A stretch of DNA of 64,000 nt from contig NZ_CP120233.1 in NCBI RefSeq assembly GCF_030012985.1, forward strand, positions 4,831,001-4,895,000, written 5' to 3'. Under the pieces are notes generated by a model. It saw only the letters and a list, made by a program, of their open reading frames with translations. It ran no database searches and was not told where the DNA came from. Both the position numbers and the translations under genes were made by a program. How positions within the stretch are numbered: the stretch's first letter is position 1; the number at the start of each line of letters is the position of its first letter. This document shows positions 1 through 64,000 of the stretch, piece after piece. This stretch comes from Microbulbifer sp. VAAF005 (GTDB lineage: Bacteria > Pseudomonadota > Gammaproteobacteria > Pseudomonadales > Cellvibrionaceae).

Positions 1-1
1 G

Positions 2-592
2 CCTTTCACCCCGTTGCTTGTCACATTGATGGGAGCGGGTTCACTTAAAACGCTCGGTCCAGTCGAGAATGTTGGTGTACCACTATGGCTCAAGAGCCGA
101 GCGGTTTATGCGGGCCTTTATGCCAATGAACTGATGGTAAGGCTCCTTCCCGAGGGCGAGGCGCATTACACGCTGTTTGCAGCTTATCAGAGCCTGCTGG
201 AATCTCTGTCTCAGCTGGAGGGACTCTCCAACGCTGAACTGGAAGGTCCGCTTCGTTGCTTTGAGTTACAACTGCTCCTGGAGCTCGGTACCTGCCCGTC
301 CCTCAAAATTTGCGGCCCGCAAGGAGACCCTGTAAGTGAAGATGGGGTTTATCGCCTGGATGATGAGTGGGGTTTAATTCCTGTTCACCGCTCCAAAGAT
401 GAGAGTCTGGGAGAGTGTTTTTTTTCAGGTGCCGAACTATTGGGGATGGACAGCGCTATGAATGGGGGTGTCTGGTCAGGTGAGGCTTTAGCACCTGCAA
501 AGCGCCTTACACGATTATTGTTGAGGAAAGTATTGGGGGATAAGCCTTTGCAGAGCAGAGAGCTTTTTCGACAGGTTTACGGAAAAAAATGA
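2..592 (+). CDS. recO: DNA repair protein RecO, 5'-truncated by window edge
   Basis: RecO loads RecA onto SSB-coated gaps together with RecR in the RecF pathway. The frame is open from base 2, so the N-terminal OB-fold start lies outside the window; about 50 residues appear missing against the usual 230-250. The visible part keeps the typical run PFTPLLVTLMGAG, then GLYANELMVRLLPEGEAHYTLF at the start of the helical domain, and the ELQLLLELG segment of the C-terminal half. The zinc-binding cysteines of some RecO proteins are not evident. The stop codon overlaps the acpS start (ATGA), so the two genes are translationally coupled. In many gammaproteobacteria pdxJ lies between recO and acpS; it is absent here. 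Confidence 0.93.
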   Translation, partial: PFTPLLVTLMGAGSLKTLGPVENVGVPLWLKSRAVYAGLYANELMVRLLPEGEAHYTLFAAYQSLLESLSQLEGLSNAELEGPLRCFELQLLLELGTCPSLKICGPQGDPVSEDGVYRLDDEWGLIPVHRSKDESLGECFFSGAELLGMDSAMNGGVWSGEALAPAKRLTRLLLRKVLGDKPLQSRELFRQVYGKK

Positions 593-975
593 TTGTTAGT
601 ATTGGCACCGATATTTGTAACTACGACCGTATTGAGGTGGCGTGGCAGCGCTTTGGTGATCGCTTTGTTGAGCGTGTTCTTAACAGTGCGGAGAGGAAGG
701 ACTTTTATGCTATGGCTGAGCCCATCCGTGCTGCATATCTGTGCAAGCGATTTGCGGCGAAGGAGGCTGTAGCCAAGGCCTTGGGCACTGGGATTGGTGA
801 AGGGGTTTCCTGGCAAGACATCGATGTCCGTCGCCGCAAGGGAGCTGCACCGCAGGTGGTGCTGGCGGGCGCAGCTGAGGAGAGGGCCGAAAAACTTGGT
901 GTGGACAGAATCCACCTCAGCCTGTCTGATGAAAAAGACTCGGCCCTGGCATTCGTCGTATTTGAATCCTGCTAG
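589..975 (+). CDS. acpS: Holo-[acyl-carrier-protein] synthase
   Basis: AcpS transfers the 4'-phosphopantetheine arm from CoA to a serine of apo-ACP, activating the carrier for fatty acid synthesis in the cytosol. The 128-residue length is normal. The magnesium/CoA motif GTD is at residues 6-8, and the second signature RFAAKEAVAKALGTG is near residues 54-68. The family's closing segment HLSLSDEKDSALAFVV is present. The ATG overlaps the recO stop, and the 3' end overlaps the convergent barA stop by 4 bases, so no terminator separates the two. Confidence 0.96.
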   Translation: MIVSIGTDICNYDRIEVAWQRFGDRFVERVLNSAERKDFYAMAEPIRAAYLCKRFAAKEAVAKALGTGIGEGVSWQDIDVRRRKGAAPQVVLAGAAEERAEKLGVDRIHLSLSDEKDSALAFVVFESC

Positions 976-3803
976 GCAACTACCTCCAGGCCAAAGAGCG
1001 CATCCAAGTCCTGTTCAGAGGCCCACTCGCGCAGCGCCCGGATCTCCCTGAGAACAGCATTGAGTTTGCGCTGGTCAAAGGCTTGGGCATCGGAGCCTTG
1101 GATAGTGCGCAATGCCTCTTGTAACACGCAAGTTGATTCTCTCAAGCGTGAAACTCCGCAATAGCAGCAGCCACCGTGCATGCGATGAGTGAGTTCGAAC
1201 ATGCCCTTGTAATCCCCAAGGTTGTATAACCTTTCCAGTTCTCTCTCATCTGAACTGAGACCGTCAATCAACATGCGCAGCATGTCCCTGGCCAGCTTGG
1301 CATCGCCGTTGGCGAGGGTCAGGCATTCGCCAATGTCTACCAGGCGCATCTCCTCAATCTTCACTTTTTCTGCGGCCTGGGGAGTGATGATCTTAAGCCA
1401 GCGCTTGATCATATGGGAGAGCTGGGCCTCGCTAACAGGCTTGCTTAAGTAGTCGTCCAGTCCCGCAGACAGCAGGCGTGCTTTTTCTTCGGCGCCGGCG
1501 TGGGCGGTGAGGGCAATGATTGGAGTACGGCGGCCGGTCTCCTGCTCACGAATCAGGCGTGTAGCTTCGATACCATCCATCTCGGGCATTTGAATATCCA
1601 TAAATACCAAGTCGAAAGCTCCCTGCTGCCAAAGCTGTAGAGCTTCTTCGCCGCTTGCTGCAATAACGACTTCTACATCTTGTGCTCGCAGAAGTTCGCC
1701 GACCAGTCGGCGGTTTGCCGCGTGGTCATCCACTGCCAGCACACGCGGTGGTGCGGGCCACGGTAGTGCCTGTACCCCGCCACTAACCCGCTGTTGCCCC
1801 TGCTGTGGTACTGCTCGTTTCAGGGATCGCAGCAAATTGTCTCGGGTGACGGGTTTGCTAAGGAAAGTGAGAGTGCGGGTGCGCAGTTGGTCGTAGCAGC
1901 GACGCAATTCAGCGGGTGGGCCCAGTACGATCACGCGGCACTGATAGGTATCAACCAGCGACTGCACTTTGCTACTGAAATTATCAAAATCACCTTTGGC
2001 AGTAGCTGTATCGATAATAACCGCATCCGGTAGGGCATCGTGCCGCCACATTTGCTCGATTGCCGGTTGCAGAGTATCGGTATCGCCGAGTTCTATGGGC
2101 TCCACTTGCCATTGGCTGAGTAGCTGGGCTACCTGGGTCCGTGTAACTGGGTTGGGGTCTGCAAGTAAAATTCGGCAGCCTGGATATTGAATACGCGGAT
2201 ACATGCCTCGATTGCGTTCAGCCTGGAGGGAAATTTGCACCCAACAGGTGCTGCCGTCATTGGCTGTTTCTTCAATACCTGTGCAGCCGCTCATCCTCTC
2301 AACTAGGCTGCGGGCTATAGACATCCCTAAACCATTTGCGCTGATTTGTTGGGTGAGCTGTGGGGACTTACTGGTGAGGATGTTCTCAATTTCACGGCGA
2401 CCAGCCTCGTCAATACGGTTACCCAGGCCGGTAACCGAAATACGGAGTACAAGTTCTGAGTTATTAACGCTATGTACTGACAAGCGCACGGGGATATTGC
2501 CATTTGCCGAGCTGCGCACCGCGTTACCCACCAAGTTTGTAAGTATTTGCTTAATTCGTAATGGGTCTCCGATTAAAGTGGGAGGGAGTTGAGAATCGAT
2601 CAAAGGCACCAGTTCCAGATGGTGCTCATAGGCGTTTGGGGCCAGTATTTGCAGGGTCTCTTCAAGTAGTAAGCCAAGGTCCATAGGGATATGGTCAAGG
2701 ACCAGGTTGCCGGACTCAATGCGGGAAAAGTCCAGGATGTCGTTGATGGTAGTCAACAGGTTTTCCGATGAGCGTAAAATGGTTTGCAGGTAATCCTGCT
2801 GTAGCTCATCAATTCCAGTTTTTAACAACAGGTTGGTAAAACCGATAATTCCATTTAAAGGTGTGCGAATCTCGTGACTGGTATTGGCTAGGAACGTCGA
2901 TTTAATCCTGCTTGCTTCCTGCGCCCTTTTACGTGCTAAGTCCAGCTCAATATTTTGTTCTTCCATACTGTCCAGCGATTGGCGCAGGTCATCCATAGAC
3001 TGGAGCAAGTTGGCTTTGTATTCCTGTTGGTAACTGGACAGGTTTTCAGCCATCTCGTTAATTTGGTTTCCCAGTTGAGCGAGTTCTCGATTCTCCGTTT
3101 CATGGGTGCGTCGATCAAACTCACCTCTGCCAATCGCCTCCAGAGTATGTCCCATTCTAATCAGGCTGTGAGCAAAGCGCTCAGACATGATGACCGACCA
3201 GGCCAGCGCGGCTAGGGTACAGAGAATCAACCCCACCAAGCCTACGAGTAAAACTTGGTAAGTTCCCACCAGGAAATAGGGGCGATGTAGCTCAATACTT
3301 ATCCAGCAGGTGGTGATATCGCCTTTCAATGGTTGTAAAACCTGAAGGGTCTCATCATCTTCAAAAATAAAGGGTTCGCGCTTGTTAAGGGTGTCCCTGC
3401 TAATGGGGGTGCGTGGACGCGGCCCGACACTGGCCAGCAAGCTGAGTCTGGTGCTGGGGTTGAGGGCTAGCTTGGGGCTGGGTTCGGTGGAGTAGACATG
3501 AACAGATCTGACCATATCTTTTTCCAGCATTAGCGCCAGCAAACTTTTACGCAGCCATTCCATTCTAAGTTCAGCTGGATGGCCCCCGCTCATCTCAATT
3601 AGTTCAGCTAGCTGTTCGGCGCTGGCTCGACCGTGGCTTAATAGTAATTGGCGACGATCGTGCATTTGCTGCAGGGTGAAAACGAGAGCGAGGAGCAAGG
3701 ACAGAATTAGTGCGGGTGCTACAGTAAGGCGAAATACCAGGGTTCGTAAGGATCGAGGTTGCTCTGGTTCCTCGATTGAGAGAATAGGGTTGCCTGGGGC
3801 CAT
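972..3803 (-). CDS. barA: Hybrid sensor histidine kinase BarA/GacS with altered ATP-binding G1 box
   Basis: Inner-membrane tripartite kinase that normally drives the GacA/UvrY response regulator and, through CsrB-type RNAs, carbon storage and secretion. Seen in order: TM1 about 24-46, periplasmic loop, TM2 about 181-203, HAMP to about 255, coiled coil, HisKA with H310 in TSHEIRTPLNG, HATPase about 410-530, a weak receiver at 544-660, a canonical receiver with D736 in FMDIQMPEMDG and K788 in LSKP, and an Hpt domain with H873 in THRMHGG. The N box (N423/N427) and GLGMSIA lid are present, but the G1 box reads ISVTGLG where the family has xDTGIG. The adenine-binding Asp is therefore Val457, which one T/A change would explain. 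The neighbours match the Pseudomonas gacS region. The call is secure; kinase activity is uncertain. Confidence 0.94.
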   Translation of the reverse strand: MAPGNPILSIEEPEQPRSLRTLVFRLTVAPALILSLLLALVFTLQQMHDRRQLLLSHGRASAEQLAELIEMSGGHPAELRMEWLRKSLLALMLEKDMVRSVHVYSTEPSPKLALNPSTRLSLLASVGPRPRTPISRDTLNKREPFIFEDDETLQVLQPLKGDITTCWISIELHRPYFLVGTYQVLLVGLVGLILCTLAALAWSVIMSERFAHSLIRMGHTLEAIGRGEFDRRTHETENRELAQLGNQINEMAENLSSYQQEYKANLLQSMDDLRQSLDSMEEQNIELDLARKRAQEASRIKSTFLANTSHEIRTPLNGIIGFTNLLLKTGIDELQQDYLQTILRSSENLLTTINDILDFSRIESGNLVLDHIPMDLGLLLEETLQILAPNAYEHHLELVPLIDSQLPPTLIGDPLRIKQILTNLVGNAVRSSANGNIPVRLSVHSVNNSELVLRISVTGLGNRIDEAGRREIENILTSKSPQLTQQISANGLGMSIARSLVERMSGCTGIEETANDGSTCWVQISLQAERNRGMYPRIQYPGCRILLADPNPVTRTQVAQLLSQWQVEPIELGDTDTLQPAIEQMWRHDALPDAVIIDTATAKGDFDNFSSKVQSLVDTYQCRVIVLGPPAELRRCYDQLRTRTLTFLSKPVTRDNLLRSLKRAVPQQGQQRVSGGVQALPWPAPPRVLAVDDHAANRRLVGELLRAQDVEVVIAASGEEALQLWQQGAFDLVFMDIQMPEMDGIEATRLIREQETGRRTPIIALTAHAGAEEKARLLSAGLDDYLSKPVSEAQLSHMIKRWLKIITPQAAEKVKIEEMRLVDIGECLTLANGDAKLARDMLRMLIDGLSSDERELERLYNLGDYKGMFELTHRMHGGCCYCGVSRLRESTCVLQEALRTIQGSDAQAFDQRKLNAVLREIRALREWASEQDLDALFGLEVVA

Positions 3804-4101
3804 GTTAAGAGGGGCCTTGTACGATTATTTTTCCCTCATTTTACCGTTATGTACATCTGAGCGCACTCATTCACTTATCAGAAAACGCTTCTTTTTTGTC
3901 ACAATATGCGCGTTTTAGAGGCTCAAAGATTCACTTTGCCAAGATTAGATAGCGCGGCATAGCCATCTGAATAATACCGCTTCAGGTATAACTCCCTTAA
4001 TAACCAGGGTAGGGAGTAGACCAAAGTAGACGGTATTTAGTGCGTAGTACCGCTTGCTGTACACTTGGATCCCGCGAGATTTTTCTGGAATTTATTGCAT
4101 T
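3804..4101. other. Divergent barA/cysM intergenic region
   Basis: About 300 bases between the divergent barA and cysM starts. It should hold both promoters, but I cannot place convincing -35/-10 pairs. A weak 7-bp inverted repeat (ACTCCCT...AGGGAGT) lies near 3989-4017. No coding sequence is supported. Confidence 0.4.
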
Positions 4102-4998
4102 ATGGATTATCCAACAATTGCTGACTGCGTAGGCAATACCCCGCTGGTTAAACTACAGCGCCTGCCAGGTGATACCAGTAATACTGTTTTGCTCAAGCTG
4201 GAAGGCAATAACCCTGCGGGTTCGGTAAAAGACCGCCCGGCACTTTCAATGATCAACCATGCGGAAGCTGCAGGATATATTTCTCCGGGAGATACCCTGA
4301 TAGAAGCGACCAGCGGTAATACGGGAATTGCCCTGGCAATGGCTGCAGCGATTAAGGGCTATCAAATGATATTGATTATGCCCGACAGTGCTACCGAGGA
4401 GCGCAAGGCTTCAATGACAGCTTATGGCGCTGAGTTGATATTGGTTAGCGCTGAAGAAGGTATGGAGGGTGCGCGGGACTTAGCTTTGCAAATGCAGGAG
4501 GATAAGAAAGGATTGGTACTGAACCAGTTTGCCAATAGCGATAATCCCCTGGCTCACTATGAGGGAACCGGTCCGGAGATTTGGCAGCAGACCTCTGGAA
4601 CGGTGACTCACTTTGTCTCCTCAATGGGTACAACCGGTACCATTATGGGATGCGGGCGTTACTTGAAGGAGCAAAATCCCGATATTCAAATCGTTGGATT
4701 GCAGCCAACTGAAGGCTCCAGTATTCCGGGGATTCGCCGTTGGCCGGAGGCATACTTACCTAAGATTTTTGTTCCTGAGCAAGTGGATATGGTCATGGAT
4801 ATGGACCAGCGAGAAGCTGAGGATATGACTCGCAGGCTGGCGAAAGAAGAGGGTATCTTTTGTGGCGTTTCCTCTGGAGGAGCGGTAGCCGGTGCTTTAA
4901 GGCTGTCTGCGCAGCTAGAAAAAGCGACGATTGTTGCAATTGTCTGTGATCGTGGAGATCGTTATTTATCTTCAGGACTTTTTGCCGCCCCAAAATAG
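4102..4998 (+). CDS. cysM: Cysteine synthase B (O-acetylserine sulfhydrylase B)
   Basis: PLP enzyme that makes cysteine from O-acetylserine and sulfide, or S-sulfocysteine from thiosulfate, in the cytosol. I use the ATG giving MDYPTIADCVGNTP because this is where CysM proteins begin; it gives 298 residues, the family length. An upstream TTG at 4054 only adds a non-conserved leader. The PLP lysine is K43 in NPAGSVKDRP, the phosphate-binding loop is TSGNTGIALAM, and the C-terminal SSGGAV loop is present. CysM lies near gacS and relA in Pseudomonas as it does here. The rlmD gene often found between cysM and relA is missing and a 640-base gap takes its place. Confidence 0.95.
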   Translation: MDYPTIADCVGNTPLVKLQRLPGDTSNTVLLKLEGNNPAGSVKDRPALSMINHAEAAGYISPGDTLIEATSGNTGIALAMAAAIKGYQMILIMPDSATEERKASMTAYGAELILVSAEEGMEGARDLALQMQEDKKGLVLNQFANSDNPLAHYEGTGPEIWQQTSGTVTHFVSSMGTTGTIMGCGRYLKEQNPDIQIVGLQPTEGSSIPGIRRWPEAYLPKIFVPEQVDMVMDMDQREAEDMTRRLAKEEGIFCGVSSGGAVAGALRLSAQLEKATIVAIVCDRGDRYLSSGLFAAPK

Positions 4999-5038
4999 TT
5001 CTTACTTTTATTCTCTAATTTATCTTATTTTATTGATC

Positions 5039-5072
5039 AATGCTGGAAATAAAGTACTTTAATTCCAGCATT
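5039..5072. terminator. 34-bp near-perfect palindrome after cysM
   Basis: AATGCTGGAA pairs with TTCCAGCATT around an AT-rich centre that is itself a palindrome (AAAGTACTTT). Over all 34 bases only one base pair is mismatched. It starts 40 bases after the cysM stop, so a transcript-end hairpin is the likely role. There is no clean T-run after it, so rho-independent termination is not assured and a protein-binding site is possible. Confidence 0.5.
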
Positions 5073-5636
5073 GTTCCTGATGTCTACTCGGAAAAACGTT
5101 GTGAGATTCGCAGCTCTTTAAAGTGATTCGCCAATCAATTTACAATCATCTCTTTTGCCCCTTTTTTTGGGGAGAGCCTCTAATCCTCTTGCTATATGTG
5201 CATTGCCAGTTACAAAAAGCAATAACTAAGCTGGTAAATACAAAAAACTGATAGTTTGTAAAGTTCGGTAAAGCCTTGTTTCATGTTCACGTAGAGGTGG
5301 AGAAATTCACTTTTAAGTAATAAATGCAACCTGTTCACTTCTATCGATTTCCCCAATATCACAATTTTGGTTTTCTATAGGCATTGGTTTTGCAGGTTTA
5401 CTGTTGGTTAAAAGGTCAACAAGCTGCACAAGACTTATACCCTCCCACTCAAATTGGTACGAAAAACTGCTGAATTTCGCGCAGCTTATTGAAATGTATA
5501 CAGAAAATCATGGACTTTGGTGAGTTCAAACCTATGATAGAGAAGCGCTTAATCCAGCATGAGCACTGAGTAAATGTGCTGCTAAGCCAGGTAACGACAA
5601 AATTATGCCAATAACACAAATGACTCTTGTTAAAAC
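5073..5636. other. Intergenic region upstream of relA
   Basis: About 560 bases without a supported gene, sitting where rlmD is often found in related genomes. No RlmD-like fragment can be read in any frame. A short T-rich hairpin (CCCC-T7-GGGG) is at about 5159-5173. A 14-codon reading frame from ATG 5605 to TAA 5649 overlaps the relA start in another frame. No strong Shine-Dalgarno site precedes relA. Confidence 0.4.
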
Positions 5637-7883
5637 ATGGTTCAAGTAAGAAAGCATCATTCCTATGGTGGAGAAGGTGAACTCGACCTTGAATCCTGGT
5701 TGCGCCATGTACAGAAACTCGCGGGCCTGGATGGTTCTGCGATAGTAACTTTGCGGCGCGCAGCTGAGGTGAGTGCCGAAGCAGAACAGCGCGCAATTGA
5801 GGCAGAAAATATCTGGGCTGAGGGCGCTAGCAGTTTTGCTACTGGCCTTGAGATGGCTGAGATTCTCGCCGACTTACAAATAGACTCGGAAGCACTTGTC
5901 GCGGCGGTGCTGTACCGTGCCGTACGTGAGAAACGCCTGCCACTGGAAGCTGTGGAAAAAGAATTTGGTGAGCGAGTTGCCAAGCTGATTCGTGGCGTTT
6001 TGCGTATGGCTGCGATTCGCAGTCGCAGCGCAGATACCGGAGAAGAAAGCCCGAGTGGTGCGGTAGAGGAACATTCAGAGAATATCCGGCGTATGCTGGT
6101 GGCATTGGTCGACGACGTGCGAGTCGCTTTGATCAAACTCGCTGAGCGCACTTGTGCCATTCGTGCTGCAAAAAACTCAGAGCCGGCTAAACGCCAAAGA
6201 GTTGCTCGTGAAGTGGCCGATGTTTATGCACCCCTGGCCCACCGCCTGGGAATTGGTCATATCAAATGGGAATTGGAAGATCTATCTTTTCGCTATCTTG
6301 AGCCGGAAGATTACAAGCAGATTGCTCGCTTGCTGGATGAGAAAAGACTGGCTCGGCAGCAGTATATCGATGAGGTATTGGAGCTATTGCGCTCTGAACT
6401 CGAGCGCGCCCATATTGAAGGTGATGTTTACGGGCGAGCAAAGCATATCTATAGTATCTGGCGGAAAATGCGCCGAAAAAATATCGGCTTCTCCCAGGTC
6501 TATGATATTCGCGCAGTGCGTATTCTTGTCCCAACAGTAAGGGATTGCTATGCGGTTCTGGGTATAGTGCACAACCTCTGGCGCAACATACCGAATGAAT
6601 TCGATGATTATATCGCCTCCCCCAAAGAAAACGGTTATCGCTCTCTGCACACGGCTGTAATTGGCCCCGAGCGAAAGGTGCTCGAGGTTCAGATCCGAAC
6701 TTTTGCTATGCATGAAGAAGCGGAATACGGTGTTTGTGCTCACTGGCGTTACAAGGGCACTGATCTTAAGAGCGAGAGTAAAGATAGCTACGAGCAAAAA
6801 ATATCCTGGTTGCGTCAGGTGCTCGACTGGCATGAAGAGGTGGGAGGTAACCCACTACAAGATGATTTGCGCTCCAGTGAGGCAGATTCACGTATTTATG
6901 TATTTACCCCCGGTGGTCATGTTGTAGACCTGCCTCGGGGTGCAACACCATTGGACTTTGCCTACAAGATTCATACAGAAATTGGTCATCGTTGTCGCGG
7001 GGCTAAAGTAGATGGCCGAATCGTGCCGCTCAACCACCGGTTGGAGACAGCCAATCAGGTTGAAATCCTCACAGGAAAACTCGAAGCGCCGAGTCGCGAT
7101 TGGCTCTCTTCGGGCATGGCCTATATCACTACCTCCCGTGCCCGAGCCAAGATTATTCACTGGTTTAAGCAGCAGGCTCGGGATCAGAATATCGCCGATG
7201 GCCGCAGTATTCTCGACCGGGAATTTAAGCAGCTGGCGCTGAGTGATTTCGATTTCGATAAGTTGGCAGCCAAGCTCAATATGCATTCCCTAGAGGACCT
7301 CTATGCGGCAGTGGGTGCCGGTGATATAGGCGTGGGTCAGGTTCTCAACGCAGCCCAGCGAATGGTGAAGGTCGACAATGTGCCTCGGGTACCATCACTG
7401 ACGGCTCCAGTTGCCCGGGGAGAAGGCAAGGCTGATGTCTATATCGACGGAGTGGGTAATTTGCTCACCCACATTGCCGGCTGTTGTAACCCTGTTCCAG
7501 GCGATGAAATTATGGGGTATATCACCCTTGGGCGCGGGGTTTCTATACATCGTAAAGACTGCGCAAATATGCTGCGTATGCAGGTTGAGGAGTCTGAAAG
7601 GGTACTCCAGGTAAGTTGGGCGGAAAAACCCCGCGAACTTTACGCCGTTGAAATTATGATCGAAGCCTACGATCGCCAGGGCCTGTTGCGGGATGTCACG
7701 GTGATGCTGGACAGTCAGAAAATTAATATTACCGCTATGCAAACCCGCTCTAATAAGAACAAGCATACGGTAGAAATGATCGTGACTGCTGAGATCCACA
7801 ACTTTGAAGAGTTGAGCCAGGTTTTACATCGGATCAATCAACTACCCAATGTGGCAGCTGCAAAGCGGCGAATTCTGCGCTGA
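5637..7883 (+). CDS. relA: GTP pyrophosphokinase RelA, stringent-response (p)ppGpp synthetase
   Basis: Ribosome-associated enzyme that makes pppGpp/ppGpp when uncharged tRNA enters the A site. The 748 residues fit RelA. The start MVQVRKHHSYGGEGELD matches the conserved RelA N-terminus. The pseudo-hydrolase domain (about 60-200) lacks the catalytic HD motif (AAVLYRAVREKRLP), as in RelA and unlike SpoT. The synthetase domain has GRAKHIYSIWRKM, the acidic EFDDY motif typical of RelA, and NGYRSLHTAVIGP. TGS begins at RIYVFTPGGHVVDLPRGATP, the cysteine/histidine-rich linker is IAGCCNPVPGDEI, and an ACT domain closes the protein (about 665-748). No strong ribosome site is visible. mazG follows 19 bases downstream. 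Confidence 0.97.
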   Translation: MVQVRKHHSYGGEGELDLESWLRHVQKLAGLDGSAIVTLRRAAEVSAEAEQRAIEAENIWAEGASSFATGLEMAEILADLQIDSEALVAAVLYRAVREKRLPLEAVEKEFGERVAKLIRGVLRMAAIRSRSADTGEESPSGAVEEHSENIRRMLVALVDDVRVALIKLAERTCAIRAAKNSEPAKRQRVAREVADVYAPLAHRLGIGHIKWELEDLSFRYLEPEDYKQIARLLDEKRLARQQYIDEVLELLRSELERAHIEGDVYGRAKHIYSIWRKMRRKNIGFSQVYDIRAVRILVPTVRDCYAVLGIVHNLWRNIPNEFDDYIASPKENGYRSLHTAVIGPERKVLEVQIRTFAMHEEAEYGVCAHWRYKGTDLKSESKDSYEQKISWLRQVLDWHEEVGGNPLQDDLRSSEADSRIYVFTPGGHVVDLPRGATPLDFAYKIHTEIGHRCRGAKVDGRIVPLNHRLETANQVEILTGKLEAPSRDWLSSGMAYITTSRARAKIIHWFKQQARDQNIADGRSILDREFKQLALSDFDFDKLAAKLNMHSLEDLYAAVGAGDIGVGQVLNAAQRMVKVDNVPRVPSLTAPVARGEGKADVYIDGVGNLLTHIAGCCNPVPGDEIMGYITLGRGVSIHRKDCANMLRMQVEESERVLQVSWAEKPRELYAVEIMIEAYDRQGLLRDVTVMLDSQKINITAMQTRSNKNKHTVEMIVTAEIHNFEELSQVLHRINQLPNVAAAKRRILR

Positions 7884-7902
7884 ACGTTGAGTAAGGAATA
7901 AC

Positions 7903-8730
7903 GTGGAAAAGAATTACTCTGTGGAGGACCTCCTCCACTTGATGGCTCAGCTTCGCAGCCCTGAGGGCGGTTGCCCTTGGGACCTGAAACAGGACTTTGC
8001 CAGTATTGTCCCCTCTACGATTGAAGAGGCCTATGAGGTAGCAGAGGCTATTGAGCAGGAAGACTTTGAGCACCTGCACGAAGAGCTCGGAGATCTGCTC
8101 TTCCAAGTCATTTTTTATGCCCAGTTAGGGCGTGAGAAAGACCACTTTGATTTCCCCCAGATTGTTGACACTTTGGTACGCAAACTAGTGCGCAGGCATC
8201 CCCATGTCTTTCCCAGTGGAACCCTCTACGGCGACCGCTCTGCCGAAGCTCTTGATGAAGCTGAAGTAAAGAGGAGTTGGGAGGCGATTAAAGAGGCCGA
8301 ACGCGCTGCCAAAGGGGATGCAGGAACCCTGGCAGGAGTAGCTGTGGGGCTGCCGGCTTTGACGCGTGCAGCCAAATTGCAGAAGCGCGCCTCCCGTGTC
8401 GGTTTTGACTGGCCCAATATTGATGGTGTCCTCGATAAGATTGAGGAAGAGGTTGCAGAGCTGCGGGAGGCTGTGACAAATGGGGATACGGAGCATGCAA
8501 AGGAGGAGCTGGGGGATCTGCTTTTCTCTTGTGTGAACGCATCTCGCCACCTGAAGGTTGATCCTGAGGCGGCTTTGCGGGGGTGTAGCAGGAAATTTGA
8601 GCGGCGTTTTGGTTATGTTGAGTCCAGTTTACACAGTGAAGGGCGGCAAGTATCAGAGGCAACGCTGGAGGAACTGGACAGACTTTGGGACAAGGCCAAA
8701 GTTCAGCGGGAGCCTGGTGCTGATAGCTAG
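7903..8730 (+). CDS. mazG: Nucleoside triphosphate pyrophosphohydrolase MazG
   Basis: House-cleaning enzyme that hydrolyses NTPs and dNTPs to monophosphates plus pyrophosphate; in E. coli it also affects ppGpp levels, which fits its place behind relA. The GTG start is supported by AAGGA at 7893-7897. The protein has 275 residues with two MazG modules, each with the EExxE...ExxD magnesium site: EEAYEVAEAIEQ...EELGDLLFQV and EEVAELREAV...EELGDLLFSC. The N-terminal GGCPWDLKQ is characteristic. It is probably transcribed with relA. Confidence 0.95.
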   Translation: MEKNYSVEDLLHLMAQLRSPEGGCPWDLKQDFASIVPSTIEEAYEVAEAIEQEDFEHLHEELGDLLFQVIFYAQLGREKDHFDFPQIVDTLVRKLVRRHPHVFPSGTLYGDRSAEALDEAEVKRSWEAIKEAERAAKGDAGTLAGVAVGLPALTRAAKLQKRASRVGFDWPNIDGVLDKIEEEVAELREAVTNGDTEHAKEELGDLLFSCVNASRHLKVDPEAALRGCSRKFERRFGYVESSLHSEGRQVSEATLEELDRLWDKAKVQREPGADS

Positions 8731-8861
8731 GGATCTTAACAGGCTTACGTAGAGCGGAGCTTTGTGCCCCTTATAGTACTCTGTGGCTTGTATGGATTGT
8801 GGGGGCATCGGTAGCAATCTTGCCCAATCTGAGGTGTGAGTGTAAGGTAGCGCTCTTTTAG

Positions 8862-9560
<699 letters not shown>

Positions 9561-9582
9561 GATCGTCACTAACATTTTTTAA

Positions 9583-9606
9583 AAGCCCCCACTTGGGGGC
9601 TTTTTT
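9583..9606 (+). terminator. Rho-independent terminator of adk
   Basis: AAGCCCCC pairs with GGGGGCTT around an ACTT loop and is followed by a T-run. It starts 22 bases after the adk stop. Confidence 0.92.
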
Positions 9607-9729
9607 GTATCTCCAGAAGTGATATTGAGCGAGTTGATCACGGCGGTATTGGCCTGGCAGTATGCGCTCTTCCCTGCCTGATAACTGGCAGGATTTCTTG
9701 AAAGGATAAGATTTCTAACGGGGTGGTTT

Positions 9730-10728
9730 ATGTCTACGGCAATAATTTTGATGAATTTGGGTACTCCAGCTGAGCCTACACCTACAGCAGTAAGAAGTTT
9801 TTTGCGGGAATTCCTTTCAGATCCGAGGGTTGTCGAGATACCGCGGCCAATCTGGCTGACCATATTGAACTGCTTGGTACTGCCTTTTCGTCCACAACGT
9901 ATTGCCCCTGCCTATGCGGAAATATGGAATAGCAGTGCAGATGAAACAAAAGTGGAAGGATCGCCGCTTCTCTACTATACGCAGAAGCAAGCAGAGCTGT
10001 TGCAGCAGCGTTTAAAAGCAAAAGGTTGCGATGTCGCTGTTGAATATGCCATGACTTATGGTGAGCCCCGCCTCGACAACACCATAGAAACTCTGCGCGA
10101 GAAAGGTTTCGAGTCTTTTATAGTGCTTCCCCTATATCCCCAATATTCGGCTACCACAACTGCAGCAATTTATGATCAGGTGGCGCAAATTTTTCGCAAT
10201 AGTCGCGATATTCCGGATATTTCTCTGATTCGAGATTATTACCAAAATCCGCTCTACATAAAATCCCTGGCCAATTCAGTAAAAGAACACTGGGAAAAAG
10301 CAGGGCCAGCGGAAAAATTGTTACTTTCATTTCACGGTATCCCAAAAGCCAATGTGGATAAGGGGGACCCCTATTATCGCCATTGCATGGAAACCGCACG
10401 GTTATTAGCGGATGAACTAGAAATCAGTGAGGATAAGTGGCAAGTCACATTTCAATCGCGCTTTGGTAAGGCAGAGTGGCTACAGCCATACACCGATAAG
10501 ACCCTTATTGAATGGGGTAAAACAGGAGTTAGTAGTGTCGATATAATTTGCCCGGCTTTTTCTGCGGATTGCCTGGAAACATTGGAAGAAATTTCGGTAG
10601 AGAATCGCGCTAATTTTATTGATGCTGGGGGCAGTGACTACCGATATATTCCCGCATTAAATTTGCGTGAGGATCATATAGAGGCGCTTGCGGAAATTGT
10701 GCAAACTAAGCTCAATGGGACAAAATAA
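9730..10728 (+). CDS. hemH: Ferrochelatase
   Basis: Inserts ferrous iron into protoporphyrin IX, the last step of protoheme synthesis, at the inner face of the cytoplasmic membrane. The 332 residues match the proteobacterial family. The metal-ligand His is H202 in LLSFHGIPKA, and the catalytic Glu is probably E283 in ADCLETLEEI. The N-terminal ILMNLGTPAEPT and PLYPQYSATTTAA motifs are typical. The gene stands alone between two terminator-like elements. Confidence 0.96.
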   Translation: MSTAIILMNLGTPAEPTPTAVRSFLREFLSDPRVVEIPRPIWLTILNCLVLPFRPQRIAPAYAEIWNSSADETKVEGSPLLYYTQKQAELLQQRLKAKGCDVAVEYAMTYGEPRLDNTIETLREKGFESFIVLPLYPQYSATTTAAIYDQVAQIFRNSRDIPDISLIRDYYQNPLYIKSLANSVKEHWEKAGPAEKLLLSFHGIPKANVDKGDPYYRHCMETARLLADELEISEDKWQVTFQSRFGKAEWLQPYTDKTLIEWGKTGVSSVDIICPAFSADCLETLEEISVENRANFIDAGGSDYRYIPALNLREDHIEALAEIVQTKLNGTK

Positions 10729-10758
10729 TTTCTACCAAAGTGCTAAAACGGGACCCAA

Positions 10759-10822
10759 AAGTGAAAATTGATAAGAAAAAGATACTTTTTTTATAAAAAG
10801 TTTCTCATTTTTCGCTTTTTTA
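10759..10822 (+). terminator. Probable AT-rich terminator after hemH
   Basis: An outer stem AAGTGAAAA/TTTTCGCTT (one G-T pair) encloses a second small hairpin and runs into a T-tract. It begins 31 bases after hemH. It is AT-rich and unusually long, so the call is tentative. Confidence 0.4.
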
Positions 10823-10994
10823 CTTGCAATGCCGGGTATTTTTATTAACTTTGATAAAGTTGTATCGAAATAGGCGGTGCGGCGCTCTGCATAAGTAATA
10901 AAAACGGCCGATTCCAGTTTTTATTCGATAGCTAAAAGGCAATGCTGCCGGCACACTTTTGGATGTACTTCTTCTTTCAGTGAGGAGACAAGGG

Positions 10995-11792
10995 ATGGCA
11001 AGAGTAGTAAAAAAAGGTACACGCGCGAAACGAGCAACTAGTGCGACCGCAGCGTCGCCAGCGGTCGTGAAAGCGCAGAAGGCGGTAGATTCAGCGACGA
11101 AATCGCTGGATGCGCAAATGGACCGTGTTGCTAAGGCTAAGGCTCGAGCGCAGAAAAGTAATGCGGCAACAGCGAAAACCTCGCTGGCCAGTGCCAATAG
11201 TAAGGCAAAGGATTTGCGCGCCAAGCTTGCAGCGGCAAAGATGGATCTTGCCAAAGCTAAGGCTATGGATGCCGTACACATGGCTGAAGCTGCTGCAAAA
11301 GAAAAGGTGGAAAGTCTCTCTAAGAGCCTCTCCAGCAAAGCAGATAAAGAGTTGGCTGCCGCACTCAAGGCATTTGAAGCACGCTGGGTAAAAACCAAAG
11401 AAAAGGCTCATGCCAAGAAATTGAAGGCTGCTGAGAAGAAGGCTGAAGCTAAGGTTAAAGCAGCTGCAAAGAAAGCTGCCGCTAAAGTTAAAGAGTTAGA
11501 GAAGAAGGCTAAAGCCAAATTAAAAGCCGAAACTCAAAAGGCCAAGAAGAAACCTGCAACCAAGGCCACGGCAGCGAAAAAGCCTGGACGCCCCAAGAAG
11601 GCCGCTACAGCGACGGCGAAAAAAGCCGGCCGCCCAAAGAAGGCAGCTTCAGCAGCTAAGCCAGCAAAAAGAGTCGGACGACCCAAGAAAGCGACTGCGA
11701 CAGCAGCTGCTAAGAAGGCTCCAGCCCGTCGAGGCCGTCCACCGAAGGCTGGTGCTGCCCGTCGAGGCCGGCCACCGAAAAAGGCCGCCTAG
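10995..11792 (+). CDS. Histone H1-like / AlgP-like Lys-Ala-rich DNA-binding protein with AT-hook repeats
   Basis: The 265-residue product is strongly basic and made mainly of Ala, Lys, Thr and Arg. ATG 10995 is chosen because GAGGAGACAAGGG precedes it; a TTG at 10959 would only add 12 residues. Residues about 30-150 look like an alpha-helical, heptad-rich Ala/Lys rod. The last 75 residues contain five GRP cores: three GRPKKA and two RGRPPKA units, the AT-hook signature that binds the minor groove of AT-rich DNA. Pseudomonas AlgP/AlgR3 has a comparable histone-like tail. A nucleoid-associated role is inferred. The gene has its own terminator and so is probably monocistronic. Confidence 0.85.
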   Translation: MARVVKKGTRAKRATSATAASPAVVKAQKAVDSATKSLDAQMDRVAKAKARAQKSNAATAKTSLASANSKAKDLRAKLAAAKMDLAKAKAMDAVHMAEAAAKEKVESLSKSLSSKADKELAAALKAFEARWVKTKEKAHAKKLKAAEKKAEAKVKAAAKKAAAKVKELEKKAKAKLKAETQKAKKKPATKATAAKKPGRPKKAATATAKKAGRPKKAASAAKPAKRVGRPKKATATAAAKKAPARRGRPPKAGAARRGRPPKKAA

Positions 11793-11840
11793 GGTCATAT
11801 ATATGGGCTCAACGAAGTGAACTTTGGCAGGCTCCTCATA

Positions 11841-11865
11841 AACCCCGGTTAGTCCGGGGTTTTTT
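11841..11865 (+). terminator. Rho-independent terminator of the histone-like gene
   Basis: AACCCCGG pairs with CCGGGGTT around a TTAGT loop, followed by a run of T. It starts 48 bases after the stop codon. Confidence 0.9.
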
Positions 11866-11952
11866 AGTTGCGGGTTGCGATATTGGGCATGACTCCCCTC
11901 CGCTCCCGTGCCACAATTCCCTCCCTTTTTTATGACCAGGATTAAGAACGCT

Positions 11953-12651
11953 GTGAAAATACTTGCCCTGGATACAACGTCGGGCGCCTGTTCTGTTGCT
12001 CTCATATCTGATGGCCAGCTGATTGAGCGTTTTGTACAGGCAGAGCGCGATCACACCCGTCGCCTTTTGCCAATGGTGGATGACGTTCTCGCAGAAGCCG
12101 GCATAAAGCTGGCAGACCTGGATGCTCTTGCTGTCAGCCGCGGGCCGGGGTCATTTACTGGTCTCCGTATAGCAATTAGTAGTGTGCAGGGGTTGGCTTA
12201 TGCTGCAGATCTACCGGTGGTTCCGGTTTCCAGCCTCGCAGCCCTAGCACTTGGAGCTCGGCGATCGCACCCGGACTGGGGACAGTCACCGGTCGTGGCA
12301 ATGCTGGATGCTCGTATGCAACAAGTATATTGGGGGGTTTACTCCAGTGACTCTCCCTGCGATAGCTTGATCCCGGAGGCGGTACAGAACCCGGAGGAGG
12401 TTCTGCTGTCTTTAGAGAAATCGGAGATTTGTACTCCGATCTATGGGGCGGGCCCGGGATTACATTATGAGGCTTTTGAAGGGGCGTCATTGGCTGCCGT
12501 TGATCAAGCCAGCCTCATTCACGCTCGGGATATAGCGCAGCTGGCAGAACCACTATGGGAGCAGGGCCATACAGTGACCGCTGAAGAGCTTGAGCCTGTT
12601 TATTTGCGCAATGAAGTGACTTGGAAGAAAAGACAAAAAATCCGATCTTAA
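11953..12651 (+). CDS. tsaB: tRNA threonylcarbamoyladenosine biosynthesis protein TsaB
   Basis: TsaB partners TsaD and TsaE in t6A37 modification of ANN-decoding tRNAs. GTG 11953 gives MKILALDTTSGACSVAL, the usual N-terminus, and 232 residues; upstream ATG 11932 or the longer frame would add an unrelated leader. AGGA at 11937-11940 fits this start. The HTRRLLPMVDDVL helix and the SRGPGSFTGLRI motif of the ASKHA fold are both present. The gene contains an intact run of six G at 12332-12337, a useful control for the frameshifted accessory genes elsewhere in the window. uppP follows after 6 bases. Confidence 0.94.
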   Translation: MKILALDTTSGACSVALISDGQLIERFVQAERDHTRRLLPMVDDVLAEAGIKLADLDALAVSRGPGSFTGLRIAISSVQGLAYAADLPVVPVSSLAALALGARRSHPDWGQSPVVAMLDARMQQVYWGVYSSDSPCDSLIPEAVQNPEEVLLSLEKSEICTPIYGAGPGLHYEAFEGASLAAVDQASLIHARDIAQLAEPLWEQGHTVTAEELEPVYLRNEVTWKKRQKIRS

Positions 12652-12657
12652 TAACAT

Positions 12658-13455
12658 ATGGAAACATTTCAGATTGTAATTTTGGCCCTGATACAGGGGC
12701 TGACAGAGTTTCTGCCCATCTCCAGTTCCGCACACTTGATTTTACCTTCTGAGGTATTGGGTTGGCAGGACCAGGGGCTGGCCTTTGATGTCGCTGTTCA
12801 TTTTGGCTCTTTACTGGCAGTAGTTTTCTATTTCCGCAAAGATATTTGGGTGCTGATTAGGGATGGTCTAGGAGGATTTACGGATAAACAATTTACCGAT
12901 GAGGGGCGGCTGGCCTGGTTAATTGTTCTCGCTACTATACCTGTGGGGCTGATAGGCCTGGTATTCAAAGGGTTCATAGAAACTCACCTGCGTTCAGCCG
13001 GTGTTATCGCTGCTACGACTATTGGCTTTGGTATTTTACTGTGGTGGGCTGATGCAAAGGGGCGCAGGGTCGAATCTCTAGCCCAGTTAAATTGGAAAAA
13101 AGCACTTCTGATTGGCTTGTCACAGGTGTTGGCCCTGATCCCTGGCACCTCCCGCTCTGGTATCACAATGACTGCTGGTTTGATGCTTGGCATGAAGAGA
13201 GAGGCTGCAGCGCGCTTTTCGTTCCTGATGTCTATTCCTGTTATTGCCCTCAGCGCTATTTTGTTAACGATTGAATTACTTGCGCTGGAAAGTGTTCCAT
13301 GGAATGACTTGCTGCTTGGTACCGTTTTATCTTGTATTAGTGCTTATTTGTGTATTCATTTTTTCCTTCAATTTATTAGCCGCATTGGGATGGCTCCATT
13401 CGCGATTTATCGCTTGGTTCTCGGTGTAATACTTATTTGGATGGTATGGGGGTAG
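12658..13455 (+). CDS. uppP: Undecaprenyl-diphosphate phosphatase UppP/BacA
   Basis: Integral membrane enzyme that recycles undecaprenyl pyrophosphate to the lipid carrier used in peptidoglycan and O-antigen synthesis. The 265 residues are mostly hydrophobic, with about seven or eight membrane spans. Both family signatures are present: [15 protein letters not shown] (residues about 14-28) and [14 protein letters not shown] in the second half. It lies 6 bases after tsaB and overlaps the reading frame region of the next gene, so an operon is likely. Confidence 0.95.
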
Positions 13456-13460
13456 AGGAA

Positions 13461-14342
13461 ATGGCAACAGTTGCATTTATTGGCTTGGGAGTGATGGGAT
13501 ATCCCATGGCGGGGCATCTTTCTAATGCTGGCCACATGGTGCGAATTTACAATCGCACTGTTAGCCGTGCGGATCAATGGCTACAAGAATATGATGGAGA
13601 GAGCTTTGCAACGCCCGCTGAAGCCGCAAAGGGCGCGGAGGTTGTTTTTGCCTGTGTAGGCAATGACAACGATCTCCGCCAGGTGGTGACAGGAGAGCAG
13701 GGGGCATTCACGAGTATGAATGACGGGGCTTTGTTTGTAGATCATACAACAGCCTCTGCCGATGTTGCTCGGGAATTGGCAGTTGCAGCTGGCGAAAAGG
13801 GAATCGGTTTTCTGGATGCCCCTGTCTCTGGAGGCCAGGCCGGCGCTGAGAATGGTGCTTTAACGGTTATGTTTGGGGGAGATAAGGCAGACTTTGATAA
13901 AGTGCAACCTCTTATCGACTGTTATGCGCGGGCGAGCAACCTGATGGGGCCAGTAGGTAGCGGCCAGCTGTGTAAAATGGTCAATCAAATTTGTATCGCG
14001 GGTGTCGTTCAGGGGCTTGCTGAAGGTTTACATTTTGCCAAGGCAGCTGGCCTCGATGGAGAGCAGGTTGTCAATGTGATATCCAAGGGGGCGGCACAGA
14101 GCTGGCAAATGGAAAACCGCTCAAAAACTATGTTAGCTGGGGAGTATGACCACGGTTTTGCTGTGGATTGGATGCGTAAGGATTTGGCTATAGTCCTTCA
14201 AGAGGCACAACTTAACGGAGCTTTACTGCCCGTAACTGCCCTGGTAGATCAGTTTTATAGTGAGGTACAAGCTATTGGTGGTGCTCGTTGGGATACTTCC
14301 AGCTTGTTTGCACGATTAATGAATGTGCGCTCTTTCGATTAA
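13461..14342 (+). CDS. NAD(P)-dependent 3-hydroxyisobutyrate dehydrogenase family oxidoreductase
   Basis: Beta-hydroxyacid dehydrogenase fold. The Rossmann motif GLGVMG appears within the first 15 residues, followed by the substrate-binding signature DAPVSGGQAGAENG and the catalytic lysine in GQLCKMVNQ. ATG 13461 gives MATVAFIGLG and 293 residues, as in the family. GAGGA abuts this ATG very closely, so ATG 13446, which sits inside the uppP reading frame, is an alternative. Members act on 3-hydroxyisobutyrate, tartronate semialdehyde or similar acids. No neighbouring pathway genes identify the substrate, so I leave the symbol blank. Confidence 0.88.
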   Translation: MATVAFIGLGVMGYPMAGHLSNAGHMVRIYNRTVSRADQWLQEYDGESFATPAEAAKGAEVVFACVGNDNDLRQVVTGEQGAFTSMNDGALFVDHTTASADVARELAVAAGEKGIGFLDAPVSGGQAGAENGALTVMFGGDKADFDKVQPLIDCYARASNLMGPVGSGQLCKMVNQICIAGVVQGLAEGLHFAKAAGLDGEQVVNVISKGAAQSWQMENRSKTMLAGEYDHGFAVDWMRKDLAIVLQEAQLNGALLPVTALVDQFYSEVQAIGGARWDTSSLFARLMNVRSFD

Positions 14343-14408
14343 TCCCTCCAATCAATAGCTACCGGGGTTAAGTTTGATCCCGGTGCCGCTTCTTCTTGTT
14401 ACTATTTA

Positions 14409-15539
14409 ATGAAAGTTTTATTACTCTCCGCTTATGATGCGGACAGTCACAAGCGTTGGCGTAAAGGGCTGGCAGCGGCATTTTCTGATTGGCAATGGAC
14501 CGTACTAACCTTACCACCGCGATACTTTAGCTGGCGAATCCGTGGTAATAGCCTTTCTTGGGGCCGAGGGGAAACTGCGCAAATATTGAAGCAGCGTTGG
14601 GACCTTATTGTTACAACCTCAATGACCGATCTAAGTGCCTTGCGCGGTTTAGTTCCTGAAATCGTTAGGGTGCCTACAGTTGTATATTTTCATGAGAATC
14701 AATTTGCTTACCCAGTGAGCTCTGATGCGTTTCGATCGGTAGAACCCCAGTTGTTGAATATTTACACGGCCTTGTCCGGTGATCTGGTCTTGTTTAACTC
14801 TGAATACAACCGCAGTACCTTGTTAGGAGGAGTAAAGAAATTACTCAAGCGCTTTCCTGATTGTGTTCCTCCCGGAATTTGTGAGGAGATTGAGGAAAAG
14901 TCGCGAGTTCTTCCTGTGCCAATAGAAGACATCGTTTTTGATAGTGCGAAAACTGAAGAGGCCTTTTCCTGGGACTCCTGCGCAGAGAGCATTTATGGGG
15001 GCGAGATAGGTCAAGATACTTTGATTATCAGTTGGGCGGCCCGTTGGGAATATGACAAAGGCGCGGACCGATTGCTGGATATCCTTCGGGGCTTGAAAGC
15101 CAGAAATGTTAAGTTTCTTGTTAATCTAATGGGGCAGTCATTTCGTAATAGCCCTGCTGAGTTTGCTCAAATACAAGAAGAGTTTGCCGACCATTTATTG
15201 GTACTCGGGTATCTCGAAAGTGCTAAAGACTATCGTCAAGTACTGCGACATAGCCATATATTCCTTTCTACGGCTTACCATGAATTCCAAGGGTTGGCGG
15301 TGATGGAAGCAGCTATTCTCGGTGCGACTCCACTGGTGCCAGATGAACAGTGCTACCCAGAGTTCTATTCCGAAAACTTCTGTTATTCAGACTGTAATGA
15401 TGCAGTAAAAAAGCTGGAATCAATGTTTTTGTCAATTCTATCGGGTTCAAAATTAAAAAAAGTTGATTTAAGTAATTTCTCAGGAAAAGTGATTTGGGCA
15501 GAATATAGGAAGCAGTTCTTAAATCTGGTTCAGAGTTAG
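14409..15539 (+). CDS. tRNA-queuosine alpha-mannosyltransferase-family glycosyltransferase (DUF3524)
   Basis: The N-terminus LLLSAYDADSHKRW, the segment FSWRIRGNSLSW, and VYFHENQFAYPV are hallmarks of the DUF3524/GTDC1 family. The animal member is known to mannosylate queuosine in tRNA-Asp. The C-terminal half is a GT-B domain with the donor-side WAARWEYDKGADRLLDIL and the EFQGLAVMEAAILGATPLVP motif typical of GT4 enzymes. The 376-residue length is normal. Whether the bacterial protein acts on queuosine tRNA is inference from the family name. The gene is followed by its own terminator. Confidence 0.85.
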   Translation: MKVLLLSAYDADSHKRWRKGLAAAFSDWQWTVLTLPPRYFSWRIRGNSLSWGRGETAQILKQRWDLIVTTSMTDLSALRGLVPEIVRVPTVVYFHENQFAYPVSSDAFRSVEPQLLNIYTALSGDLVLFNSEYNRSTLLGGVKKLLKRFPDCVPPGICEEIEEKSRVLPVPIEDIVFDSAKTEEAFSWDSCAESIYGGEIGQDTLIISWAARWEYDKGADRLLDILRGLKARNVKFLVNLMGQSFRNSPAEFAQIQEEFADHLLVLGYLESAKDYRQVLRHSHIFLSTAYHEFQGLAVMEAAILGATPLVPDEQCYPEFYSENFCYSDCNDAVKKLESMFLSILSGSKLKKVDLSNFSGKVIWAEYRKQFLNLVQS

Positions 15540-15540
15540 G

Positions 15541-15564
15541 CCGGCTTCTATAGAAGTCGGGTTT
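15541..15564 (+). terminator. Terminator after the DUF3524 gene
   Basis: CCGGCTTC pairs with GAAGTCGG (one G-T pair) around a TATA loop, followed by GTTTATAA. It lies directly at the stop codon. Confidence 0.6.
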
Positions 15565-15644
15565 ATAAAGGCGCCCAAAGTTATTGGTGAGTAAAAGCAG
15601 CGCCCTGAAAATTTCTAATCAGGGCCTGTTAAGCGAAATCCTAG

Positions 15645-17642
15645 CTAATTGGATACATGATCTATTGCTTTCAATAGCCCTTTATCTGGGATGTTACTGG
15701 GAAGAATACAAGAAGGAATATCTGAATGGCCAAGATTTTTACCATAAAGTAAGTTGCAAGCCATAATCTTGTGGCCCTCAGTTGTAGGGTGTACCGGGTC
15801 TCCAGTTGGGATAATATTTCCTTGGTCTACTAAGAAAATATTTTTGGTATTGGAGGCCTCTGATAATGACTTCCTGATTTTTTGATTATAAAAGTCCGTA
15901 CAGTAATTTTTCGGATCTTGTCCGTCTAAATCACTTCGACGAGGGATAGTTGAAATTACGAATGCAATTTTCTCAGTTGGAATATCTATGCTCTCAAAGT
16001 AATTTTGTATTCTATCTGTTATTGATATGCCTTGAATATTATTGGGTGATGATATTATCTTACTAACGACCATATTTAGCTTCTGGGCGGATTCACTATT
16101 TTCTTCTATAGGAAGGCTACAATCAATCGCGTTATTCATGCTAAGGAAGGTGATGTCGTTAGTCCCGAGCTGTATAGGTATGACAACGCTATCTTCAGAG
16201 GTTATATCCCGCGTTAAATTGCAGGCTTGATTAGTGAGCCAGCCAGCACTAGTTTCGCCCTCCCTGCACATTTCGCTGAGAAATTGATTGAAGTTCTTGA
16301 TGGAATTGAGGCAGTTGGTGAAATTGTAGCCAGGGGTGATTTGATGGCCTATCGGATCAAGATAGCAAAGTAAATCGCTGGTTGTAGCTCCAGGTATCCC
16401 AGAGTGCCAGTAATTCTTGGTCTGTTGAGACATATCGTCAGGGCCTGATGGTCCAGTGATAGTGCCAATCGTTTCTAGTTGTTTTCCATTGTATTTTAGA
16501 ATTAGCTGCTCACTGGTAGATTCTTGATCTATAGGAAAGATTGAGTTGCCATCGGCTGCTTTGGCAAGATAGTTCCAGATCTGGCTACGAAATCCGTTTG
16601 AATTATAAGGAAGTGTTGTCATACCGTAAGTAATCGAATCACCAATAAACCATAGCTTAATACTGCTACTATCTGAATGTTCATTGGGCTGATTGGGGGG
16701 CTGACTAGGTTGTGAAGGTTCTGTTGTGAGTGTACCCGTGCAGTTGCCAATTATAATTGGTGGGGTGTTTTCTCCAGAGTAATTTGCATTAAACCCAAAA
16801 GCTCGGGCCTCTCCTGCCGGAATAGATGATTCACTAGTAATAGTTATAGTCCCGTTACTTTCTGCGACTTGTGCATTCCAGAAGTGTGTGATTGATTGGT
16901 TACCTTGCCAGTTCCACTGTAGCTGCCATTTATCGAGAGAAGTCTTTCCTTTATTATAAATAACCACATTTGCCATAAAGCCACTCCCCCAATCGTTTTG
17001 CACTGCATATTCCACATTACACTGGCCTGAAGGTTCACTGGGTTCTTCCGGTATAGTAGGGGGAGTGTCAGGTTTGGGCTGTTGTGGTGGGATTTTCGAT
17101 GATTCAAACCATTTTAAGGCATAGGTTCGAAATTCACTTTCTGACGGAAGGGAGGAGTTTTCCATATAATAGTTATCTAAGAATGCCCTCGCGTCCTTAT
17201 AGTACTCTTGGTGAGTCTTATAAATCTCCTTTTTATTACCATCCTTGTCAATCAGCCAGTAGCCAGCGAATTCATTGATCCAGCTATCATACTCATTGTC
17301 ATACATTTGCCAGTACAAAATAAATGGAGCACCCCATTGGAGTGCCGTTTTTATTACATTGCGTGATAGCAAATCCTGGGCTTCGCCAGAGCGGGCTTCC
17401 CAATCCTTAAACCAGGACTCTCCGTAACCATATTCGCCAATGAAAACCCGCTTTTCAAATGGCAGCCCAGATTTTTTGGGAAGATTTGAGTTGATAAATT
17501 CCAGAGCTGAAGTCAACTCACTATGTAGAGTGGCAAAATCTGAATGCTTTTCTTTGGTAGTGAGATCGTAAGCTGAATAAGACACCAAATCTACATTAGT
17601 ATGGGGAAGTACGGCATTGGTTATTCGTTCTTTGCCCTGCAT
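15645..17642 (-). CDS. C-terminal part: rest of glycosidase barrel, CBM2 and SGNH esterase
   Basis: Residue numbers are from the first ATG after the amber codon. Residues 1-165 finish the barrel, with a likely nucleophile E70 in IGEYGYGE and FILYWQMYDNE in the last strand. A Pro-rich linker follows (about 183-205). Residues 207-302 are a second CBM2 (CNVEYAVQNDWGSGFMANV, WQLQWNW, HFWNA). Residues 328-665 are a GDSL/SGNH esterase with S336 in FIGDSITYG, QLGTND (block III) and DPVHP (block V Asp/His). An SGNH partner suggests deacetylation of an acylated polysaccharide during its hydrolysis. The ATG used here is only the first after the stop and has no clear ribosome site, so independent expression is doubtful. 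Confidence 0.8.
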   Translation of the reverse strand: MQGKERITNAVLPHTNVDLVSYSAYDLTTKEKHSDFATLHSELTSALEFINSNLPKKSGLPFEKRVFIGEYGYGESWFKDWEARSGEAQDLLSRNVIKTALQWGAPFILYWQMYDNEYDSWINEFAGYWLIDKDGNKKEIYKTHQEYYKDARAFLDNYYMENSSLPSESEFRTYALKWFESSKIPPQQPKPDTPPTIPEEPSEPSGQCNVEYAVQNDWGSGFMANVVIYNKGKTSLDKWQLQWNWQGNQSITHFWNAQVAESNGTITITSESSIPAGEARAFGFNANYSGENTPPIIIGNCTGTLTTEPSQPSQPPNQPNEHSDSSSIKLWFIGDSITYGMTTLPYNSNGFRSQIWNYLAKAADGNSIFPIDQESTSEQLILKYNGKQLETIGTITGPSGPDDMSQQTKNYWHSGIPGATTSDLLCYLDPIGHQITPGYNFTNCLNSIKNFNQFLSEMCREGETSAGWLTNQACNLTRDITSEDSVVIPIQLGTNDITFLSMNNAIDCSLPIEENSESAQKLNMVVSKIISSPNNIQGISITDRIQNYFESIDIPTEKIAFVISTIPRRSDLDGQDPKNYCTDFYNQKIRKSLSEASNTKNIFLVDQGNIIPTGDPVHPTTEGHKIMACNLLYGKNLGHSDIPSCILPSNIPDKGLLKAIDHVSN

Positions 17643-17744
17643 TGCAGATTCAACCCTATTGACCTCAATATAGTGATATAAGTTAACGTCAGAGTGGGTG
17701 ATATTTGCTTTGGCATCGTCAATGGCTTTTTGTCTAATATTGAT

Positions 17745-18668
17745 CTAGTCAATTAGACCCTGTAAACGCTTAGGAGGGATAGTTTCCTGACCGTCATCTC
17801 TAGTACCATCAGTTTTTTGAACCAGGTTCCAATCGCCTTCCCAATGCCCGATCATGAATGTCTTACCGGAGCCGCTATATTCAGTTAGTAAATATTCAGC
17901 CAATGAATAAATTTTGTCATATTGCCACTTTAGCTCTTCTTCACTCATTCCTTTGTTATCCATCCAGGAACCGGAGTCCTCGACCCAAAACATGTAGATG
18001 GAGAAATCCATTTCCAAGACTTGCTGAAATTCTGGTATTTCTTCCAGCATTCGCTTGAATTGATAGTCGAGTCCAGAGTTACTTAGCTCGCTATATAGGC
18101 TCGGAGAAAGGGCAATCTTGAGTAAGTTAGAGCCCATTGAGTAAATGGCTTCAGCACTTTCAACAAGTGATCCCTTATCTGTAAATGTATACCTGGGGTT
18201 TATCGTTTGAGTGCCTAAAATAAAATTGTATTGTGAAAGGGGGTCTAACAGGTCTCGTGAAGGTGGGGGCGGATCTGGTTCATTGATGGTGTTGTTGCAA
18301 CTAGCGTTAATATGAGCAGGCTTCTGTTCACCACCCGAGTAGCGAATATTAAAACCAAAAGATTGGGCTTGGCCAACGGGTACTCTTACGTAGCCTTGTT
18401 TTCCAACTACAGAGATCAGGTTTTCATCCTGGGCTGAAGTAGCATTCCATATATGTGTGACTTCTTGGTCTGAGGGCCATTGCCATGAAAGTTCCCAATC
18501 ACTTATTGGCTCGGTACCTGTATTACGTACAACCACTGAAGCCATATATCCGTCTTCCCATTCACTCTGTATCGTCATTTGTACATCGCACTTTTGACCG
18601 GCCAGGGATGGTAGGGATAAGAAGGTCAATATGGAAAAAACTGAGAGGGGGAGAAGTTTAGCGTGCAT
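17745..18668 (-). CDS. N-terminal part: signal peptide, CBM2 and first half of glycosidase barrel
   Basis: The 307 residues before the TAG. Residues 1-23 form a signal peptide ending LPSLAG. Residues about 26-125 are a CBM2: CDVQMTIQSEWEDGYMASVVVRN, conserved tryptophans in WELSWQWP and THIWNA, and the closing FGFNIRYSG...C. A Pro-rich linker (PDPPPP) follows, then a barrel starting NFILGTQTINPRYTFTD. HWEGDW (E277) is a plausible acid/base site. CBM2 modules bind cellulose, chitin or xylan, which suggests an insoluble-polysaccharide target. I cannot assign a GH family from sequence alone. On its own this fragment would lack half the active site. Confidence 0.8.
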   Translation of the reverse strand: MHAKLLPLSVFSILTFLSLPSLAGQKCDVQMTIQSEWEDGYMASVVVRNTGTEPISDWELSWQWPSDQEVTHIWNATSAQDENLISVVGKQGYVRVPVGQAQSFGFNIRYSGGEQKPAHINASCNNTINEPDPPPPSRDLLDPLSQYNFILGTQTINPRYTFTDKGSLVESAEAIYSMGSNLLKIALSPSLYSELSNSGLDYQFKRMLEEIPEFQQVLEMDFSIYMFWVEDSGSWMDNKGMSEEELKWQYDKIYSLAEYLLTEYSGSGKTFMIGHWEGDWNLVQKTDGTRDDGQETIPPKRLQGLID

Positions 18669-19413
18669 TATATATGTATCTATATGGATTACTGCAGAGT
18701 AGTCAGATATTGATAGCTACATAAAGTTCACATATTTATAGTCAGGGGCGTCAAATGCTAAAAGGACCGATTATTAATGTTATTCAACTTCCACCTTATT
18801 TTCTATCAAGACAATTTTGAATGTTAAGTACAGATGTTTGCCTAATTAATTATTTTTGTGAACAATTAGTCAACCTATGGAATATAATTGGAAACTGATT
18901 GAGTGCTAATTTTGAATGGCGAAAGTTTTTTACATTTCCTCTCTAAACGTAATTAAATTCCCCTAATCTATCCTTTCTTTACACTCATTTTTAGATTGTA
19001 CTTGCTTGAATTGTAAATATTTAGATTTGCCGTAGTTCAGAAAATCTTCGCATATTTAAAATTATTTAACTTTCGACTCTAAATTAACGGATTTATGGCG
19101 GGCAATTACTCTGCGGGTGCTACCAAATACAGCCAGTTAGGGTATTCTGAACATGCGTACTAGAGCTGTACTCTCAGTTTTAGTGTGCTGACAGCAGGGA
19201 GGTTATGGCTACTATGTGTATTTTAAAAATAATAAGGCCGCTTTTCAGGATGAGATAATAAAAGCCAAGATTACATTGGCTAACTATCTAGAGAGCCGCG
19301 TCCGAGTCGATCGGAAGTGGCTTATTCAGCTATCAATTTTCAACGAAAAGGATACGCCTTCACTTCTGTGAACTGGCGAATGTACTCCTGCGTGTATAGA
19401 TTCTGGAGAAAAA
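18669..19413. other. AT-rich intergenic region before the ceramidase gene
   Basis: About 745 low-GC bases. The only coding-like stretch is the broken short ORF at 19153-19371. The remainder presumably contains the divergent promoters of the CBM2 gene and the ceramidase, but I cannot place them. Confidence 0.4.
19153..19371 (+). pseudogene. Possible small membrane-anchored protein interrupted by TGA
   Basis: One frame from ATG 19153 reads MRTRAVLSVLVC, then TGA at 19189-19191, then QQGGYGYYVYFKNNKAAF and on to a stop at 19369. The downstream part looks coding and contains the helix-like EIIKAKITLANYLESRV. A Trp codon in place of TGA would join a hydrophobic N-terminus to it. I do not recognise the family. 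It could be chance. Confidence 0.25.
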
Positions 19414-21495
19414 ATGAAAAAAATAATTAATGGTTACGTCATTGCTTTAATGGTATTTATTGGAGCTTCTTCCACTGTTAAAGCATCTGACTGGCGTGTT
19501 GGTGTTGGTAAGTATGATATAACTGGCCCGGCAGCAGATGTTGGAATGGTAGGATATGGAGAAACGGGGCAGACAACCAAGGGAATTCATACCCGTTTAT
19601 GGTCCCGCGCATTCATAATTTCTGATAGCTCTGAAAATGAACGTTTGGTATTCGTATCAGCAGATTTGCAAGGTATTCCGCAGGGCGTGAAGCAGGGTGT
19701 CGTAGATAAATTAAAAAATCTCTATGGTAATAGTAAGTACACCGAAAAGAATGTAATGCTGACTGCTACACATACCCATGTAGGTCCTGGGGGGTATGAT
19801 CATTATGTTATGTTGAATATGAGTGCTCTCGGGTATGCGGAAGATAACTATGACGCTATTGTTGATGGTATTTTTCAGTCAATCGTTGAAGCGGACAGTG
19901 GACTAACCGCAGGTGATATCTTTATTGATCAGGGGATCTTGCTCGATACCAGTATCAATCGAAACCCAGACCCTTATTCAGAAAATACTGATGCAAGCGA
20001 CTATCAATACGATACCAATAAAACCATGACCCAACTCAAGTTGGTCGATACAAACAACAAAGCACTGGGAGTTATTAATTGGTTTGCAGTACACAATGTC
20101 TCTTTAGGGACAGAGCAGCGCCAACTTAGCGGGGATAATAAGGGGGCGGCGAGTCAGTTACTCGAGTCTTGGGCTACCGAGAAGGGTGCTGCAAGTCAAT
20201 TTACTGCGGCATTTGCCAATAGCAATTTAGGTGATGCGTCTCCGAATATTTGTGGCCCCAGGGATGGATGCGGAAATTCTGAGTATGAAAGTTTACTTTT
20301 AGCAGCTGAAAAGCAAGTTGCAAAAGCCCAGTCGCTTTTCCAGTCAGCTAATGTAAAACTTGAAGGTGGGTTAGATTATCGACATCAACATATCTATTTC
20401 CCTGGCTATACCGTAGCAGGTGAATTTACCGGTGAGGGGCAAATGGATATTTGTGAAGGTGCTGTCGGCTGGTCATTTACTGCAGGATCAAGTTGGGACG
20501 GTCCCAGCAATATTGATGGTATTTTTGAGGGAATGTCTGTTGAAAATGAGGGGGTGGATTGGGATAGAGATGTGGGACTATTCGAATCGGCGATTAATGG
20601 TTACCCCCTTTTTGGCCTGATGAGTGCATTCTCTGCAGCCGCTGTATATGAGGATACTCAGGATGACCCCTGCCAGTACCCCAAACCTACATTTGTAGAG
20701 CGTGAGGTAATAGGTCAAGCACTTTATACCCCTTACCTACCTTTCCAAATATTTCGCATAGGCTCACTTGCTTTGGTCGCCGCGCCGGGTGAAATGACGA
20801 CTATGGCAGGTCGACGTCTTGAAGCAGAAGTCTTGTCAGCTTTTGAAGGAAGCGGTGTAAACACTGTGGTGATTGCTGGTTTGGCAAATGCCTATTCCGG
20901 TTACATAACTACCCCTGAAGAGTTTGATAGGCAGCACTATGAGGGAGCACATACCATATACGGTCCCAATACCCTTGCTGCCTATAGACAGATTTATACC
21001 GAAATGACATATGCTATGGTCAATGGCGTAGATATTACCGCAGGGCCCTCTCCGGAAGATCTGTCTGATGACCAAATCATTAATGTAATTGGGGTTGTTT
21101 ATGATGATAAACGTCTGTGGGAGTCTTTTGGTCAAGTCTGGGATGATGTAGGTACCAGCTACAGTGCTGGCGATACTGTATCTGTCACTTTCCGTTCTGG
21201 TCATCCCCGTAATGACCTGAAGACTGAGAGTACATTTATTGAGGTACAGCGTAAAGTTAATGGTAGTTGGGAAACTTATCTTACCGATGACGATTTAGAT
21301 ACTCGTTTTATCTGGACTCGAGATACTGCCATCGACTGCATGGCTTGTTCCTTTGCTGAAGGACAGTGGACTATTGGAGAAGATACTCCATCTGGTACCT
21401 ACCGAATAAAGCACTATGGAAATTGGAAGAGTGGTTGGAGCGGAAATATTTCCAGCTACTCAGGTAAGTCGAGCAATTTTATCGTCAATAATTAA
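19414..21495 (+). CDS. Secreted neutral/alkaline ceramidase
   Basis: Hydrolyses the amide bond of ceramide to give sphingosine and a fatty acid, outside the cytoplasm. Residues 1-24 form a signal peptide ending TVKA. The mature start VGVGKYDITGPAADVGMVGYG is the family signature. Zinc-site histidines are visible in ATHTHVGPGG (H120/H122) and VHNVS (H227), and the nucleophile is S276 in NLGDASPN. A C-terminal beta domain runs from about residue 540. The 693-residue length fits bacterial enzymes such as that of Pseudomonas aeruginosa. The marine host may use it on eukaryotic sphingolipids; that is inference. It has its own terminator 220 bases downstream. Confidence 0.93.
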   Translation: MKKIINGYVIALMVFIGASSTVKASDWRVGVGKYDITGPAADVGMVGYGETGQTTKGIHTRLWSRAFIISDSSENERLVFVSADLQGIPQGVKQGVVDKLKNLYGNSKYTEKNVMLTATHTHVGPGGYDHYVMLNMSALGYAEDNYDAIVDGIFQSIVEADSGLTAGDIFIDQGILLDTSINRNPDPYSENTDASDYQYDTNKTMTQLKLVDTNNKALGVINWFAVHNVSLGTEQRQLSGDNKGAASQLLESWATEKGAASQFTAAFANSNLGDASPNICGPRDGCGNSEYESLLLAAEKQVAKAQSLFQSANVKLEGGLDYRHQHIYFPGYTVAGEFTGEGQMDICEGAVGWSFTAGSSWDGPSNIDGIFEGMSVENEGVDWDRDVGLFESAINGYPLFGLMSAFSAAAVYEDTQDDPCQYPKPTFVEREVIGQALYTPYLPFQIFRIGSLALVAAPGEMTTMAGRRLEAEVLSAFEGSGVNTVVIAGLANAYSGYITTPEEFDRQHYEGAHTIYGPNTLAAYRQIYTEMTYAMVNGVDITAGPSPEDLSDDQIINVIGVVYDDKRLWESFGQVWDDVGTSYSAGDTVSVTFRSGHPRNDLKTESTFIEVQRKVNGSWETYLTDDDLDTRFIWTRDTAIDCMACSFAEGQWTIGEDTPSGTYRIKHYGNWKSGWSGNISSYSGKSSNFIVNN

Positions 21496-21713
21496 CATTC
21501 TCAAATAGCTGATTGGGGTACCCGGTCGGCTATATGCAGCGAACAGGATTTATAAGCTTATTTATATTGGATTGAATAAAATGTTGATGTTTGCGTGTAT
21601 AAGACTATAAGCTAATTAAATTTATAGAAAAAGCCAAGTATCCAGCTTGTTATTTCTATATCAATATATGGTAATTTAGCATTGCTTCTGTGAATTTTAA
21701 AATTATTAGTAAC

Positions 21714-21750
21714 AAAGAGTCTCATTTGGGAGGGTAAATGAGGCTCTTTT
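21714..21750 (+). terminator. Rho-independent terminator downstream of ceramidase
   Basis: AAAGAGTCTCATTT pairs with AAATGAGGCTCTTT (one G-T pair) around an 8-base loop and ends in TTTT. Confidence 0.8.
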
Positions 21751-22094
21751 GTCAGGATTTGCTTCTTTGTAAACTAATTAATATTGACATTTCCCTCGAG
21801 ATTTTATCTTAATTTTTTTGTGTAGCCTTTTGTGCCCTTCTGTAATCAATTTTTCCTGACACTATACTCAAGATTGATATAATTTAATCTAGATTTAAAG
21901 TAGTTCTGCCGTGTGCCTCATTGAGGTCGCGACAGATTGACTAAAGAGATTGCAGGTACTTTTGCAGATATTTAGTTTAAATTCCGCAGAAATTTACAAT
22001 ATCTATTCTTAGCCTCTAAATGTAGGGAACCCGGATGGATCCGGTTGTTTTATGACAATACAACTATTTGTCAGTGGTTGATAGGATTTAACTT
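21751..22094. other. Intergenic region before the Rhs gene
   Basis: About 340 AT-rich bases with no reading frame or repeat that I can support. Confidence 0.35.
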
Positions 22095-25000
22095 TTGATA
22101 CAGCTTTATATCGAAGATTCTAAAGGTGCTCGTTATACGGTACGTGCTGGTCATATGTACAAGGCAAGCCCCGGCGAGAAAGTTAATGTTACTGAATTTC
22201 TGGGAATGTTTGATAGCAATACGCTCCAGCTGGTCTATGACCAGTATCTAGGGGCATATATCACTCGCACACCAGGTATGGCTTATGAGAAAAGTGCCTC
22301 TTATACCTCGCCAAGTGACCCTCCTGGGTATCTGAATGAGCGAGATAAGGCTATCTATAGGGCGATACTGCAAAGCCGCTTAGTTATTGAAGAGGCTCCC
22401 TTACCACATTCGGCGTTAGCTGACCTACAAACGGAATTAGTGGCTAAGATTCGTATGGGTTTGCATCAAGTTATTGTAAAAGAGGATGCGGATACAAGTT
22501 TGAACAATGAATCCGATTGTAGTTATGCCAACTTGTGGCGGACTATGAATATCCTTAAGTATTCGGAAAAAACATCTTCCTTTGACAACTGGCGCCTGCC
22601 AATATGGTCACGAGATTTTGCTAAAGTAGAGGCGATGGTAACCCCAGCACGCCAGTCATTTGAGCTAAGTACAGAAGCGATCAATTATGTGCTTTATGAC
22701 GAGGGCTCGGAGAAGGTACACGCCGAGTGTGCGACCTTATTGTATAGAGGTTTAGTAGAAATATTAGGGTTTAATTCAAACTCCGTTTCCAAGAAGCAGC
22801 TTCACCTAAGTTTTAATATAGCTGAGGTTATCTATAGTGATCAGACCCTTCAGGAGGCTGTTTCCCGTTTTGCTAAAGATTACGTGAAAACGAAATATAG
22901 ATTGTCAATAACGGAGTCAAATGTTGGTGGTGTTTTCGAAGTAATATTAACGATAGCACTTTCGGCACTAACAAAAGGTGATGTTTCTGCTAATTCTCTG
23001 GCTAAGAATATACGGCTGGTGAATTCATTTAGAAAAATTGGTAATTTAATGTTTGAATTTGCCCGGTTGAAGCGGCAGAGAAAACTACTTACCGAAGTAT
23101 CAAATAATGCATCAAGTAAAAAAAGGCCAGTATTGCCCAATATAAGAATCTCTCAGGTGAGCGTTAATCGATTAAATAGTAAAGGCTCGTCTCGAAATAG
23201 TAATAGTGGCCATTTTCCAAGTCACACATATACTAATTTACTTAATAAAACCCCTAAAGAGGATTCTAGTCTGAGCTCCAATGAGCTTAACTGCACTAAA
23301 GATATTTCTGAAGATGTTGATATTACGTGCAATGAAGTAGGTGTAAATTATAATAATGATAATTGCCAAAACACTATAAATAAATTTGAGGTGGGGCGGT
23401 CGGTAAATTTAAAAACCGGCGAGGTACAGATTACTGTAGTTGATGCTGTACTAGGAGGCCCGCTGCCTCTATTTATATCTAGAACATATCGTAGTAGCAA
23501 CCTTCGGGATAGCGGATTGGGTTATGGATGGACTCATACATTTAGTGAGCGTTTAGTATGGCGTCCAGGTAAGTCAATTCTATTCTTTAATGCTGAGGGT
23601 CGAATAATCAGTATACCTGCCCCCGGAAATAGTTGTTGCAGTCATAATATTTTTGAGAAAATCACGCTAACCCGTGTAAATGATGAACATTGGGTTATCT
23701 CTCGCTATGGGGTTCCCAATGGGGCGCAAAAACATTTTAAAGCTATTGGAGAGACCGGCGCATTAAAAATTTCTGAAATTCGAGATTGTCACAATAATTT
23801 TTATTTGTTTCACTATAGTGATGATGTTCTTGCTTCAATTGAGAGTAGCTTTGGTGAGACTATAATTATAAGTTCGTCAGGAGAATCACCTGAGAGCCTT
23901 CATGTTAATACAATTACAAAAGATACCCACTTTGGTAATTCTAAAATTCTTGCTCAATATACGTTTGATAGCGAGAACAACTTGATTAAGGCTGTTGACA
24001 AATCTGGCAATAGTGAAAAGTACGAATATCATAATAATATTATTACGCAGAGAGTATTGAAAACTGGTTACCGACTCCATTTCCAATGGAAAGCAACCAA
24101 CCCTTTTGCTCGTTGCATACGCCAGTGGGGAGATCCGATCGCCGGAAAAGCTACTTGTAGTTATCAATTTTCTTGGGATGATGATAATTACGGAGTTACA
24201 GTTAGTGATATTCGAGGCGGAAGCCAGTATTTTCGCTTTAATGAGTACGCACAACTTACCTATTATCGAGATGCTGAGGGTGGAGAAACACTGAACTCTT
24301 ACAACGAGCAAGGCCAAGTAACTAGGGTCATGCTGCGTAATAATAACGATACTGTATGTGAAGAACTATTCCGGTATGATAAGCAGACCCGATTAATTAA
24401 CACGGCTGATGTTACAGGTAATAACTACCATCTTGAATATGATGAAAAAGGTCGTCTCAAGAAAATTTCTGCGCCATTCAATAATACTTGGCTATATAGT
24501 TACAACAAACAAGGGCAGATTTCCACTGTAAAAGATTCGTTCAATAATAATATACGGTATAACTATACTTCCTCTGGTTTATTAGGAACCATTACTAACT
24601 CAGATGGAAAAACTAATCGCTACCTATGGAGCGCGGGAAGGAAGTTGTTAAAGATTGTAGAACATTTAAATTACTCATTTAACTATCGACATATCAATGA
24701 TGATATTCAGAGTCTCATCAAGGGTAATAGCGTTGAGGAAATAGATTGTGGGTATGGTGTTCTAACTTTAGCTAATACTGTGGTAGCTGATGGAGATAAT
24801 AAAGCTGACTACAGCTTCAACCACTATGGAATGCTTGAAGAGATAACAGATGAATTTGGAGCCAAAACAGTTTATACCTATGACGCTCTTCTTCAAGTAG
24901 AAACCCGTACTAATTCTGATGGCGGAAGGTTGGAGTATAGCTATGATGGTGAGAGAAATTTGATTGGCCTAAAAAATGAAAAGGGACAGTCTTACCGACT

Positions 25001-26105
25001 AAAATACGACCTTAATAATCGCCTAATAGAAGAGGTTGATTTTGATGGTTGTGTTACCCGCTATGTCTATAATTGCGCAGGCCATTTAGTAACCGTAACA
25101 TTGATAGCCTGCATACAAGGAGATGAGGAGATCGATGTTCATTTTGAGCGAGATCGGTTAGGTCGGCTGTTAAAAGAAAGCTCTAAAGAAGGTATTAGCA
25201 AATTCAGATATGACTGTACAGGAAATTTGATTAGCGCCGAGAATCGTCATTGTAAATTACGATGGGAATATGACAATGATAGTCGTGTAATAGCAGAATG
25301 GCAGGGTGCAAATAAGTTGAGCCATCAATACGACATGGCAGGCAATCGGATATCTACAACACTGCCTGATGGTAAGATATATAAGCTTCCTTTTGATAAT
25401 GCTAGTGGATTACTAAATTATTTTTCCGATAGGAATAATAATATTCAAAGTGCTCCAAATGCCCATGCAGATCTATGTGAAAATACTCATAAACAGCCAA
25501 GGGGTAGCTTGGACCTTTTAAAAAATTATGACCCCCAAAGTCGTGTACAGGGCATTTCTGTTAGAGCGCCCAATAAGTATAGTGAGTTTTCGTTAGATTG
25601 TTTTGGTATATTTGTTGACCTGTTTTTTAAGCTCGATCCAGCACTAGAGGCTGCAGCAGTTAAGGATAGTTTACCTGATGTTTGTAGCAGACACAGAAAT
25701 ATTTTAGGGCAATACTTTGATGGTGGATTAAATCTTTGTAAATTTGATCCGGCTAACTTTATCTTTTCATGTTCTCACTTGGATAATTGGAAACACTTTC
25801 CCACCAAAAATTTCAATAAAAATGGTAATGGTTGTAAAAATAACACTATTTACAATTGCGGACAGCAAGAGCCCGGGGTTGAGGATAGGCGAGCAGAGGG
25901 GGCGCCACAACAACTTCGATACCACTATAATTACCGTCAACAGTTAGTAAGGGTTGATGAAATAAGGGTTGAAAAAGGGGTGGAGAAATTTCACGATATA
26001 ATTCTATACCAATATGATCCCCTGGGCCGATGTGTCGAAAAGAACAGCTTTAATGAAAACACCAAATTTCTTTGGAGTGATACTTCTATTCTTCAAGAGC
26101 TTTAG
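22095..26105 (+). CDS. Rhs/YD-repeat protein with unusual N-terminal domain, lacking the usual C-terminal end
   Basis: The 1336-residue low-GC protein starts at TTG 22095, supported by AGGA 8 bases upstream. Residues 1-425 are an N-terminal region I do not recognise; no PAAR motif is visible. Residues about 430-480 match the Rhs shell start (NLKTGEVQITVVDAVLGGPLPL...RTYRS). Many degenerate YD units follow (for example FRYDCTGNLISAENR, HQYDMAGNRISTTLPDG, YQYDPLGRCVEKN). The protein stops at FLWSDTSILQEL, about where a typical Rhs core would go on through the HTDHLGTP region to the PxxxxDPxGL cleavage site and a toxin tip. All of that is absent. It may be a decayed Rhs shell. No same-strand immunity gene follows; a deaminase-like gene faces it on the other strand. 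Confidence 0.85.
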   Translation: MIQLYIEDSKGARYTVRAGHMYKASPGEKVNVTEFLGMFDSNTLQLVYDQYLGAYITRTPGMAYEKSASYTSPSDPPGYLNERDKAIYRAILQSRLVIEEAPLPHSALADLQTELVAKIRMGLHQVIVKEDADTSLNNESDCSYANLWRTMNILKYSEKTSSFDNWRLPIWSRDFAKVEAMVTPARQSFELSTEAINYVLYDEGSEKVHAECATLLYRGLVEILGFNSNSVSKKQLHLSFNIAEVIYSDQTLQEAVSRFAKDYVKTKYRLSITESNVGGVFEVILTIALSALTKGDVSANSLAKNIRLVNSFRKIGNLMFEFARLKRQRKLLTEVSNNASSKKRPVLPNIRISQVSVNRLNSKGSSRNSNSGHFPSHTYTNLLNKTPKEDSSLSSNELNCTKDISEDVDITCNEVGVNYNNDNCQNTINKFEVGRSVNLKTGEVQITVVDAVLGGPLPLFISRTYRSSNLRDSGLGYGWTHTFSERLVWRPGKSILFFNAEGRIISIPAPGNSCCSHNIFEKITLTRVNDEHWVISRYGVPNGAQKHFKAIGETGALKISEIRDCHNNFYLFHYSDDVLASIESSFGETIIISSSGESPESLHVNTITKDTHFGNSKILAQYTFDSENNLIKAVDKSGNSEKYEYHNNIITQRVLKTGYRLHFQWKATNPFARCIRQWGDPIAGKATCSYQFSWDDDNYGVTVSDIRGGSQYFRFNEYAQLTYYRDAEGGETLNSYNEQGQVTRVMLRNNNDTVCEELFRYDKQTRLINTADVTGNNYHLEYDEKGRLKKISAPFNNTWLYSYNKQGQISTVKDSFNNNIRYNYTSSGLLGTITNSDGKTNRYLWSAGRKLLKIVEHLNYSFNYRHINDDIQSLIKGNSVEEIDCGYGVLTLANTVVADGDNKADYSFNHYGMLEEITDEFGAKTVYTYDALLQVETRTNSDGGRLEYSYDGERNLIGLKNEKGQSYRLKYDLNNRLIEEVDFDGCVTRYVYNCAGHLVTVTLIACIQGDEEIDVHFERDRLGRLLKESSKEGISKFRYDCTGNLISAENRHCKLRWEYDNDSRVIAEWQGANKLSHQYDMAGNRISTTLPDGKIYKLPFDNASGLLNYFSDRNNNIQSAPNAHADLCENTHKQPRGSLDLLKNYDPQSRVQGISVRAPNKYSEFSLDCFGIFVDLFFKLDPALEAAAVKDSLPDVCSRHRNILGQYFDGGLNLCKFDPANFIFSCSHLDNWKHFPTKNFNKNGNGCKNNTIYNCGQQEPGVEDRRAEGAPQQLRYHYNYRQQLVRVDEIRVEKGVEKFHDIILYQYDPLGRCVEKNSFNENTKFLWSDTSILQEL

Positions 26106-26121
26106 TGTGGAAGCCTATATC

Positions 26122-26157
26122 AAAAAAATGCTCGGCAAACCCATTAGGTTTGCCGAG
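26122..26157 (-). terminator. Bidirectional hairpin between Rhs and deaminase genes
   Basis: CTCGGCAAACC pairs perfectly with GGTTTGCCGAG (26131-26141 with 26147-26157). Read on the minus strand it is followed by a run of seven T (26128-26122), so it is a good terminator for the deaminase gene; it may also end the Rhs transcript. Confidence 0.8.
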
Positions 26158-26168
26158 TGCCTGGGAGT

Positions 26169-26770
26169 TTAAATGGCTGGATTGGATGTGGTTTTTACCT
26201 GATCGATTTCTGGTGAGATCCAGTCTCCAACAGGGGATTTACTGTAAAGAGAAAAATCAATCCCTAATGCTTTGAGATATTTTGCACATTTACCACAACA
26301 GGGTTTCGAAACGCCAATAACACCTCCTTGAATGGGTCTGTTATTCTCGGCGCAGGCTTTTAATAATTGCATTTCGGCATGAAATGTTTTCCTTTGCCTT
26401 CTAATCGGGCTAAGAACGAAGCAGTCAGTAATGTTGGTGAATCCGCGAGTTCGTAGATCTTTCAACGCTTTGACAGTGGCTGCTTCCACAGCGCTATTGT
26501 TTCCGCCGTGAGCCCCAAAGCTACTATTATGGGCAACGAGTAAAGTTCCTTTACCAGCAATTGCACATGCCACAGTCTCTACATCTCTCATGGCTTGCCG
26601 TACTGAATCTTGAGGATTGTGTAAGTGAGTGAACTTGTAGGTAAGTATTTGTCTTGCCACCAAGTCAAGGGGTTTAGATCACTGGGGACGACATTTTTAT
26701 AAAAAGCATTTCTTTGAAGTGAAGCGGGCCCAGTTGTGGGGTCGATGTCTTCAGTAACAAATTTTGGCAT
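26169..26770 (-). pseudogene. Deaminase-fold (toxin-like) protein with a frameshift
   Basis: The frame from 26663 to 26169 holds the zinc-deaminase signature: HAEMQLLKAC and, 28 residues on, PCCGKCAKYL, the HAE and PCxxC ligands. This resembles the nucleotide/nucleic-acid deaminase domains of polymorphic toxins. The real start is probably ATG 26770 (MPKFVTEDIDPTTGP), read in another frame. Adding one base to the G4 run at 26669-26672 joins the two into about 200 residues (NPLDLVARQILTYKF across the join). Alternatively there are two coupled genes, since the 60-codon ORF stop at 26588 overlaps ATG 26591 as ATGA. It sits convergent to the Rhs gene, not fused to it. Neither target nor immunity gene is known. 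Confidence 0.7.
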
Positions 26771-26907
26771 GGGTTTATTCTCTTTAGTGTTATCGTATGA
26801 AATAATTGCTTGCGCAAAAATTATTTATAGATATTTCTCAGAAATATAAAGGCTATCCCTTGCCGCCTTCTCCCTATTTATGGCTCCTGGTTGTGTAATG
26901 AAATTGT

Positions 26908-27327
26908 TTAGGTTGGGTCGATTGATGCTGTACTATCTGCTTTGTAAGATTTTGTGTGAGCTTTTGAGAGGGTTGTAAAGTTTGAATACTTTATTGCTTG
27001 AGGGTAAGTTTTAACGCCACTATCTAAAAGTAGGTGTTGATCTCGAGAAGCTTTGATGGTGTAAAACGATAGGTTGCCAAGTTTTGAAATAGATATTCTT
27101 GATGGAGGGTTCCTTAGATTTCTACACGCCTTTATATAAACTTGGGTAGATGCTTTTGGAATAAGTTCAATGTTTTGTCCTGATGATTGGGATACAAAAT
27201 TTTTTTTAATATCTATACAGGCATTATTATTGTTGAGTCCGAAAAGTGTGAAGATATTGTCTCGGCGCGCCTCCCCTATTATAACTATGGATATCAATTC
27301 TTGTGAGAATGTCTTTGCTCGGAGCAT
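26908..27327 (-). CDS. Hypothetical protein, possibly decayed
   Basis: A 139-residue basic, Ser/Asn-rich reading frame of very low GC. I do not recognise it. The same frame continues upstream of the ATG with coding-like residues to a TGA at 27397-27399 and again beyond it, which suggests that the ATG is not the original start. There is no clear ribosome site. It could be the remains of a gene linked to the Rhs/deaminase locus, or chance. Confidence 0.3.
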   Translation of the reverse strand: MLRAKTFSQELISIVIIGEARRDNIFTLFGLNNNNACIDIKKNFVSQSSGQNIELIPKASTQVYIKACRNLRNPPSRISISKLGNLSFYTIKASRDQHLLLDSGVKTYPQAIKYSNFTTLSKAHTKSYKADSTASIDPT

Positions 27328-27451
27328 TGGAGACCTCTCTCGATTTCTTAGTGTTTTTGTTGTTTTGTGGAATATTTTTACAGTATCGGTCTGGTGTCAA
27401 GTAAATAATTGTAAAGTTCTTAATGTTTGCTTTTTATTGATTGGGGACTTT

Positions 27452-27772
27452 TTAGTGGCTGCGCGAATAGATCTTTTTGAATAGCGATTTCTTGCGCCAA
27501 ATCTGATCAATTAAAAGTTGTTTGAGTGGTTTTCTTTGGATTTCAGGAATCCCTGACTTGGTGTCTAGGGGGGATATTTTAGTAATGTTAATACTCGGAA
27601 TATCTTTATTACCAAGAAGGGAATTATTTGATGCTTTGCTATATCTAGTTTTTGAAATTTTATGTTTGGAATGTTGGATTTTAATCTCGGGGTGGAGATA
27701 AAAGATTGGAGGGGTAAATTTGGATGGAAAGGTGAGGTGGAATATTGATTTCTGTGATTTGATAAGTGGCAC
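27452..27772 (-). CDS. Hypothetical protein, possibly decayed
   Basis: A 106-residue basic reading frame (KSQKSIFHLTFPSKF at the start; many Lys and Ser). Other frames across its 3' end also look coding-like (for example EIAIQKDLFAQPLKS), as expected for a shifted or eroded gene. Its function is unknown. By eye it shares a [FI]P...Y.HP...IS pattern with the ORF at 29797-30177. Confidence 0.3.
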   Translation of the reverse strand: MPLIKSQKSIFHLTFPSKFTPPIFYLHPEIKIQHSKHKISKTRYSKASNNSLLGNKDIPSINITKISPLDTKSGIPEIQRKPLKQLLIDQIWRKKSLFKKIYSRSH

Positions 27773-28552
27773 TATGGTGTAAAAATAGAGGCTGCTTAGT
27801 TTTCCACGTTATAGGATGGTATGCGATAAGATGACTGATTTGTGCGGTAAAATGTTTATAAGGCTCAATGTCAGTGTCTATGATGTTTCTACGCTATAAG
27901 TTACTAAATTAGCTAAATTAATCTTGTAACATTTCTGGCTTCCATTCTTAGGAATGATTATCTTTTACTTTTAAGTTTTTTAACTATTCCTGTGATTTTT
28001 AAATTGGTAGACATGAGGGTAAGTGGCTGCAATTAGGGTTTATTTGGCAGGAAGTTGGGCTGCTTGATGGGCGACTGTATATTCCAAAAAAAAATACTGT
28101 TATTACTTTACAGAATAGAAAAAGCTGGTACCTTAGGTGCAAGATTGTTTATTTGAGCAGGTCTAATAACCGTTAATACAGATGTTAAAGGAGTTTGTTT
28201 GTAGGCGATGTACCCACATATGTCTGGGTGTTGAGAGTGTTGCTGATGTGGTTTTGTCACAACTCTCTAATTGGGGTAAGAAATCACTGTATGAATAATT
28301 CTAGCTATTGGATAGTCGTAAATACCCAGTAGATTACTCGGGTATAGTGAAGAATTAACTTATTTTTATTATTCCCAGTTGTTGCTGGGGTTTATTGCTG
28401 GTTTATATTTCAGCTTCTGCTATAGCGTTTTGCACATCTTTTGGGGTGTGGGTTACCCAAGATAGTATCCCTGAAGTTTCCCGTAATAGGTCAGTAAAGC
28501 ATACATTGATTTTGAGGTTGTTATATAGTTTACGCTTATTCTGCAATTTAAA
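27773..28552. other. AT-rich intergenic region before the GlxA-type regulator
   Basis: About 780 bases with no supported gene, RNA or repeat. Short out-of-frame ORFs here lack ribosome sites and recognisable motifs. Confidence 0.35.
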
Positions 28553-29524
28553 ATGAACTGTAAAAAGAAAGTATCTATCGTATTTTATCCTGGGGCGCAC
28601 TCCTTGGATGTGATGGGGCCAGCGGAGGTCTTTTCACTTGCAAATCAACAGTTAAAGGATAGGGGCTTTAGTTGTGATGATCAGTATGAGGTAGAATTTT
28701 TAGCTGAAGATGGAGACACCAAGCAAATATCATCAGGTTTAAGGATCTGCTCTGACAGATGTTTCACTGATTCAACAGGAATTCATACACTTCTTGTAAG
28801 CGGTAATCTTGGAGCTACTGATAATCTTAAGATAAGTGAATGTCTAAATCGATGGCTGTCTCTGCAGTCTGGCTTGGTTAAACGTATAGGTTCTATTGGT
28901 AACGGGGCTCTGATCCTTGCAAAACTAGGTTTGCTTAATGGTCGGAGGGCTACAACCCACTGGAGATACATTGACCATCTGAAGAAGTTTCCAGAGGTGG
29001 ATGTTGATTCAGAGTCAGTATTTGTTAAGGATGATCATATATATACCTCAGCGGGTGTCAGTGCTGGTGTTGATATGGCTTTGGCAATGGTGGAGGATGA
29101 TTTTGGTCGGGGTATTGCCTTAGCTGTTGCTCAGTTGATGGTTTTATATCTCAAGAGAGATGGAGATCAGAAGCAAAGTAGTACTTATCTTATGAGTCAG
29201 TTAAAAAGTGATCGATTTTTAGAGCTGGTTCAGTGGATTCACAATAATCTGGATAAAGCTTTATGCGTTAATAGTCTCGCGGAAAAGACATCAATGAGTC
29301 CGAGAAACTTTGCTCGCTGTTTTACTCGAGATATGGGAGTAACGCCAGGTCGGTTCGTTGAGAAAATTCGTATTGAAAAGGTTTGTCAGCTTTTAGCCAC
29401 TCAAGTGTTGACTCAGGAGCGTATAGCTACCATCTGTGGTTTTAAATCTCAAGAGCAGCTTAGAAGAGCATTTCGCCGAAATAAAGGTATGCTGCCAAGG
29501 GAATACCGTCAAAAATTATCATAA
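28553..29524 (+). CDS. GlxA-family AraC-type transcriptional regulator (DJ-1/PfpI + HTH)
   Basis: The 323-residue protein has an N-terminal class-I amidotransferase-like domain (VSIVFYPGAHSLDVMGPAEVF, residues 6-26) and the LLNGRRATTHWRYIDHL segment typical of GlxA regulators. The elbow that carries the nucleophilic Cys in true amidases reads SIGNGALILA here, so the domain is probably a ligand sensor without catalysis. Residues 225-320 are a two-HTH AraC domain (SLAEKTSMSPRNFARCFTRDMG, then IATICGFKSQEQLRRAFRRN). The target genes are unknown; neither neighbour is an obvious partner. It is followed by its own terminator. Confidence 0.9.
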   Translation: MNCKKKVSIVFYPGAHSLDVMGPAEVFSLANQQLKDRGFSCDDQYEVEFLAEDGDTKQISSGLRICSDRCFTDSTGIHTLLVSGNLGATDNLKISECLNRWLSLQSGLVKRIGSIGNGALILAKLGLLNGRRATTHWRYIDHLKKFPEVDVDSESVFVKDDHIYTSAGVSAGVDMALAMVEDDFGRGIALAVAQLMVLYLKRDGDQKQSSTYLMSQLKSDRFLELVQWIHNNLDKALCVNSLAEKTSMSPRNFARCFTRDMGVTPGRFVEKIRIEKVCQLLATQVLTQERIATICGFKSQEQLRRAFRRNKGMLPREYRQKLS

Positions 29525-29533
29525 ATGATTTTG

Positions 29534-29571
29534 GAGGCGGCTTAGTCAATAGAGCTGCCTCATTTTCTTTT
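29534..29571 (+). terminator. Terminator of the GlxA-type regulator
   Basis: GAGGCGGCT pairs with AGCTGCCTC (one G-T pair) around a 10-base loop and is followed by ATTTTCTTTT, 10 bases after the stop codon. Confidence 0.8.
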
Positions 29572-29782
29572 AGAGATTTCCGTTCTTCTCATCTGATCCT
29601 TGATTTGCTTTCCTCTGAGTGTGCATCCACTAGATATATATCTGAATCTGAGTTGAGTAGATCTAATAAGCCTTCACTATATAATAGCCCTTTTTTAGCC
29701 TTGTAACCGAGTAAAAACCTTTTAGTTGGCTTTCATTCTTACATAAAAACTGACACAGTTTGGTTCTTCCCATAATAGGGTT

Positions 29783-29803
29783 CTGCTGAGACTGGCTCAG
29801 CAG
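29783..29803. repeat. Short perfect inverted repeat CTGCTGAG/CTCAGCAG
   Basis: An 8-bp perfect stem with a 5-base loop that overlaps the end of the small minus-strand ORF at 29797. There is no T-run, so its role is unclear. Confidence 0.45.
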
Positions 29804-30177
29804 GCTTCATTAGTAGAAATTAAGTTTTCACGTAAACTTGAAGTACTAATTCCCGCAGATGGAGGGCTGTCCATATTTGGGGGTATGGTATTTATAGCGA
29901 AGTAAATGATAAATGGATGAACTGTGATCTTCTCGGCCTCTATTAGAGTTGCTTCGGTAGCGAATGGTAGCTGATACAGCCTTGAGATTATAATCACGGT
30001 ATCTATATAAGTGGGATGAGAAAAATAGCGCAAGATTTTTAGCACTATAAAGTTAGGTATACGAAAGGGGAGGAAGCCTTTGGTGGGGGTAGCTTTTTTG
30101 AGGCCCTGATATTGTTGATACACTGTAGGAATTTCTGCCATACCCTTTGTAATATTGGATTCTTGAAACATATTCAA
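29797..30177 (-). CDS. Hypothetical protein
   Basis: A 126-residue reading frame with a hydrophobic middle (IPNFIVLKILRYF, TVIIISRLYQLPF, HPFIIYFAINTI). I do not recognise it and see no good ribosome site. By eye it aligns loosely with the eroded frame near 50131-50355 (IP....LKI, then .HP..I.....IS), so the two may be remnants of one family. Real coding status is uncertain. Confidence 0.3.
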   Translation of the reverse strand: MNMFQESNITKGMAEIPTVYQQYQGLKKATPTKGFLPFRIPNFIVLKILRYFSHPTYIDTVIIISRLYQLPFATEATLIEAEKITVHPFIIYFAINTIPPNMDSPPSAGISTSSLRENLISTNEAC

Positions 30178-30347
30178 TACGTCCCATAATTTTGGCTGGA
30201 TTGTCGTTGAAAACTAGATGTATTTAAGCTCGTTAAAACAAGTGCCACAGCTAGGCGTGTACTCAGAATGTAGACCCAAATTTTTTGGTCTGATAATTTT
30301 AAATATCTATTCTCCCGTATAAATTAATATATGACTAGCTACTCAAT

Positions 30348-30587
30348 CTAAACTTTTTTGTAAGTGCTTGTCTGGGTAAACTTTTTGGACATCAAAAACA
30401 ATCTTTCAAGGTGCGCAGTAGCGATTGCCATTAAGTATGCCTCTTGGTTTGCAGATATACTTACTCTACCTGTTAATGGATATGATCTTAAGGAATACAA
30501 ATTATTAGCTCTAGCCCTATGAGTTGCACTCGCTTGTGAGTCAAACCTCCTCTGGGATATCTCTGTGCTTGGAATAGCCCATGTCAA
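30348..30587 (-). CDS. Hypothetical short ORF
   Basis: A 79-residue frame (QASATHRARANNLYSLRSY near the start). No motif, no signal peptide and no ribosome site that I would trust. It is listed because nothing else explains the 1.1-kb gap between 29571 and 30702. Confidence 0.2.
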   Translation of the reverse strand: MTWAIPSTEISQRRFDSQASATHRARANNLYSLRSYPLTGRVSISANQEAYLMAIATAHLERLFLMSKKFTQTSTYKKV

Positions 30588-30701
30588 TAAATCTGATAGA
30601 TCTGATTATCCTGGACTACCGGAAATTGATATATAGTGGCCTAAATAGCTTAAGACCGCCCATATAGAGTGGCGGTTCGATGTATAGGATGGAGAGGTAA
30701 G

Positions 30702-31187
30702 GTGGACTATCGATCTTCTAAAAGCCCGGTACTTAATCTTTGGGGGCGATTTGGTAGCTCAGCATTGGGCCGCTGGCTGGTATCTAAATTAGTGGCACTT
30801 AAGGCGCCGTATTTTCGTTCAATCAAGCCACGTTTCCTGGAATTATCACCGGGTAAAGTGGAGGTTTTACTGAATAAGCGTTGGAGCGTGACAAATCATA
30901 TTGGTACTGTACATGCTATCGCCATGTGTAATGCCGCTGAATTAGCTGGCGGTGTTTGTTTGGATGTGTCATTGGATCGACGCTTTCGCTGGATACCGGT
31001 AGGGATGGAGGTCAAGTATTTAAAGATGGCGAAGACTAATCTTCGAGCCGTTTGTGAGTATCCAGAGTTTAAATCCATTGAGGCTGGCGATGTTGTTATG
31101 CCTGTGAGCGTTATTGATACCAATGGAGAGGAGGTGTTTCATGCCGATATTACCATGCGTGTATCAGAGCGCCCCAGTGCGAAGTAG
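30702..31187 (+). CDS. DUF4442 hotdog-fold protein
   Basis: I take GTG 30702 as start because GGAGAGG lies 5 bases upstream; GTG 30669 is an alternative. The roughly 161-residue product has a hotdog pattern: KPRFLELSPGKVEVLLNKRW, then NHIGTVHAIAMCNAAELAGG (the helix of the hotdog), and VGMEVKYLKMAKTNL. This matches the DUF4442/PaaI-like group, thought to act on acyl-CoA or acyl-ACP thioesters. The substrate is unknown and the gene is apparently monocistronic. Confidence 0.8.
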   Translation: MDYRSSKSPVLNLWGRFGSSALGRWLVSKLVALKAPYFRSIKPRFLELSPGKVEVLLNKRWSVTNHIGTVHAIAMCNAAELAGGVCLDVSLDRRFRWIPVGMEVKYLKMAKTNLRAVCEYPEFKSIEAGDVVMPVSVIDTNGEEVFHADITMRVSERPSAK

Positions 31188-31354
31188 TAGAGTTGTCATT
31201 TGAGGTCAACTCCTGGTGTGGTTACAAGGGAAATTGCCTTACTTTGGGTCTGAGTATGGAGAAGAGTATGCCGGCTAGGAGGCGATGAAGTGTGCTCTAC
31301 TCATAAATCTCGTAGAATATTTCTTTGTTCAGTCTTGATGTATTTGGAGGGTTT

Positions 31355-31822
31355 ATGAGATTGGCTTGGCAGATAGAAAATTCGACATGCGTCTTTGGTG
31401 GTGAAAATAAAGCTGTTACGGAGCATGAGTTACACCGATCGGAAAGTACTGCCTTGGCGACTGATGATATTTATCAGGACCTTTCCGAGGTGTTACAGCT
31501 TGCAATTTCCAAGCTTGATGAAAATGTAAATGATACTTCTCTGTACTTCCTGATTAGTTGGGAGTCTGTATCTGCTTCTATGACTGTATCTGTAGTTGAT
31601 GATAGTCGGAGCAATGACTCTAAAGTAGTTGTGCACTGTCACTTTGCTGGACTGGCTTCCCAATATGATGCTGAGCTGAAGAGGCAGGAGGCTTTGGTTA
31701 AATGGTCGGATGAACTTAGGTTTTGGTGTAAAGAGTATCTATCTACTGATCAAGGTTTTTCACAGTTTTCTCTGGTTGCATTGTTCGCGGCAGGCTCCAG
31801 AGATACTGCTGTGATTCTTTAA
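31355..31822 (+). CDS. Hypothetical protein
   Basis: A 155-residue acidic cytosolic protein. ATG 31355 follows a GGAGGG site and gives MRLAWQIENSTCVFGGE; TTG 31325 is less likely. The central part alternates beta-like segments (LYFLISWESVSASMTVSVVDD, KVVVHCHFAG) and is followed by a helix (YDAELKRQEALVKWSDELRFW). I do not recognise the family. Confidence 0.6.
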   Translation: MRLAWQIENSTCVFGGENKAVTEHELHRSESTALATDDIYQDLSEVLQLAISKLDENVNDTSLYFLISWESVSASMTVSVVDDSRSNDSKVVVHCHFAGLASQYDAELKRQEALVKWSDELRFWCKEYLSTDQGFSQFSLVALFAAGSRDTAVIL

Positions 31823-31925
31823 AATATAGCTGAAAGCGATGCTTATATAGTGTGAACAACTAGGACGGGGAGGCGAGGCTTAAAATGCCCTCCCTGTACA
31901 AATAACATAGAAAATGGAGATTTCT

Positions 31926-32324
31926 ATGAATGTTTACTATTTGTGTATTGGGCTCTTAGCGGCATTATCTCTTCTGCTTGGTGCCTTGGTTACTGTTGGG
32001 CGCGGTAAGTATGAGGTTTTAGTTGGGCATTCTTTCGACCCCGATAATACCCTGCACAAATGGGTAAGGGCCCATGCAAATACAGCAGAATATGCTCCCC
32101 TTTTGATGGTGCTTATTTACTTGGTAAGCTTAGGGCAGTCTTCTGCCTGGGTTTGGTGGCTTGTTATTCTGCTGACCGCTTGTCGATTTCTTTTTGTTGC
32201 AGGTATCTTATTTCCCTCCACTATGGCAAAGCCTAACCCAATGCGCTTCTTGGGTGCCGTAGGCACTTATATCTTTGGATTGGGGCTTTGCTTGGCGCTG
32301 GTGCAGCAAGCCCTGAGGCTTTGA
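31926..32324 (+). CDS. MAPEG-family membrane protein
   Basis: A 132-residue integral membrane protein with four hydrophobic spans. ATG 31926 is chosen because GGAG lies 6 bases upstream, inside the alternative start at 31914. The family pattern is visible: GRGKYEVLVGHSFDPDNTLHKWVRAHANTAEYAPLLM, with the Arg-x-x-x-Asn and Glu of the glutathione-binding loop. MAPEG proteins are eicosanoid/glutathione-metabolising enzymes in animals; bacterial members are mostly uncharacterised. Confidence 0.85.
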   Translation: MNVYYLCIGLLAALSLLLGALVTVGRGKYEVLVGHSFDPDNTLHKWVRAHANTAEYAPLLMVLIYLVSLGQSSAWVWWLVILLTACRFLFVAGILFPSTMAKPNPMRFLGAVGTYIFGLGLCLALVQQALRL

Positions 32325-32330
32325 GTTGGT

Positions 32331-32344
32331 TGCAAACGCTTTCA
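32331..32344. promoter_or_regulatory. LacI-family-type operator match TGCAAACGCTTTCA
   Basis: This 14-mer fits the LacI/CcpA-family half-site pattern TGNAANCGNTTNCA exactly. It lies just after the MAPEG stop and about 200 bases before the blaI gene. No LacI-family regulator is in the window, so a role in regulating the blaI operon is conjecture. Confidence 0.3.
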
Positions 32345-32482
32345 AACCTTATATTGGTTGGTGCTTAAACTGATCAAAATCGATTGGTCTATCGATAGCT
32401 TTTAACTTTTTGCCAGCCGGCAAGAACTGTTTACGATTCTGACTGTATAAAAAACAACCTAACAAGTTTCCCTGCAGGGTGG

Positions 32483-32511
32483 TTGACCGAATGCGACACT
32501 TGTCGCACACT
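32483..32511 (+). promoter_or_regulatory. Candidate blaI-operon promoter overlapping the operator
   Basis: TTGACC at 32483-32488 resembles a -35 box. A weak -10 (CACACT) lies 17 bases on. The perfect palindrome at 32492-32507 fills the spacer, so a bound BlaI dimer would block polymerase. Promoter strength is uncertain. Confidence 0.4.
32492..32507. promoter_or_regulatory. BlaI/MecI-type operator palindrome
   Basis: TGCGACA-CT-TGTCGCA is a perfect 16-base palindrome with a GACA-N2-TGTC core. BlaI, MecI and CopY repressors bind ACA-N2-TGT palindromes. It lies 33 bases upstream of the blaI-like start, consistent with autoregulation of the three-gene operon. Confidence 0.65.
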
Positions 32512-32539
32512 AGCCCTGACTGTCACACGGGAAGATAAA

Positions 32540-32938
32540 ATGAAAAAGGTAAAACCGTCCCCATCAGAACTTGCGCTGCTGAAAGCCCTTTGGAGGCAAG
32601 AACCGCTGAGTGCAAGAGAGTTGCATGATCGGGTGGGACCTGAATTGGGTTGGTCATACTCCTCTACTCGAAAGACACTAGACCGGATGCGGGATAAATC
32701 GTTTGTGACTCAATCTGAGATCCATGGAATCCATGTTTATAGCCCTGCGATTGAGAAGGTGGAAACCCTGGCGTCATATGCAAAAGATTTCGCTGAAAGA
32801 GTATTAGAGCTTGATGGCCCCCTTCCTGTGTCGATGTTTGCCGGCAGTAAGTTAATGAGTGATAAGGATATCGAGGAGCTTCAGGCAGTGCTCGATTCCT
32901 GGCCAGACTCTGAGCCTGTCAACAAGGATGGTGAATAG
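32540..32938 (+). CDS. BlaI/MecI/CopY-family transcriptional repressor
   Basis: The 132-residue protein starts at ATG 32540 with GGAAG upstream; the longer frame from TTG 32483 would run through the operator. The winged-helix segment PSPSELALLKALWRQEPLSARELHDRVG...WSYSSTRKTLDRMRDKSFVTQ is typical of penicillinase repressors, followed by a dimerisation helix. BlaI repressors are cleaved or released when the partner M56 peptidase senses damage to the cell wall. The partner gene begins 3 bases after the stop. Confidence 0.9.
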   Translation: MKKVKPSPSELALLKALWRQEPLSARELHDRVGPELGWSYSSTRKTLDRMRDKSFVTQSEIHGIHVYSPAIEKVETLASYAKDFAERVLELDGPLPVSMFAGSKLMSDKDIEELQAVLDSWPDSEPVNKDGE

Positions 32939-32941
32939 GCT

Positions 32942-34429
32942 ATGGCCGAGATAGTCTCTACAGTTCTACCATTTGCACTGGATTTTCTAGCTACTTCTCT
33001 CTTCTCAATATTGTGGGCGGGGTTGGTTTTTATTGTTATTTGGCTGGCAACAGCGAGAAATAAAGGCAGCTTTAATGCGATATACCAATGGCGAAGTTTA
33101 TGGTTGTGTGCAATGGTCGCTGCCGGTTCCCCATTTTTTCTTGCGCAATTGAGCGACCAGTTAACGTTGGGTATGGCTCCGGATCTGAATTTTGAATTAC
33201 CGCCAGCTTATGAGGCTACCTCTATACCACCAGTTAACATAGTTCTGCATGAGTATGTATCTACCTCTTTAAGTTCTGTTGAATTACTGGCTTTTCTTTG
33301 GTTGCTTATATATCTGTGCGGGGTGTTTTTTACCTTATCTAAAACGGTATTGAGTCAGTTTTTCTATGGCAAGAAATTGAGTTTAATAGCAAATAATAAG
33401 CTTTCTGTTGTTAAATTTGACCAGTTTTTTACTTCATCTCAAAGCGATTTTCTAATCAGAAGTAAAACTCAAGTATTTATAACACACTCAACGATTACAC
33501 CATTTGTGATTCAGCTATTCAGTCGCAAATTAGTGCTTCCCTCCTATATTTTATCAATGAATGAAACGGAGCGTCATCTAATCATTGAGCATGAAATTAT
33601 GCACTTGAAAAGGCTTGACCCCTTGTTGATTCTGATTGTGCATATATTTACTTGCATCCTATGGTTCAATCCCTTCTTAGGTTGGATGAAGTCTCGATTC
33701 AGCTGGGCGATAGAGCTGGGGTGCGATCGCGAAGTTCTAAAGTCATGTAAACGAGAATTACACCGTGTTTATGCACAAGCAATGATTGACACTCTTCGAC
33801 GGAACTCTGATCAAAGAACAAGTGACTGGGTTGTAGCTTTCTCTTTCTCTGATGGTACAAGTCAGGTTCCTTTTTTCCGACGCAGACTTTTGAATATTAT
33901 GGAAGCCTCAAGGATGGGGGCTAATAATGGAGAATTAGGTGTCTATTTGCGCACTATGCTGTTCTGCGGTTTTTCAACCATTTTAATACTCGGAGGGCTA
34001 CTGTTAAAACCGGGATTGACAATGGCTTCAGTGGAAATTACCAAATTAACAGTCCCGGTTGAGAGTGCCCGTGTTAGTAGCCCGTTTGGCGATTTCAGTA
34101 AAATTCGTAACAAGCCCCATGAAGGCACCGACTTTGCGGCACCCATCGGTACTCCGGTAGTTTCAGCTGAAAGTGGTGTTGTAATAGTTTCTACTGATGA
34201 TTATAAGCATAAAAATTATGGGAAAATCATAATTATTGATCATGGTGATAATACGAAAACTCTGTACTCCCATTTAAATGAGCGGGAGGTTGAGGCGGGG
34301 CAGTCAGTACGAGCCGGCCAGGCGATAGGAACTGTGGGTATATCAGGGCGTGTAACAGGGCCACATCTTCACTTTGAGCTTATCAAAGAAGGCAAGCGAA
34401 TCAACCCAGACACTTTGCTTGCGAAGTAA
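32942..34429 (+). CDS. M56 (BlaR1-like) membrane metallopeptidase fused to an M23 peptidase domain
   Basis: The 495-residue protein has membrane spans near 14-36, 52-70, 113-135, 225-245 and 340-357. The cytosolic M56 active site is H217-E218-x-x-H221 (HEIMH) with E258 in IELGCDRE. In place of the penicillin-binding sensor of BlaR1, the C-terminus (375-495) is an M23/LytM domain with complete zinc residues: H393 and D397 (HEGTDF), H444 (YSHL), and H475/H477 (HLHFE). The M23 ectodomain should lie in the periplasm, where it could bind or cut peptidoglycan cross-links and signal to the M56 core, which would then inactivate the BlaI partner. The fusion is found in other proteobacteria; signalling is inferred. 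Confidence 0.88.
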   Translation: MAEIVSTVLPFALDFLATSLFSILWAGLVFIVIWLATARNKGSFNAIYQWRSLWLCAMVAAGSPFFLAQLSDQLTLGMAPDLNFELPPAYEATSIPPVNIVLHEYVSTSLSSVELLAFLWLLIYLCGVFFTLSKTVLSQFFYGKKLSLIANNKLSVVKFDQFFTSSQSDFLIRSKTQVFITHSTITPFVIQLFSRKLVLPSYILSMNETERHLIIEHEIMHLKRLDPLLILIVHIFTCILWFNPFLGWMKSRFSWAIELGCDREVLKSCKRELHRVYAQAMIDTLRRNSDQRTSDWVVAFSFSDGTSQVPFFRRRLLNIMEASRMGANNGELGVYLRTMLFCGFSTILILGGLLLKPGLTMASVEITKLTVPVESARVSSPFGDFSKIRNKPHEGTDFAAPIGTPVVSAESGVVIVSTDDYKHKNYGKIIIIDHGDNTKTLYSHLNEREVEAGQSVRAGQAIGTVGISGRVTGPHLHFELIKEGKRINPDTLLAK

Positions 34430-34469
34430 GGGGAGTGTGATTTATTACTTAAGAAAAGTAGGGTTACCC

Positions 34470-35816
34470 GTGAGGCGATTAACTATTTTCTTTCTGATCG
34501 ATATCTGGAGGATGGCTTTGTTGCTGGTTCTTTTGTCGATTCAAACATTGGCGATAGCAGGGCCGTTATTGGAAAACCATTCCAATGTTAAATCGGTACA
34601 ATATGATTTATCTTTTACATTGCCCCTACCCAATGATCTATCCTTGGTACATCAAGATGAAGGGATGCAGCGTAGGGAGGTGGCCCCTCCATATAGAGTT
34701 GAGGAAGAATATCTAGAGCGCACAAAAAAAGTTCAACTAGCTAAAAACCAAGGGGTTTTATCACTATTGGTGGATAGTGGAGTCGATCGTGCAGAAGCGT
34801 ATAAAATAATTCAGGCTTTGTCGGAACATGTCAATGTCAGTATCCTACCAGTTGGTAAGGAATTTAACTTAACAATAGATACCACTGGAAAGCTTAATAA
34901 GCTTACCTTGGTTGTTGGCTTTGCAGAGAGTTTGGAGTTGGTTAGACATGGAGACAATTATAGGGCTAATCAATTTGAATCTCCTGTCGATGCCAGGAAA
35001 TACTACGTTAAAGGTGAAATTTCGGGCAGTTTATACCAAAGTGGAAAAGAGTCTGGCCTATCTAATTCTGTGCTCACAAAACTAAATGAAATATTTAGTT
35101 ATTCCGTAGATTTTCAACGGCAGATTCGAGCAGGTGATCAGTTCTCTGTTTTCTATGATACCTTGTTCAATAGCCAAACTGGAAAGGAAAAACTAAATAG
35201 AATTTTATTTGCTGAGCTTATTCTTAGTGGAGAAAAGATAAGTTTATATCGGTTTTCTACTGAGGGACCTCAGGGGGTGGATTATTTTTACCCTGATGGC
35301 CAAGGCTCTAGAGGGTTTCTAATGCGTACTCCGTTAGAGAATGCAAGGTTGTCATCTTATTTTGGGCGCCGCAAGCACCCAGTCCTAGGGTATACCCGAG
35401 TACATAAAGGTTTGGACTTTGGAGCCCCTTTGGGCACGCCGATATTGGCTGCAGGTGATGGTATTATTGAGCGAGCTTCTTATTTTGGTAGTTTCGGCAA
35501 CTATATTCGTATTCGCCATGGCTCCGGGATAAAGACAATTTATGCGCACCTTAAGGGGTACGCGAAAGGAATTAGTAAAGGGGGAAGAGTAAAACAAGGG
35601 CAGGTAATCGGTTACCTTGGCGCTACAGGTCGTGTGCAGGGGCGTCACTTGCACTATGAGATTCATAAAAATGGTACGGCTGTTGATCCATTAAGGCTTG
35701 ACCTCCCTATTAGTAAGGGGCTGGTAGGAGATTCTTTAAATCAATTTTCTCGACAGGTTCAAAAGATTCAAGATGAATTGATAAAGTACGCTCAACAAAA
35801 TCAGTTTGATTCATAA
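34470..35816 (+). CDS. M23-family peptidoglycan DD-endopeptidase (MepM-like)
   Basis: About 448 residues if GTG 34470 is the start (AGGG six bases upstream); GTG 34437 lies closer to the preceding stop but has a poorly spaced ribosome site, and ATG 34509 touches GGAGG. An N-terminal hydrophobic stretch (MALLLVLLSIQTLAIAG) is a signal peptide or anchor. The middle resembles the OapA/MepM inhibitory region (SGSLYQSGKESGLSNSVL...RQIRAGDQFSVFYD). The C-terminal LytM domain has RVHKGLDFG, YAHLKG and GRHLHYE zinc ligands. It is probably the effector of the BlaI operon, remodelling the wall in the periplasm. Confidence 0.88.
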   Translation: MRRLTIFFLIDIWRMALLLVLLSIQTLAIAGPLLENHSNVKSVQYDLSFTLPLPNDLSLVHQDEGMQRREVAPPYRVEEEYLERTKKVQLAKNQGVLSLLVDSGVDRAEAYKIIQALSEHVNVSILPVGKEFNLTIDTTGKLNKLTLVVGFAESLELVRHGDNYRANQFESPVDARKYYVKGEISGSLYQSGKESGLSNSVLTKLNEIFSYSVDFQRQIRAGDQFSVFYDTLFNSQTGKEKLNRILFAELILSGEKISLYRFSTEGPQGVDYFYPDGQGSRGFLMRTPLENARLSSYFGRRKHPVLGYTRVHKGLDFGAPLGTPILAAGDGIIERASYFGSFGNYIRIRHGSGIKTIYAHLKGYAKGISKGGRVKQGQVIGYLGATGRVQGRHLHYEIHKNGTAVDPLRLDLPISKGLVGDSLNQFSRQVQKIQDELIKYAQQNQFDS

Positions 35817-36472
35817 TTAAGCTTTTTTTATCTTTTTTATTTCTCTCTCACCTTATTATATTCAGGGTTTAACTGACTTACATTTTTGTTGGTAGCGAAT
35901 TTTTTCTTAAAGCAATATTGAGTATAAAATTAAACTAGGTTAAATATGATTAGAGCTATTCTGCTGATAGCCATTCTGGTGCTGTCTAATTCACTAATTG
36001 CAAAGCCCCTCATTACCAAGGTTTCTGAATCTTTTGAGTTAAGTGGATCTAAAATATACACAGTTGACTCTGATATTCTCAAACGCAAATACGACTTGTA
36101 CGTGAAGTTACCATCAGGTTACTCGAACGATGACAATAAAAATAAGACCTACCCGATAATTTACCTTAATGATGGGCCTCATACATTTAAGGTTGCCTCG
36201 GGTGTTACACACTTTAAGGATATGGATAAAGCCATCGTAGTTGCTATTTCATTCGCTCACGGAGAAAACGGGCAGTATAGTCGAGTTCGAGATCTCACTC
36301 CCGTAGTCGATAGTGGGTGGAAGCGTTATACAACTGGTGGAGCCAGTAAGTACTTACAGTTTATTGAAAAAGAAGTAATGCCCTTTATTGAGGGGAGCTT
36401 TAGGGGGGATCCCACACGTAGGATTCTTTCAGGTCATTCATTGGGTGGATCTTTTGGTGCTTGGGTATTACT

Positions 36473-36475
36473 TAC
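36473..36475 (+). repeat. Target-site duplication TAC, left copy (right copy 37731-37733)
   Basis: TAC directly precedes the TG end of the element at 36476 and directly follows its CA end at 37730. A 3-base duplication is usual for IS3-family insertion. Confidence 0.85.
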
Positions 36476-36501
36476 TGATCCTACCCACCAACGACGGACA
36501 C
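36476..36501 (+). repeat. Left terminal inverted repeat of the IS
   Basis: It begins TGATCCTACCCA and matches the right end at 37705-37730 in inverse orientation with two mismatches in 26. Confidence 0.9.
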
Positions 36502-36537
36502 TCTCTTAAGCGATAAACTACGCAGCAGAGGTGCTCT

Positions 36538-36837
36538 ATGACAAGATCAAATAAACCAACCAAAACCACTCGTAAACAGTACTCAGAGGAATATAGAAAG
36601 GATGCCCTAGCACTTGCGCTCAAAGTTGGGGTAAGCGTTGCCGCTAAACAGCTTGGGTTACATCCTTCTCAGATTTACGGATGGCGAAGCAAGGCTAAGT
36701 TACATCAGAGCCGAGGGGATGCCGAGAGAGAGCTGGCCACAGAGAATGCTCGCCTTAAGCGGCAGCTGGCTGAGCAGGCAGAGGAGCTAGCGATCTTAAA
36801 AAAGGCCGCAGCGTACTTTGCAAAGAGCCTGAAATGA
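36538..36837 (+). CDS. IS3-family transposase OrfA (HTH)
   Basis: The 99-residue protein has the HTH_Tnp_1 pattern [39 protein letters not shown] and a leucine-zipper-like helix ([32 protein letters not shown]). It binds the IS ends. Its stop overlaps orfB. Confidence 0.94.
36798..36804 (+). promoter_or_regulatory. Programmed -1 frameshift site A AAA AAG
   Basis: In the orfA frame the heptamer reads A AAA AAG, the classic slippery sequence. A -1 slip leads through 10 codons directly into the orfB ATG frame, giving the OrfAB transposase. Confidence 0.8.
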
Positions 36838-37700
36838 GGTACGCCTTCATGCAAAAGCACAGGCATGAATTCAGCATCAAAGCGATGGCCAAGGTATTGA
36901 ACGTATCTCGCAGTGGGTTTTACGACTGGGTGTCAAGATCGGCCGGCCAATCCAGGTACCAGCAGTACCGAATGCAGCTCGATAGCTTGGTACAGCAGCG
37001 CTTTATAGCCAGTAAAGAACGTAGTGGCTCTCCTCGCCTGACGAAGGAATTGGCCAGTGAGGGGAGTAAATATAATCAAAAAACAATTGCTGCCAGCATG
37101 CGTCGACAGGGCCTACGGGCTAAAGCCGCCAAGAGATATAAAGCCACAACCTATTCAAAACATGGTCTGCCAGTAGCTCCAAATCTGCTCGAGCAGAACT
37201 TCAATGCTGAAGGGCCGAATCAGAAATGGGCTGGGGATATAACCTACCTGCGAACGGAAGAAGGTTGGTTATATCTGGCTGTAGTGATAGACCTATATAG
37301 TCGGCTAGTTATTGGTTGGGCGATGTCAGAAACGATGACAGCTACATTGGTCTGTGACGCTCTTCAAATGGCTTTATGGCGACGTAAGAAACCTACGAAT
37401 GTTATCGTGCATACTGACAGGGGAAGCCAGTATTGCTCTAAAGATTATCAATCTTTGATTACAGCTTATGGTCTGCGGTGCAGCATGAGCGCCAAAGGTA
37501 ATTGCTATGATAACGCTTGTGCAGAAACATTCTTTCACTCACTTAAGGTAGAAGCAATCCATGGTAACCGCTTTCCCACAAGGTGCCTCATGCGAGAGAC
37601 CGTATTTGAGTATATAGAGATAGACTACAATCGAAATCGCTTACACAGCGCCAATGGCTATCTCAGCCCTGAGGCGTTTGAGGAACAACTAGTCGCTTAG
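36834..37700 (+). CDS. IS3-family transposase OrfB (DDE integrase core)
   Basis: The 288-residue protein begins with the HTH_21 region ([13 protein letters not shown]) and continues into an rve integrase core. The first Asp is in WAGDITYL, the second in [13 protein letters not shown], and the Glu in [12 protein letters not shown]. The ATG overlaps the orfA stop; expression is mainly as OrfAB through the upstream slippery site. Confidence 0.95.
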
Positions 37701-37704
37701 TGGT

Positions 37705-37730
37705 GTGTCCGTTGTTGATGGGTAGGATCA
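37705..37730 (-). repeat. Right terminal inverted repeat of the IS
   Basis: Inverse copy of the left end, 24 of 26 positions identical, ending in CA and followed by the TAC duplication. Confidence 0.9.
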
Positions 37731-38141
37731 TACCAATCCACAGTTGTTTTCCACTTATATCCTGACAAGTCCTTCTCTTTGGTTTAAGGATGAAATGATC
37801 TTTGATTTGGAGAATAAATATGCAAGCCATAACAACACACTGCCTGTAAACGTCTATATTGCCACTGGCGCTTTGGAGACAATACAAAAGAGCCACATGC
37901 GTAATGATATGGTAGATGGGCATAAGAGATTTCTTGCTAAATTACAGTCGCGTAATTATCGTGGATTAAAGCTTAGTGGAGAGGTGGTGAGCGGTACGGA
38001 CCACTATTCCACTTTCCCGGTGGGGTTGGCAAAAGGTTTAAGGTGGGTATATCAGGATTTGTGGGCAATATAATAATTTTCGCGGTAAAAGAAGAGCTAT
38101 AGCCGCCCGCGACAAATGGTAGATCTGTTATGCTATTGGAA

Positions 38142-38729
38142 TTATGCGCGTTTGCCACTTTGTCCGGTCATTACTGCCGCGCCAATCATATGGGCTAAAC
38201 GTAGAGCTTCAGGGACATACCCAGTGTCAGTGGTTTGCTCTAACACCTGGGCGGCAATCTCCGGTTCACATCCCTGTACTTGAAAATGGAAGTTATTGTA
38301 GTTATGGATACTCCCAGCTTTCATCCGGGTTTCTTTACGCAGTAGATAGTCAGGAAAATTTTGCAGCGCTTTATCAATGGCTTGAATGTCTGGTGGTTTT
38401 CGCATTAACGCGATACAAGGGCGCTGTAAGATATCGGCCAGCTTGGGTAGATCAATAATATTGAAACCACCCACTGCTACTCCATCGGTCAATACGACAT
38501 TTACCTGGCTGTAGAATTTACTTTCTTTCAGCAGTGTGGCAAGTGTTTCTGTAGCTTCCATCCCATCTTTGCTTACCTGCCCCCAAAGCATCCCCTCAAA
38601 GCGAGTTTTGGTGCAGACAATACCGCTTACTTTTACCGGCGCACCCCTTCGTTTTTCAAAAGGGGCGTCATCAAAACCGATAACTCGGATCTGCTTCCTT
38701 AATCGTAATAATTCTGCCAGAGGCTTCAT
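38142..38729 (-). CDS. DUF99 family protein (endonuclease V-like fold)
   Basis: A 195-residue protein with the DUF99 pattern: IRVIGFDDAPF near the start, GIVCTKTRFEGMLWGQV, and VVLTDGVAVGGFNIIDL, followed by RPCIALMRKPPD. The acidic residues in GFDDAPF and LTDGV are in positions like those of the endonuclease V/RNase H metal site, so a nucleic-acid role is possible but unproven. DUF99 is best known from archaea. Its ATG shares a base with the end of the DUF1415 gene, so the two are co-translated. Confidence 0.85.
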   Translation of the reverse strand: MKPLAELLRLRKQIRVIGFDDAPFEKRRGAPVKVSGIVCTKTRFEGMLWGQVSKDGMEATETLATLLKESKFYSQVNVVLTDGVAVGGFNIIDLPKLADILQRPCIALMRKPPDIQAIDKALQNFPDYLLRKETRMKAGSIHNYNNFHFQVQGCEPEIAAQVLEQTTDTGYVPEALRLAHMIGAAVMTGQSGKRA

Positions 38730-39289
38730 TATTTCTTGTTGCCCTGAAGAAATAAGTAGGGAAATAACTTTAGTTTTTCCTCATGGCTTAATGATTCCAT
38801 GCGACGGATATTATTTTCTGGAATACTCTCTGGATCTGGATATAGATCAATCATTTTTTCCAGGTTTTCTTCTCTCAGCAGGTGTAAGATAGGATAGGGT
38901 GCGCGATTAGTTAGGTTTTCTGCATCGGCGGCTGCAGTGCCAGCAAATTGATAATCTGGGTGGAAGCTGGCTAATTGATAGGTGCCTACATAGTCGTTGC
39001 GTTCCAGTAACCACTCTGCTAAATCCAGGAACTGGTTGTAGTCGCTGAATTTCCCTAGGTGATTAGGGATAATCAATAAGGTGGTAAGCAATTCAGATTC
39101 CGAAGTGGTATCGAGCCGACGTAACTCCGTCAATAGATCACTGAGTAGCGCCTCGTCTCCTGTGGCAGGACTCACCTTGAGTCGAATTTGCCCTGCACGC
39201 AGAGGTTTGCGTGCGAAAGGGCAGAGGTTGAGACCGACAACCACATCAGTAAGCCATTGTTCTACCGCCTGAGTAACAGCTTTTTCCAT
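38729..39289 (-). CDS. DUF1415 family protein
   Basis: I prefer ATG 39289 (MEKAVTQAVEQWL); GTG 39304 inside the stop of the preceding gene is an alternative. The roughly 186-residue protein has VVGLNLCPFARKPL, LLIIPNHLGKFSDYNQFLDLAEWLL, LASFHPDYQFAGT and NRAPYPILHLLRE, all hallmarks of DUF1415. Its function is unknown. It is in an operon with DUF2058 upstream and DUF99 downstream. Confidence 0.88.
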   Translation of the reverse strand: MEKAVTQAVEQWLTDVVVGLNLCPFARKPLRAGQIRLKVSPATGDEALLSDLLTELRRLDTTSESELLTTLLIIPNHLGKFSDYNQFLDLAEWLLERNDYVGTYQLASFHPDYQFAGTAAADAENLTNRAPYPILHLLREENLEKMIDLYPDPESIPENNIRRMESLSHEEKLKLFPYLFLQGNKK

Positions 39290-39297
39290 TTGACTGC

Positions 39298-39831
39298 TTA
39301 CCACATAAGATCATCGGGGATCTGAAAGTCTGCATAGGGATCATCTTCATCTACCACTGCTGAACTTTCAGCAGGCCTGATTACGATATCGCTATTGCGC
39401 TCCGCAATTTTCTCGGCAATAACCCGTGGAACCAGCTCAAATTGTTCTCCCTGGACAACAATCATCAGGCGCCCCGCAATCAAGTGATCCCTTAATTCTT
39501 CGCTGACATAGATGGTTTTGATTTTTTTGTCGAAAGTGAAATTGTAAGTAGTTTCGCCCGAATAAGGTTGGCGATTTTTTTCCACCAATTGCTTGATTTG
39601 TGCGGCAATAGCTTTTTGCTGCGCTGCCGCATCCCGCTCAGCATTGAGGGCGCGATCACGAGCGGCTTTCTCTGCTTGAACCTTTTGTGCTGCGAGCTTT
39701 GTTTCATCAACCTGGGGTTGTGAAGACTTCTTCGCAACTTTCTGTTGCTTCCGCTTATCTTTGCTGATTTGTTTGGCTTTCTTTTTATCGACAAGTCCTG
39801 CCTGGAGTAGTTGGTCTTGCAATGAGGCCAT
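39298..39831 (-). CDS. DUF2058 family protein (YaiL-like, polynucleotide-associated)
   Basis: A 177-residue protein starting MASLQDQLLQAGLVDKKKAKQ, the typical DUF2058 N-terminus, then a highly charged Lys/Gln/Ala coiled region (about 20-85), and a C-terminal domain with YNFTFDKKIKTIYVSEELRDHLIAGRL and FELVP. E. coli YaiL is described as nucleoprotein- or polynucleotide-associated. It is the first gene of the DUF2058-DUF1415-DUF99 operon. Confidence 0.9.
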   Translation of the reverse strand: MASLQDQLLQAGLVDKKKAKQISKDKRKQQKVAKKSSQPQVDETKLAAQKVQAEKAARDRALNAERDAAAQQKAIAAQIKQLVEKNRQPYSGETTYNFTFDKKIKTIYVSEELRDHLIAGRLMIVVQGEQFELVPRVIAEKIAERNSDIVIRPAESSAVVDEDDPYADFQIPDDLMW

Positions 39832-39978
39832 AGTTTCTTCCCCGTAACAATCTAAGGTTTGGCAGCTGTCACCTGAGTAGGTTTTGCTAACACGCCTGGT
39901 TAAAAAACGATCAATTGTGTGAGTGAATACTCGTGGGAGTATTTTACCCGAAGATCGCTGTGCAACCGATAGTGATTT

Positions 39979-41073
39979 TTAAGGGGTCCATGGCTTACCT
40001 GAGGTAGCGGTTGCGATGATTTCATCGGGCTCTTTGCCGTCAGTCAGCATTTGTGCGCCGCCTGGAATCACCAGGGCTGAACCGGTAGCAATTGCAACGC
40101 GCTTGCCACTGGGAGTATCAATATTGCAAGACGATACCCTTAGCTGCCGTCCCCGGTGGAGGACCTGAGCTTCCAAAATCAAGTCGCCGCTGTTGAGTTT
40201 TGCGGGACGTGCAAAGCGAATGTGCATATCCAGGGTGGCAAAAATTGATCCGGCAGGTAAAGTTGAGTAAACCGCACCTCCCATAGTGAAATCTGCTGCC
40301 CATGCCAACAGGCCGCCGTAGATGGATAGGGTTCCATTGGAAAACCAGGGGGATGAGGGCATTGTCGAGATGCAGCGACCATTTTCCACTTCCACTGCAC
40401 GGTAGCCGGTAAGCATCCAGATGGGGTGGGTTCTTCCTTCACTGATAGTGGTTCGCTGGAGCTCTATGGGAACCTGCTCTGATAAGTGTGCCATATCGCA
40501 GAAGAACGTTTTTGGGGGAGGGCGAAGATAGGGGTCGGGTGTGTCCGTTGGCCCTAGGTCAGGCATGGGCAGTTCCTGATCTGGGTTGACTGGAAAGTCG
40601 GCAATAAGGCAGCGGGTACTACCGAAAGCCAAGGTCCTCCCCTCCTGATCGTTAATCTGGATACTTGATAACCCCACCTGGCTACCTGAATGAACAGTCG
40701 TAGCTCTGCCTACAATATTTTGGGTGCTGCTGGTGATGGGGCGGATAAAGCACATATTTAACTCTGACGTGCTCAGTACCTTCCCTGCTGGCAAGGTGGT
40801 CCAAATGGCGGATGCCAAGGGGGCGTCCGCAAACATGGCATAAATACCTCCCCAATAGATTCCTGTGCCATCGGCCAGCCAGGGTGTAATGGGCATGGAG
40901 TAGGTGGCCTTTCCCAGACCTGCCTCAGTGGGAGTCATTCCGGTTAGGCGCCAAAATGGGGGACCAGGTAAGCTGCCACGAATATAGCGTTTAAATGTGG
41001 CTAGGCCGGGTTGTTGTAACGCTCTGAGGTCACAGATGGCTCCGCGATGAACTTCGTCGGTAATATTGGTCAT
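39979..41073 (-). CDS. Tandem hotdog (PaaI-like) acyl-CoA thioesterase
   Basis: The 364 residues form two related hotdog modules in one chain. Each half has PFWRLTGMTP/PIWMLTGYRA, a TPWLADGTGIYWGGIYAMFAD / SPWFSNGTLSIYGGLLAWAAD helix, and a TTLPAGKVLST / STLPAGSIFAT strand followed by the FIRP/FARP turn. This internal repeat suggests fusion of a former dimer. The substrate is unknown, probably an acyl- or aryl-CoA ester. It is transcribed away from the secreted hydrolase at 41197 with a 123-base gap. Confidence 0.85.
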   Translation of the reverse strand: MTNITDEVHRGAICDLRALQQPGLATFKRYIRGSLPGPPFWRLTGMTPTEAGLGKATYSMPITPWLADGTGIYWGGIYAMFADAPLASAIWTTLPAGKVLSTSELNMCFIRPITSSTQNIVGRATTVHSGSQVGLSSIQINDQEGRTLAFGSTRCLIADFPVNPDQELPMPDLGPTDTPDPYLRPPPKTFFCDMAHLSEQVPIELQRTTISEGRTHPIWMLTGYRAVEVENGRCISTMPSSPWFSNGTLSIYGGLLAWAADFTMGGAVYSTLPAGSIFATLDMHIRFARPAKLNSGDLILEAQVLHRGRQLRVSSCNIDTPSGKRVAIATGSALVIPGGAQMLTDGKEPDEIIATATSGKPWTP

Positions 41074-41196
41074 CCCCCAGCCTCCAGTTGCATCTATGGA
41101 AAGGGTAATGTGGAGGGATTCTGGATGCGAGAAAGAGAGAAAATTGCTATGAAGCTTAGTACTTTATGGCTGCAAGTTTCTCTCCATGAATGGTAA

Positions 41197-42666
41197 CTAT
41201 GGTGCTAAATCAGGTAGTTTGGCTACGATATGGGTCTTGGTAATAGGCTTATCTTCCATATAAAGGTTGATCGTATTCTGGATCTCAGGGGAGGCCATAA
41301 ATAAATTATGACCTGCATTTTCCACTGTTACTTTGATGGCATTTTTGAACCCTGATATAGCTTCATGCTGGCTCTCTAGGTAGGTTCTTCCATCCAAGGT
41401 GCCGCTTAGTAATAAGACGGGAATGTTGCTGGTCGGCTTATTCCGGAATTTATCACCGAGGTCCAAATGTGGCGCCATGTTATCGTAGTGAAGTGAGAAG
41501 TTCAGATAATCTTGAAGTAGGGATTGTTTAGCCTGTGCTACGACTTGTGACTTACGTTCCCTGGTAATTCCGGAGGCTATATCCATTGCTATTGACATTG
41601 GGTGTAAGGTTATGGGAGTGCCGGGTTGTAGGAATTCACTAGGAAAATGGCGTCTGGGGACTTTATCAAAATTTAGAGTCTTGCCTTGATCCAAGTCGCG
41701 GTAAAATCGGAGAAGAAGGCTGGCACTTTTGGGATCAGCAATAAATGCCGAAGCAATTTGTTGCATATCCCTACGCTGTAGAAGGTAATCGGCTTTACTG
41801 CCATCTCGTTGAGGGATTTGAATTTTCAATGGTTGCAACTCCAGCTTTTTGTGGACTCTACTTATTAGAGTCTTGATATCTGGATAGCGTGCTTTTGCAT
41901 TAGGCTGTTGATCGATAGCTTGTTGCAGTCGATCTAAGTAGTAGTCTGTTCGGGCGGGTAGCTTGATAGTTTGAGCTAAACCTTCAACGCTGGATAAAAT
42001 TAGCTTATCAATGGTTCCTTCGATTTCTTTTATCGCTGCCAGAGATAGATGGCTTCCATAGGAGGTGCCCCATAATACCATTTTCTCGGCGCCCAGGTGG
42101 ATTCTTAGATCATCGAGATCGCGAGCGCTTTCTAACGTGTTATAGGCTGTTAAATTTACGCCATTGGCTTCCCAAAAATCCAAACACTCCCTCAGGGCTT
42201 TGCGGTGGTAATCGATATACTGAGAGTCAGTGGTGGCTTCAAGAGGCGGTACAATTTGTTTGGATTCACAATTGGGGAGGTCGTTAGAGCGACCGGTGCC
42301 ACGTTGATCCAGTGCGATCACATCTCCATATTCCCGCAGTGCCATAAACATATCGAATCGATAGTTGACTGCCATAATTCCTGAGCCGCCAGGGCCTCCC
42401 GCCAAGTATATAATTGGTGGCCCTGCTTTCTCTCCTGTGGCCGGAAATCTTATATAGTGAAGGGAGATTTTACGACTGTTCTTTTTGCTGCGATCTTCAA
42501 GTACCTGAATAGCCCCACTATAGCCTTCTGCCGTTTGTTTGCTCCATGTGGTAAAAGTATAGGCTTCCTCATTGTTAATAGGAGTTGCGGCCCCTTTAAT
42601 AGAGCTGGCTAGTAGCATGAAAACTGCTGCTGCAAGAGTAAATATATTTTGGAGCTTTTTCTTCAT
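41197..42666 (-). CDS. Secreted alpha/beta hydrolase, TAP/prolyl-aminopeptidase type
   Basis: A 489-residue exported protein with signal peptide at 1-27 (FTLAAAVFMLLASSIKGAA). The oxyanion loop is LAGGPGGSG, followed by VIALDQRGTGRSNDLPNCE. The nucleophile Ser is in LWGTSYGSHL, a cap domain lies in the middle, the acid is in LLSGTLDGRT and the His in ENAGHNLF. The C-terminal TAP-like domain is typical of secreted tripeptidyl or prolyl aminopeptidases. It probably works on peptides in the periplasm or outside the cell; substrate inferred. Confidence 0.88.
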   Translation of the reverse strand: MKKKLQNIFTLAAAVFMLLASSIKGAATPINNEEAYTFTTWSKQTAEGYSGAIQVLEDRSKKNSRKISLHYIRFPATGEKAGPPIIYLAGGPGGSGIMAVNYRFDMFMALREYGDVIALDQRGTGRSNDLPNCESKQIVPPLEATTDSQYIDYHRKALRECLDFWEANGVNLTAYNTLESARDLDDLRIHLGAEKMVLWGTSYGSHLSLAAIKEIEGTIDKLILSSVEGLAQTIKLPARTDYYLDRLQQAIDQQPNAKARYPDIKTLISRVHKKLELQPLKIQIPQRDGSKADYLLQRRDMQQIASAFIADPKSASLLLRFYRDLDQGKTLNFDKVPRRHFPSEFLQPGTPITLHPMSIAMDIASGITRERKSQVVAQAKQSLLQDYLNFSLHYDNMAPHLDLGDKFRNKPTSNIPVLLLSGTLDGRTYLESQHEAISGFKNAIKVTVENAGHNLFMASPEIQNTINLYMEDKPITKTHIVAKLPDLAP

Positions 42667-43209
42667 TGTTGTTAGGTATTCCTTTAGGTTTCTGTTTAAA
42701 TATTTTATTTTTCCAAGTGGGGGAAGCCGCTAAATAACCTTAAGTGAAACTTTCTCAGTCACGGCCGAAAAATACAGTTCCATTCATTTTTAAGTCGTTC
42801 ATTGAGCCTATGAGATAATTGTGGATTTCCGTAGTCCCATATGCTGATGCATCATTAATTTTATTGCTTAAGCCGGAACTAAATAAGCTAGGGGCAAAAG
42901 TTCTATATATTCTCATGGTAAAAGCATCAATTTGGTGGCCTCAAGAGAGGGTGGGTTCTGAAAAGCCACGCAAAATACAATATGTGGGCTGTATTTTTTG
43001 GCATACAGTAAGAGTGGTACCATTGGATTCTATAACCACAGGCTTCGGGGGTGGCTTTTTTCTTCATATGACTCCTGTATGCTTTTGTTATAGGAATTAC
43101 AGTGATAAAAGCAGGCTTTATAATTCAAGAGGCTGTTTTATTTTTATTATTTTCCTCTTTCTGACTTAAGATGTTCGAGCTATGGGATACTGACTAAAGC
43201 AGCTTTCTC
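42667..43209. other. Intergenic region with a weak hairpin
   Basis: About 540 AT-rich bases between two minus-strand genes. AAAATACA (42972-42979) pairs with TGTATTTT (42990-42997) and could end transcripts on either strand. An ORF on the plus strand here shows no motif or ribosome site and I do not call it. Confidence 0.4.
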
Positions 43210-44085
43210 TTATTGGGGCTTGCTACTCCCTTGCTGTAGGTTTGTTTTATATAGCCAGTCCAATCCTTGAATAGCTGTTGTTGGAAATGAAGTGCCATGA
43301 TTTGCTCCGGGAATAATGAGTAGCTTGCTTTCTATCTCAACTCCTTTTTCTTCGATTAACTTTCTGTGAAGTTTCTTTGCTCCCCCTACCATATCGTTGC
43401 GGGTTTGACTCTTTACTGGAGTTTCTAGGGAGCCTACTCCAACAAACACCTTCCGGGGAATAGGGCTGGGAGCGGCTTTGATGCTGAGAATGTTCTCACT
43501 GTCGTACCATATAGAGGGGCTGCCGAGGATGTAGTTGTTAAAACCGGTTGGTCTGGTAAGCAGCATATAAGTACCTAGTAGGCCTCCTAGAGAATGTCCT
43601 ATAAAAGTATGCCCACTTCCAGTTAGGCGATAAGAGTTGGATAGGTGGGGCAAAATGACGTCATGGATGAAAGTTGCATGCTCAGTTGCTTTGCCTGTCA
43701 AATACTTCCAGTTGTTGTCTGTAGTGGGGGTGAAATCTCGAATGCGGCTGACTTGATCGCTTGAGCCTTTTGAGTATGACAGTCCAACCAGGATGACTTC
43801 TTGTAGCTTACCAAATTCCATCGGCACTTGGGTTGCACCAGAAATGGTCTGAAAGGCCGAGTCTCCATCTGTTATCAACACCAAAGGATATCGACGATGA
43901 GGGGCGTTCATGTAACTTTTTGGCAGTTTAATGAATAGGGGGTAAATCCTTTTACTGGCTGGGTCCGCTAGTTCCAGGCTATGGCTGCGGGGGATTTGGA
44001 AGGGGATGGTATCCGTGTTGACCGAGCTCGACAGGCCTAGGGCAGGGCATAGAATAAAGAATAAACAAGCATAGAGTTTATTCAT
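43210..44085 (-). CDS. Secreted alpha/beta hydrolase, esterase D/Fes-like
   Basis: A 291-residue exported protein; signal peptide at 1-20. It has YPLVLITDGDSAF, IRDFTPTTDNNWKYLTG, the nucleophile S165 in IGHSLGGLLG, GSPSIWYDSENI and the active-site His in GANHGTSFP. It is the intact paralogue of the gene broken by the IS at 36476, sharing length, serine position and most motifs. The family includes enterochelin esterases and S-formylglutathione hydrolases; the secreted form and nearby TonB receptor would fit siderophore or ester uptake, but that is only inference. Confidence 0.88.
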   Translation of the reverse strand: MNKLYACLFFILCPALGLSSSVNTDTIPFQIPRSHSLELADPASKRIYPLFIKLPKSYMNAPHRRYPLVLITDGDSAFQTISGATQVPMEFGKLQEVILVGLSYSKGSSDQVSRIRDFTPTTDNNWKYLTGKATEHATFIHDVILPHLSNSYRLTGSGHTFIGHSLGGLLGTYMLLTRPTGFNNYILGSPSIWYDSENILSIKAAPSPIPRKVFVGVGSLETPVKSQTRNDMVGGAKKLHRKLIEEKGVEIESKLLIIPGANHGTSFPTTAIQGLDWLYKTNLQQGSSKPQ

Positions 44086-44868
44086 TATGAAGCAATCGGC
44101 TCAGCACTTAGCAGCCTGCCAAAAAGAAATCTAGTTGCAAATCTGGGCTTTTTGTAAGGTGATTTGATATATCCCATAAACGAAAGTGCCACTTGCTTAG
44201 TAAGTTACCACTAGGTCGGCTCTAATAAAAAGTCAGGAAAGTGCTTCAGCATAGCGAAATAATTGTAGATTGAAAACCGTTTGCATAAGTTTTTAGTCAA
44301 AAAAATGTGATTTTTTTCTAATAGGATGAAGAGTATGAATCTTTTCTGGATTTCAGATAAGTATGAGAATTTAATTTATTACTATGAAGTTGGAAGAAGT
44401 TAGTAATGCTATTTTTGTATTCCGCAATGTAGTTTTTCTGCGCTTGAGGTTGTTCTGTTAGTGGTGCCACCTATTGCTCTTTTATTTTTCCTCCTTTTGA
44501 AGGTTAATAGGCTACGATTTGATTAGTTTTGGTTTTTTTGCCTTACTATCAAATTTTTTGTTGGTTGCAATTTAGGCGTTGGTTTTTCCCACCTATTGGA
44601 GGTGGTCGTTTATCGTGTGTTTTCTTTGTCTGTTCTTTTGGGTTGAAGGGGGATTGTATTTCGATAAAACTAAAGTCTTAGATTAGTGTGCGATTTAAAA
44701 AGAAGGTTATGCTTGTACAACAAAAATAATTTGATCAAAAGCAAAATTGGTCGACTGCTTGTTTTCTTAGTGGCCCCTGGTGAATCTCTGTAGATTGCAA
44801 GATGATATTGCAAAATTTTCCAGAAGCTCGAAAAAACTAGTCGATCAGATGAGGCGGTTTACTAGAAA
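44086..44868. other. AT-rich intergenic region
   Basis: About 780 bases with no supported gene. It should contain the divergent promoters of the esterase and the ECF sigma gene, but I cannot place them. Confidence 0.35.
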
Positions 44869-45383
44869 ATGGAAAATTCTTATCAGGATGATGTGGCTCA
44901 CTGGGTAGGGGAATATGGATTAGATTTGAAGCGTTACTTTTCATCCAGGGTTAACCTGTCCGATGTTGATGATTTGGTACAAGAGGTTTTTATTCAGTTA
45001 TATGTTCGAATCAAAAAGTATGGGGGGAAATCGAAAATCCAAGAATATATATTTATGCTATGGCAAAAAATCTTCTAATTAGTCATGGCAGGCATCAGAA
45101 GTCGCGGTGCGGTGGTCTTCATGATTCAATTGATTACAAGGTGGATATTCCTTATATGATCAGTCCTGAACGTACGGTAATGGGAATACAGGCCTATGCT
45201 CGTGTACTCGAAGCCATTTTGGGGTTGCCGCCAAGGGCTGGCGCAGCTTTTCGTTTTCACCGATTTGAGGGGATGACTTACCAGGCAATTGCTGAACAGA
45301 TGGGGATTTCTAAGGAGTCGGTTAAAGAGCTAATACAGCGCGCATTGGTCAAGGTTAGGCAAGTGGTGGAAGAAATACCATGA
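44869..45383 (+). pseudogene. FecI-like ECF sigma factor with a frameshift at a G6 run
   Basis: The first frame (44869-45078) encodes region 2: YFSSRVNLSDVDDLVQEVFIQLYVRIKKYGG, then leaves frame. The second frame encodes IYIYAMAKNLLISHGRHQ and region 4 (LEAILGLPPRAGAAFRFHRFEGMTYQAIAEQMGISKESVKELIQRAL). Adding one G to the run at 45022-45027 joins them as YGGEIENPRIYIYAMAKNLL, giving 171 residues, the normal length of FecI-type sigmas. It lies 320 bases upstream of a TonB receptor, as in Fec-type systems, but no FecR anti-sigma gene is found between them. Confidence 0.85.
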
Positions 45384-45703
45384 GGGTACTGATCTCCATT
45401 GAATATTATTCTGAGGTTGTGCCGGTTAGCAGGTGATTCTGTATGGGGTATAGAGTTGGGTAATGAGACTTCTTGGAATAATTAGTGATAAACCGCTATA
45501 TCATTTGCGTATTCTTATAGAGGATGCCGTTGTAGTCTAGCGATTTTTTGGTCTGAAATTCTGCTACAGTTTAAGAAATATAAATTTTATTTTTTTATCC
45601 CCCTTCTTTATCATTTGTGCGTCTTAGGTTTTGTTGTACCTGAAAAAGGTTTATATCAGGTCAATAACCCAATAATACCGACAATAAAGAGAGACGTAGT
45701 GTG

Positions 45704-48691
45704 ATGATGAAACCTGTCAAAAAGAAAACATTGATTGCACAAGCGATTTATCAATCTGGACATTCATACCAAATTACTCCTTGGTACAGTACTATTCTTG
45801 CCTCTCTGGCAATTGCAGTTGCTCCTACCATTTCCATTGCCCAGGAGAATGAAGAAACTAAACGTCCCGGCCAGGCAATTGAGGAAGTTACGGTTACCGC
45901 GCAGAAAATTGAAGAGAGTATTCAGGATGTACCAATTGCAGTATCTGCACTCAGTGGCGACAATATGGATGATCTTAAAATTGAGCGTGGAGAAGAGCTG
46001 CTTCGTGCCGTCCCCAATGCTAATTTTTCCAAGTCCAACTTCAGTACCTACAACTTCTCTATTCGCGGTATAGGCACTAAGGCGGTTTCTGCTGCTTCTG
46101 ACCCGGCAGTTGCGGTGAGCTTTAATAATACGCCTTTAATTCGTAATCGATTATTTGAGCAAGAGTTTTTTGACGTCCAGCGTGTAGAAGTGTTGCGCGG
46201 CCCACAGGGGACGCTTTATGGTCGTAATGCTACTGCGGGTGTGGTTAACATGTTGCCAATTATGCCTGAGGACGAGTTTTCCTCTGAGATTAAGGCAGAG
46301 GTAGGCAGTTATGACTCCAAACGCGCCAGCGGTATGTTTAATATGCCTCTTGGTGAAACTATGGCGCTGCGCTTATCCGGAGCTATGACCAAACGCGATG
46401 GCTTTGATTACAACACTTATACCGGCAATGATGTTAATGACCGTGATTTGTATTCTACTCGTGCAATATTTGAGTGGGAGCCTAGTGAATCTTTTAGTGC
46501 CAATCTAATTTGGCAGCACTTTGAGGAGGATGATAAGCGCTCGCGTACGGGCAAGCAGCTTTGTACTAAAGATCCAGGCCGAACACATATTGGTGACACT
46601 GAACTAACAGGCTTTACGCCTGTGTTTTTTAGTCAGGGTTGTTTGCCGAGTTCGATTTATAGTGAGGAGGCTTACAGTGCACCCAATGCTCAAGGTTTTG
46701 CAAGTATTTTGGCCACAGGGTTAATTTTCACGAGCTATGGCCAGGTCATCGATTGGTATACTGATCCTTATGCAGGTACGACTCAGTCTCGAGATCTTCG
46801 CAAGATTGAGACTAGTTATGACCCGGTATTTCGTGCCGAGAATGACCTGGTGCAACTGAATTTTGAATGGGGCCTGTCGGATTCCCTCACATTTTACTCT
46901 CAGTCAACCTATGCGAAGGATGATTACTACTCCTCCCAAGATTATAACCGTTATGTATCAGATCCCATCTTTAATGATGGTGGCGACCTAGAGCCCACTC
47001 CTGGAGGAATTTATACCGACCCACAATTGGGGCCGGCAGAAGGATTGTTAGCGGTTGATATTAGTCGATCGGATAACAAGCAGTGGAGCCAGGAATTCCG
47101 GTTGCAGACATCCTTTGACGGTCCTTGGAATTTCTCGGTAGGCACAAACTATTTGGATTTCAAAACCCAGGATGACTATTTTGTATTTAATAACATATTC
47201 AGTATGTTAGCAGAGTATCTATACAATTCTGGGTACGATGAAAACTTCCTCTTATATTCACAAAACTGTACTGATCCGGAAGAAAATATTGGTTCGGATT
47301 GTATGTATGTTGATCCTAACTCAATAGAGAATATTGATGAGGAAGGGCACAACTATTTTCTGAGCCGAAATTTAGTAGAAGTTAGTTCCTGGGCATTGTT
47401 TGGTGAAGCATATTGGCAAATTAATGAGGATGTAAAACTCACTACCGGTCTTCGCTATACTGATGATCGAAAACGCTCTACGCCAGTTCCCAGTCAGTTA
47501 CTACTGGGGACTTATTATGATCCAGAAACTGGCGAAGTTTCCTCTGGTAATCTCTCTGGAGGACTTGTACATCGTGGTTATCCAGAGGGTGAGCAAGTCA
47601 CGCAAAACTGGAGTGAATACACTGGACGTGCAGTTCTGGATTGGCGTACGGAAACGCCTTTTACGGACGAAACAATGCTCTATGTATCTTTTGCCCATGG
47701 ATACAAGGGAGGTGGTACTAACCCTCCTCGAGCTGAGGTTGATCCAGAAATAGTTCAATTTCAGCCATTAGAGGATTCATTTGAGCCTGAGTTTGTAAAT
47801 GCGATTGAATTTGGTAGTAAGAACATTCTATTCGATGGCAGTTTATCGTTAAATGCTAATGCCTTTTACTACGACTATACCGACTACCAGGTCTCTCAAA
47901 TTGTTGACAGAATTTCTCTCAATGAAAACTTTGACGCAGAGACGATGGGAGTTGAGCTGGAGCTAGCCTGGCAGCTTACAGAAGCAACTCGGGTAGATAT
48001 GAATTTAGGATATCTTAAAACCCGAATTGCCGATGGAGAGGAGTCTATTGATGTAATGGATCGTACACAGGGCAATGAAGATTGGGTACTGGTACGCCCC
48101 AGTATTCAAGTCCCATCTAATTGTATTGCTCCTGTAGATTTAGTAGAAACAGTTATGAGTGCACCTAACATATTTGCTATCTGGTCACTCTGTTCTGGCT
48201 CCGCGCGGTATGGTTCATTTTCACCCGAGATTGAGGTCGAAGACTGGTTGAGACATGATTTGGCTTACGGGGTCGACCCTTATAACCCTCTAACTGATGC
48301 TCCAAATGGAGGTCGGGGTTTTGCTGCTGACTTAAGTGGCAATGAGCTACCCAATGCGCCACGCTTTACTTTTAATTTCGGTGTTGAGCATACGATACCT
48401 ATTGAGAATTGGGATTTAACTCTGCGCGCAGATTACTATCGCCAATCAGAGACTTATGCTCGGGTTTATAATACTGAATATGACCGTTTGAAGGCTTGGG
48501 GTAATCTCAATGCTTCTGTCAGCTTAAGTAATCCGAATTCCGATCTATATATGCAGCTTTATGTAAAGAATATATTTGATGATGCGCCTATCACGGATAT
48601 GTTTACCAATAGTGATGATTCGGGTCTTACAACTAATGTCTTTACTTTAGAACCACGGATCGTCGGCTTTAATATTAGTAAAGGGTTCTGA
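45704..48691 (+). CDS. TonB-dependent outer-membrane receptor
   Basis: About 995 residues. Start at ATG 45704 (or 45707), with GAGAG upstream; the GTG at 45701 is less likely. A long N-terminal leader with a hydrophobic stretch (STILASLAIAVAPTISIA) ends before the TonB box EEVTVTAQK. The plug domain follows (VPIAVSALSG...FSIRGIG...VLRGPQGTLYGRNATAGVVN), then a long 22-strand barrel ending in ISKGF. It resembles the large receptor group of Cellvibrionales and sphingomonads, which take up iron chelates, vitamins or glycans. The upstream broken ECF gene may have been its regulator; there is no catabolic gene next to it to reveal the substrate. Confidence 0.9.
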   Translation: MMKPVKKKTLIAQAIYQSGHSYQITPWYSTILASLAIAVAPTISIAQENEETKRPGQAIEEVTVTAQKIEESIQDVPIAVSALSGDNMDDLKIERGEELLRAVPNANFSKSNFSTYNFSIRGIGTKAVSAASDPAVAVSFNNTPLIRNRLFEQEFFDVQRVEVLRGPQGTLYGRNATAGVVNMLPIMPEDEFSSEIKAEVGSYDSKRASGMFNMPLGETMALRLSGAMTKRDGFDYNTYTGNDVNDRDLYSTRAIFEWEPSESFSANLIWQHFEEDDKRSRTGKQLCTKDPGRTHIGDTELTGFTPVFFSQGCLPSSIYSEEAYSAPNAQGFASILATGLIFTSYGQVIDWYTDPYAGTTQSRDLRKIETSYDPVFRAENDLVQLNFEWGLSDSLTFYSQSTYAKDDYYSSQDYNRYVSDPIFNDGGDLEPTPGGIYTDPQLGPAEGLLAVDISRSDNKQWSQEFRLQTSFDGPWNFSVGTNYLDFKTQDDYFVFNNIFSMLAEYLYNSGYDENFLLYSQNCTDPEENIGSDCMYVDPNSIENIDEEGHNYFLSRNLVEVSSWALFGEAYWQINEDVKLTTGLRYTDDRKRSTPVPSQLLLGTYYDPETGEVSSGNLSGGLVHRGYPEGEQVTQNWSEYTGRAVLDWRTETPFTDETMLYVSFAHGYKGGGTNPPRAEVDPEIVQFQPLEDSFEPEFVNAIEFGSKNILFDGSLSLNANAFYYDYTDYQVSQIVDRISLNENFDAETMGVELELAWQLTEATRVDMNLGYLKTRIADGEESIDVMDRTQGNEDWVLVRPSIQVPSNCIAPVDLVETVMSAPNIFAIWSLCSGSARYGSFSPEIEVEDWLRHDLAYGVDPYNPLTDAPNGGRGFAADLSGNELPNAPRFTFNFGVEHTIPIENWDLTLRADYYRQSETYARVYNTEYDRLKAWGNLNASVSLSNPNSDLYMQLYVKNIFDDAPITDMFTNSDDSGLTTNVFTLEPRIVGFNISKGF

Positions 48692-48948
48692 TTTTTACGT
48701 GGTGAATTGCTACATTCTTTATGATTTGGATGGTGAGAGGTAGCGGTAGGTTGGTGTGGGGAATTTTTGCCAGCCTACTGTTATTCCTATAACGCCCCGT
48801 ATTAGCTTTCTCCCATGTATTTTTATTGTTCGGGTGAGGTTGTAGGTACCTCTGTATAATGTTGGATTTGTTATCTTGTTGTTATGTTAGTAAAGGTAAA
48901 TATCTTTAAGTCGAAGATAAAAATATAAATTTCTACCTTAGGACGATC

Positions 48949-48981
48949 CCAAATACCACTAGTTTTACTAGTGGTATTTGG
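48949..48981. terminator. Perfect 15-bp hairpin between the receptor and PraB-like genes
   Basis: CCAAATACCACTAGT pairs perfectly with ACTAGTGGTATTTGG around a TTT loop. It lies 14 bases beyond the PraB-like stop on the minus strand. There is no T-run on either side, so it could instead be an RNA-stabilising hairpin or a protein site. Confidence 0.55.
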
Positions 48982-48995
48982 AGGTTAGGTGTGGC

Positions 48996-49477
48996 TTAGG
49001 GGACAGTGTAGGAAGATTGAGGGTTTGTTGATATTACACCGTTGATTACGCATGCGCTACCGGATCCCACACTAGGGATTTGAGCATTGGAAAAAGTAAT
49101 TCTTCCATTTGACTGGTTAAATGATCCAGTAAGATTTCCAGCACATTCACCTGTTACCGCTTTCACAGATACATTTTGTATGGTTACAGTATTGTTAGCA
49201 TTTCCGACGAGGTCATAGGGTAAGTTATTAAATACCACTCTATTGCACATATTTAGGAACCCCCTGATAATGCCATGCTGCCTACCTCAGCGCTGGCTCC
49301 AGTTGAACTCACACTGCCAGATAGTGAGCAGTTGAGCGAAATGCCTTTTTGAACGGTGAAAGTACCTACATTTGCGAGGCCTATAGCGCCTGAGGGCGAC
49401 CAGGTTTCCGCATTTGCTAGCCCGATTATCCCAAAAGATGCCATGCAGAAAGAAGCTGCAGTAAGGATGTTTTTCAT
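48996..49477 (-). pseudogene. PraB-like secreted protein with a frameshift
   Basis: The frame from 49477 encodes a signal peptide (TAASFCMASFGIIGLANA) and WSPSGAIGLANVGTFTVQKGISLNCSLSG; the frame from 49250 encodes FNNLPYDLVG, VTIQNVSVKAVTGECAGN and FSNAQIPSVGSGSACVING. Together they match the small Cys-containing PraA/PraB (alkane-oxidation activator) family. Adding one base to the C5 run at 49260-49264 joins them into 160 residues, the family length. AAGGAAT supports the start. PraB proteins are exported and have been linked to biofilm matrix and alkane use. The gene is convergent with the TonB receptor. Confidence 0.75.
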
Positions 49478-50667
49478 GGTAATAATATTCCTTATGTCTC
49501 TGTTAATTATTGATTTAGACGCATCGCTTGTACTTCACTTTATATGCGTCATTTTTATAAGTGATCATCATCGCTGGGGGTAATGAAATTTGGTTGTATT
49601 CAATAATAAGCTTGGGACAAATCCCAATACCTCCCACCAGTAAAGACGAATTGAGGCATTTGTTGGGGGGTGTCCTGTCTAAATAGACGTGAATTTAATT
49701 TTCAGTCGTAATTTTTTCTAGATTTAAGTGGTTAATTGTTTTTATTTTCGCGGGATTTAATTGTTGTTAGGTTTAAGTGCGCATATAAGAAAATATTTTA
49801 TGCTTTTGGTGGGTTATTAAAAAATGTCTATTGTAAAGCTCTGTAATTTAAGGTTGTGTAGTTGTAGGAAAGTAAGAGTTGATATTGGTATTTTATTGCT
49901 GTTTAGGCTGGTGGGGTATCTCATAGTGTAAGTGATTTAAAATTTAATTAATCAATATTGAAAATTTAAATATAAGGTGGCCGTCTTAGTGTATTGTAGA
50001 ATTATCGGTGGGAGTTTCTGATTGGTTTAGTATGTATTTCTTGTAATAGGAATATTTCGAAAGAGGTCTAGAATAGATTCAAATAAACACTGACCTGCTG
50101 TTTCACTTCTGGCTGGTACAGCCTGCGAGTTCACTTGTAAATTAGGATCACTATGGATATTTGCGGTGTCGATGATAATAAGCGCTTTTTTATCGCTAAG
50201 TAAATTAAGGTGTGGCTATATGGAAGATTAACGTTAGCGGTGGATCTAACAACCTCACTGATGTAGTAGCTTCGAATGAGATTTGGGTGCAGATACTTAT
50301 ACCCTGCCATCTTTACAATCTTTAGGGGACTAATTGCTGGAATGAGGAAGTACACTAAGCCTTATTCCCTGCTTCTCAGGTTGTTAAAACGCCCGCTATA
50401 GTTCATCAAGCGTCAAAAGTTGCTCTCGGAATCTTAGATAGACCCAATTGAATCGCTGCCTGGCACTAAAAGGCAAAAGCATCCCTGTTTCAAGGTGTAT
50501 TGAGGAGTGTATGAGGGAAGAGCCAAGCTTTTGCCGATTTCTGTCGCTTGTAGGCTGTATTTACGAGGCTCTGGGCAATTTTGTTTGGTTTTTGCTCTCC
50601 CTGCTCCAGATTCATATTGCTATACTCCGCGCCCTTGAAAGCCCCCTGTCTTTATATGGAGAACTTG
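49478..50667. other. Long intergenic region with coding-like remnants
   Basis: About 1.2 kb of AT-rich DNA before gnd. On the minus strand, 50355 down to about 50000 contains two coding-like fragments in different frames (LKIVKMAGYKYLHPNLIRSY, and DKKALIIIDTANIHSDPNL), suggesting an eroded gene. By eye the first resembles part of the ORF at 29797-30177. Nothing else is supported. Confidence 0.35.
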
Positions 50668-52188
50668 ATGTCTGATTCACAGTGCGATATTGGCTTTATC
50701 GGCGCCGGTGTGATGGGTAAGAACCTGATCCTGAACCTGGCCGACAATGGCTATAGGGTCTGTGCCTTTGATTTGGATCACAACCGGCTGAATGCGCTGC
50801 TGGAGCAGGACAAGAAAGAGCGTGGAGACCTGCCTGCGCGTGTTGAAGCCTGCAACTCTTACACAGAGCTGTTGGCGAAGGTTAAAGCCCCGCACTTGAT
50901 TATTCTCTCGGTTCCGGCTGGAGCCCCCGTTGATGACGTATGCAGCAAGCTACTCGATGCGGGCTTGAAGGCTGACGACATCGTTGTTGATACTGGTAAC
51001 AGCCTGTGGACCGACTCTGTAGAGCGGGCTAAACGGTATGAAGGCAAATTGATTTTCTTCACCACCGCAGTATCCGGTGGCGAAGTGGGTGCTCGTTTTG
51101 GGCCGTCCCTCATGCCCAGCGGCGACCGTTATGCCTGGAGTCGTATTGAGCCAGTTTGGCATGCTATCGCCGCCAAAGTGGATAAAGCCAGCGGCCAGCC
51201 GATTGAGCGCTTTGAGCCTGGCAACCCGGTTCGCGAAGGTGAGCCCTGTGCGGCTTATATCGGCCCGATAGGCTCAGGCCACTATGTGAAGATGGTGCAT
51301 AACGGTATTGAATATGCCGATATGCAGATGATCTGTGAGGCCTACCATGTGATGCGCACGGCGCTGGGTATGGCCCCAGAGGAAATTGCAGAAGTATTCC
51401 GCGAGTGGAACCGAGGCCCGCTGAACAGCTATCTGATCAATATCAGTGCGGAAGTGCTCTCTACCTTGGACTCCGTGACAGAACAACCGCTGGTAGACGT
51501 TATCCTCGACCGAGCAGGGCAAAAAGGTACTGGTCTCTGGACAGCCATGAGCAGCCTGGAAGTGGGCTGTCCGGCCCCGAGTATTGCCGAAGCGGTTTAC
51601 GCCCGTTCATTATCTACCCGGAAGGTATTGCGTACCCGCGCAGCGAAGAAACTGCAAGGGCCTGAGTTGACACCAGTGGCTCCAGAGCAACGGGAAGAAG
51701 TGATTGCACAGCTGCACGACGCTCTCTACTGCGCAAAGATCTGTGTTTACGCTCAGGGCTTCGATTTGATGAAGCTGGCTGCGCGGGAGCAGGGATGGCA
51801 GTTGAACTTCTCTGAAATTGCCAGAATTTGGCGTGCAGGTTGCATCATTCGAGCAGTGTTCCTGCAATCTATTAGCGATGCTTACGATCGAGATTCCAAG
51901 CTTTCCAACTTGCTACTGGATGATTTCTTCACCCAGCAGATTGCCGATCACCAGGCCAACTGGCGCCAAGCGGTGGCGAGCGCCACTCTGAATGGTATTC
52001 CGGTGCCGGCCCTGTCATCGGCGCTCAATTACTACGATGCCTTCCGCACCGAGTCGCTGCCGGCGAACCTGCTACAAGGACAGCGTGATTTCTTTGGAGC
52101 CCATACCTTTGCGCGTGTGGACCAACCTGAGCAGCGCAAGTACCACGTTCAGTGGACCGAACCTGGCCGCCCAATGGTTGAGATCTGA
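50668..52188 (+). CDS. gnd: 6-phosphogluconate dehydrogenase, decarboxylating
   Basis: Oxidises 6-phosphogluconate to ribulose-5-phosphate, CO2 and NADPH in the pentose phosphate pathway. ATG 50668 follows GGAG by 6 bases and gives MSDSQCDIGFIGAGVMG; the longer frame upstream is not conserved. It has 506 residues, the long dimeric form. The NADP motif GAGVMG is at 12-17, the substrate loop TAVSGGEVGARFGPSLMPSG follows, and the catalytic Lys/Asn are in HYVKMVHNGIEY. The C-terminal part contains the KGTGLW and the helical dimer interface. There is no zwf or pgl neighbour. Confidence 0.95.
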   Translation: MSDSQCDIGFIGAGVMGKNLILNLADNGYRVCAFDLDHNRLNALLEQDKKERGDLPARVEACNSYTELLAKVKAPHLIILSVPAGAPVDDVCSKLLDAGLKADDIVVDTGNSLWTDSVERAKRYEGKLIFFTTAVSGGEVGARFGPSLMPSGDRYAWSRIEPVWHAIAAKVDKASGQPIERFEPGNPVREGEPCAAYIGPIGSGHYVKMVHNGIEYADMQMICEAYHVMRTALGMAPEEIAEVFREWNRGPLNSYLINISAEVLSTLDSVTEQPLVDVILDRAGQKGTGLWTAMSSLEVGCPAPSIAEAVYARSLSTRKVLRTRAAKKLQGPELTPVAPEQREEVIAQLHDALYCAKICVYAQGFDLMKLAAREQGWQLNFSEIARIWRAGCIIRAVFLQSISDAYDRDSKLSNLLLDDFFTQQIADHQANWRQAVASATLNGIPVPALSSALNYYDAFRTESLPANLLQGQRDFFGAHTFARVDQPEQRKYHVQWTEPGRPMVEI

Positions 52189-52247
52189 TTGATGGGGTAG
52201 GGGGAGGTGATACGTGCCATTCAGGGACGTATCACTATGTGAGTTCC

Positions 52248-53240
52248 CTAAAGAACGACCTCTTCTACCTCTTTGGCCAGAGCCTCCGCCTCTTGGCGGC
52301 TGGCTTTGGCCACCAGTTCCTCAACGCTAGCTGACTCGGTGTTGACGCCACCGAAGGCGGAGAGCAAGTCTTTGGTCAGGGCTGAGATCTCCAGAGCCAT
52401 CACCGCAAAATCTGCATCAAACCGCTGGGCTGCACTTTCTGCATCGGCACTATCGGCTTTCTCCAGAAGCTCGTCACTGAATTTGATACGCTTTAGGGAC
52501 AGCTGATCATCTACCAGGAATTCAACGCCCCCACGCCAGGTCAGCCCCAGCTTGTGCACTTGTAGTCCTGCCACCAAGTGATTGTGAATTTCCTCGGCAC
52601 AGAGGTCCTGGTTTTTACAGCGGATAACACTGCCGCTGTCTTTGGGATCGCGCAACTCGCATTCGTGGCCAAAATCAAATTGAAGCGGTGCTTCAGGGGC
52701 ACTGAGCCAGTGGGTCATCGTTTGCTGTGGCAGGTTCTTGGCGGAGAGTGGTACCACGGCAAGGCTACTGATAGCCTCGCGGAGGTTCTCCAGCAGTTCC
52801 TCGGCGGCGGAGGCAGAAGAGGCGTCAACCACTACCCAGCCATCCTGAGGTGCAATATAGGCATATTGCAGACGGGACCGGGCGAATGCCTTGGGACGCA
52901 TTTCAAGGAGAATCTCGTCTTTAAGGTTTTGCCGCTCCTTGCGACCTACCTGCCTGGCTTCTTTTTCAGAAATAGCTTGTGCCAGCTCTTCAACTTTCTC
53001 ATTGACTACCGCAGCAGGAATCACTTTTTCTTGCTTCTTAGCACAGACCATTAGGTAGCCATTAGTTGCATGCACCAACAGGCTGCCGTGGCGCCCTAGT
53101 GGAGGCACCCAGCCATAGCGAGTGCTGTCCTGACTGCCACAGGGAACAAATGCATGAGGCTCCAGCAATTCGTTCAATTTTTCAGCATCCAGGGAAAATT
53201 CTTTCGTCAAACGATAAATACGGAGGTTTTTAAACCACAT
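52248..53240 (-). CDS. rdgC: Recombination-associated protein RdgC
   Basis: RdgC forms a ring dimer that binds DNA without sequence preference and limits RecA loading. The 330 residues begin MWFKNLRIYRLT, the family's constant start, with ALAQAISEKEARQVGRKERQNLKDE and TMTHWL in conserved positions. It is slightly longer than the E. coli protein (303), mainly by an acidic Ala/Glu-rich C-terminus. It appears monocistronic and convergent with gnd. Confidence 0.95.
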   Translation of the reverse strand: MWFKNLRIYRLTKEFSLDAEKLNELLEPHAFVPCGSQDSTRYGWVPPLGRHGSLLVHATNGYLMVCAKKQEKVIPAAVVNEKVEELAQAISEKEARQVGRKERQNLKDEILLEMRPKAFARSRLQYAYIAPQDGWVVVDASSASAAEELLENLREAISSLAVVPLSAKNLPQQTMTHWLSAPEAPLQFDFGHECELRDPKDSGSVIRCKNQDLCAEEIHNHLVAGLQVHKLGLTWRGGVEFLVDDQLSLKRIKFSDELLEKADSADAESAAQRFDADFAVMALEISALTKDLLSAFGGVNTESASVEELVAKASRQEAEALAKEVEEVVL

Positions 53241-53427
53241 ACATCAGGCCATCTGTTTTCAGTTGCGAGTGCGGCCTGCATTATGCGGAAACCGGGGCGG
53301 GGCATCTAGAGCCTGTTAACACTAAATTGATGGGTTCTTTAAGTAGTTATCAAGCTCCAGAATATTACTGGTCCAAGGCGGTGAAAATTTGTTCAGCCGA
53401 ACTTGTCAGGCCTGGCTGAACAAAGGT

Positions 53428-54552
53428 TTATTTGAGAATACTGTCTATTGCTTTGCCACTATCCTGCGAGAACTCTTCTGACTTATGGCCAAGCAGTTGT
53501 AGTGCGGTTGCGGCTATCTGATCCTGAAAAACGGCTTCTCCCCTGGATACTTCTCCCAAGGCCTTAATGTCTGGGCCCAGCGCGGCAATCCAGATCTCAT
53601 TGGAGCCAGGTATTCCCGCTTTGTGGGGGTGGTCTTCTTTACCGAAGTATTGGGTCAGGGCCGGGCCACTGGCGTGGTGGGGCCAGGATTCAGCGGTGTT
53701 GCCGCGCCCGTGGTCAACGGTAATGAGTAGGTTGGTATTGTCTCGGTATTGATCAAGAGATTGCAGTGTCTGCCAGAGTTTGGCGAGTATCATGTCGCTC
53801 CGATGTGCGGAGTGGATATACTGGTGATATTCCTCATCGTGGGCAAAATCGTCAGTTTCACCCAGGGCAATGTACATTACCTTGGGCTTTTTGCTAATTA
53901 AGTACTCTTTTGCAAATCCATAGGTAAATGCATCGGGCCGCACGTTTTCCCAGAAAACCGGCAGTTGCCCCTGCAAATCATTGAGAAACCCTGCTCTTTG
54001 GCTCAATTTTGGCCAATCGGCAGCTTCCAGCCCCGCGTTAATGTAAATACCACTGCGATCACGATTAAGTATCGAGGAGAATACCCCCCAGCTACCGAAT
54101 GCAGCGATTTGGCCTTTGTACTCAGATTTGCTGTTTAGCCACTCGAGAAAGGTAGTATTGGCATTGGGAGTTGGGTCGTTACTATTGATTTTGGGGTCGG
54201 CGGAGCCGGTTAAAATCTCATTGTAACCGGGATAGGAAAACCACCAGCTATTGGTAACTTGTGCTTTAGACCCCTTGTCGCGATTGCCAATTAAAACCCC
54301 TTCTTTAGCCACTGTTTGCCAGATAAAAGGTAATAATTTTTGACGTTTTTCGGTGAGTGAATCGCCGTGAAAGTGATTGATAAGGTCTTGTTTATTTTCA
54401 GTGAACTTTGTGTGGTTGAGAAGTTCAGGGTCATAACCTGAGAACACTTCCTGCCAGCGCAAACCGTCGATAGTAACTAATACGAGGTTGTCTGCGGCAA
54501 GGGATTGAGTAGAAAGAAACAGGGCCAGGATTGCTGTAGTCAATCTGTTCAT
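53428..54552 (-). CDS. Secreted alkaline-phosphatase-superfamily hydrolase
   Basis: ATG 54552 (MNRLTTAILALFLSTQSLAA) starts with a clear signal peptide; ATG 54570 is an alternative. The 374-residue protein has the superfamily metal site: VTIDGLRW (first Asp), a nucleophile region SYPGYNEIL, LGETDDFAHD, and TVDHGRG followed by HHASG. Such proteins hydrolyse phosphate mono- or diesters in the periplasm. The TonB receptor gene lies 155 bases upstream on the same strand, which suggests uptake of an organophosphate followed by dephosphorylation. The exact substrate is unknown. Confidence 0.85.
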   Translation of the reverse strand: MNRLTTAILALFLSTQSLAADNLVLVTIDGLRWQEVFSGYDPELLNHTKFTENKQDLINHFHGDSLTEKRQKLLPFIWQTVAKEGVLIGNRDKGSKAQVTNSWWFSYPGYNEILTGSADPKINSNDPTPNANTTFLEWLNSKSEYKGQIAAFGSWGVFSSILNRDRSGIYINAGLEAADWPKLSQRAGFLNDLQGQLPVFWENVRPDAFTYGFAKEYLISKKPKVMYIALGETDDFAHDEEYHQYIHSAHRSDMILAKLWQTLQSLDQYRDNTNLLITVDHGRGNTAESWPHHASGPALTQYFGKEDHPHKAGIPGSNEIWIAALGPDIKALGEVSRGEAVFQDQIAATALQLLGHKSEEFSQDSGKAIDSILK

Positions 54553-54676
54553 TGAAAGAGCTCTTTGCATATTTTTGGGTTATTTATATTTGTCACAAAT
54601 AATCAAAATTATTTTTCGACTATATTTATTATTTATTGCACTTTGTTTTTGAATCTACTGCTTGACTAAACATACG

Positions 54677-54707
54677 CACAATCGGCTAGCATTTCCAGCC
54701 GATTGTG
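54677..54707 (-). terminator. 11-bp inverted repeat after the TonB receptor gene
   Basis: CACAATCGGCT pairs perfectly with AGCCGATTGTG around a 9-base loop, 18 bases beyond the receptor stop. The following T-content is poor, so termination may be partial, with read-through into the hydrolase gene. Confidence 0.55.
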
Positions 54708-54724
54708 TGGCTGCCAAAAAAATC

Positions 54725-57082
54725 TTAGAAATCAATAGTTGCAGAGAGTGAGGCTGTCCGTGGAGCACCAATCCAAGCACCGCCAGAGACGACAGTTCCT
54801 AAGTAATCCTCATCCAGTAAATTATTTATCACTAAATTCAGGTTGGCTCCCCGTAGTACCGGGCTAAATTCTTCCAGATTCATGCCCAGGTAGGCATCGA
54901 CAACTATATAGGAGTCGGCTGTCCAGCTATTGTCTAAGTCGACAAAGCGATCTCCAGTAAACTTACTGGAGATGCCGCCGTAAAATATTTCAGAATTCCA
55001 ATCCAGGCCAATCACATAGAGTTGATCAGCTATTCCGACCACATCATTCCCTGGCGTTATTCCTTGAGTTTCATCTACCGCTGAATTTCCTGAGCCAATG
55101 TAGGTAGTGTCCAGCAGGGTATAGGATGTATAGAGATTTAGAGTTTCTGATAGATCGTAGTCCAGGAAAAGTTCCAGACCATCAGATTCGATTCCACCGG
55201 CATTAAAATAAGTCCCATTGGTACCAATCAAATAGTTATTACCCGCGGAAGTATTGTTATCCAAGAAAATGATCCGGTTTTCAAAATCATTTTGAAAGTA
55301 GGTGGCAGTTGCCGAGAAATTATCGGCGGTATAGCGAAGCCCGAGCTCTGTGGTCTCTGAGGTTTCGGGTTCGATATTGTCGAGATCTGAATCGGGCCGC
55401 TCTAATACGCTGTCTCCAATCGCCTTAAAGTTTTCAGCGTAGCCTGCGAACAGCTCTGCACCTTCCAGGGGTGTTTCCCAAATCAAACCGGCGGAGAGCA
55501 GGATGTCTGAGTCAGAATCAACACTTGCATCGGAAGACTCCTGAAACAGATCTTCCCTTTCAACATCGACAAAGAACTGCTTGGCGCCCAGTGTCAAAGT
55601 GAGAGTGTCGATGGTCAGGGAGTTCTGTAAATACCACTTTGTGCTGGTTGAGGGGTAACTGCGGTCGTATTGCACCCAATAGGGTGTTGAATTGAAACTG
55701 GCACCTTGAGTCGCATCAGTGATTTTGTGCCAATCGCGGTGTTCGTCACGGGTGGAGTCTTCATACCAGAGGCCGCCTCGTAGCTCATTGTCTAACCCGG
55801 CGATGGTGGTAGCGTATGTAAAGTCTAGAGTCAGTCCGGTACGCTCTTTCTCATAATGAGTGTGCCGATAAGACATCGTGGGTATGGCGCCCTCTGCATA
55901 GCAATCTGGATTGTAGGCCGGTCCTGAATCGCCATAGATATTGGTGACTGACGCTATACATGTTTCATCGTAAGTAAGGGCGTTGCCATTGGCATCAACA
56001 AAATAAATGATGCCCGACTGGCTACCGCCATAGGCAGTTGAGCCGCCGAGGAACTCGGACTCGCCCTGTTCACTGTCATCTGTAATATCAACCAGGTAAG
56101 GGGGCACCCAGTCCCCACGGCCTTCGTTGCTGTGGTAGTAGAGTCCGGCCTGTAGATTGAATGAGTCTGTCAGGTCAAAATCGAACTGGGTGTAGGCCAG
56201 CAGGTTCTCGCGCAAGGTAGACCAGCCACGGCGATAGAGTTGATCGATATAGGGAATACCGGACCAGTTGCCGGTAAGGAAATCGTTTTCAGGGTACTCT
56301 TCAAATTGGGCGTCCGAATAGACTCGTTGATAATTATCTTCGTGGATATCGTCGTAAGATAGGTAGGCCTTGATGGTACCAGCTTCCAAGCTGGTCACTA
56401 GTTTTGCCGCGATGTGCTCTCGTTCATTCTCAGCAGTTTCAGTAATCCAGTCGGTCGCTTCCTGGTTAGAGTATGAGATCCAGGCTTTGCTGTTCCCGGC
56501 AAAAATACCAGTGTCATAGCGAAAATATACTCTCTGTGCATCAAATTCGCCTGTGGACAGTTCTATTCGACTGCGCTGTGTGTCCAAAGGATCATCAGTG
56601 CGATAATCAATAGTGCCTCCCAGGGCTTCGTGGGAACGTGAAGCGATATCTGAAGTACCCTGTGATACTTCTACTGAACCGATATTACCCGGATCAACAA
56701 AGCGGTTTGCTTTTGAGCCTCCACCGTAATTCGAACCGCCATTGGGAATACCATCGATGGTGGTGCCAATTTGCTGTTCATCTAAGCTGTTAGTAAATCC
56801 GCGAATACTGATATTGGTTGACCAGTCGTCAAAGCCGTAAGTATCTCCTTCATTGACTGAGACACCGGGGAGGTTATCGATCAATGCATTAACGCTGGTG
56901 ATAGAGGACTGTTGCTTGCGCATTGCCTCAGATACTTCGCTGCTGTTAAAAGTGCTACCGGAGCCCAGAACCATTACTTCTTCAATTTGTGCGTTGCTGA
57001 GGTCTTCAGCGGTCACGGGACTGGCACTCATTATTGTGGCCACTGAAATGGCGGCTGCCAGGTAGGTCTTTTTAGTATTCAT
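54725..57082 (-). CDS. TonB-dependent outer-membrane receptor
   Basis: 785 residues. Signal peptide ending SPVTA; TonB box IEEVMVLG; plug domain with IDNLPGVSVNEGDTYGFDDWSTNISIRGF and IGSVEVSQGTSDIASRSHEALGG; barrel ends in SATIDF with a C-terminal Phe as required for outer-membrane insertion. It differs clearly from the receptor at 45704. The phosphatase-superfamily gene downstream suggests a phosphorylated ligand; this is inference. No regulator gene is adjacent. Confidence 0.92.
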   Translation of the reverse strand: MNTKKTYLAAAISVATIMSASPVTAEDLSNAQIEEVMVLGSGSTFNSSEVSEAMRKQQSSITSVNALIDNLPGVSVNEGDTYGFDDWSTNISIRGFTNSLDEQQIGTTIDGIPNGGSNYGGGSKANRFVDPGNIGSVEVSQGTSDIASRSHEALGGTIDYRTDDPLDTQRSRIELSTGEFDAQRVYFRYDTGIFAGNSKAWISYSNQEATDWITETAENEREHIAAKLVTSLEAGTIKAYLSYDDIHEDNYQRVYSDAQFEEYPENDFLTGNWSGIPYIDQLYRRGWSTLRENLLAYTQFDFDLTDSFNLQAGLYYHSNEGRGDWVPPYLVDITDDSEQGESEFLGGSTAYGGSQSGIIYFVDANGNALTYDETCIASVTNIYGDSGPAYNPDCYAEGAIPTMSYRHTHYEKERTGLTLDFTYATTIAGLDNELRGGLWYEDSTRDEHRDWHKITDATQGASFNSTPYWVQYDRSYPSTSTKWYLQNSLTIDTLTLTLGAKQFFVDVEREDLFQESSDASVDSDSDILLSAGLIWETPLEGAELFAGYAENFKAIGDSVLERPDSDLDNIEPETSETTELGLRYTADNFSATATYFQNDFENRIIFLDNNTSAGNNYLIGTNGTYFNAGGIESDGLELFLDYDLSETLNLYTSYTLLDTTYIGSGNSAVDETQGITPGNDVVGIADQLYVIGLDWNSEIFYGGISSKFTGDRFVDLDNSWTADSYIVVDAYLGMNLEEFSPVLRGANLNLVINNLLDEDYLGTVVSGGAWIGAPRTASLSATIDF

Positions 57083-57379
57083 CGGGATACCCCAGTTTGT
57101 AGTGATTCAGCAAGTTTTAACCAGCCTGGTTAGCGGCTTGGGTTATTTGCGCGCGTACATTGACGCGTCTTGATGAATAATTCTTTACAGGGGTTAAACT
57201 CTTTTTACCCGTTGATGAATTAGCGGTATTTTGGAGGTGCCCGATACAAGAGTCACTTGTGACTGGTGGAATAATGTACTTAGAACTGGTGGTGATCTGG
57301 GGAGTAATATTGAATGGAGCTATGGAAATTAGAGCATTTGCGCTTTGGGCCGGGTTACTCCGGCCCTACATAAGCAAAA

Positions 57380-57718
57380 TTAAATGGCAGCTTTTAATGA
57401 AATGCCGGTGCACGCTTCAATTGTTCCCCAGAGAACTCCCAGAACAGCATTCCAGACTTTCTCAATGGTGACTAACAGGAGTCCACGTAAAGTGTTGGCG
57501 AAGTTCTTGGCCATATCCTCCAGGGAGTCGAGAAAGTAATCTTGCAGATCGCCAGATATTTCATTAGATGCAATAGCTTTAACAATCATTTTTGTTTGCT
57601 GAGCCATTGCGGATAACTGGCGCTCGGAAAACCCCCTGAGTTCAGAAATATCACTGTTGATTACCGCAGAAGCTGCCCCTTTGATATCGGCAACGAGTTG
57701 GTTAACGTCAATAGACAT
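57380..57718 (-). CDS. Small helical protein of unknown function
   Basis: 112 residues, predicted mostly alpha-helical, with a hydrophobic C-terminal half (ANTLRGLLLVTIEKVWNAVLGVLWGTIEAC) that may insert in or lie on a membrane. GAGGAAATT before the ATG is a good ribosome site, and the corrected upstream lipoprotein frame stops 10 bases before this start, so the two are coupled. I do not recognise it. Confidence 0.6.
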   Translation of the reverse strand: MSIDVNQLVADIKGAASAVINSDISELRGFSERQLSAMAQQTKMIVKAIASNEISGDLQDYFLDSLEDMAKNFANTLRGLLLVTIEKVWNAVLGVLWGTIEACTGISLKAAI

Positions 57719-57728
57719 AGTAATTTCC

Positions 57729-58225
57729 TCAGCGATTCAGAAAAGACTCATAAGTGAGTGCTTGGTCCATGGAAATAACAATTTCATTTTTGAATAGAGA
57801 AACAGCGGTTGCGTTTAGGCCCTTATCTTCATCTACCGTGCGCATCATGTTCAAACTTTCTGAAATTTTCTCCAGTGAAGCAACACTGGGGGTTCCCGCT
57901 CAAAGCTAATATTCCTGCCGGAGGTTTCCAAGTAGTTGTTAATCTTTTTGAGTAGTTTACTTTCAGGTGCGGGGCGGGTTTTCGATTGCATTGCCAGCGC
58001 ATCCACTTTGCCGATCAATGCATGGTATCTCTCATCTCTTTTTGAGTAAGAATCTTTGTTAGTTCCACTGGAAACTGAAGAGAAAAATTCCATTATCTCT
58101 ACATTGACAGTGGTTAAATCGGAGTATAGCGCAGCATCATAGCGCGGCGCCATTTGTGAGCATCCGCTAACTAGAATGGTAAGATAGGCTAAAACTGCAA
58201 AGATTGTTCTCGGCTGCCTTATCAT
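57729..58225 (-). pseudogene. Lipoprotein with a frameshift at a G5 run
   Basis: ATG 58225 is chosen since GAGGGAG lies 6 bases upstream. The product has a signal with lipobox LVSGC and a helical body (YSDLTTVNVEIMEFFSSV, LLKKINNYLETSGRN). As read, it stops at 57851. Adding one base to the run at 57888-57892 continues as PPSVASLEKISESLNMMRTV and on to a TGA at 57729, giving 165 residues and placing the stop next to the downstream gene. The joined tail (NATAVSLFKNEIVISMDQAL) reads as normal protein. The function is unknown. Confidence 0.65.
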
Positions 58226-58338
58226 GATCGCTCCCTCTTTAATTTTCATTTTAATAGTTCAATTCGGTTCTTTTCAGCCACCTAAAGAATGGCTGAGAGA
58301 TATACAGTTCTTTCCAATTTTCTCGCCTGGGTACCCAT

Positions 58339-59433
58339 TTATACCGGTTCCAATATCTCATGCGAGGTCGGCGAAATACTGGGATCATTTTTCTTTTCAA
58401 AGTAAGTCAGCAGTAAGCGAACAGCCTCCTGATTATCGAAATATCGGGAGTGAACTCGAGCTGCCAGTTTGTCCGGAAAAGTACCGTAAGACCCAATAAT
58501 TCTCTCATAACAGTGGTGGCGTGCTGGGACCGCAGAACCACTGGCAAACCAGTCTGAGTGAGACTTGATATCAATCCACTCGATTAGATCTTTTCTTTGT
58601 GACAGTTGCTCTACTTCATTCTGCAGCCAAGGAGCTTGCTTACCCAGAACTTCGATTAGGGACCCCATTGTTAGGATACGGATTGGTTTACCGATGGGCG
58701 GAAGATCGGCAAAAAGGTCTACAGTAACAACACTGCCAAAACTATGTCCGACAATAGTTACGGAATCGTAGTCGTATAGTTTAATACTGTTTTCGAGCTG
58801 TTCTCTGACCCGTCGGATAATCTCAAAGCGGACTGCAGGCTTGCCCTTGGCCGCCGGCTCATTGGTGAGATAGCGCTTACAAAAGTCAGAAATATCTACT
58901 AGTAAGGCAACCGGCATAACAGCAACAACGGCAGTAGCAATCAGCCAGATCCGCCAGCCCCCTATATACTCAACACCTTGCTTGAGCTGTTGTACTGCGG
59001 GATAAAACGGGCTGTCACTGGTGGGCTCAACAGCTTCGACAAACAAAATGATGGTACCAATGTACCAAACAATAAAGGCTAATGCTGAAAGCGTTAAACC
59101 AAATGTCAGGTACTTTCGTTTAAGCACCCCTTTCCAAATATGGAGGTTGGCCAGCCAGAACCAGATTAGGGAGAAGCCTCGGGCTAAGCGGACTTTCAGG
59201 CTCTGCTGGGTAATACTAGGAACCAAGTCGTTCCAGTAAGCTTCAACCAGATCAAGCTCCTGTTCATCGTTGACCCTCAGGCGGTTGATGCCGGCGGGGA
59301 CGGTAGGATCAGAAATCTGAGTGAGAGGCATACGCTCACTGGCTGCGATCATTCCCTCGGTGAACTCTGACAGTTGGGCGGTGCTGGTGACTCGTGTCAG
59401 TCCGGGCACCAGCATAATTAAGCTTCTTCTCAT
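58339..59433 (-). CDS. Membrane-associated alpha/beta hydrolase
   Basis: 364 residues from ATG 59433 (GGAATAACA upstream; TTG 59478 is an alternative). Two membrane spans are near residues 110-135 and 160-180. The nucleophile elbow is VTIVGHSFGSVV. The N-terminal RRSLIMLVPGL is a typical first strand, and RILTMGS precedes a probable acid residue. It is a lipase/esterase-like protein with its catalytic domain on one face of the inner membrane. The lipoprotein and small helical genes follow on the same strand, which may indicate a small envelope-associated unit. Confidence 0.75.
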   Translation of the reverse strand: MRRSLIMLVPGLTRVTSTAQLSEFTEGMIAASERMPLTQISDPTVPAGINRLRVNDEQELDLVEAYWNDLVPSITQQSLKVRLARGFSLIWFWLANLHIWKGVLKRKYLTFGLTLSALAFIVWYIGTIILFVEAVEPTSDSPFYPAVQQLKQGVEYIGGWRIWLIATAVVAVMPVALLVDISDFCKRYLTNEPAAKGKPAVRFEIIRRVREQLENSIKLYDYDSVTIVGHSFGSVVTVDLFADLPPIGKPIRILTMGSLIEVLGKQAPWLQNEVEQLSQRKDLIEWIDIKSHSDWFASGSAVPARHHCYERIIGSYGTFPDKLAARVHSRYFDNQEAVRLLLTYFEKKNDPSISPTSHEILEPV

Positions 59434-59867
59434 TGTTATTCCAATTGGCTCTATTCTGGAGATATAACCTTCTGCCAAGGTTTGCTCCTGCCTTTGTTTT
59501 TTCTGTGTGAAAATCGTTTCAGTAAGTGAGTATTTCCATATATAAGTACGCTAGCCAGTAGCTAGCTGCGGTGTATCTCAGTGTTGAAATTTTGTGCGAT
59601 GGCCAGCTCTATACTAACCGAAGGACATTGGATATAGGTGCATGTCAACTGAATGTTACTCGATTTATATGTGATACAAAACGAGATGTAAATATAGAAA
59701 AGAAAAAGATTTATTGATTGGGAGGGGAAAAGCCGCTTCGTGGTTCTTTTCTTAAATTACTTGTCGGAAGTTATTTCATCGCGGTTAAGGGGGAGACTAG
59801 CGAAGGTGAAGATCTGTTGCTGCTTACACCGCACTCTATGGGGGAATCAGAAGCGACAGGTTAAAAT
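59434..59867. other. Intergenic region
   Basis: About 430 bases with no reading frame, repeat or RNA that I can support. Confidence 0.35.
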
Positions 59868-60266
59868 TTACTCTACGGTTTCTTTTTGTAGTTCAACTAA
59901 AATAAATTCGTTGCCGTAGAGATCTTCAAAGTGGGCAAACTCTGCACCCCCTTCAGAAGTGGGTGGCTTGCTGAAGTGAACGCCATTTTTTGCAAGTTTT
60001 TTATATTCTCTGTCAAAATTATCTGTATAAATAACGGCACAAGGCTGCCCTGTAGTTTGTGCTCCCACTTTCTTTTGCTGGCTTTCAGAAGTTGCCTGAA
60101 GTAACCATATACCCATATCTTTTTGTGCCGGAAGTCGAATATGAACAAATCGATGCGGTGCTGCTTGAGAGTCAATAAATACTTCAAACCCCAATTTGTC
60201 ACGATAAAAGGCAATAGCTTCTTCATAGTTGTTGACTAGGATTACCAGTCTGCCAATTGAGTTCAT
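59868..60266 (-). CDS. VOC-superfamily (glyoxalase/bleomycin-resistance-like) protein
   Basis: I take ATG 60266 since GGAG lies 7 bases upstream; the frame extends to 60347 without conservation. The 132-residue product has the two beta-alpha-beta-beta-beta modules: SIGRLVILVNNYEEAIAFYRDKLGFEVF and AVIYTDNFDREYKKLAKNGVHF, with the final EDLYGNEFILVEL. The metal Glu and His positions appear present (VHIRLP, LVELQ). Function may be small-molecule binding or dioxygenase-like; not determined. Confidence 0.88.
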   Translation of the reverse strand: MNSIGRLVILVNNYEEAIAFYRDKLGFEVFIDSQAAPHRFVHIRLPAQKDMGIWLLQATSESQQKKVGAQTTGQPCAVIYTDNFDREYKKLAKNGVHFSKPPTSEGGAEFAHFEDLYGNEFILVELQKETVE

Positions 60267-60618
60267 TAGGGGCTCCGTGATTGGCCTTATTGCTACTTCG
60301 ATAAGAGGGATTATTTCTTTTTGGTTAATAGGTGTACAGTTTTTCAAATAGTTTTTATTTGAGTAGCCTATACCAAAATGAATGCTTTTAGCGTGAAGCT
60401 GATTAGCTGTAAAAGTTTACTGAAGTTACAAGATATTTGAACTGTACATGTTGAAAGCGGTGTCAGTTTCTGGGCCTTTACGCCAAGGTTGCCAAGTATT
60501 GGAATGAAAGACAGTCTCACCATTGTTGGCCATCTATGATGGAAACCGGACTTTCTATTGTTTATAGCCGATTACAGTGACTGTAAACGATCAGTATATT
60601 AATTAATGATTTTGAGGG
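60267..60618. other. Intergenic region
   Basis: About 350 bases between divergent genes with no supported feature. Confidence 0.35.
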
Positions 60619-61707
60619 ATGGTTGGCAAAGTGAAAAGGATTTCATGTTTTTCTAAAGCTATAAACTCCGTTATGGTTTTTGTTGTTGTAGTGCTGTGCC
60701 TACTCGAGCCCAGGTCTTCGATTGCTTGTACCCGAATACTCTATGAAACTGGTGATAAGACCTATATTACTGCCCGTAGCATGGACTGGAGTGATACCGA
60801 TGCAGCTATGGCATTTTGGGTTTTCCCTCAGGGGATGGAGCGCAATGGTGGCTTAGGCCCAAAATCTATTACTTGGACATCGAAGTTTGGCTCAATTGTT
60901 ATCAGCATTTACGATGCAGCTACAACTGATGGGCTCAATGAAAAGGGCCTCGTAGGCAACCTTTTATACTTGGCTGAGGCAGATTATGGGAGTGCTGCCG
61001 ATAGGGGTAAGCCGACTATCTCTGTTGGGGCCTGGTTGCAATACATCCTGGATAACTACGCAACGGTTAATGCTGCGGTAAAGGGGTTAAAGAGTGATCC
61101 ATTCACCGTGGTTGGCGCAGATCTTCCCAATGGGAGACCCGCAAGTGCGCATATTGCAATTTCAGATCCCAGCGGTGATTCCGCTATTTTTGAATATCTT
61201 GACGGTGTGCTAAAGATCCATCACGGTAAGCAGTTTACGGTAATGACTAATTCACCACCTTATGATCAGCAGCTGGCAATCAACTCCTATTGGAATTCAA
61301 TTGGAGGCCAAAACTTTCTACCGGGTACAATTAGTGCGGCGGACAGGTTTGTACGGGCGAGTTATGCTTTAAAAACATCACCAGAATATAAAAAGTATCG
61401 CGATGCATTAGCATCCGCATTCTCCCAAATTCGTGCTGTCAGCGTGCCGCTGGGAATGGATGATCCCGATAAACCCAATATAGCCTCAACATTGTGGCGG
61501 TCGGTTATTGATCAAAAAAGTAGCCGCTACTATTTCGACTCTGTTATTAGTCCATCAGTAATTTGGCTGGATATGGATAGTGTTGCTATTGAGCCGGGAT
61601 CTAAAGTAATGACAATGAAATTAGATACTCCAATGGATACTGGTGGGGAAGTGGCATCTAAGTTGAGTCCTTCAGAACCCTTTAAGTTCCTCGCTCCAGG
61701 TAGCTGA
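60619..61707 (+). CDS. Linear amide C-N hydrolase (penicillin V acylase / choloylglycine hydrolase family)
   Basis: Ntn-hydrolase with the catalytic residue C37 just after the signal peptide (LEPRSSIA-CTRILYE), so signal cleavage exposes the N-terminal nucleophile. Other family marks are ITARSMDWSDTD, LNEKGLVGNLLYLAEADYG and NSPPYDQQLAINSYWNSIGG. The 362 residues fit the family. ATG 60619 lies right behind GAGGG; GTG 60631 is another candidate. Gram-negative members cleave penicillin V and acyl-homoserine lactones, so quorum quenching is possible but unproven. GNAT and PuuE-like genes follow on the same strand. Confidence 0.9.
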   Translation: MVGKVKRISCFSKAINSVMVFVVVVLCLLEPRSSIACTRILYETGDKTYITARSMDWSDTDAAMAFWVFPQGMERNGGLGPKSITWTSKFGSIVISIYDAATTDGLNEKGLVGNLLYLAEADYGSAADRGKPTISVGAWLQYILDNYATVNAAVKGLKSDPFTVVGADLPNGRPASAHIAISDPSGDSAIFEYLDGVLKIHHGKQFTVMTNSPPYDQQLAINSYWNSIGGQNFLPGTISAADRFVRASYALKTSPEYKKYRDALASAFSQIRAVSVPLGMDDPDKPNIASTLWRSVIDQKSSRYYFDSVISPSVIWLDMDSVAIEPGSKVMTMKLDTPMDTGGEVASKLSPSEPFKFLAPGS

Positions 61708-61738
61708 ATAAATACGATAACGAGAAGAGTCTAAGTCA

Positions 61739-62611
61739 ATGCATGAATCATTTACTGTTCGGGAGATGACACGTAAAGAAGTGGAATTACTGGTTGACTG
61801 GGCTGCACTTGAAGGCTGGAATCCGGGGTTGCACGATGCAGAAATTTTCTGGAAAACAGATCCAGAAGCTTACATTGCGGCGGAAGTTCGGGGTGACTTG
61901 ATCGGAGGAGGGGCAATTACTGCGTACGGTGATGATTTCGGTTTTATGGGATTCTTTATCGTTAGGCCTGAATTCAGAGGTCATGGGTTTGGTAACAGGC
62001 TTTGGTATATCCGACGGGACCGCTTAAAAACCCGGTTGAGGCCTGATGCAAGCATCGGTATGGATGGGGTATTTGCGATGCAGGATTACTATGGCCGCGG
62101 CGGTTTTAACTTCTCCCATCGGAATCTCCGTTATCGAGTCGAACTTTCTGCTTTTGAGGGTGTGAGTGCTCAATGCCCTGATGAAATTATCCCGCTTAGT
62201 GAAGTTTCTTTGGATCAAATAATTGCTTACGACAGGACCTGCTTTCCCGCAAGTAGACGGGTATTTCTGAAAGCATGGATTTCCCAGCCAGAGGCTCTGA
62301 GTTTGGGCTATGTCCAATTTGGAAGTCTTTGTGGCTATGGTGTAATCAGGCGTTGCCGCAATGGATGTAAAGTCGGTCCTCTGTTTGCAAATAGCTATAA
62401 AGTGGCAGATATGTTGTTGAAGCGACTGGTCTCATTTGCAGATGATGGACCTATCTTTCTGGATGTGCCGGAAAATAATCCTGCGGCTATGTCGCTGGCC
62501 AAGCACTATGGAATGGAGGAAGTTTTTGGCTGCGCAAGGATGTACCTGGGGCCAATGCCGGATATTGCGCGGGATCGAATTTTTGGTGTAACGACATTTG
62601 AGCTGGGTTGA
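61739..62611 (+). CDS. GNAT-family N-acetyltransferase, two-domain
   Basis: 290 residues. The N-terminal GNAT domain has the acetyl-CoA loop [15 protein letters not shown] (about residues 79-93). The C-terminal half (ICYD-like [16 protein letters not shown], then [19 protein letters not shown] and [23 protein letters not shown]) matches the extra acetyltransf_18/YitH-type domain found in this subgroup. Its substrate is unknown. The stop overlaps the next gene's ATG (TGATG), so they are co-translated. Confidence 0.88.
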
Positions 62612-63510
62612 TGCACACGAGAAATTTGGAGGGTTACGCTGGGCGCCCGCCTCATCCCCGCTGGCCTGATCAGGCCCGCATTGCAATTCAGTTTGTCTTG
62701 AATTTAGAGGAGGGATCAGAATCCACCAAGCTAAACGGCGATACCCAATCTGAATCTTACCTGCATGAACTTCCTGGCAGGCCTGCACGGGTTGGAGGGC
62801 GGGATTTCAGTGTAGAGAGTATGTATGAGTATGGTTCTCGCGCTGGCGTCTGGCGGCTTCTCGATATCTTTAATACTTGCAACGTACCTTTAACAGTTTT
62901 TGCTACCGGTCAGGCGTTAGAGCTTAATCCGGTTTTAGCGCTGGCCCTGGTTGAAGCGGGACATGAGATTGCTGGCCATGGATACCGGTGGATTGATTAT
63001 AAAGATACTCCTAAGGGTCGAGAAAAACACGATATTCAGCTCACTGTTAAGATAATCGAGCAGTTAACCGCTAGGCCTCCGTTTGGATGGTATACAGGCC
63101 GGGTAAGCTCCCATACTAGATCATTGGTACGGGAAATTGATGGATTACTGTATACGTCAGATTCCTACAGTGATGATTTACCATTCTGGGAACAGAAATC
63201 AGATTCATTGGTGGTGATTCCCTACACCTTGGTGAATAACGATATTCAGTACCTGCTGCCCAGTGGGTGCACGACTGCCGATGATTTCTTTTTATTGCTA
63301 AAAGGCGCTTTCGATCAGCTTTGGCGGGAAGGGAGCGTGAGTCCTAAGTTGATGAGTGTTGGACTACATGGGCGAGTCAGCGGCCACCCTGCCAGGGCTG
63401 CTGGAGTTTATCGTTTCTTGAAATATATCCAGGGATTCGAACCCATTTGGCTTTGTCGCCGCAACGAGGTAGCGCAACATTGGATCTCCAATTTCTCTAC
63501 CGCTAGATAA
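62611..63510 (+). CDS. PuuE-like polysaccharide-deacetylase-family hydrolase (allantoinase type)
   Basis: 299 residues from ATG 62611. It has [50 protein letters not shown] [27 protein letters not shown] and [19 protein letters not shown], all typical of the cyclic-amidase branch (PuuE) of the NodB fold. PuuE opens allantoin to allantoate in Pseudomonas; here no other purine-degradation gene is near, so the substrate could be a different cyclic or linear amide. Its coupling to a GNAT gene and the upstream amide hydrolase suggests an amide- or amino-group metabolism unit. Confidence 0.85.
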
Positions 63511-63754
63511 CTTGGGCGGTAGCTTTCCAGATTGCTTGTGTGCGGAAAATTTAGGCCTTCTGTATCCCCGTAAGTTTTCCTCTGTTATAGCAGCCGTTTC
63601 TGCTCTGAGGCTTTTGGAACTTCCCCGGCCACCTGCGGAGTTAAGAAATATTAAAATAGCCCAGTGGCTCTCTAACAATAGCTAGAAAGCAGTTTTTAGT
63701 GTGATTGATACGTTGGGTGTAGTAATTGGAGGGCGGAGTGGAAAGGCAAGGCTT

Positions 63755-63780
63755 CGGGCCTCGGGGTAATCCGAGGCCCG
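63755..63780. terminator. 10-bp GC-rich inverted repeat downstream of pepD
   Basis: CGGGCCTCGG pairs perfectly with CCGAGGCCCG around a GGTAAT loop. It lies 10 bases beyond the pepD stop on the minus strand and probably ends that transcript. No strong T-run follows. Confidence 0.55.
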
Positions 63781-63789
63781 ATCGGGCGG

Positions 63790-64000
63790 TTAGTCGCGAG
63801 TGGGAATTGCCTGGACCACTTTAATAAAGTAATCCCAGAAATTGGCGACACTCTGGATATGTACTTTCTCTTCAGGAGAGTGAGCGCGGCGAATAGTTGG
63901 GCCAAAGGAAACCATATCCCAGTTGGGGTAGGGCTTGGCCAGCAATCCGCACTCCAGGCCGGCGTGAATGACTTTTACTTCAGCTTCCTCGCCAGTCATA
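63790..64000 (-). CDS. pepD: Aminoacyl-histidine dipeptidase PepD, C-terminal part, truncated by window edge
   Basis: Only the last 69 or so residues are in the window. VIHAGLECGLLAKPYPNWDMVSFGPTIRRAHSPEEKVHI is the closing part of the PepD (M20C) catalytic domain, with the Glu in GLECGLL and the metal His in RAHSPEE. PepD hydrolyses Xaa-His dipeptides such as carnosine. The start lies outside the window. Confidence 0.93.
   Translation of the reverse strand, partial: MTGEEAEVKVIHAGLECGLLAKPYPNWDMVSFGPTIRRAHSPEEKVHIQSVANFWDYFIKVVQAIPTRD

Follow-up and report, generated by a model that had tools for sequence, protein, structure and literature searches.

The window, a stretch of 64,000 nucleotides from the marine bacterium Microbulbifer sp. 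VAAF005, carries three genes arranged head to tail on the forward strand: blaI (32540..32938), the gene for a fusion of an M56 with an M23 peptidase (32942..34429) and a gene for a separate M23 peptidase (34437..35816). The gaps between them are 3 and 7 nt. A sequence-only reading had described these three adjacent genes and a palindrome in front of them, and all are present. It had placed the start of blaI at 32483, which is instead where the TTGACC -35 and a mechanically called TTG open reading frame begin; the ATG lies at 32540. Its three-gene operon holds as far as it goes, but leaves out a fourth gene, a PF00756 esterase present in 8/8 loci of the window's clade. In the window the esterase gene is split into a 5' part (35946..36475, + strand) and a 3' part (37731..38073, + strand, delimited by eye against the intact gene of locus L139) by an insertion that, from its layout, we take to be an IS3-type element (36476..37730, + strand; inverted ends 36476-36513 and 37693-37730). 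The element encodes orfA (36538-36837, HTH_Tnp_1) and orfB (36834-37700, rve integrase core).

The blaI product (132 aa) matches the PF03965 (Penicillinase_R) profile with 71.7 bits, above the curated cut-off of 22.6. In an alignment to 1sd4, 1sd6 and 1okr, its M99-F100 pair falls on N101-F102 of Staphylococcus aureus BlaI, presumably the cut site of that protein. The fusion (495 aa) contains, by Pfam, an M56 domain (PF05569, residues 26-296, 33017..33829) and an M23 domain (PF01551, residues 392-489, 34115..34408) and no other domain. The same scan finds no class-D-like penicillin-binding sensor domain in the fusion, which bears out the earlier proposal that the usual beta-lactam-sensing domain has been replaced by M23. 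The M56 domain has its HExxH motif (H217, E218, H221) and the third ligand, E258, while the ectodomain has the HxxxD and HxH zinc motifs and a second catalytic histidine (H393, D397, H444, H475, H477). The residues named previously are thus all in place, with H444 completing the M23 site; we assume the single roles known for M23 enzymes, with H393, D397 and H477 binding zinc and H444 and H475 being catalytic. Aligned to BlaR1 structures, the fusion matches both by profile and by fold; the fold match is seen with VIA-align, with no BlaR1 among the best 50 Foldseek matches listed. In NCBIfam, blaR1_generic scores 66.7 bits, well under its cut-off of 400, and covers residues 44-303 only. The comparison supports viewing the fusion as a probable BlaR1-like M56 antirepressor.

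For the third gene the most likely start is a GTG at 34437, 7 nt past the fusion stop and behind AAGGGGA, which gives a protein of 459 aa with an N-terminal hydrophobic segment. Pfam assigns it PF19425 and PF01551. With NCBIfam scores of 211.7 of 700 bits for ShyC and 175.7 of 341 bits for MepM, both below cut-off, the protein is ShyC-like but does not qualify as a ShyC equivalog. Neither the fusion nor any of the three cargo proteins scanned reaches the NCBIfam cut-offs.

Upstream of blaI, a -35-like hexamer (TTGACC, 32483..32488, + strand) is followed by the proposed BlaI site, TGCGACA-CT-TGTCGCA (32492..32507), and by a -10-like hexamer placed from its spacing (CACACT, 32506..32511, + strand) that overlaps the right edge of the operator. 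The operator fills the -35/-10 spacer. All eight window-type Microbulbifer loci have TTGAC at the matching place, starting 9 nt before the operator, and their best -10 follows after a 17-bp spacer. The -10 hexamers are weak. A GACA-N2-TGTC palindrome had been described here, and its position between the TTGACC and blaI stands, but its arms are 7+2+7 and not 4+2+4. The 16-nt site is the sole exact GCGACANNTGTCGC among the matches listed for the 5.4-Mb genome. With three mismatches allowed, the palindrome occurs twice in the window against 1.75 expected, which is not unusual; the weight of the palindrome lies in its conservation and not in its occurrence in the window.

Conservation of the operator and both active sites

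A search of 293 genomes with the single fusion protein gave M23 domain matches in every one, with one near-full-length match (G189) besides the window's own among those listed. A scan of the genome contigs with the fusion alignment, run on a single M23 peptide pattern, likewise hit the M23 portion for the most part; from it one Rheinheimera locus (L057) was retained. The comparison sample comprises 79 fusion loci, with 78 fusions entering the residue counts. blaI lies directly upstream of the fusion in all 79 (77 assigned automatically, L143 and L147 by coordinates). In two loci outside this set, L055 and L056, the gene immediately upstream is likewise BlaI-like (E 1.3e-8 and 2.5e-4).

With no more than one mismatch allowed, the operator TGYGACANNTGTCRCA sits at the operon promoter in 68 of the 79 loci. 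It occurs in 67/79 upstream windows compared with 1/1,580 shuffles, and the 68th case is L251, where the site precedes a deacetylase gene, with 12 bp between the end of that gene and blaI; L266 has the same deacetylase–blaI order, yet lacks the operator. The window's own strict pattern, again with up to one mismatch, precedes blaI in 47 of 58 later loci versus 0/2,900 mononucleotide shuffles, although these 58 are mutually related and do not represent 58 independent events. All 108 operator sites with at most one mismatch in the 79 stretches are at the promoter of the blaI–fusion operon. In 21 genomes searched whole, exact copies occur only at this operon (14 genomes), and no exact copy pointing to a wider regulon was found elsewhere in them. 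One-mismatch copies also occur at other places in those 21 genomes.

The BlaI recognition helix tracks the presence of the operator. It reads [YFN]S[ST]TRK[TV] in the 68 loci with an operator and YTTTKT (8) or RSSTRKT (3) in the 11 loci without one, which fall in two clades, so that the match between helix and operator amounts to two events and not 11. The three RSSTRKT loci differ at a single helix position. Taken together, the comparison supports a BlaI-type repressor that probably acts at its own promoter, through an operator dedicated to it.

The M56 ligands (HExxH and E258) are invariant in 78/78 fusions, as are the zinc ligands of both peptidases, and Phe100 of BlaI is kept in 76/79 loci. 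The earlier suggestion that the M56 core acts on BlaI gains plausibility from the BlaR1 alignment, these invariant residues and the phenylalanine where BlaI would be cut. In 70/78 fusions the M23 site retains all five residues; the other eight have lost H444 while keeping the zinc ligands, which indicates that cutting may not be required everywhere. The first zinc histidine of the M23 head lies 28-63 residues (median 37) past the last hydrophobic segment.

Variable cargo behind a constant core

The expectation of conserved synteny is only partly borne out: the blaI–fusion order is universal in the sample, but a separate M23 gene follows in just 18/79 loci. Elsewhere the fusion is followed by an esterase (17), a PF00144 hydrolase (14), a deacetylase (5) or a TonB receptor (5), these classes being single-linkage clusters named from their representatives. 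Twenty-four loci have no same-strand follower, and in 8 further loci the followers come only from unnamed clusters. The M23 cargo comprises two subfamilies, found in 8/8 loci of the window's clade and in 10 loci of Rheinheimera's family, and all 18 proteins have the HxxxD and HxH motifs. Its distribution needs at least six changes on the tree, which is a quick one with long branches and good support for 39/75 inner branches. A second Microbulbifer clade (L255-L263) has no recognised cargo in 9/9 loci, so that an induced endopeptidase is not the general output. The proposal that the switch induces more endopeptidase is borne out only in part, the loci outside these 18 having different cargo or no same-strand follower.

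A hydrophobic N-terminus is present in most cargo proteins (M23 18/18, esterase 22/23, deacetylase 7/7, PF00144 11/14, DUF4920 11/12, TonB receptor 4/5, M1 3/5), compared with 199/450 other neighbours. The best reading is that the cargo, where present, is mostly a predicted exported envelope protein. The TonB receptors, M1 peptidases and a sulfatase fit poorly with a pure peptidoglycan story.

Relation to known systems

The locus resembles the staphylococcal blaI-blaR1-blaZ and mecI-mecR1-mecA systems in its BlaI-family repressor with a phenylalanine at the cut position, its M56 membrane antirepressor, its promoter-spanning palindrome with an ACA-N2-TGT core (TACA-N2-TGTA in bla/mec) and its envelope-acting output gene in the operon. 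It differs in that the sensor head is an M23 domain and not a class-D-like penicillin-binding domain, the operator carries GCG/CGC flanks, the output is an M23 peptidase plus an esterase, and the host is Gram-negative. The likeness to mec goes further: there the sensor is penicillin-binding-like and what it induces is a spare penicillin-binding protein, and here the head shares its fold with the enzyme class that it would induce. Unlike the MepM, ShyA and ShyC DD-endopeptidases, the M23 head lacks their other domains by Pfam and is joined behind a membrane protease. A second BlaI gene in the same genome (G000:C1:732677-733018) is also followed by that of an M56 protein, but this one has 288 aa, no ectodomain and a score below the Pfam cut-off. 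Read from sequence, an outer-membrane efflux-like protein comes next at that locus.

BlaI_1845 of Clostridium thermocellum likewise controls its own single operon, a regulon that includes a possible wall-synthesis gene, but is described with a BlaR1 and not with an M23-headed sensor (PMC8457756). Of the M56–M23 fusion itself, we found no published mention beyond a database name and one review line. The name, 'M23/M56 family metallopeptidase', denotes the same fusion in Microbulbifer, Simiduia, Pseudoalteromonas, Lacimicrobium and Stenotrophomonas, and the review names M56 as one of the further catalytic domains that accompany M23, which jointly make up <1% of hits (PMC9662197). In the portions seen, neither mentions a repressor partner, an operator, cargo or a role, in keeping with the earlier statement that the fusion is known from annotation and its role is not characterised. 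Among the open-licence literature matches listed, no study dealt with an M56–M23 protein or a BlaI-controlled M23 gene; in the sections seen, papers on cefiderocol and on Psychromonas have M56 only as listed names.

A proposed switch with a wall-peptidase head

We propose that the locus is a dedicated BlaI/BlaR1-type switch that represses its own expression and carries an M23 wall peptidase as its ectodomain, a reading to which we assign a probability of roughly 0.7. Its repressor–antirepressor part is well supported by comparison. On strong comparative evidence, BlaI dimers would occupy TGYGACA-N2-TGTCRCA between the -35 and -10 and silence their own operon. Strong homology to BlaR1 places the fusion in the inner membrane with its M56 site probably cytoplasmic and its M23 domain in the periplasm, separated by a few tens of residues from the final membrane helix; its action would be that of BlaR1. 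We infer the signal from the nature of the head: the M23 domain would meet a ligand, perhaps a stem peptide or cross-link of the peptidoglycan, or else an agent that blocks the head, and this would switch on the M56 site, which may then cut BlaI at the conserved phenylalanine (M99-F100), as BlaR1 does. Judging from gene order, the derepressed operon would yield more sensor and the local cargo, here the ShyC-like M23 peptidase (and the esterase in relatives with a whole gene), which may adjust the envelope.

A more specific and tentative version is a mec-like bait for wall hydrolases, in which the M23 head would mimic the cell's DD-endopeptidases, and a natural inhibitor or a lack of cleavable cross-links would lead to BlaI cleavage and production of a spare endopeptidase. 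A different and somewhat unlikely reading makes the fusion both sensor and effector, with the head a membrane-tethered endopeptidase whose dose is set by M56 and BlaI and with optional cargo. The 24 loci that consist of blaI and the fusion with no same-strand follower, and the complete M23 site in most heads, would suit this arrangement. However, the short distance from the last hydrophobic segment would keep the domain near the inner membrane, H444 is lost in eight heads, in four of the 24 loci (L146, L252, L294, L266) genes of the cargo classes lie divergent from blaI or immediately upstream of it, and an M56 protease would be an odd dose regulator unless the head senses.

We consider it improbable that the switch is a general response to wall antibiotics such as beta-lactams, like bla, with the head responding to the effects of the drug and with PF00144 proteins as the resistance output. 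The BlaI/M56 chassis agrees with this, as do the PF00144 'beta-lactamase' hydrolases directly downstream of the fusion in the 14 loci assigned by cluster and in L297 by Pfam, but PF00144 also includes esterases and DD-peptidases, the fusion has no penicillin-binding domain by Pfam and the window's operon has no PF00144 gene. Even less probable is that the head is a periplasmic zinc sensor and that the enzymes or receptors made from the operon serve a cell short of metal. Zur does control an M23 enzyme of V. cholerae, the zinc ligands persist in all heads including the eight without H444, and in four of these eight (L267, L298, L300, L301) a gene upstream on the opposite strand belongs to cluster K5, whose representative is a TonB-dependent receptor. 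However, K5 genes also adjoin three loci with intact heads (L256, L258, L263), the M23 proteins among the cargo have retained that zinc motif, and no zinc-uptake gene is among the Pfam-named cargo classes. An ordinary neighbourhood without shared regulation would account for a third gene that is not conserved outside some clades, but is already contradicted by the comparative data, namely the conserved operator and gene order and the short gaps.

It is not settled how bacteria gauge whether their wall cross-links are opened at the right rate, and to our knowledge few sensors respond directly to endopeptidase action. The module combines an endopeptidase fold on the outside with a proteolytic switch of known type and a precisely delimited operator, which makes it testable by a simple reporter. 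If the bait reading is true, the module would be devoted to sensing wall-hydrolase status, read off an endopeptidase active site, and would have spread as a two-gene core (blaI and the M56–M23 gene) with one dedicated operator and swappable envelope cargo. The operator and the recognition helix together provide a rule for finding further members. The same switch and control site recur in dozens of related bacteria, often before envelope genes, and the BlaI/M56 chassis, best known for drug resistance, is seen to swap both its sensing head and its cargo.

The operon and its proposed control site

The window covers positions 4831001-4895000 of the 5.40-Mb single contig (G000:C1) of Microbulbifer sp. 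VAAF005. In it, blaI (32540-32938, + strand; Pfam Penicillinase_R) is followed after 3 bases by the M56-M23 fusion gene (32942-34429, +; Peptidase_M56 and Peptidase_M23) and, 7 bases further on, by an M23 gene (34437-35816, +; Csd3_N2 and Peptidase_M23); a split esterase gene (+; Esterase) starts at 35946. Seven other Microbulbifer loci (L139-L145) share this four-gene order, and the top database match to the fusion, from Microbulbifer sp. JMSA004, is 95% identical. The esterase gene is whole in relatives such as L139 and is interrupted in the window by an element of ∼1,255 bp (36476-37730, +) with two overlapping transposase frames and 38-bp inverted ends that are 84% complementary, a layout that marks it as IS3-type. 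In L143 (genome G319), an in-frame TAG separates the M56 and M23 parts of the fusion gene and the remaining operon looks intact. A second BlaI in the window's genome (L149, G000:C1:732042-733018) precedes a 288-aa M56 protein lacking an ectodomain and an outer-membrane efflux-like protein.

The proposed operator, TGCGACA-CT-TGTCGCA (32492-32507, +), lies between TTGACC and a weak -10 box, and TTGAC starts 9 nt 5' of it in all eight window-type Microbulbifer loci. Among the matches listed, the exact sequence GCGACANNTGTCGC occurs once in the window's genome. In 14 of 21 genomes searched whole the 16-mer is present exactly, every copy at a blaI-fusion operon; four more (G189, G330, G331, G870) carry a one-mismatch copy there, and three (G682, G704, G710) have no copy at the operon. 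This strict pattern, fixed before 58 further loci were fetched, was found 5' of blaI exactly in 19 of them and with one mismatch in 28, compared with 0/2,900 mononucleotide shuffles at ≤1 mismatch. The relaxed form TGYGACANNTGTCRCA, defined only after relatives had been inspected, matched 50 of 79 upstream windows exactly and 67 with ≤1 mismatch; controls gave 1/1,580 shuffles and 1/1,428 windows elsewhere in the loci, the latter of which must be L251's own operator, as no other distant site was found. All but three of the 108 sites in the 79 stretches fall within 200 bp 5' of blaI (105); two precede L251's deacetylase gene, itself upstream of blaI, and one is at L252's blaI start. Two copies lie near blaI in 38/79 loci; their spacing is 32-34 bp in 34 of these and 47 bp in the other four.

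Repressor and distribution

The BlaI recognition helix and operator presence go together across the 79 loci: all 68 operator-bearing loci have [YFN]S[ST]TRK[TV], and the 11 without an operator (L148, L160, L161, L264-L267, L298-L301) have YTTTKT (eight) or RSSTRKT (three). Shared descent accounts for much of this agreement, which amounts to two events, since all eight YTTTKT loci belong to one clade and all three RSSTRKT loci to a second. BlaI is alignable to MecI and BlaI structures; M99-F100 falls on N101-F102, the cut site of S. aureus BlaI, and Phe occupies the proposed cut position in 76/79. By analogy, the switch chassis would work as in bla/mec (BlaR1/BlaI action is summarized in PMC7593790).

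A strict single-sequence search placed the fusion system in 8/48 Microbulbifer genomes. Profile searches were positive in 35/144 genomes of the window's family (17 in its genus), 4/369 of a class sample, 4/21 and 8/198 of two other families, and 36/295 of Rheinheimera's family, including G1261 through an M23-only match. Both domains were covered wholly or in large part at 84 places, of which 79 were examined. The three-gene unit of the sequence-only reading survives in part: blaI is directly upstream of the fusion in 79/79 loci (two assigned by coordinates), whereas an M23 gene stands behind it in just 18. The core is best described as a predicted two-gene, self-repressed switch. Beyond Gammaproteobacteria, M56-M23 fusions with a BlaI-like gene directly upstream occur in a Clostridia MAG (L055) and a Croceivirga MAG (L056).

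Variable cargo behind a constant pair

Cargo was counted in same-strand chains behind the fusion in the 79 loci, with Pfam names taken from cluster representatives only: M23 (18 loci), esterase (17), PF00144 hydrolase (14), DUF4920 (7), TonB receptor (5), polysaccharide deacetylase (5, plus two directly upstream of blaI in L251 and L266), M1 peptidase (2, plus two divergent), lytic transglycosylase with LysM (2) and sulfatase (2). Followers belong to a named class in 47 loci and to unnamed clusters only in eight (that of L297 is PF00144 by Pfam), and 24 loci have none. The second Microbulbifer clade (L255-L263) has the pair and an operator of the same kind, with no recognised cargo gene. A hydrophobic N-terminus is common to most of the recurrent cargo. 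In L269, L271-L273 and L302-L304 the PF00144 hydrolase is followed in its chain by a protein of the DUF4920 cluster, ∼155 aa long and in most cases hydrophobic at the N-terminus.

The cargo M23 proteins form two groups, ∼24-32% identical to each other. The larger (15), related to the window's, comprises eight from Microbulbifer, including the window, and seven from Rheinheimera's family; ShyC is the best match for both members scanned. The smaller (L275, L280, L281; 71-79% identical internally) is of the ShyA/MepM kind, L280, the only member scanned, scoring 469.9 of 700 bits for ShyA and 319.8 of 341 bits for MepM. Minimum changes on the fusion tree number six for M23, ten for esterase, five for deacetylase and three for PF00144.

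What the M23 head may read

The fusion architecture is already named in databases. Tested for BlaR1 membership, the fusion differs at the sensor domain, which is M23. A review of M23 enzymes (PMC9662197) mentions the M56-M23 fusion and states that M56 has not been demonstrated to take part in peptidoglycan cleavage; matches listed in the open-licence literature included no study of the blaI/M56-M23 module.

We infer, as the sequence-only reading proposed, that the signal is read by the M23 head. H444, its second catalytic His, is replaced by Q, R, N or P, with the zinc ligands retained, in L264, L265, L267 and L297-L301. Because the zinc site is invariant and H444 is sometimes lost, sequence comparison suggests that binding is of wider importance than cutting. 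If the short linker spans only a few nanometres, the head would lie close to the membrane, and mature wall would be a less probable signal than an inhibitor or a ligand that is soluble or lipid-linked. A wall-state signal fits the recurrent wall-acting cargo. In mec, a target-shaped sensor controls a spare target; the boldest reading, doubtful but suggested by this analogy, is that the M23-headed switch may likewise be a sensor resembling the target whose spare it governs.
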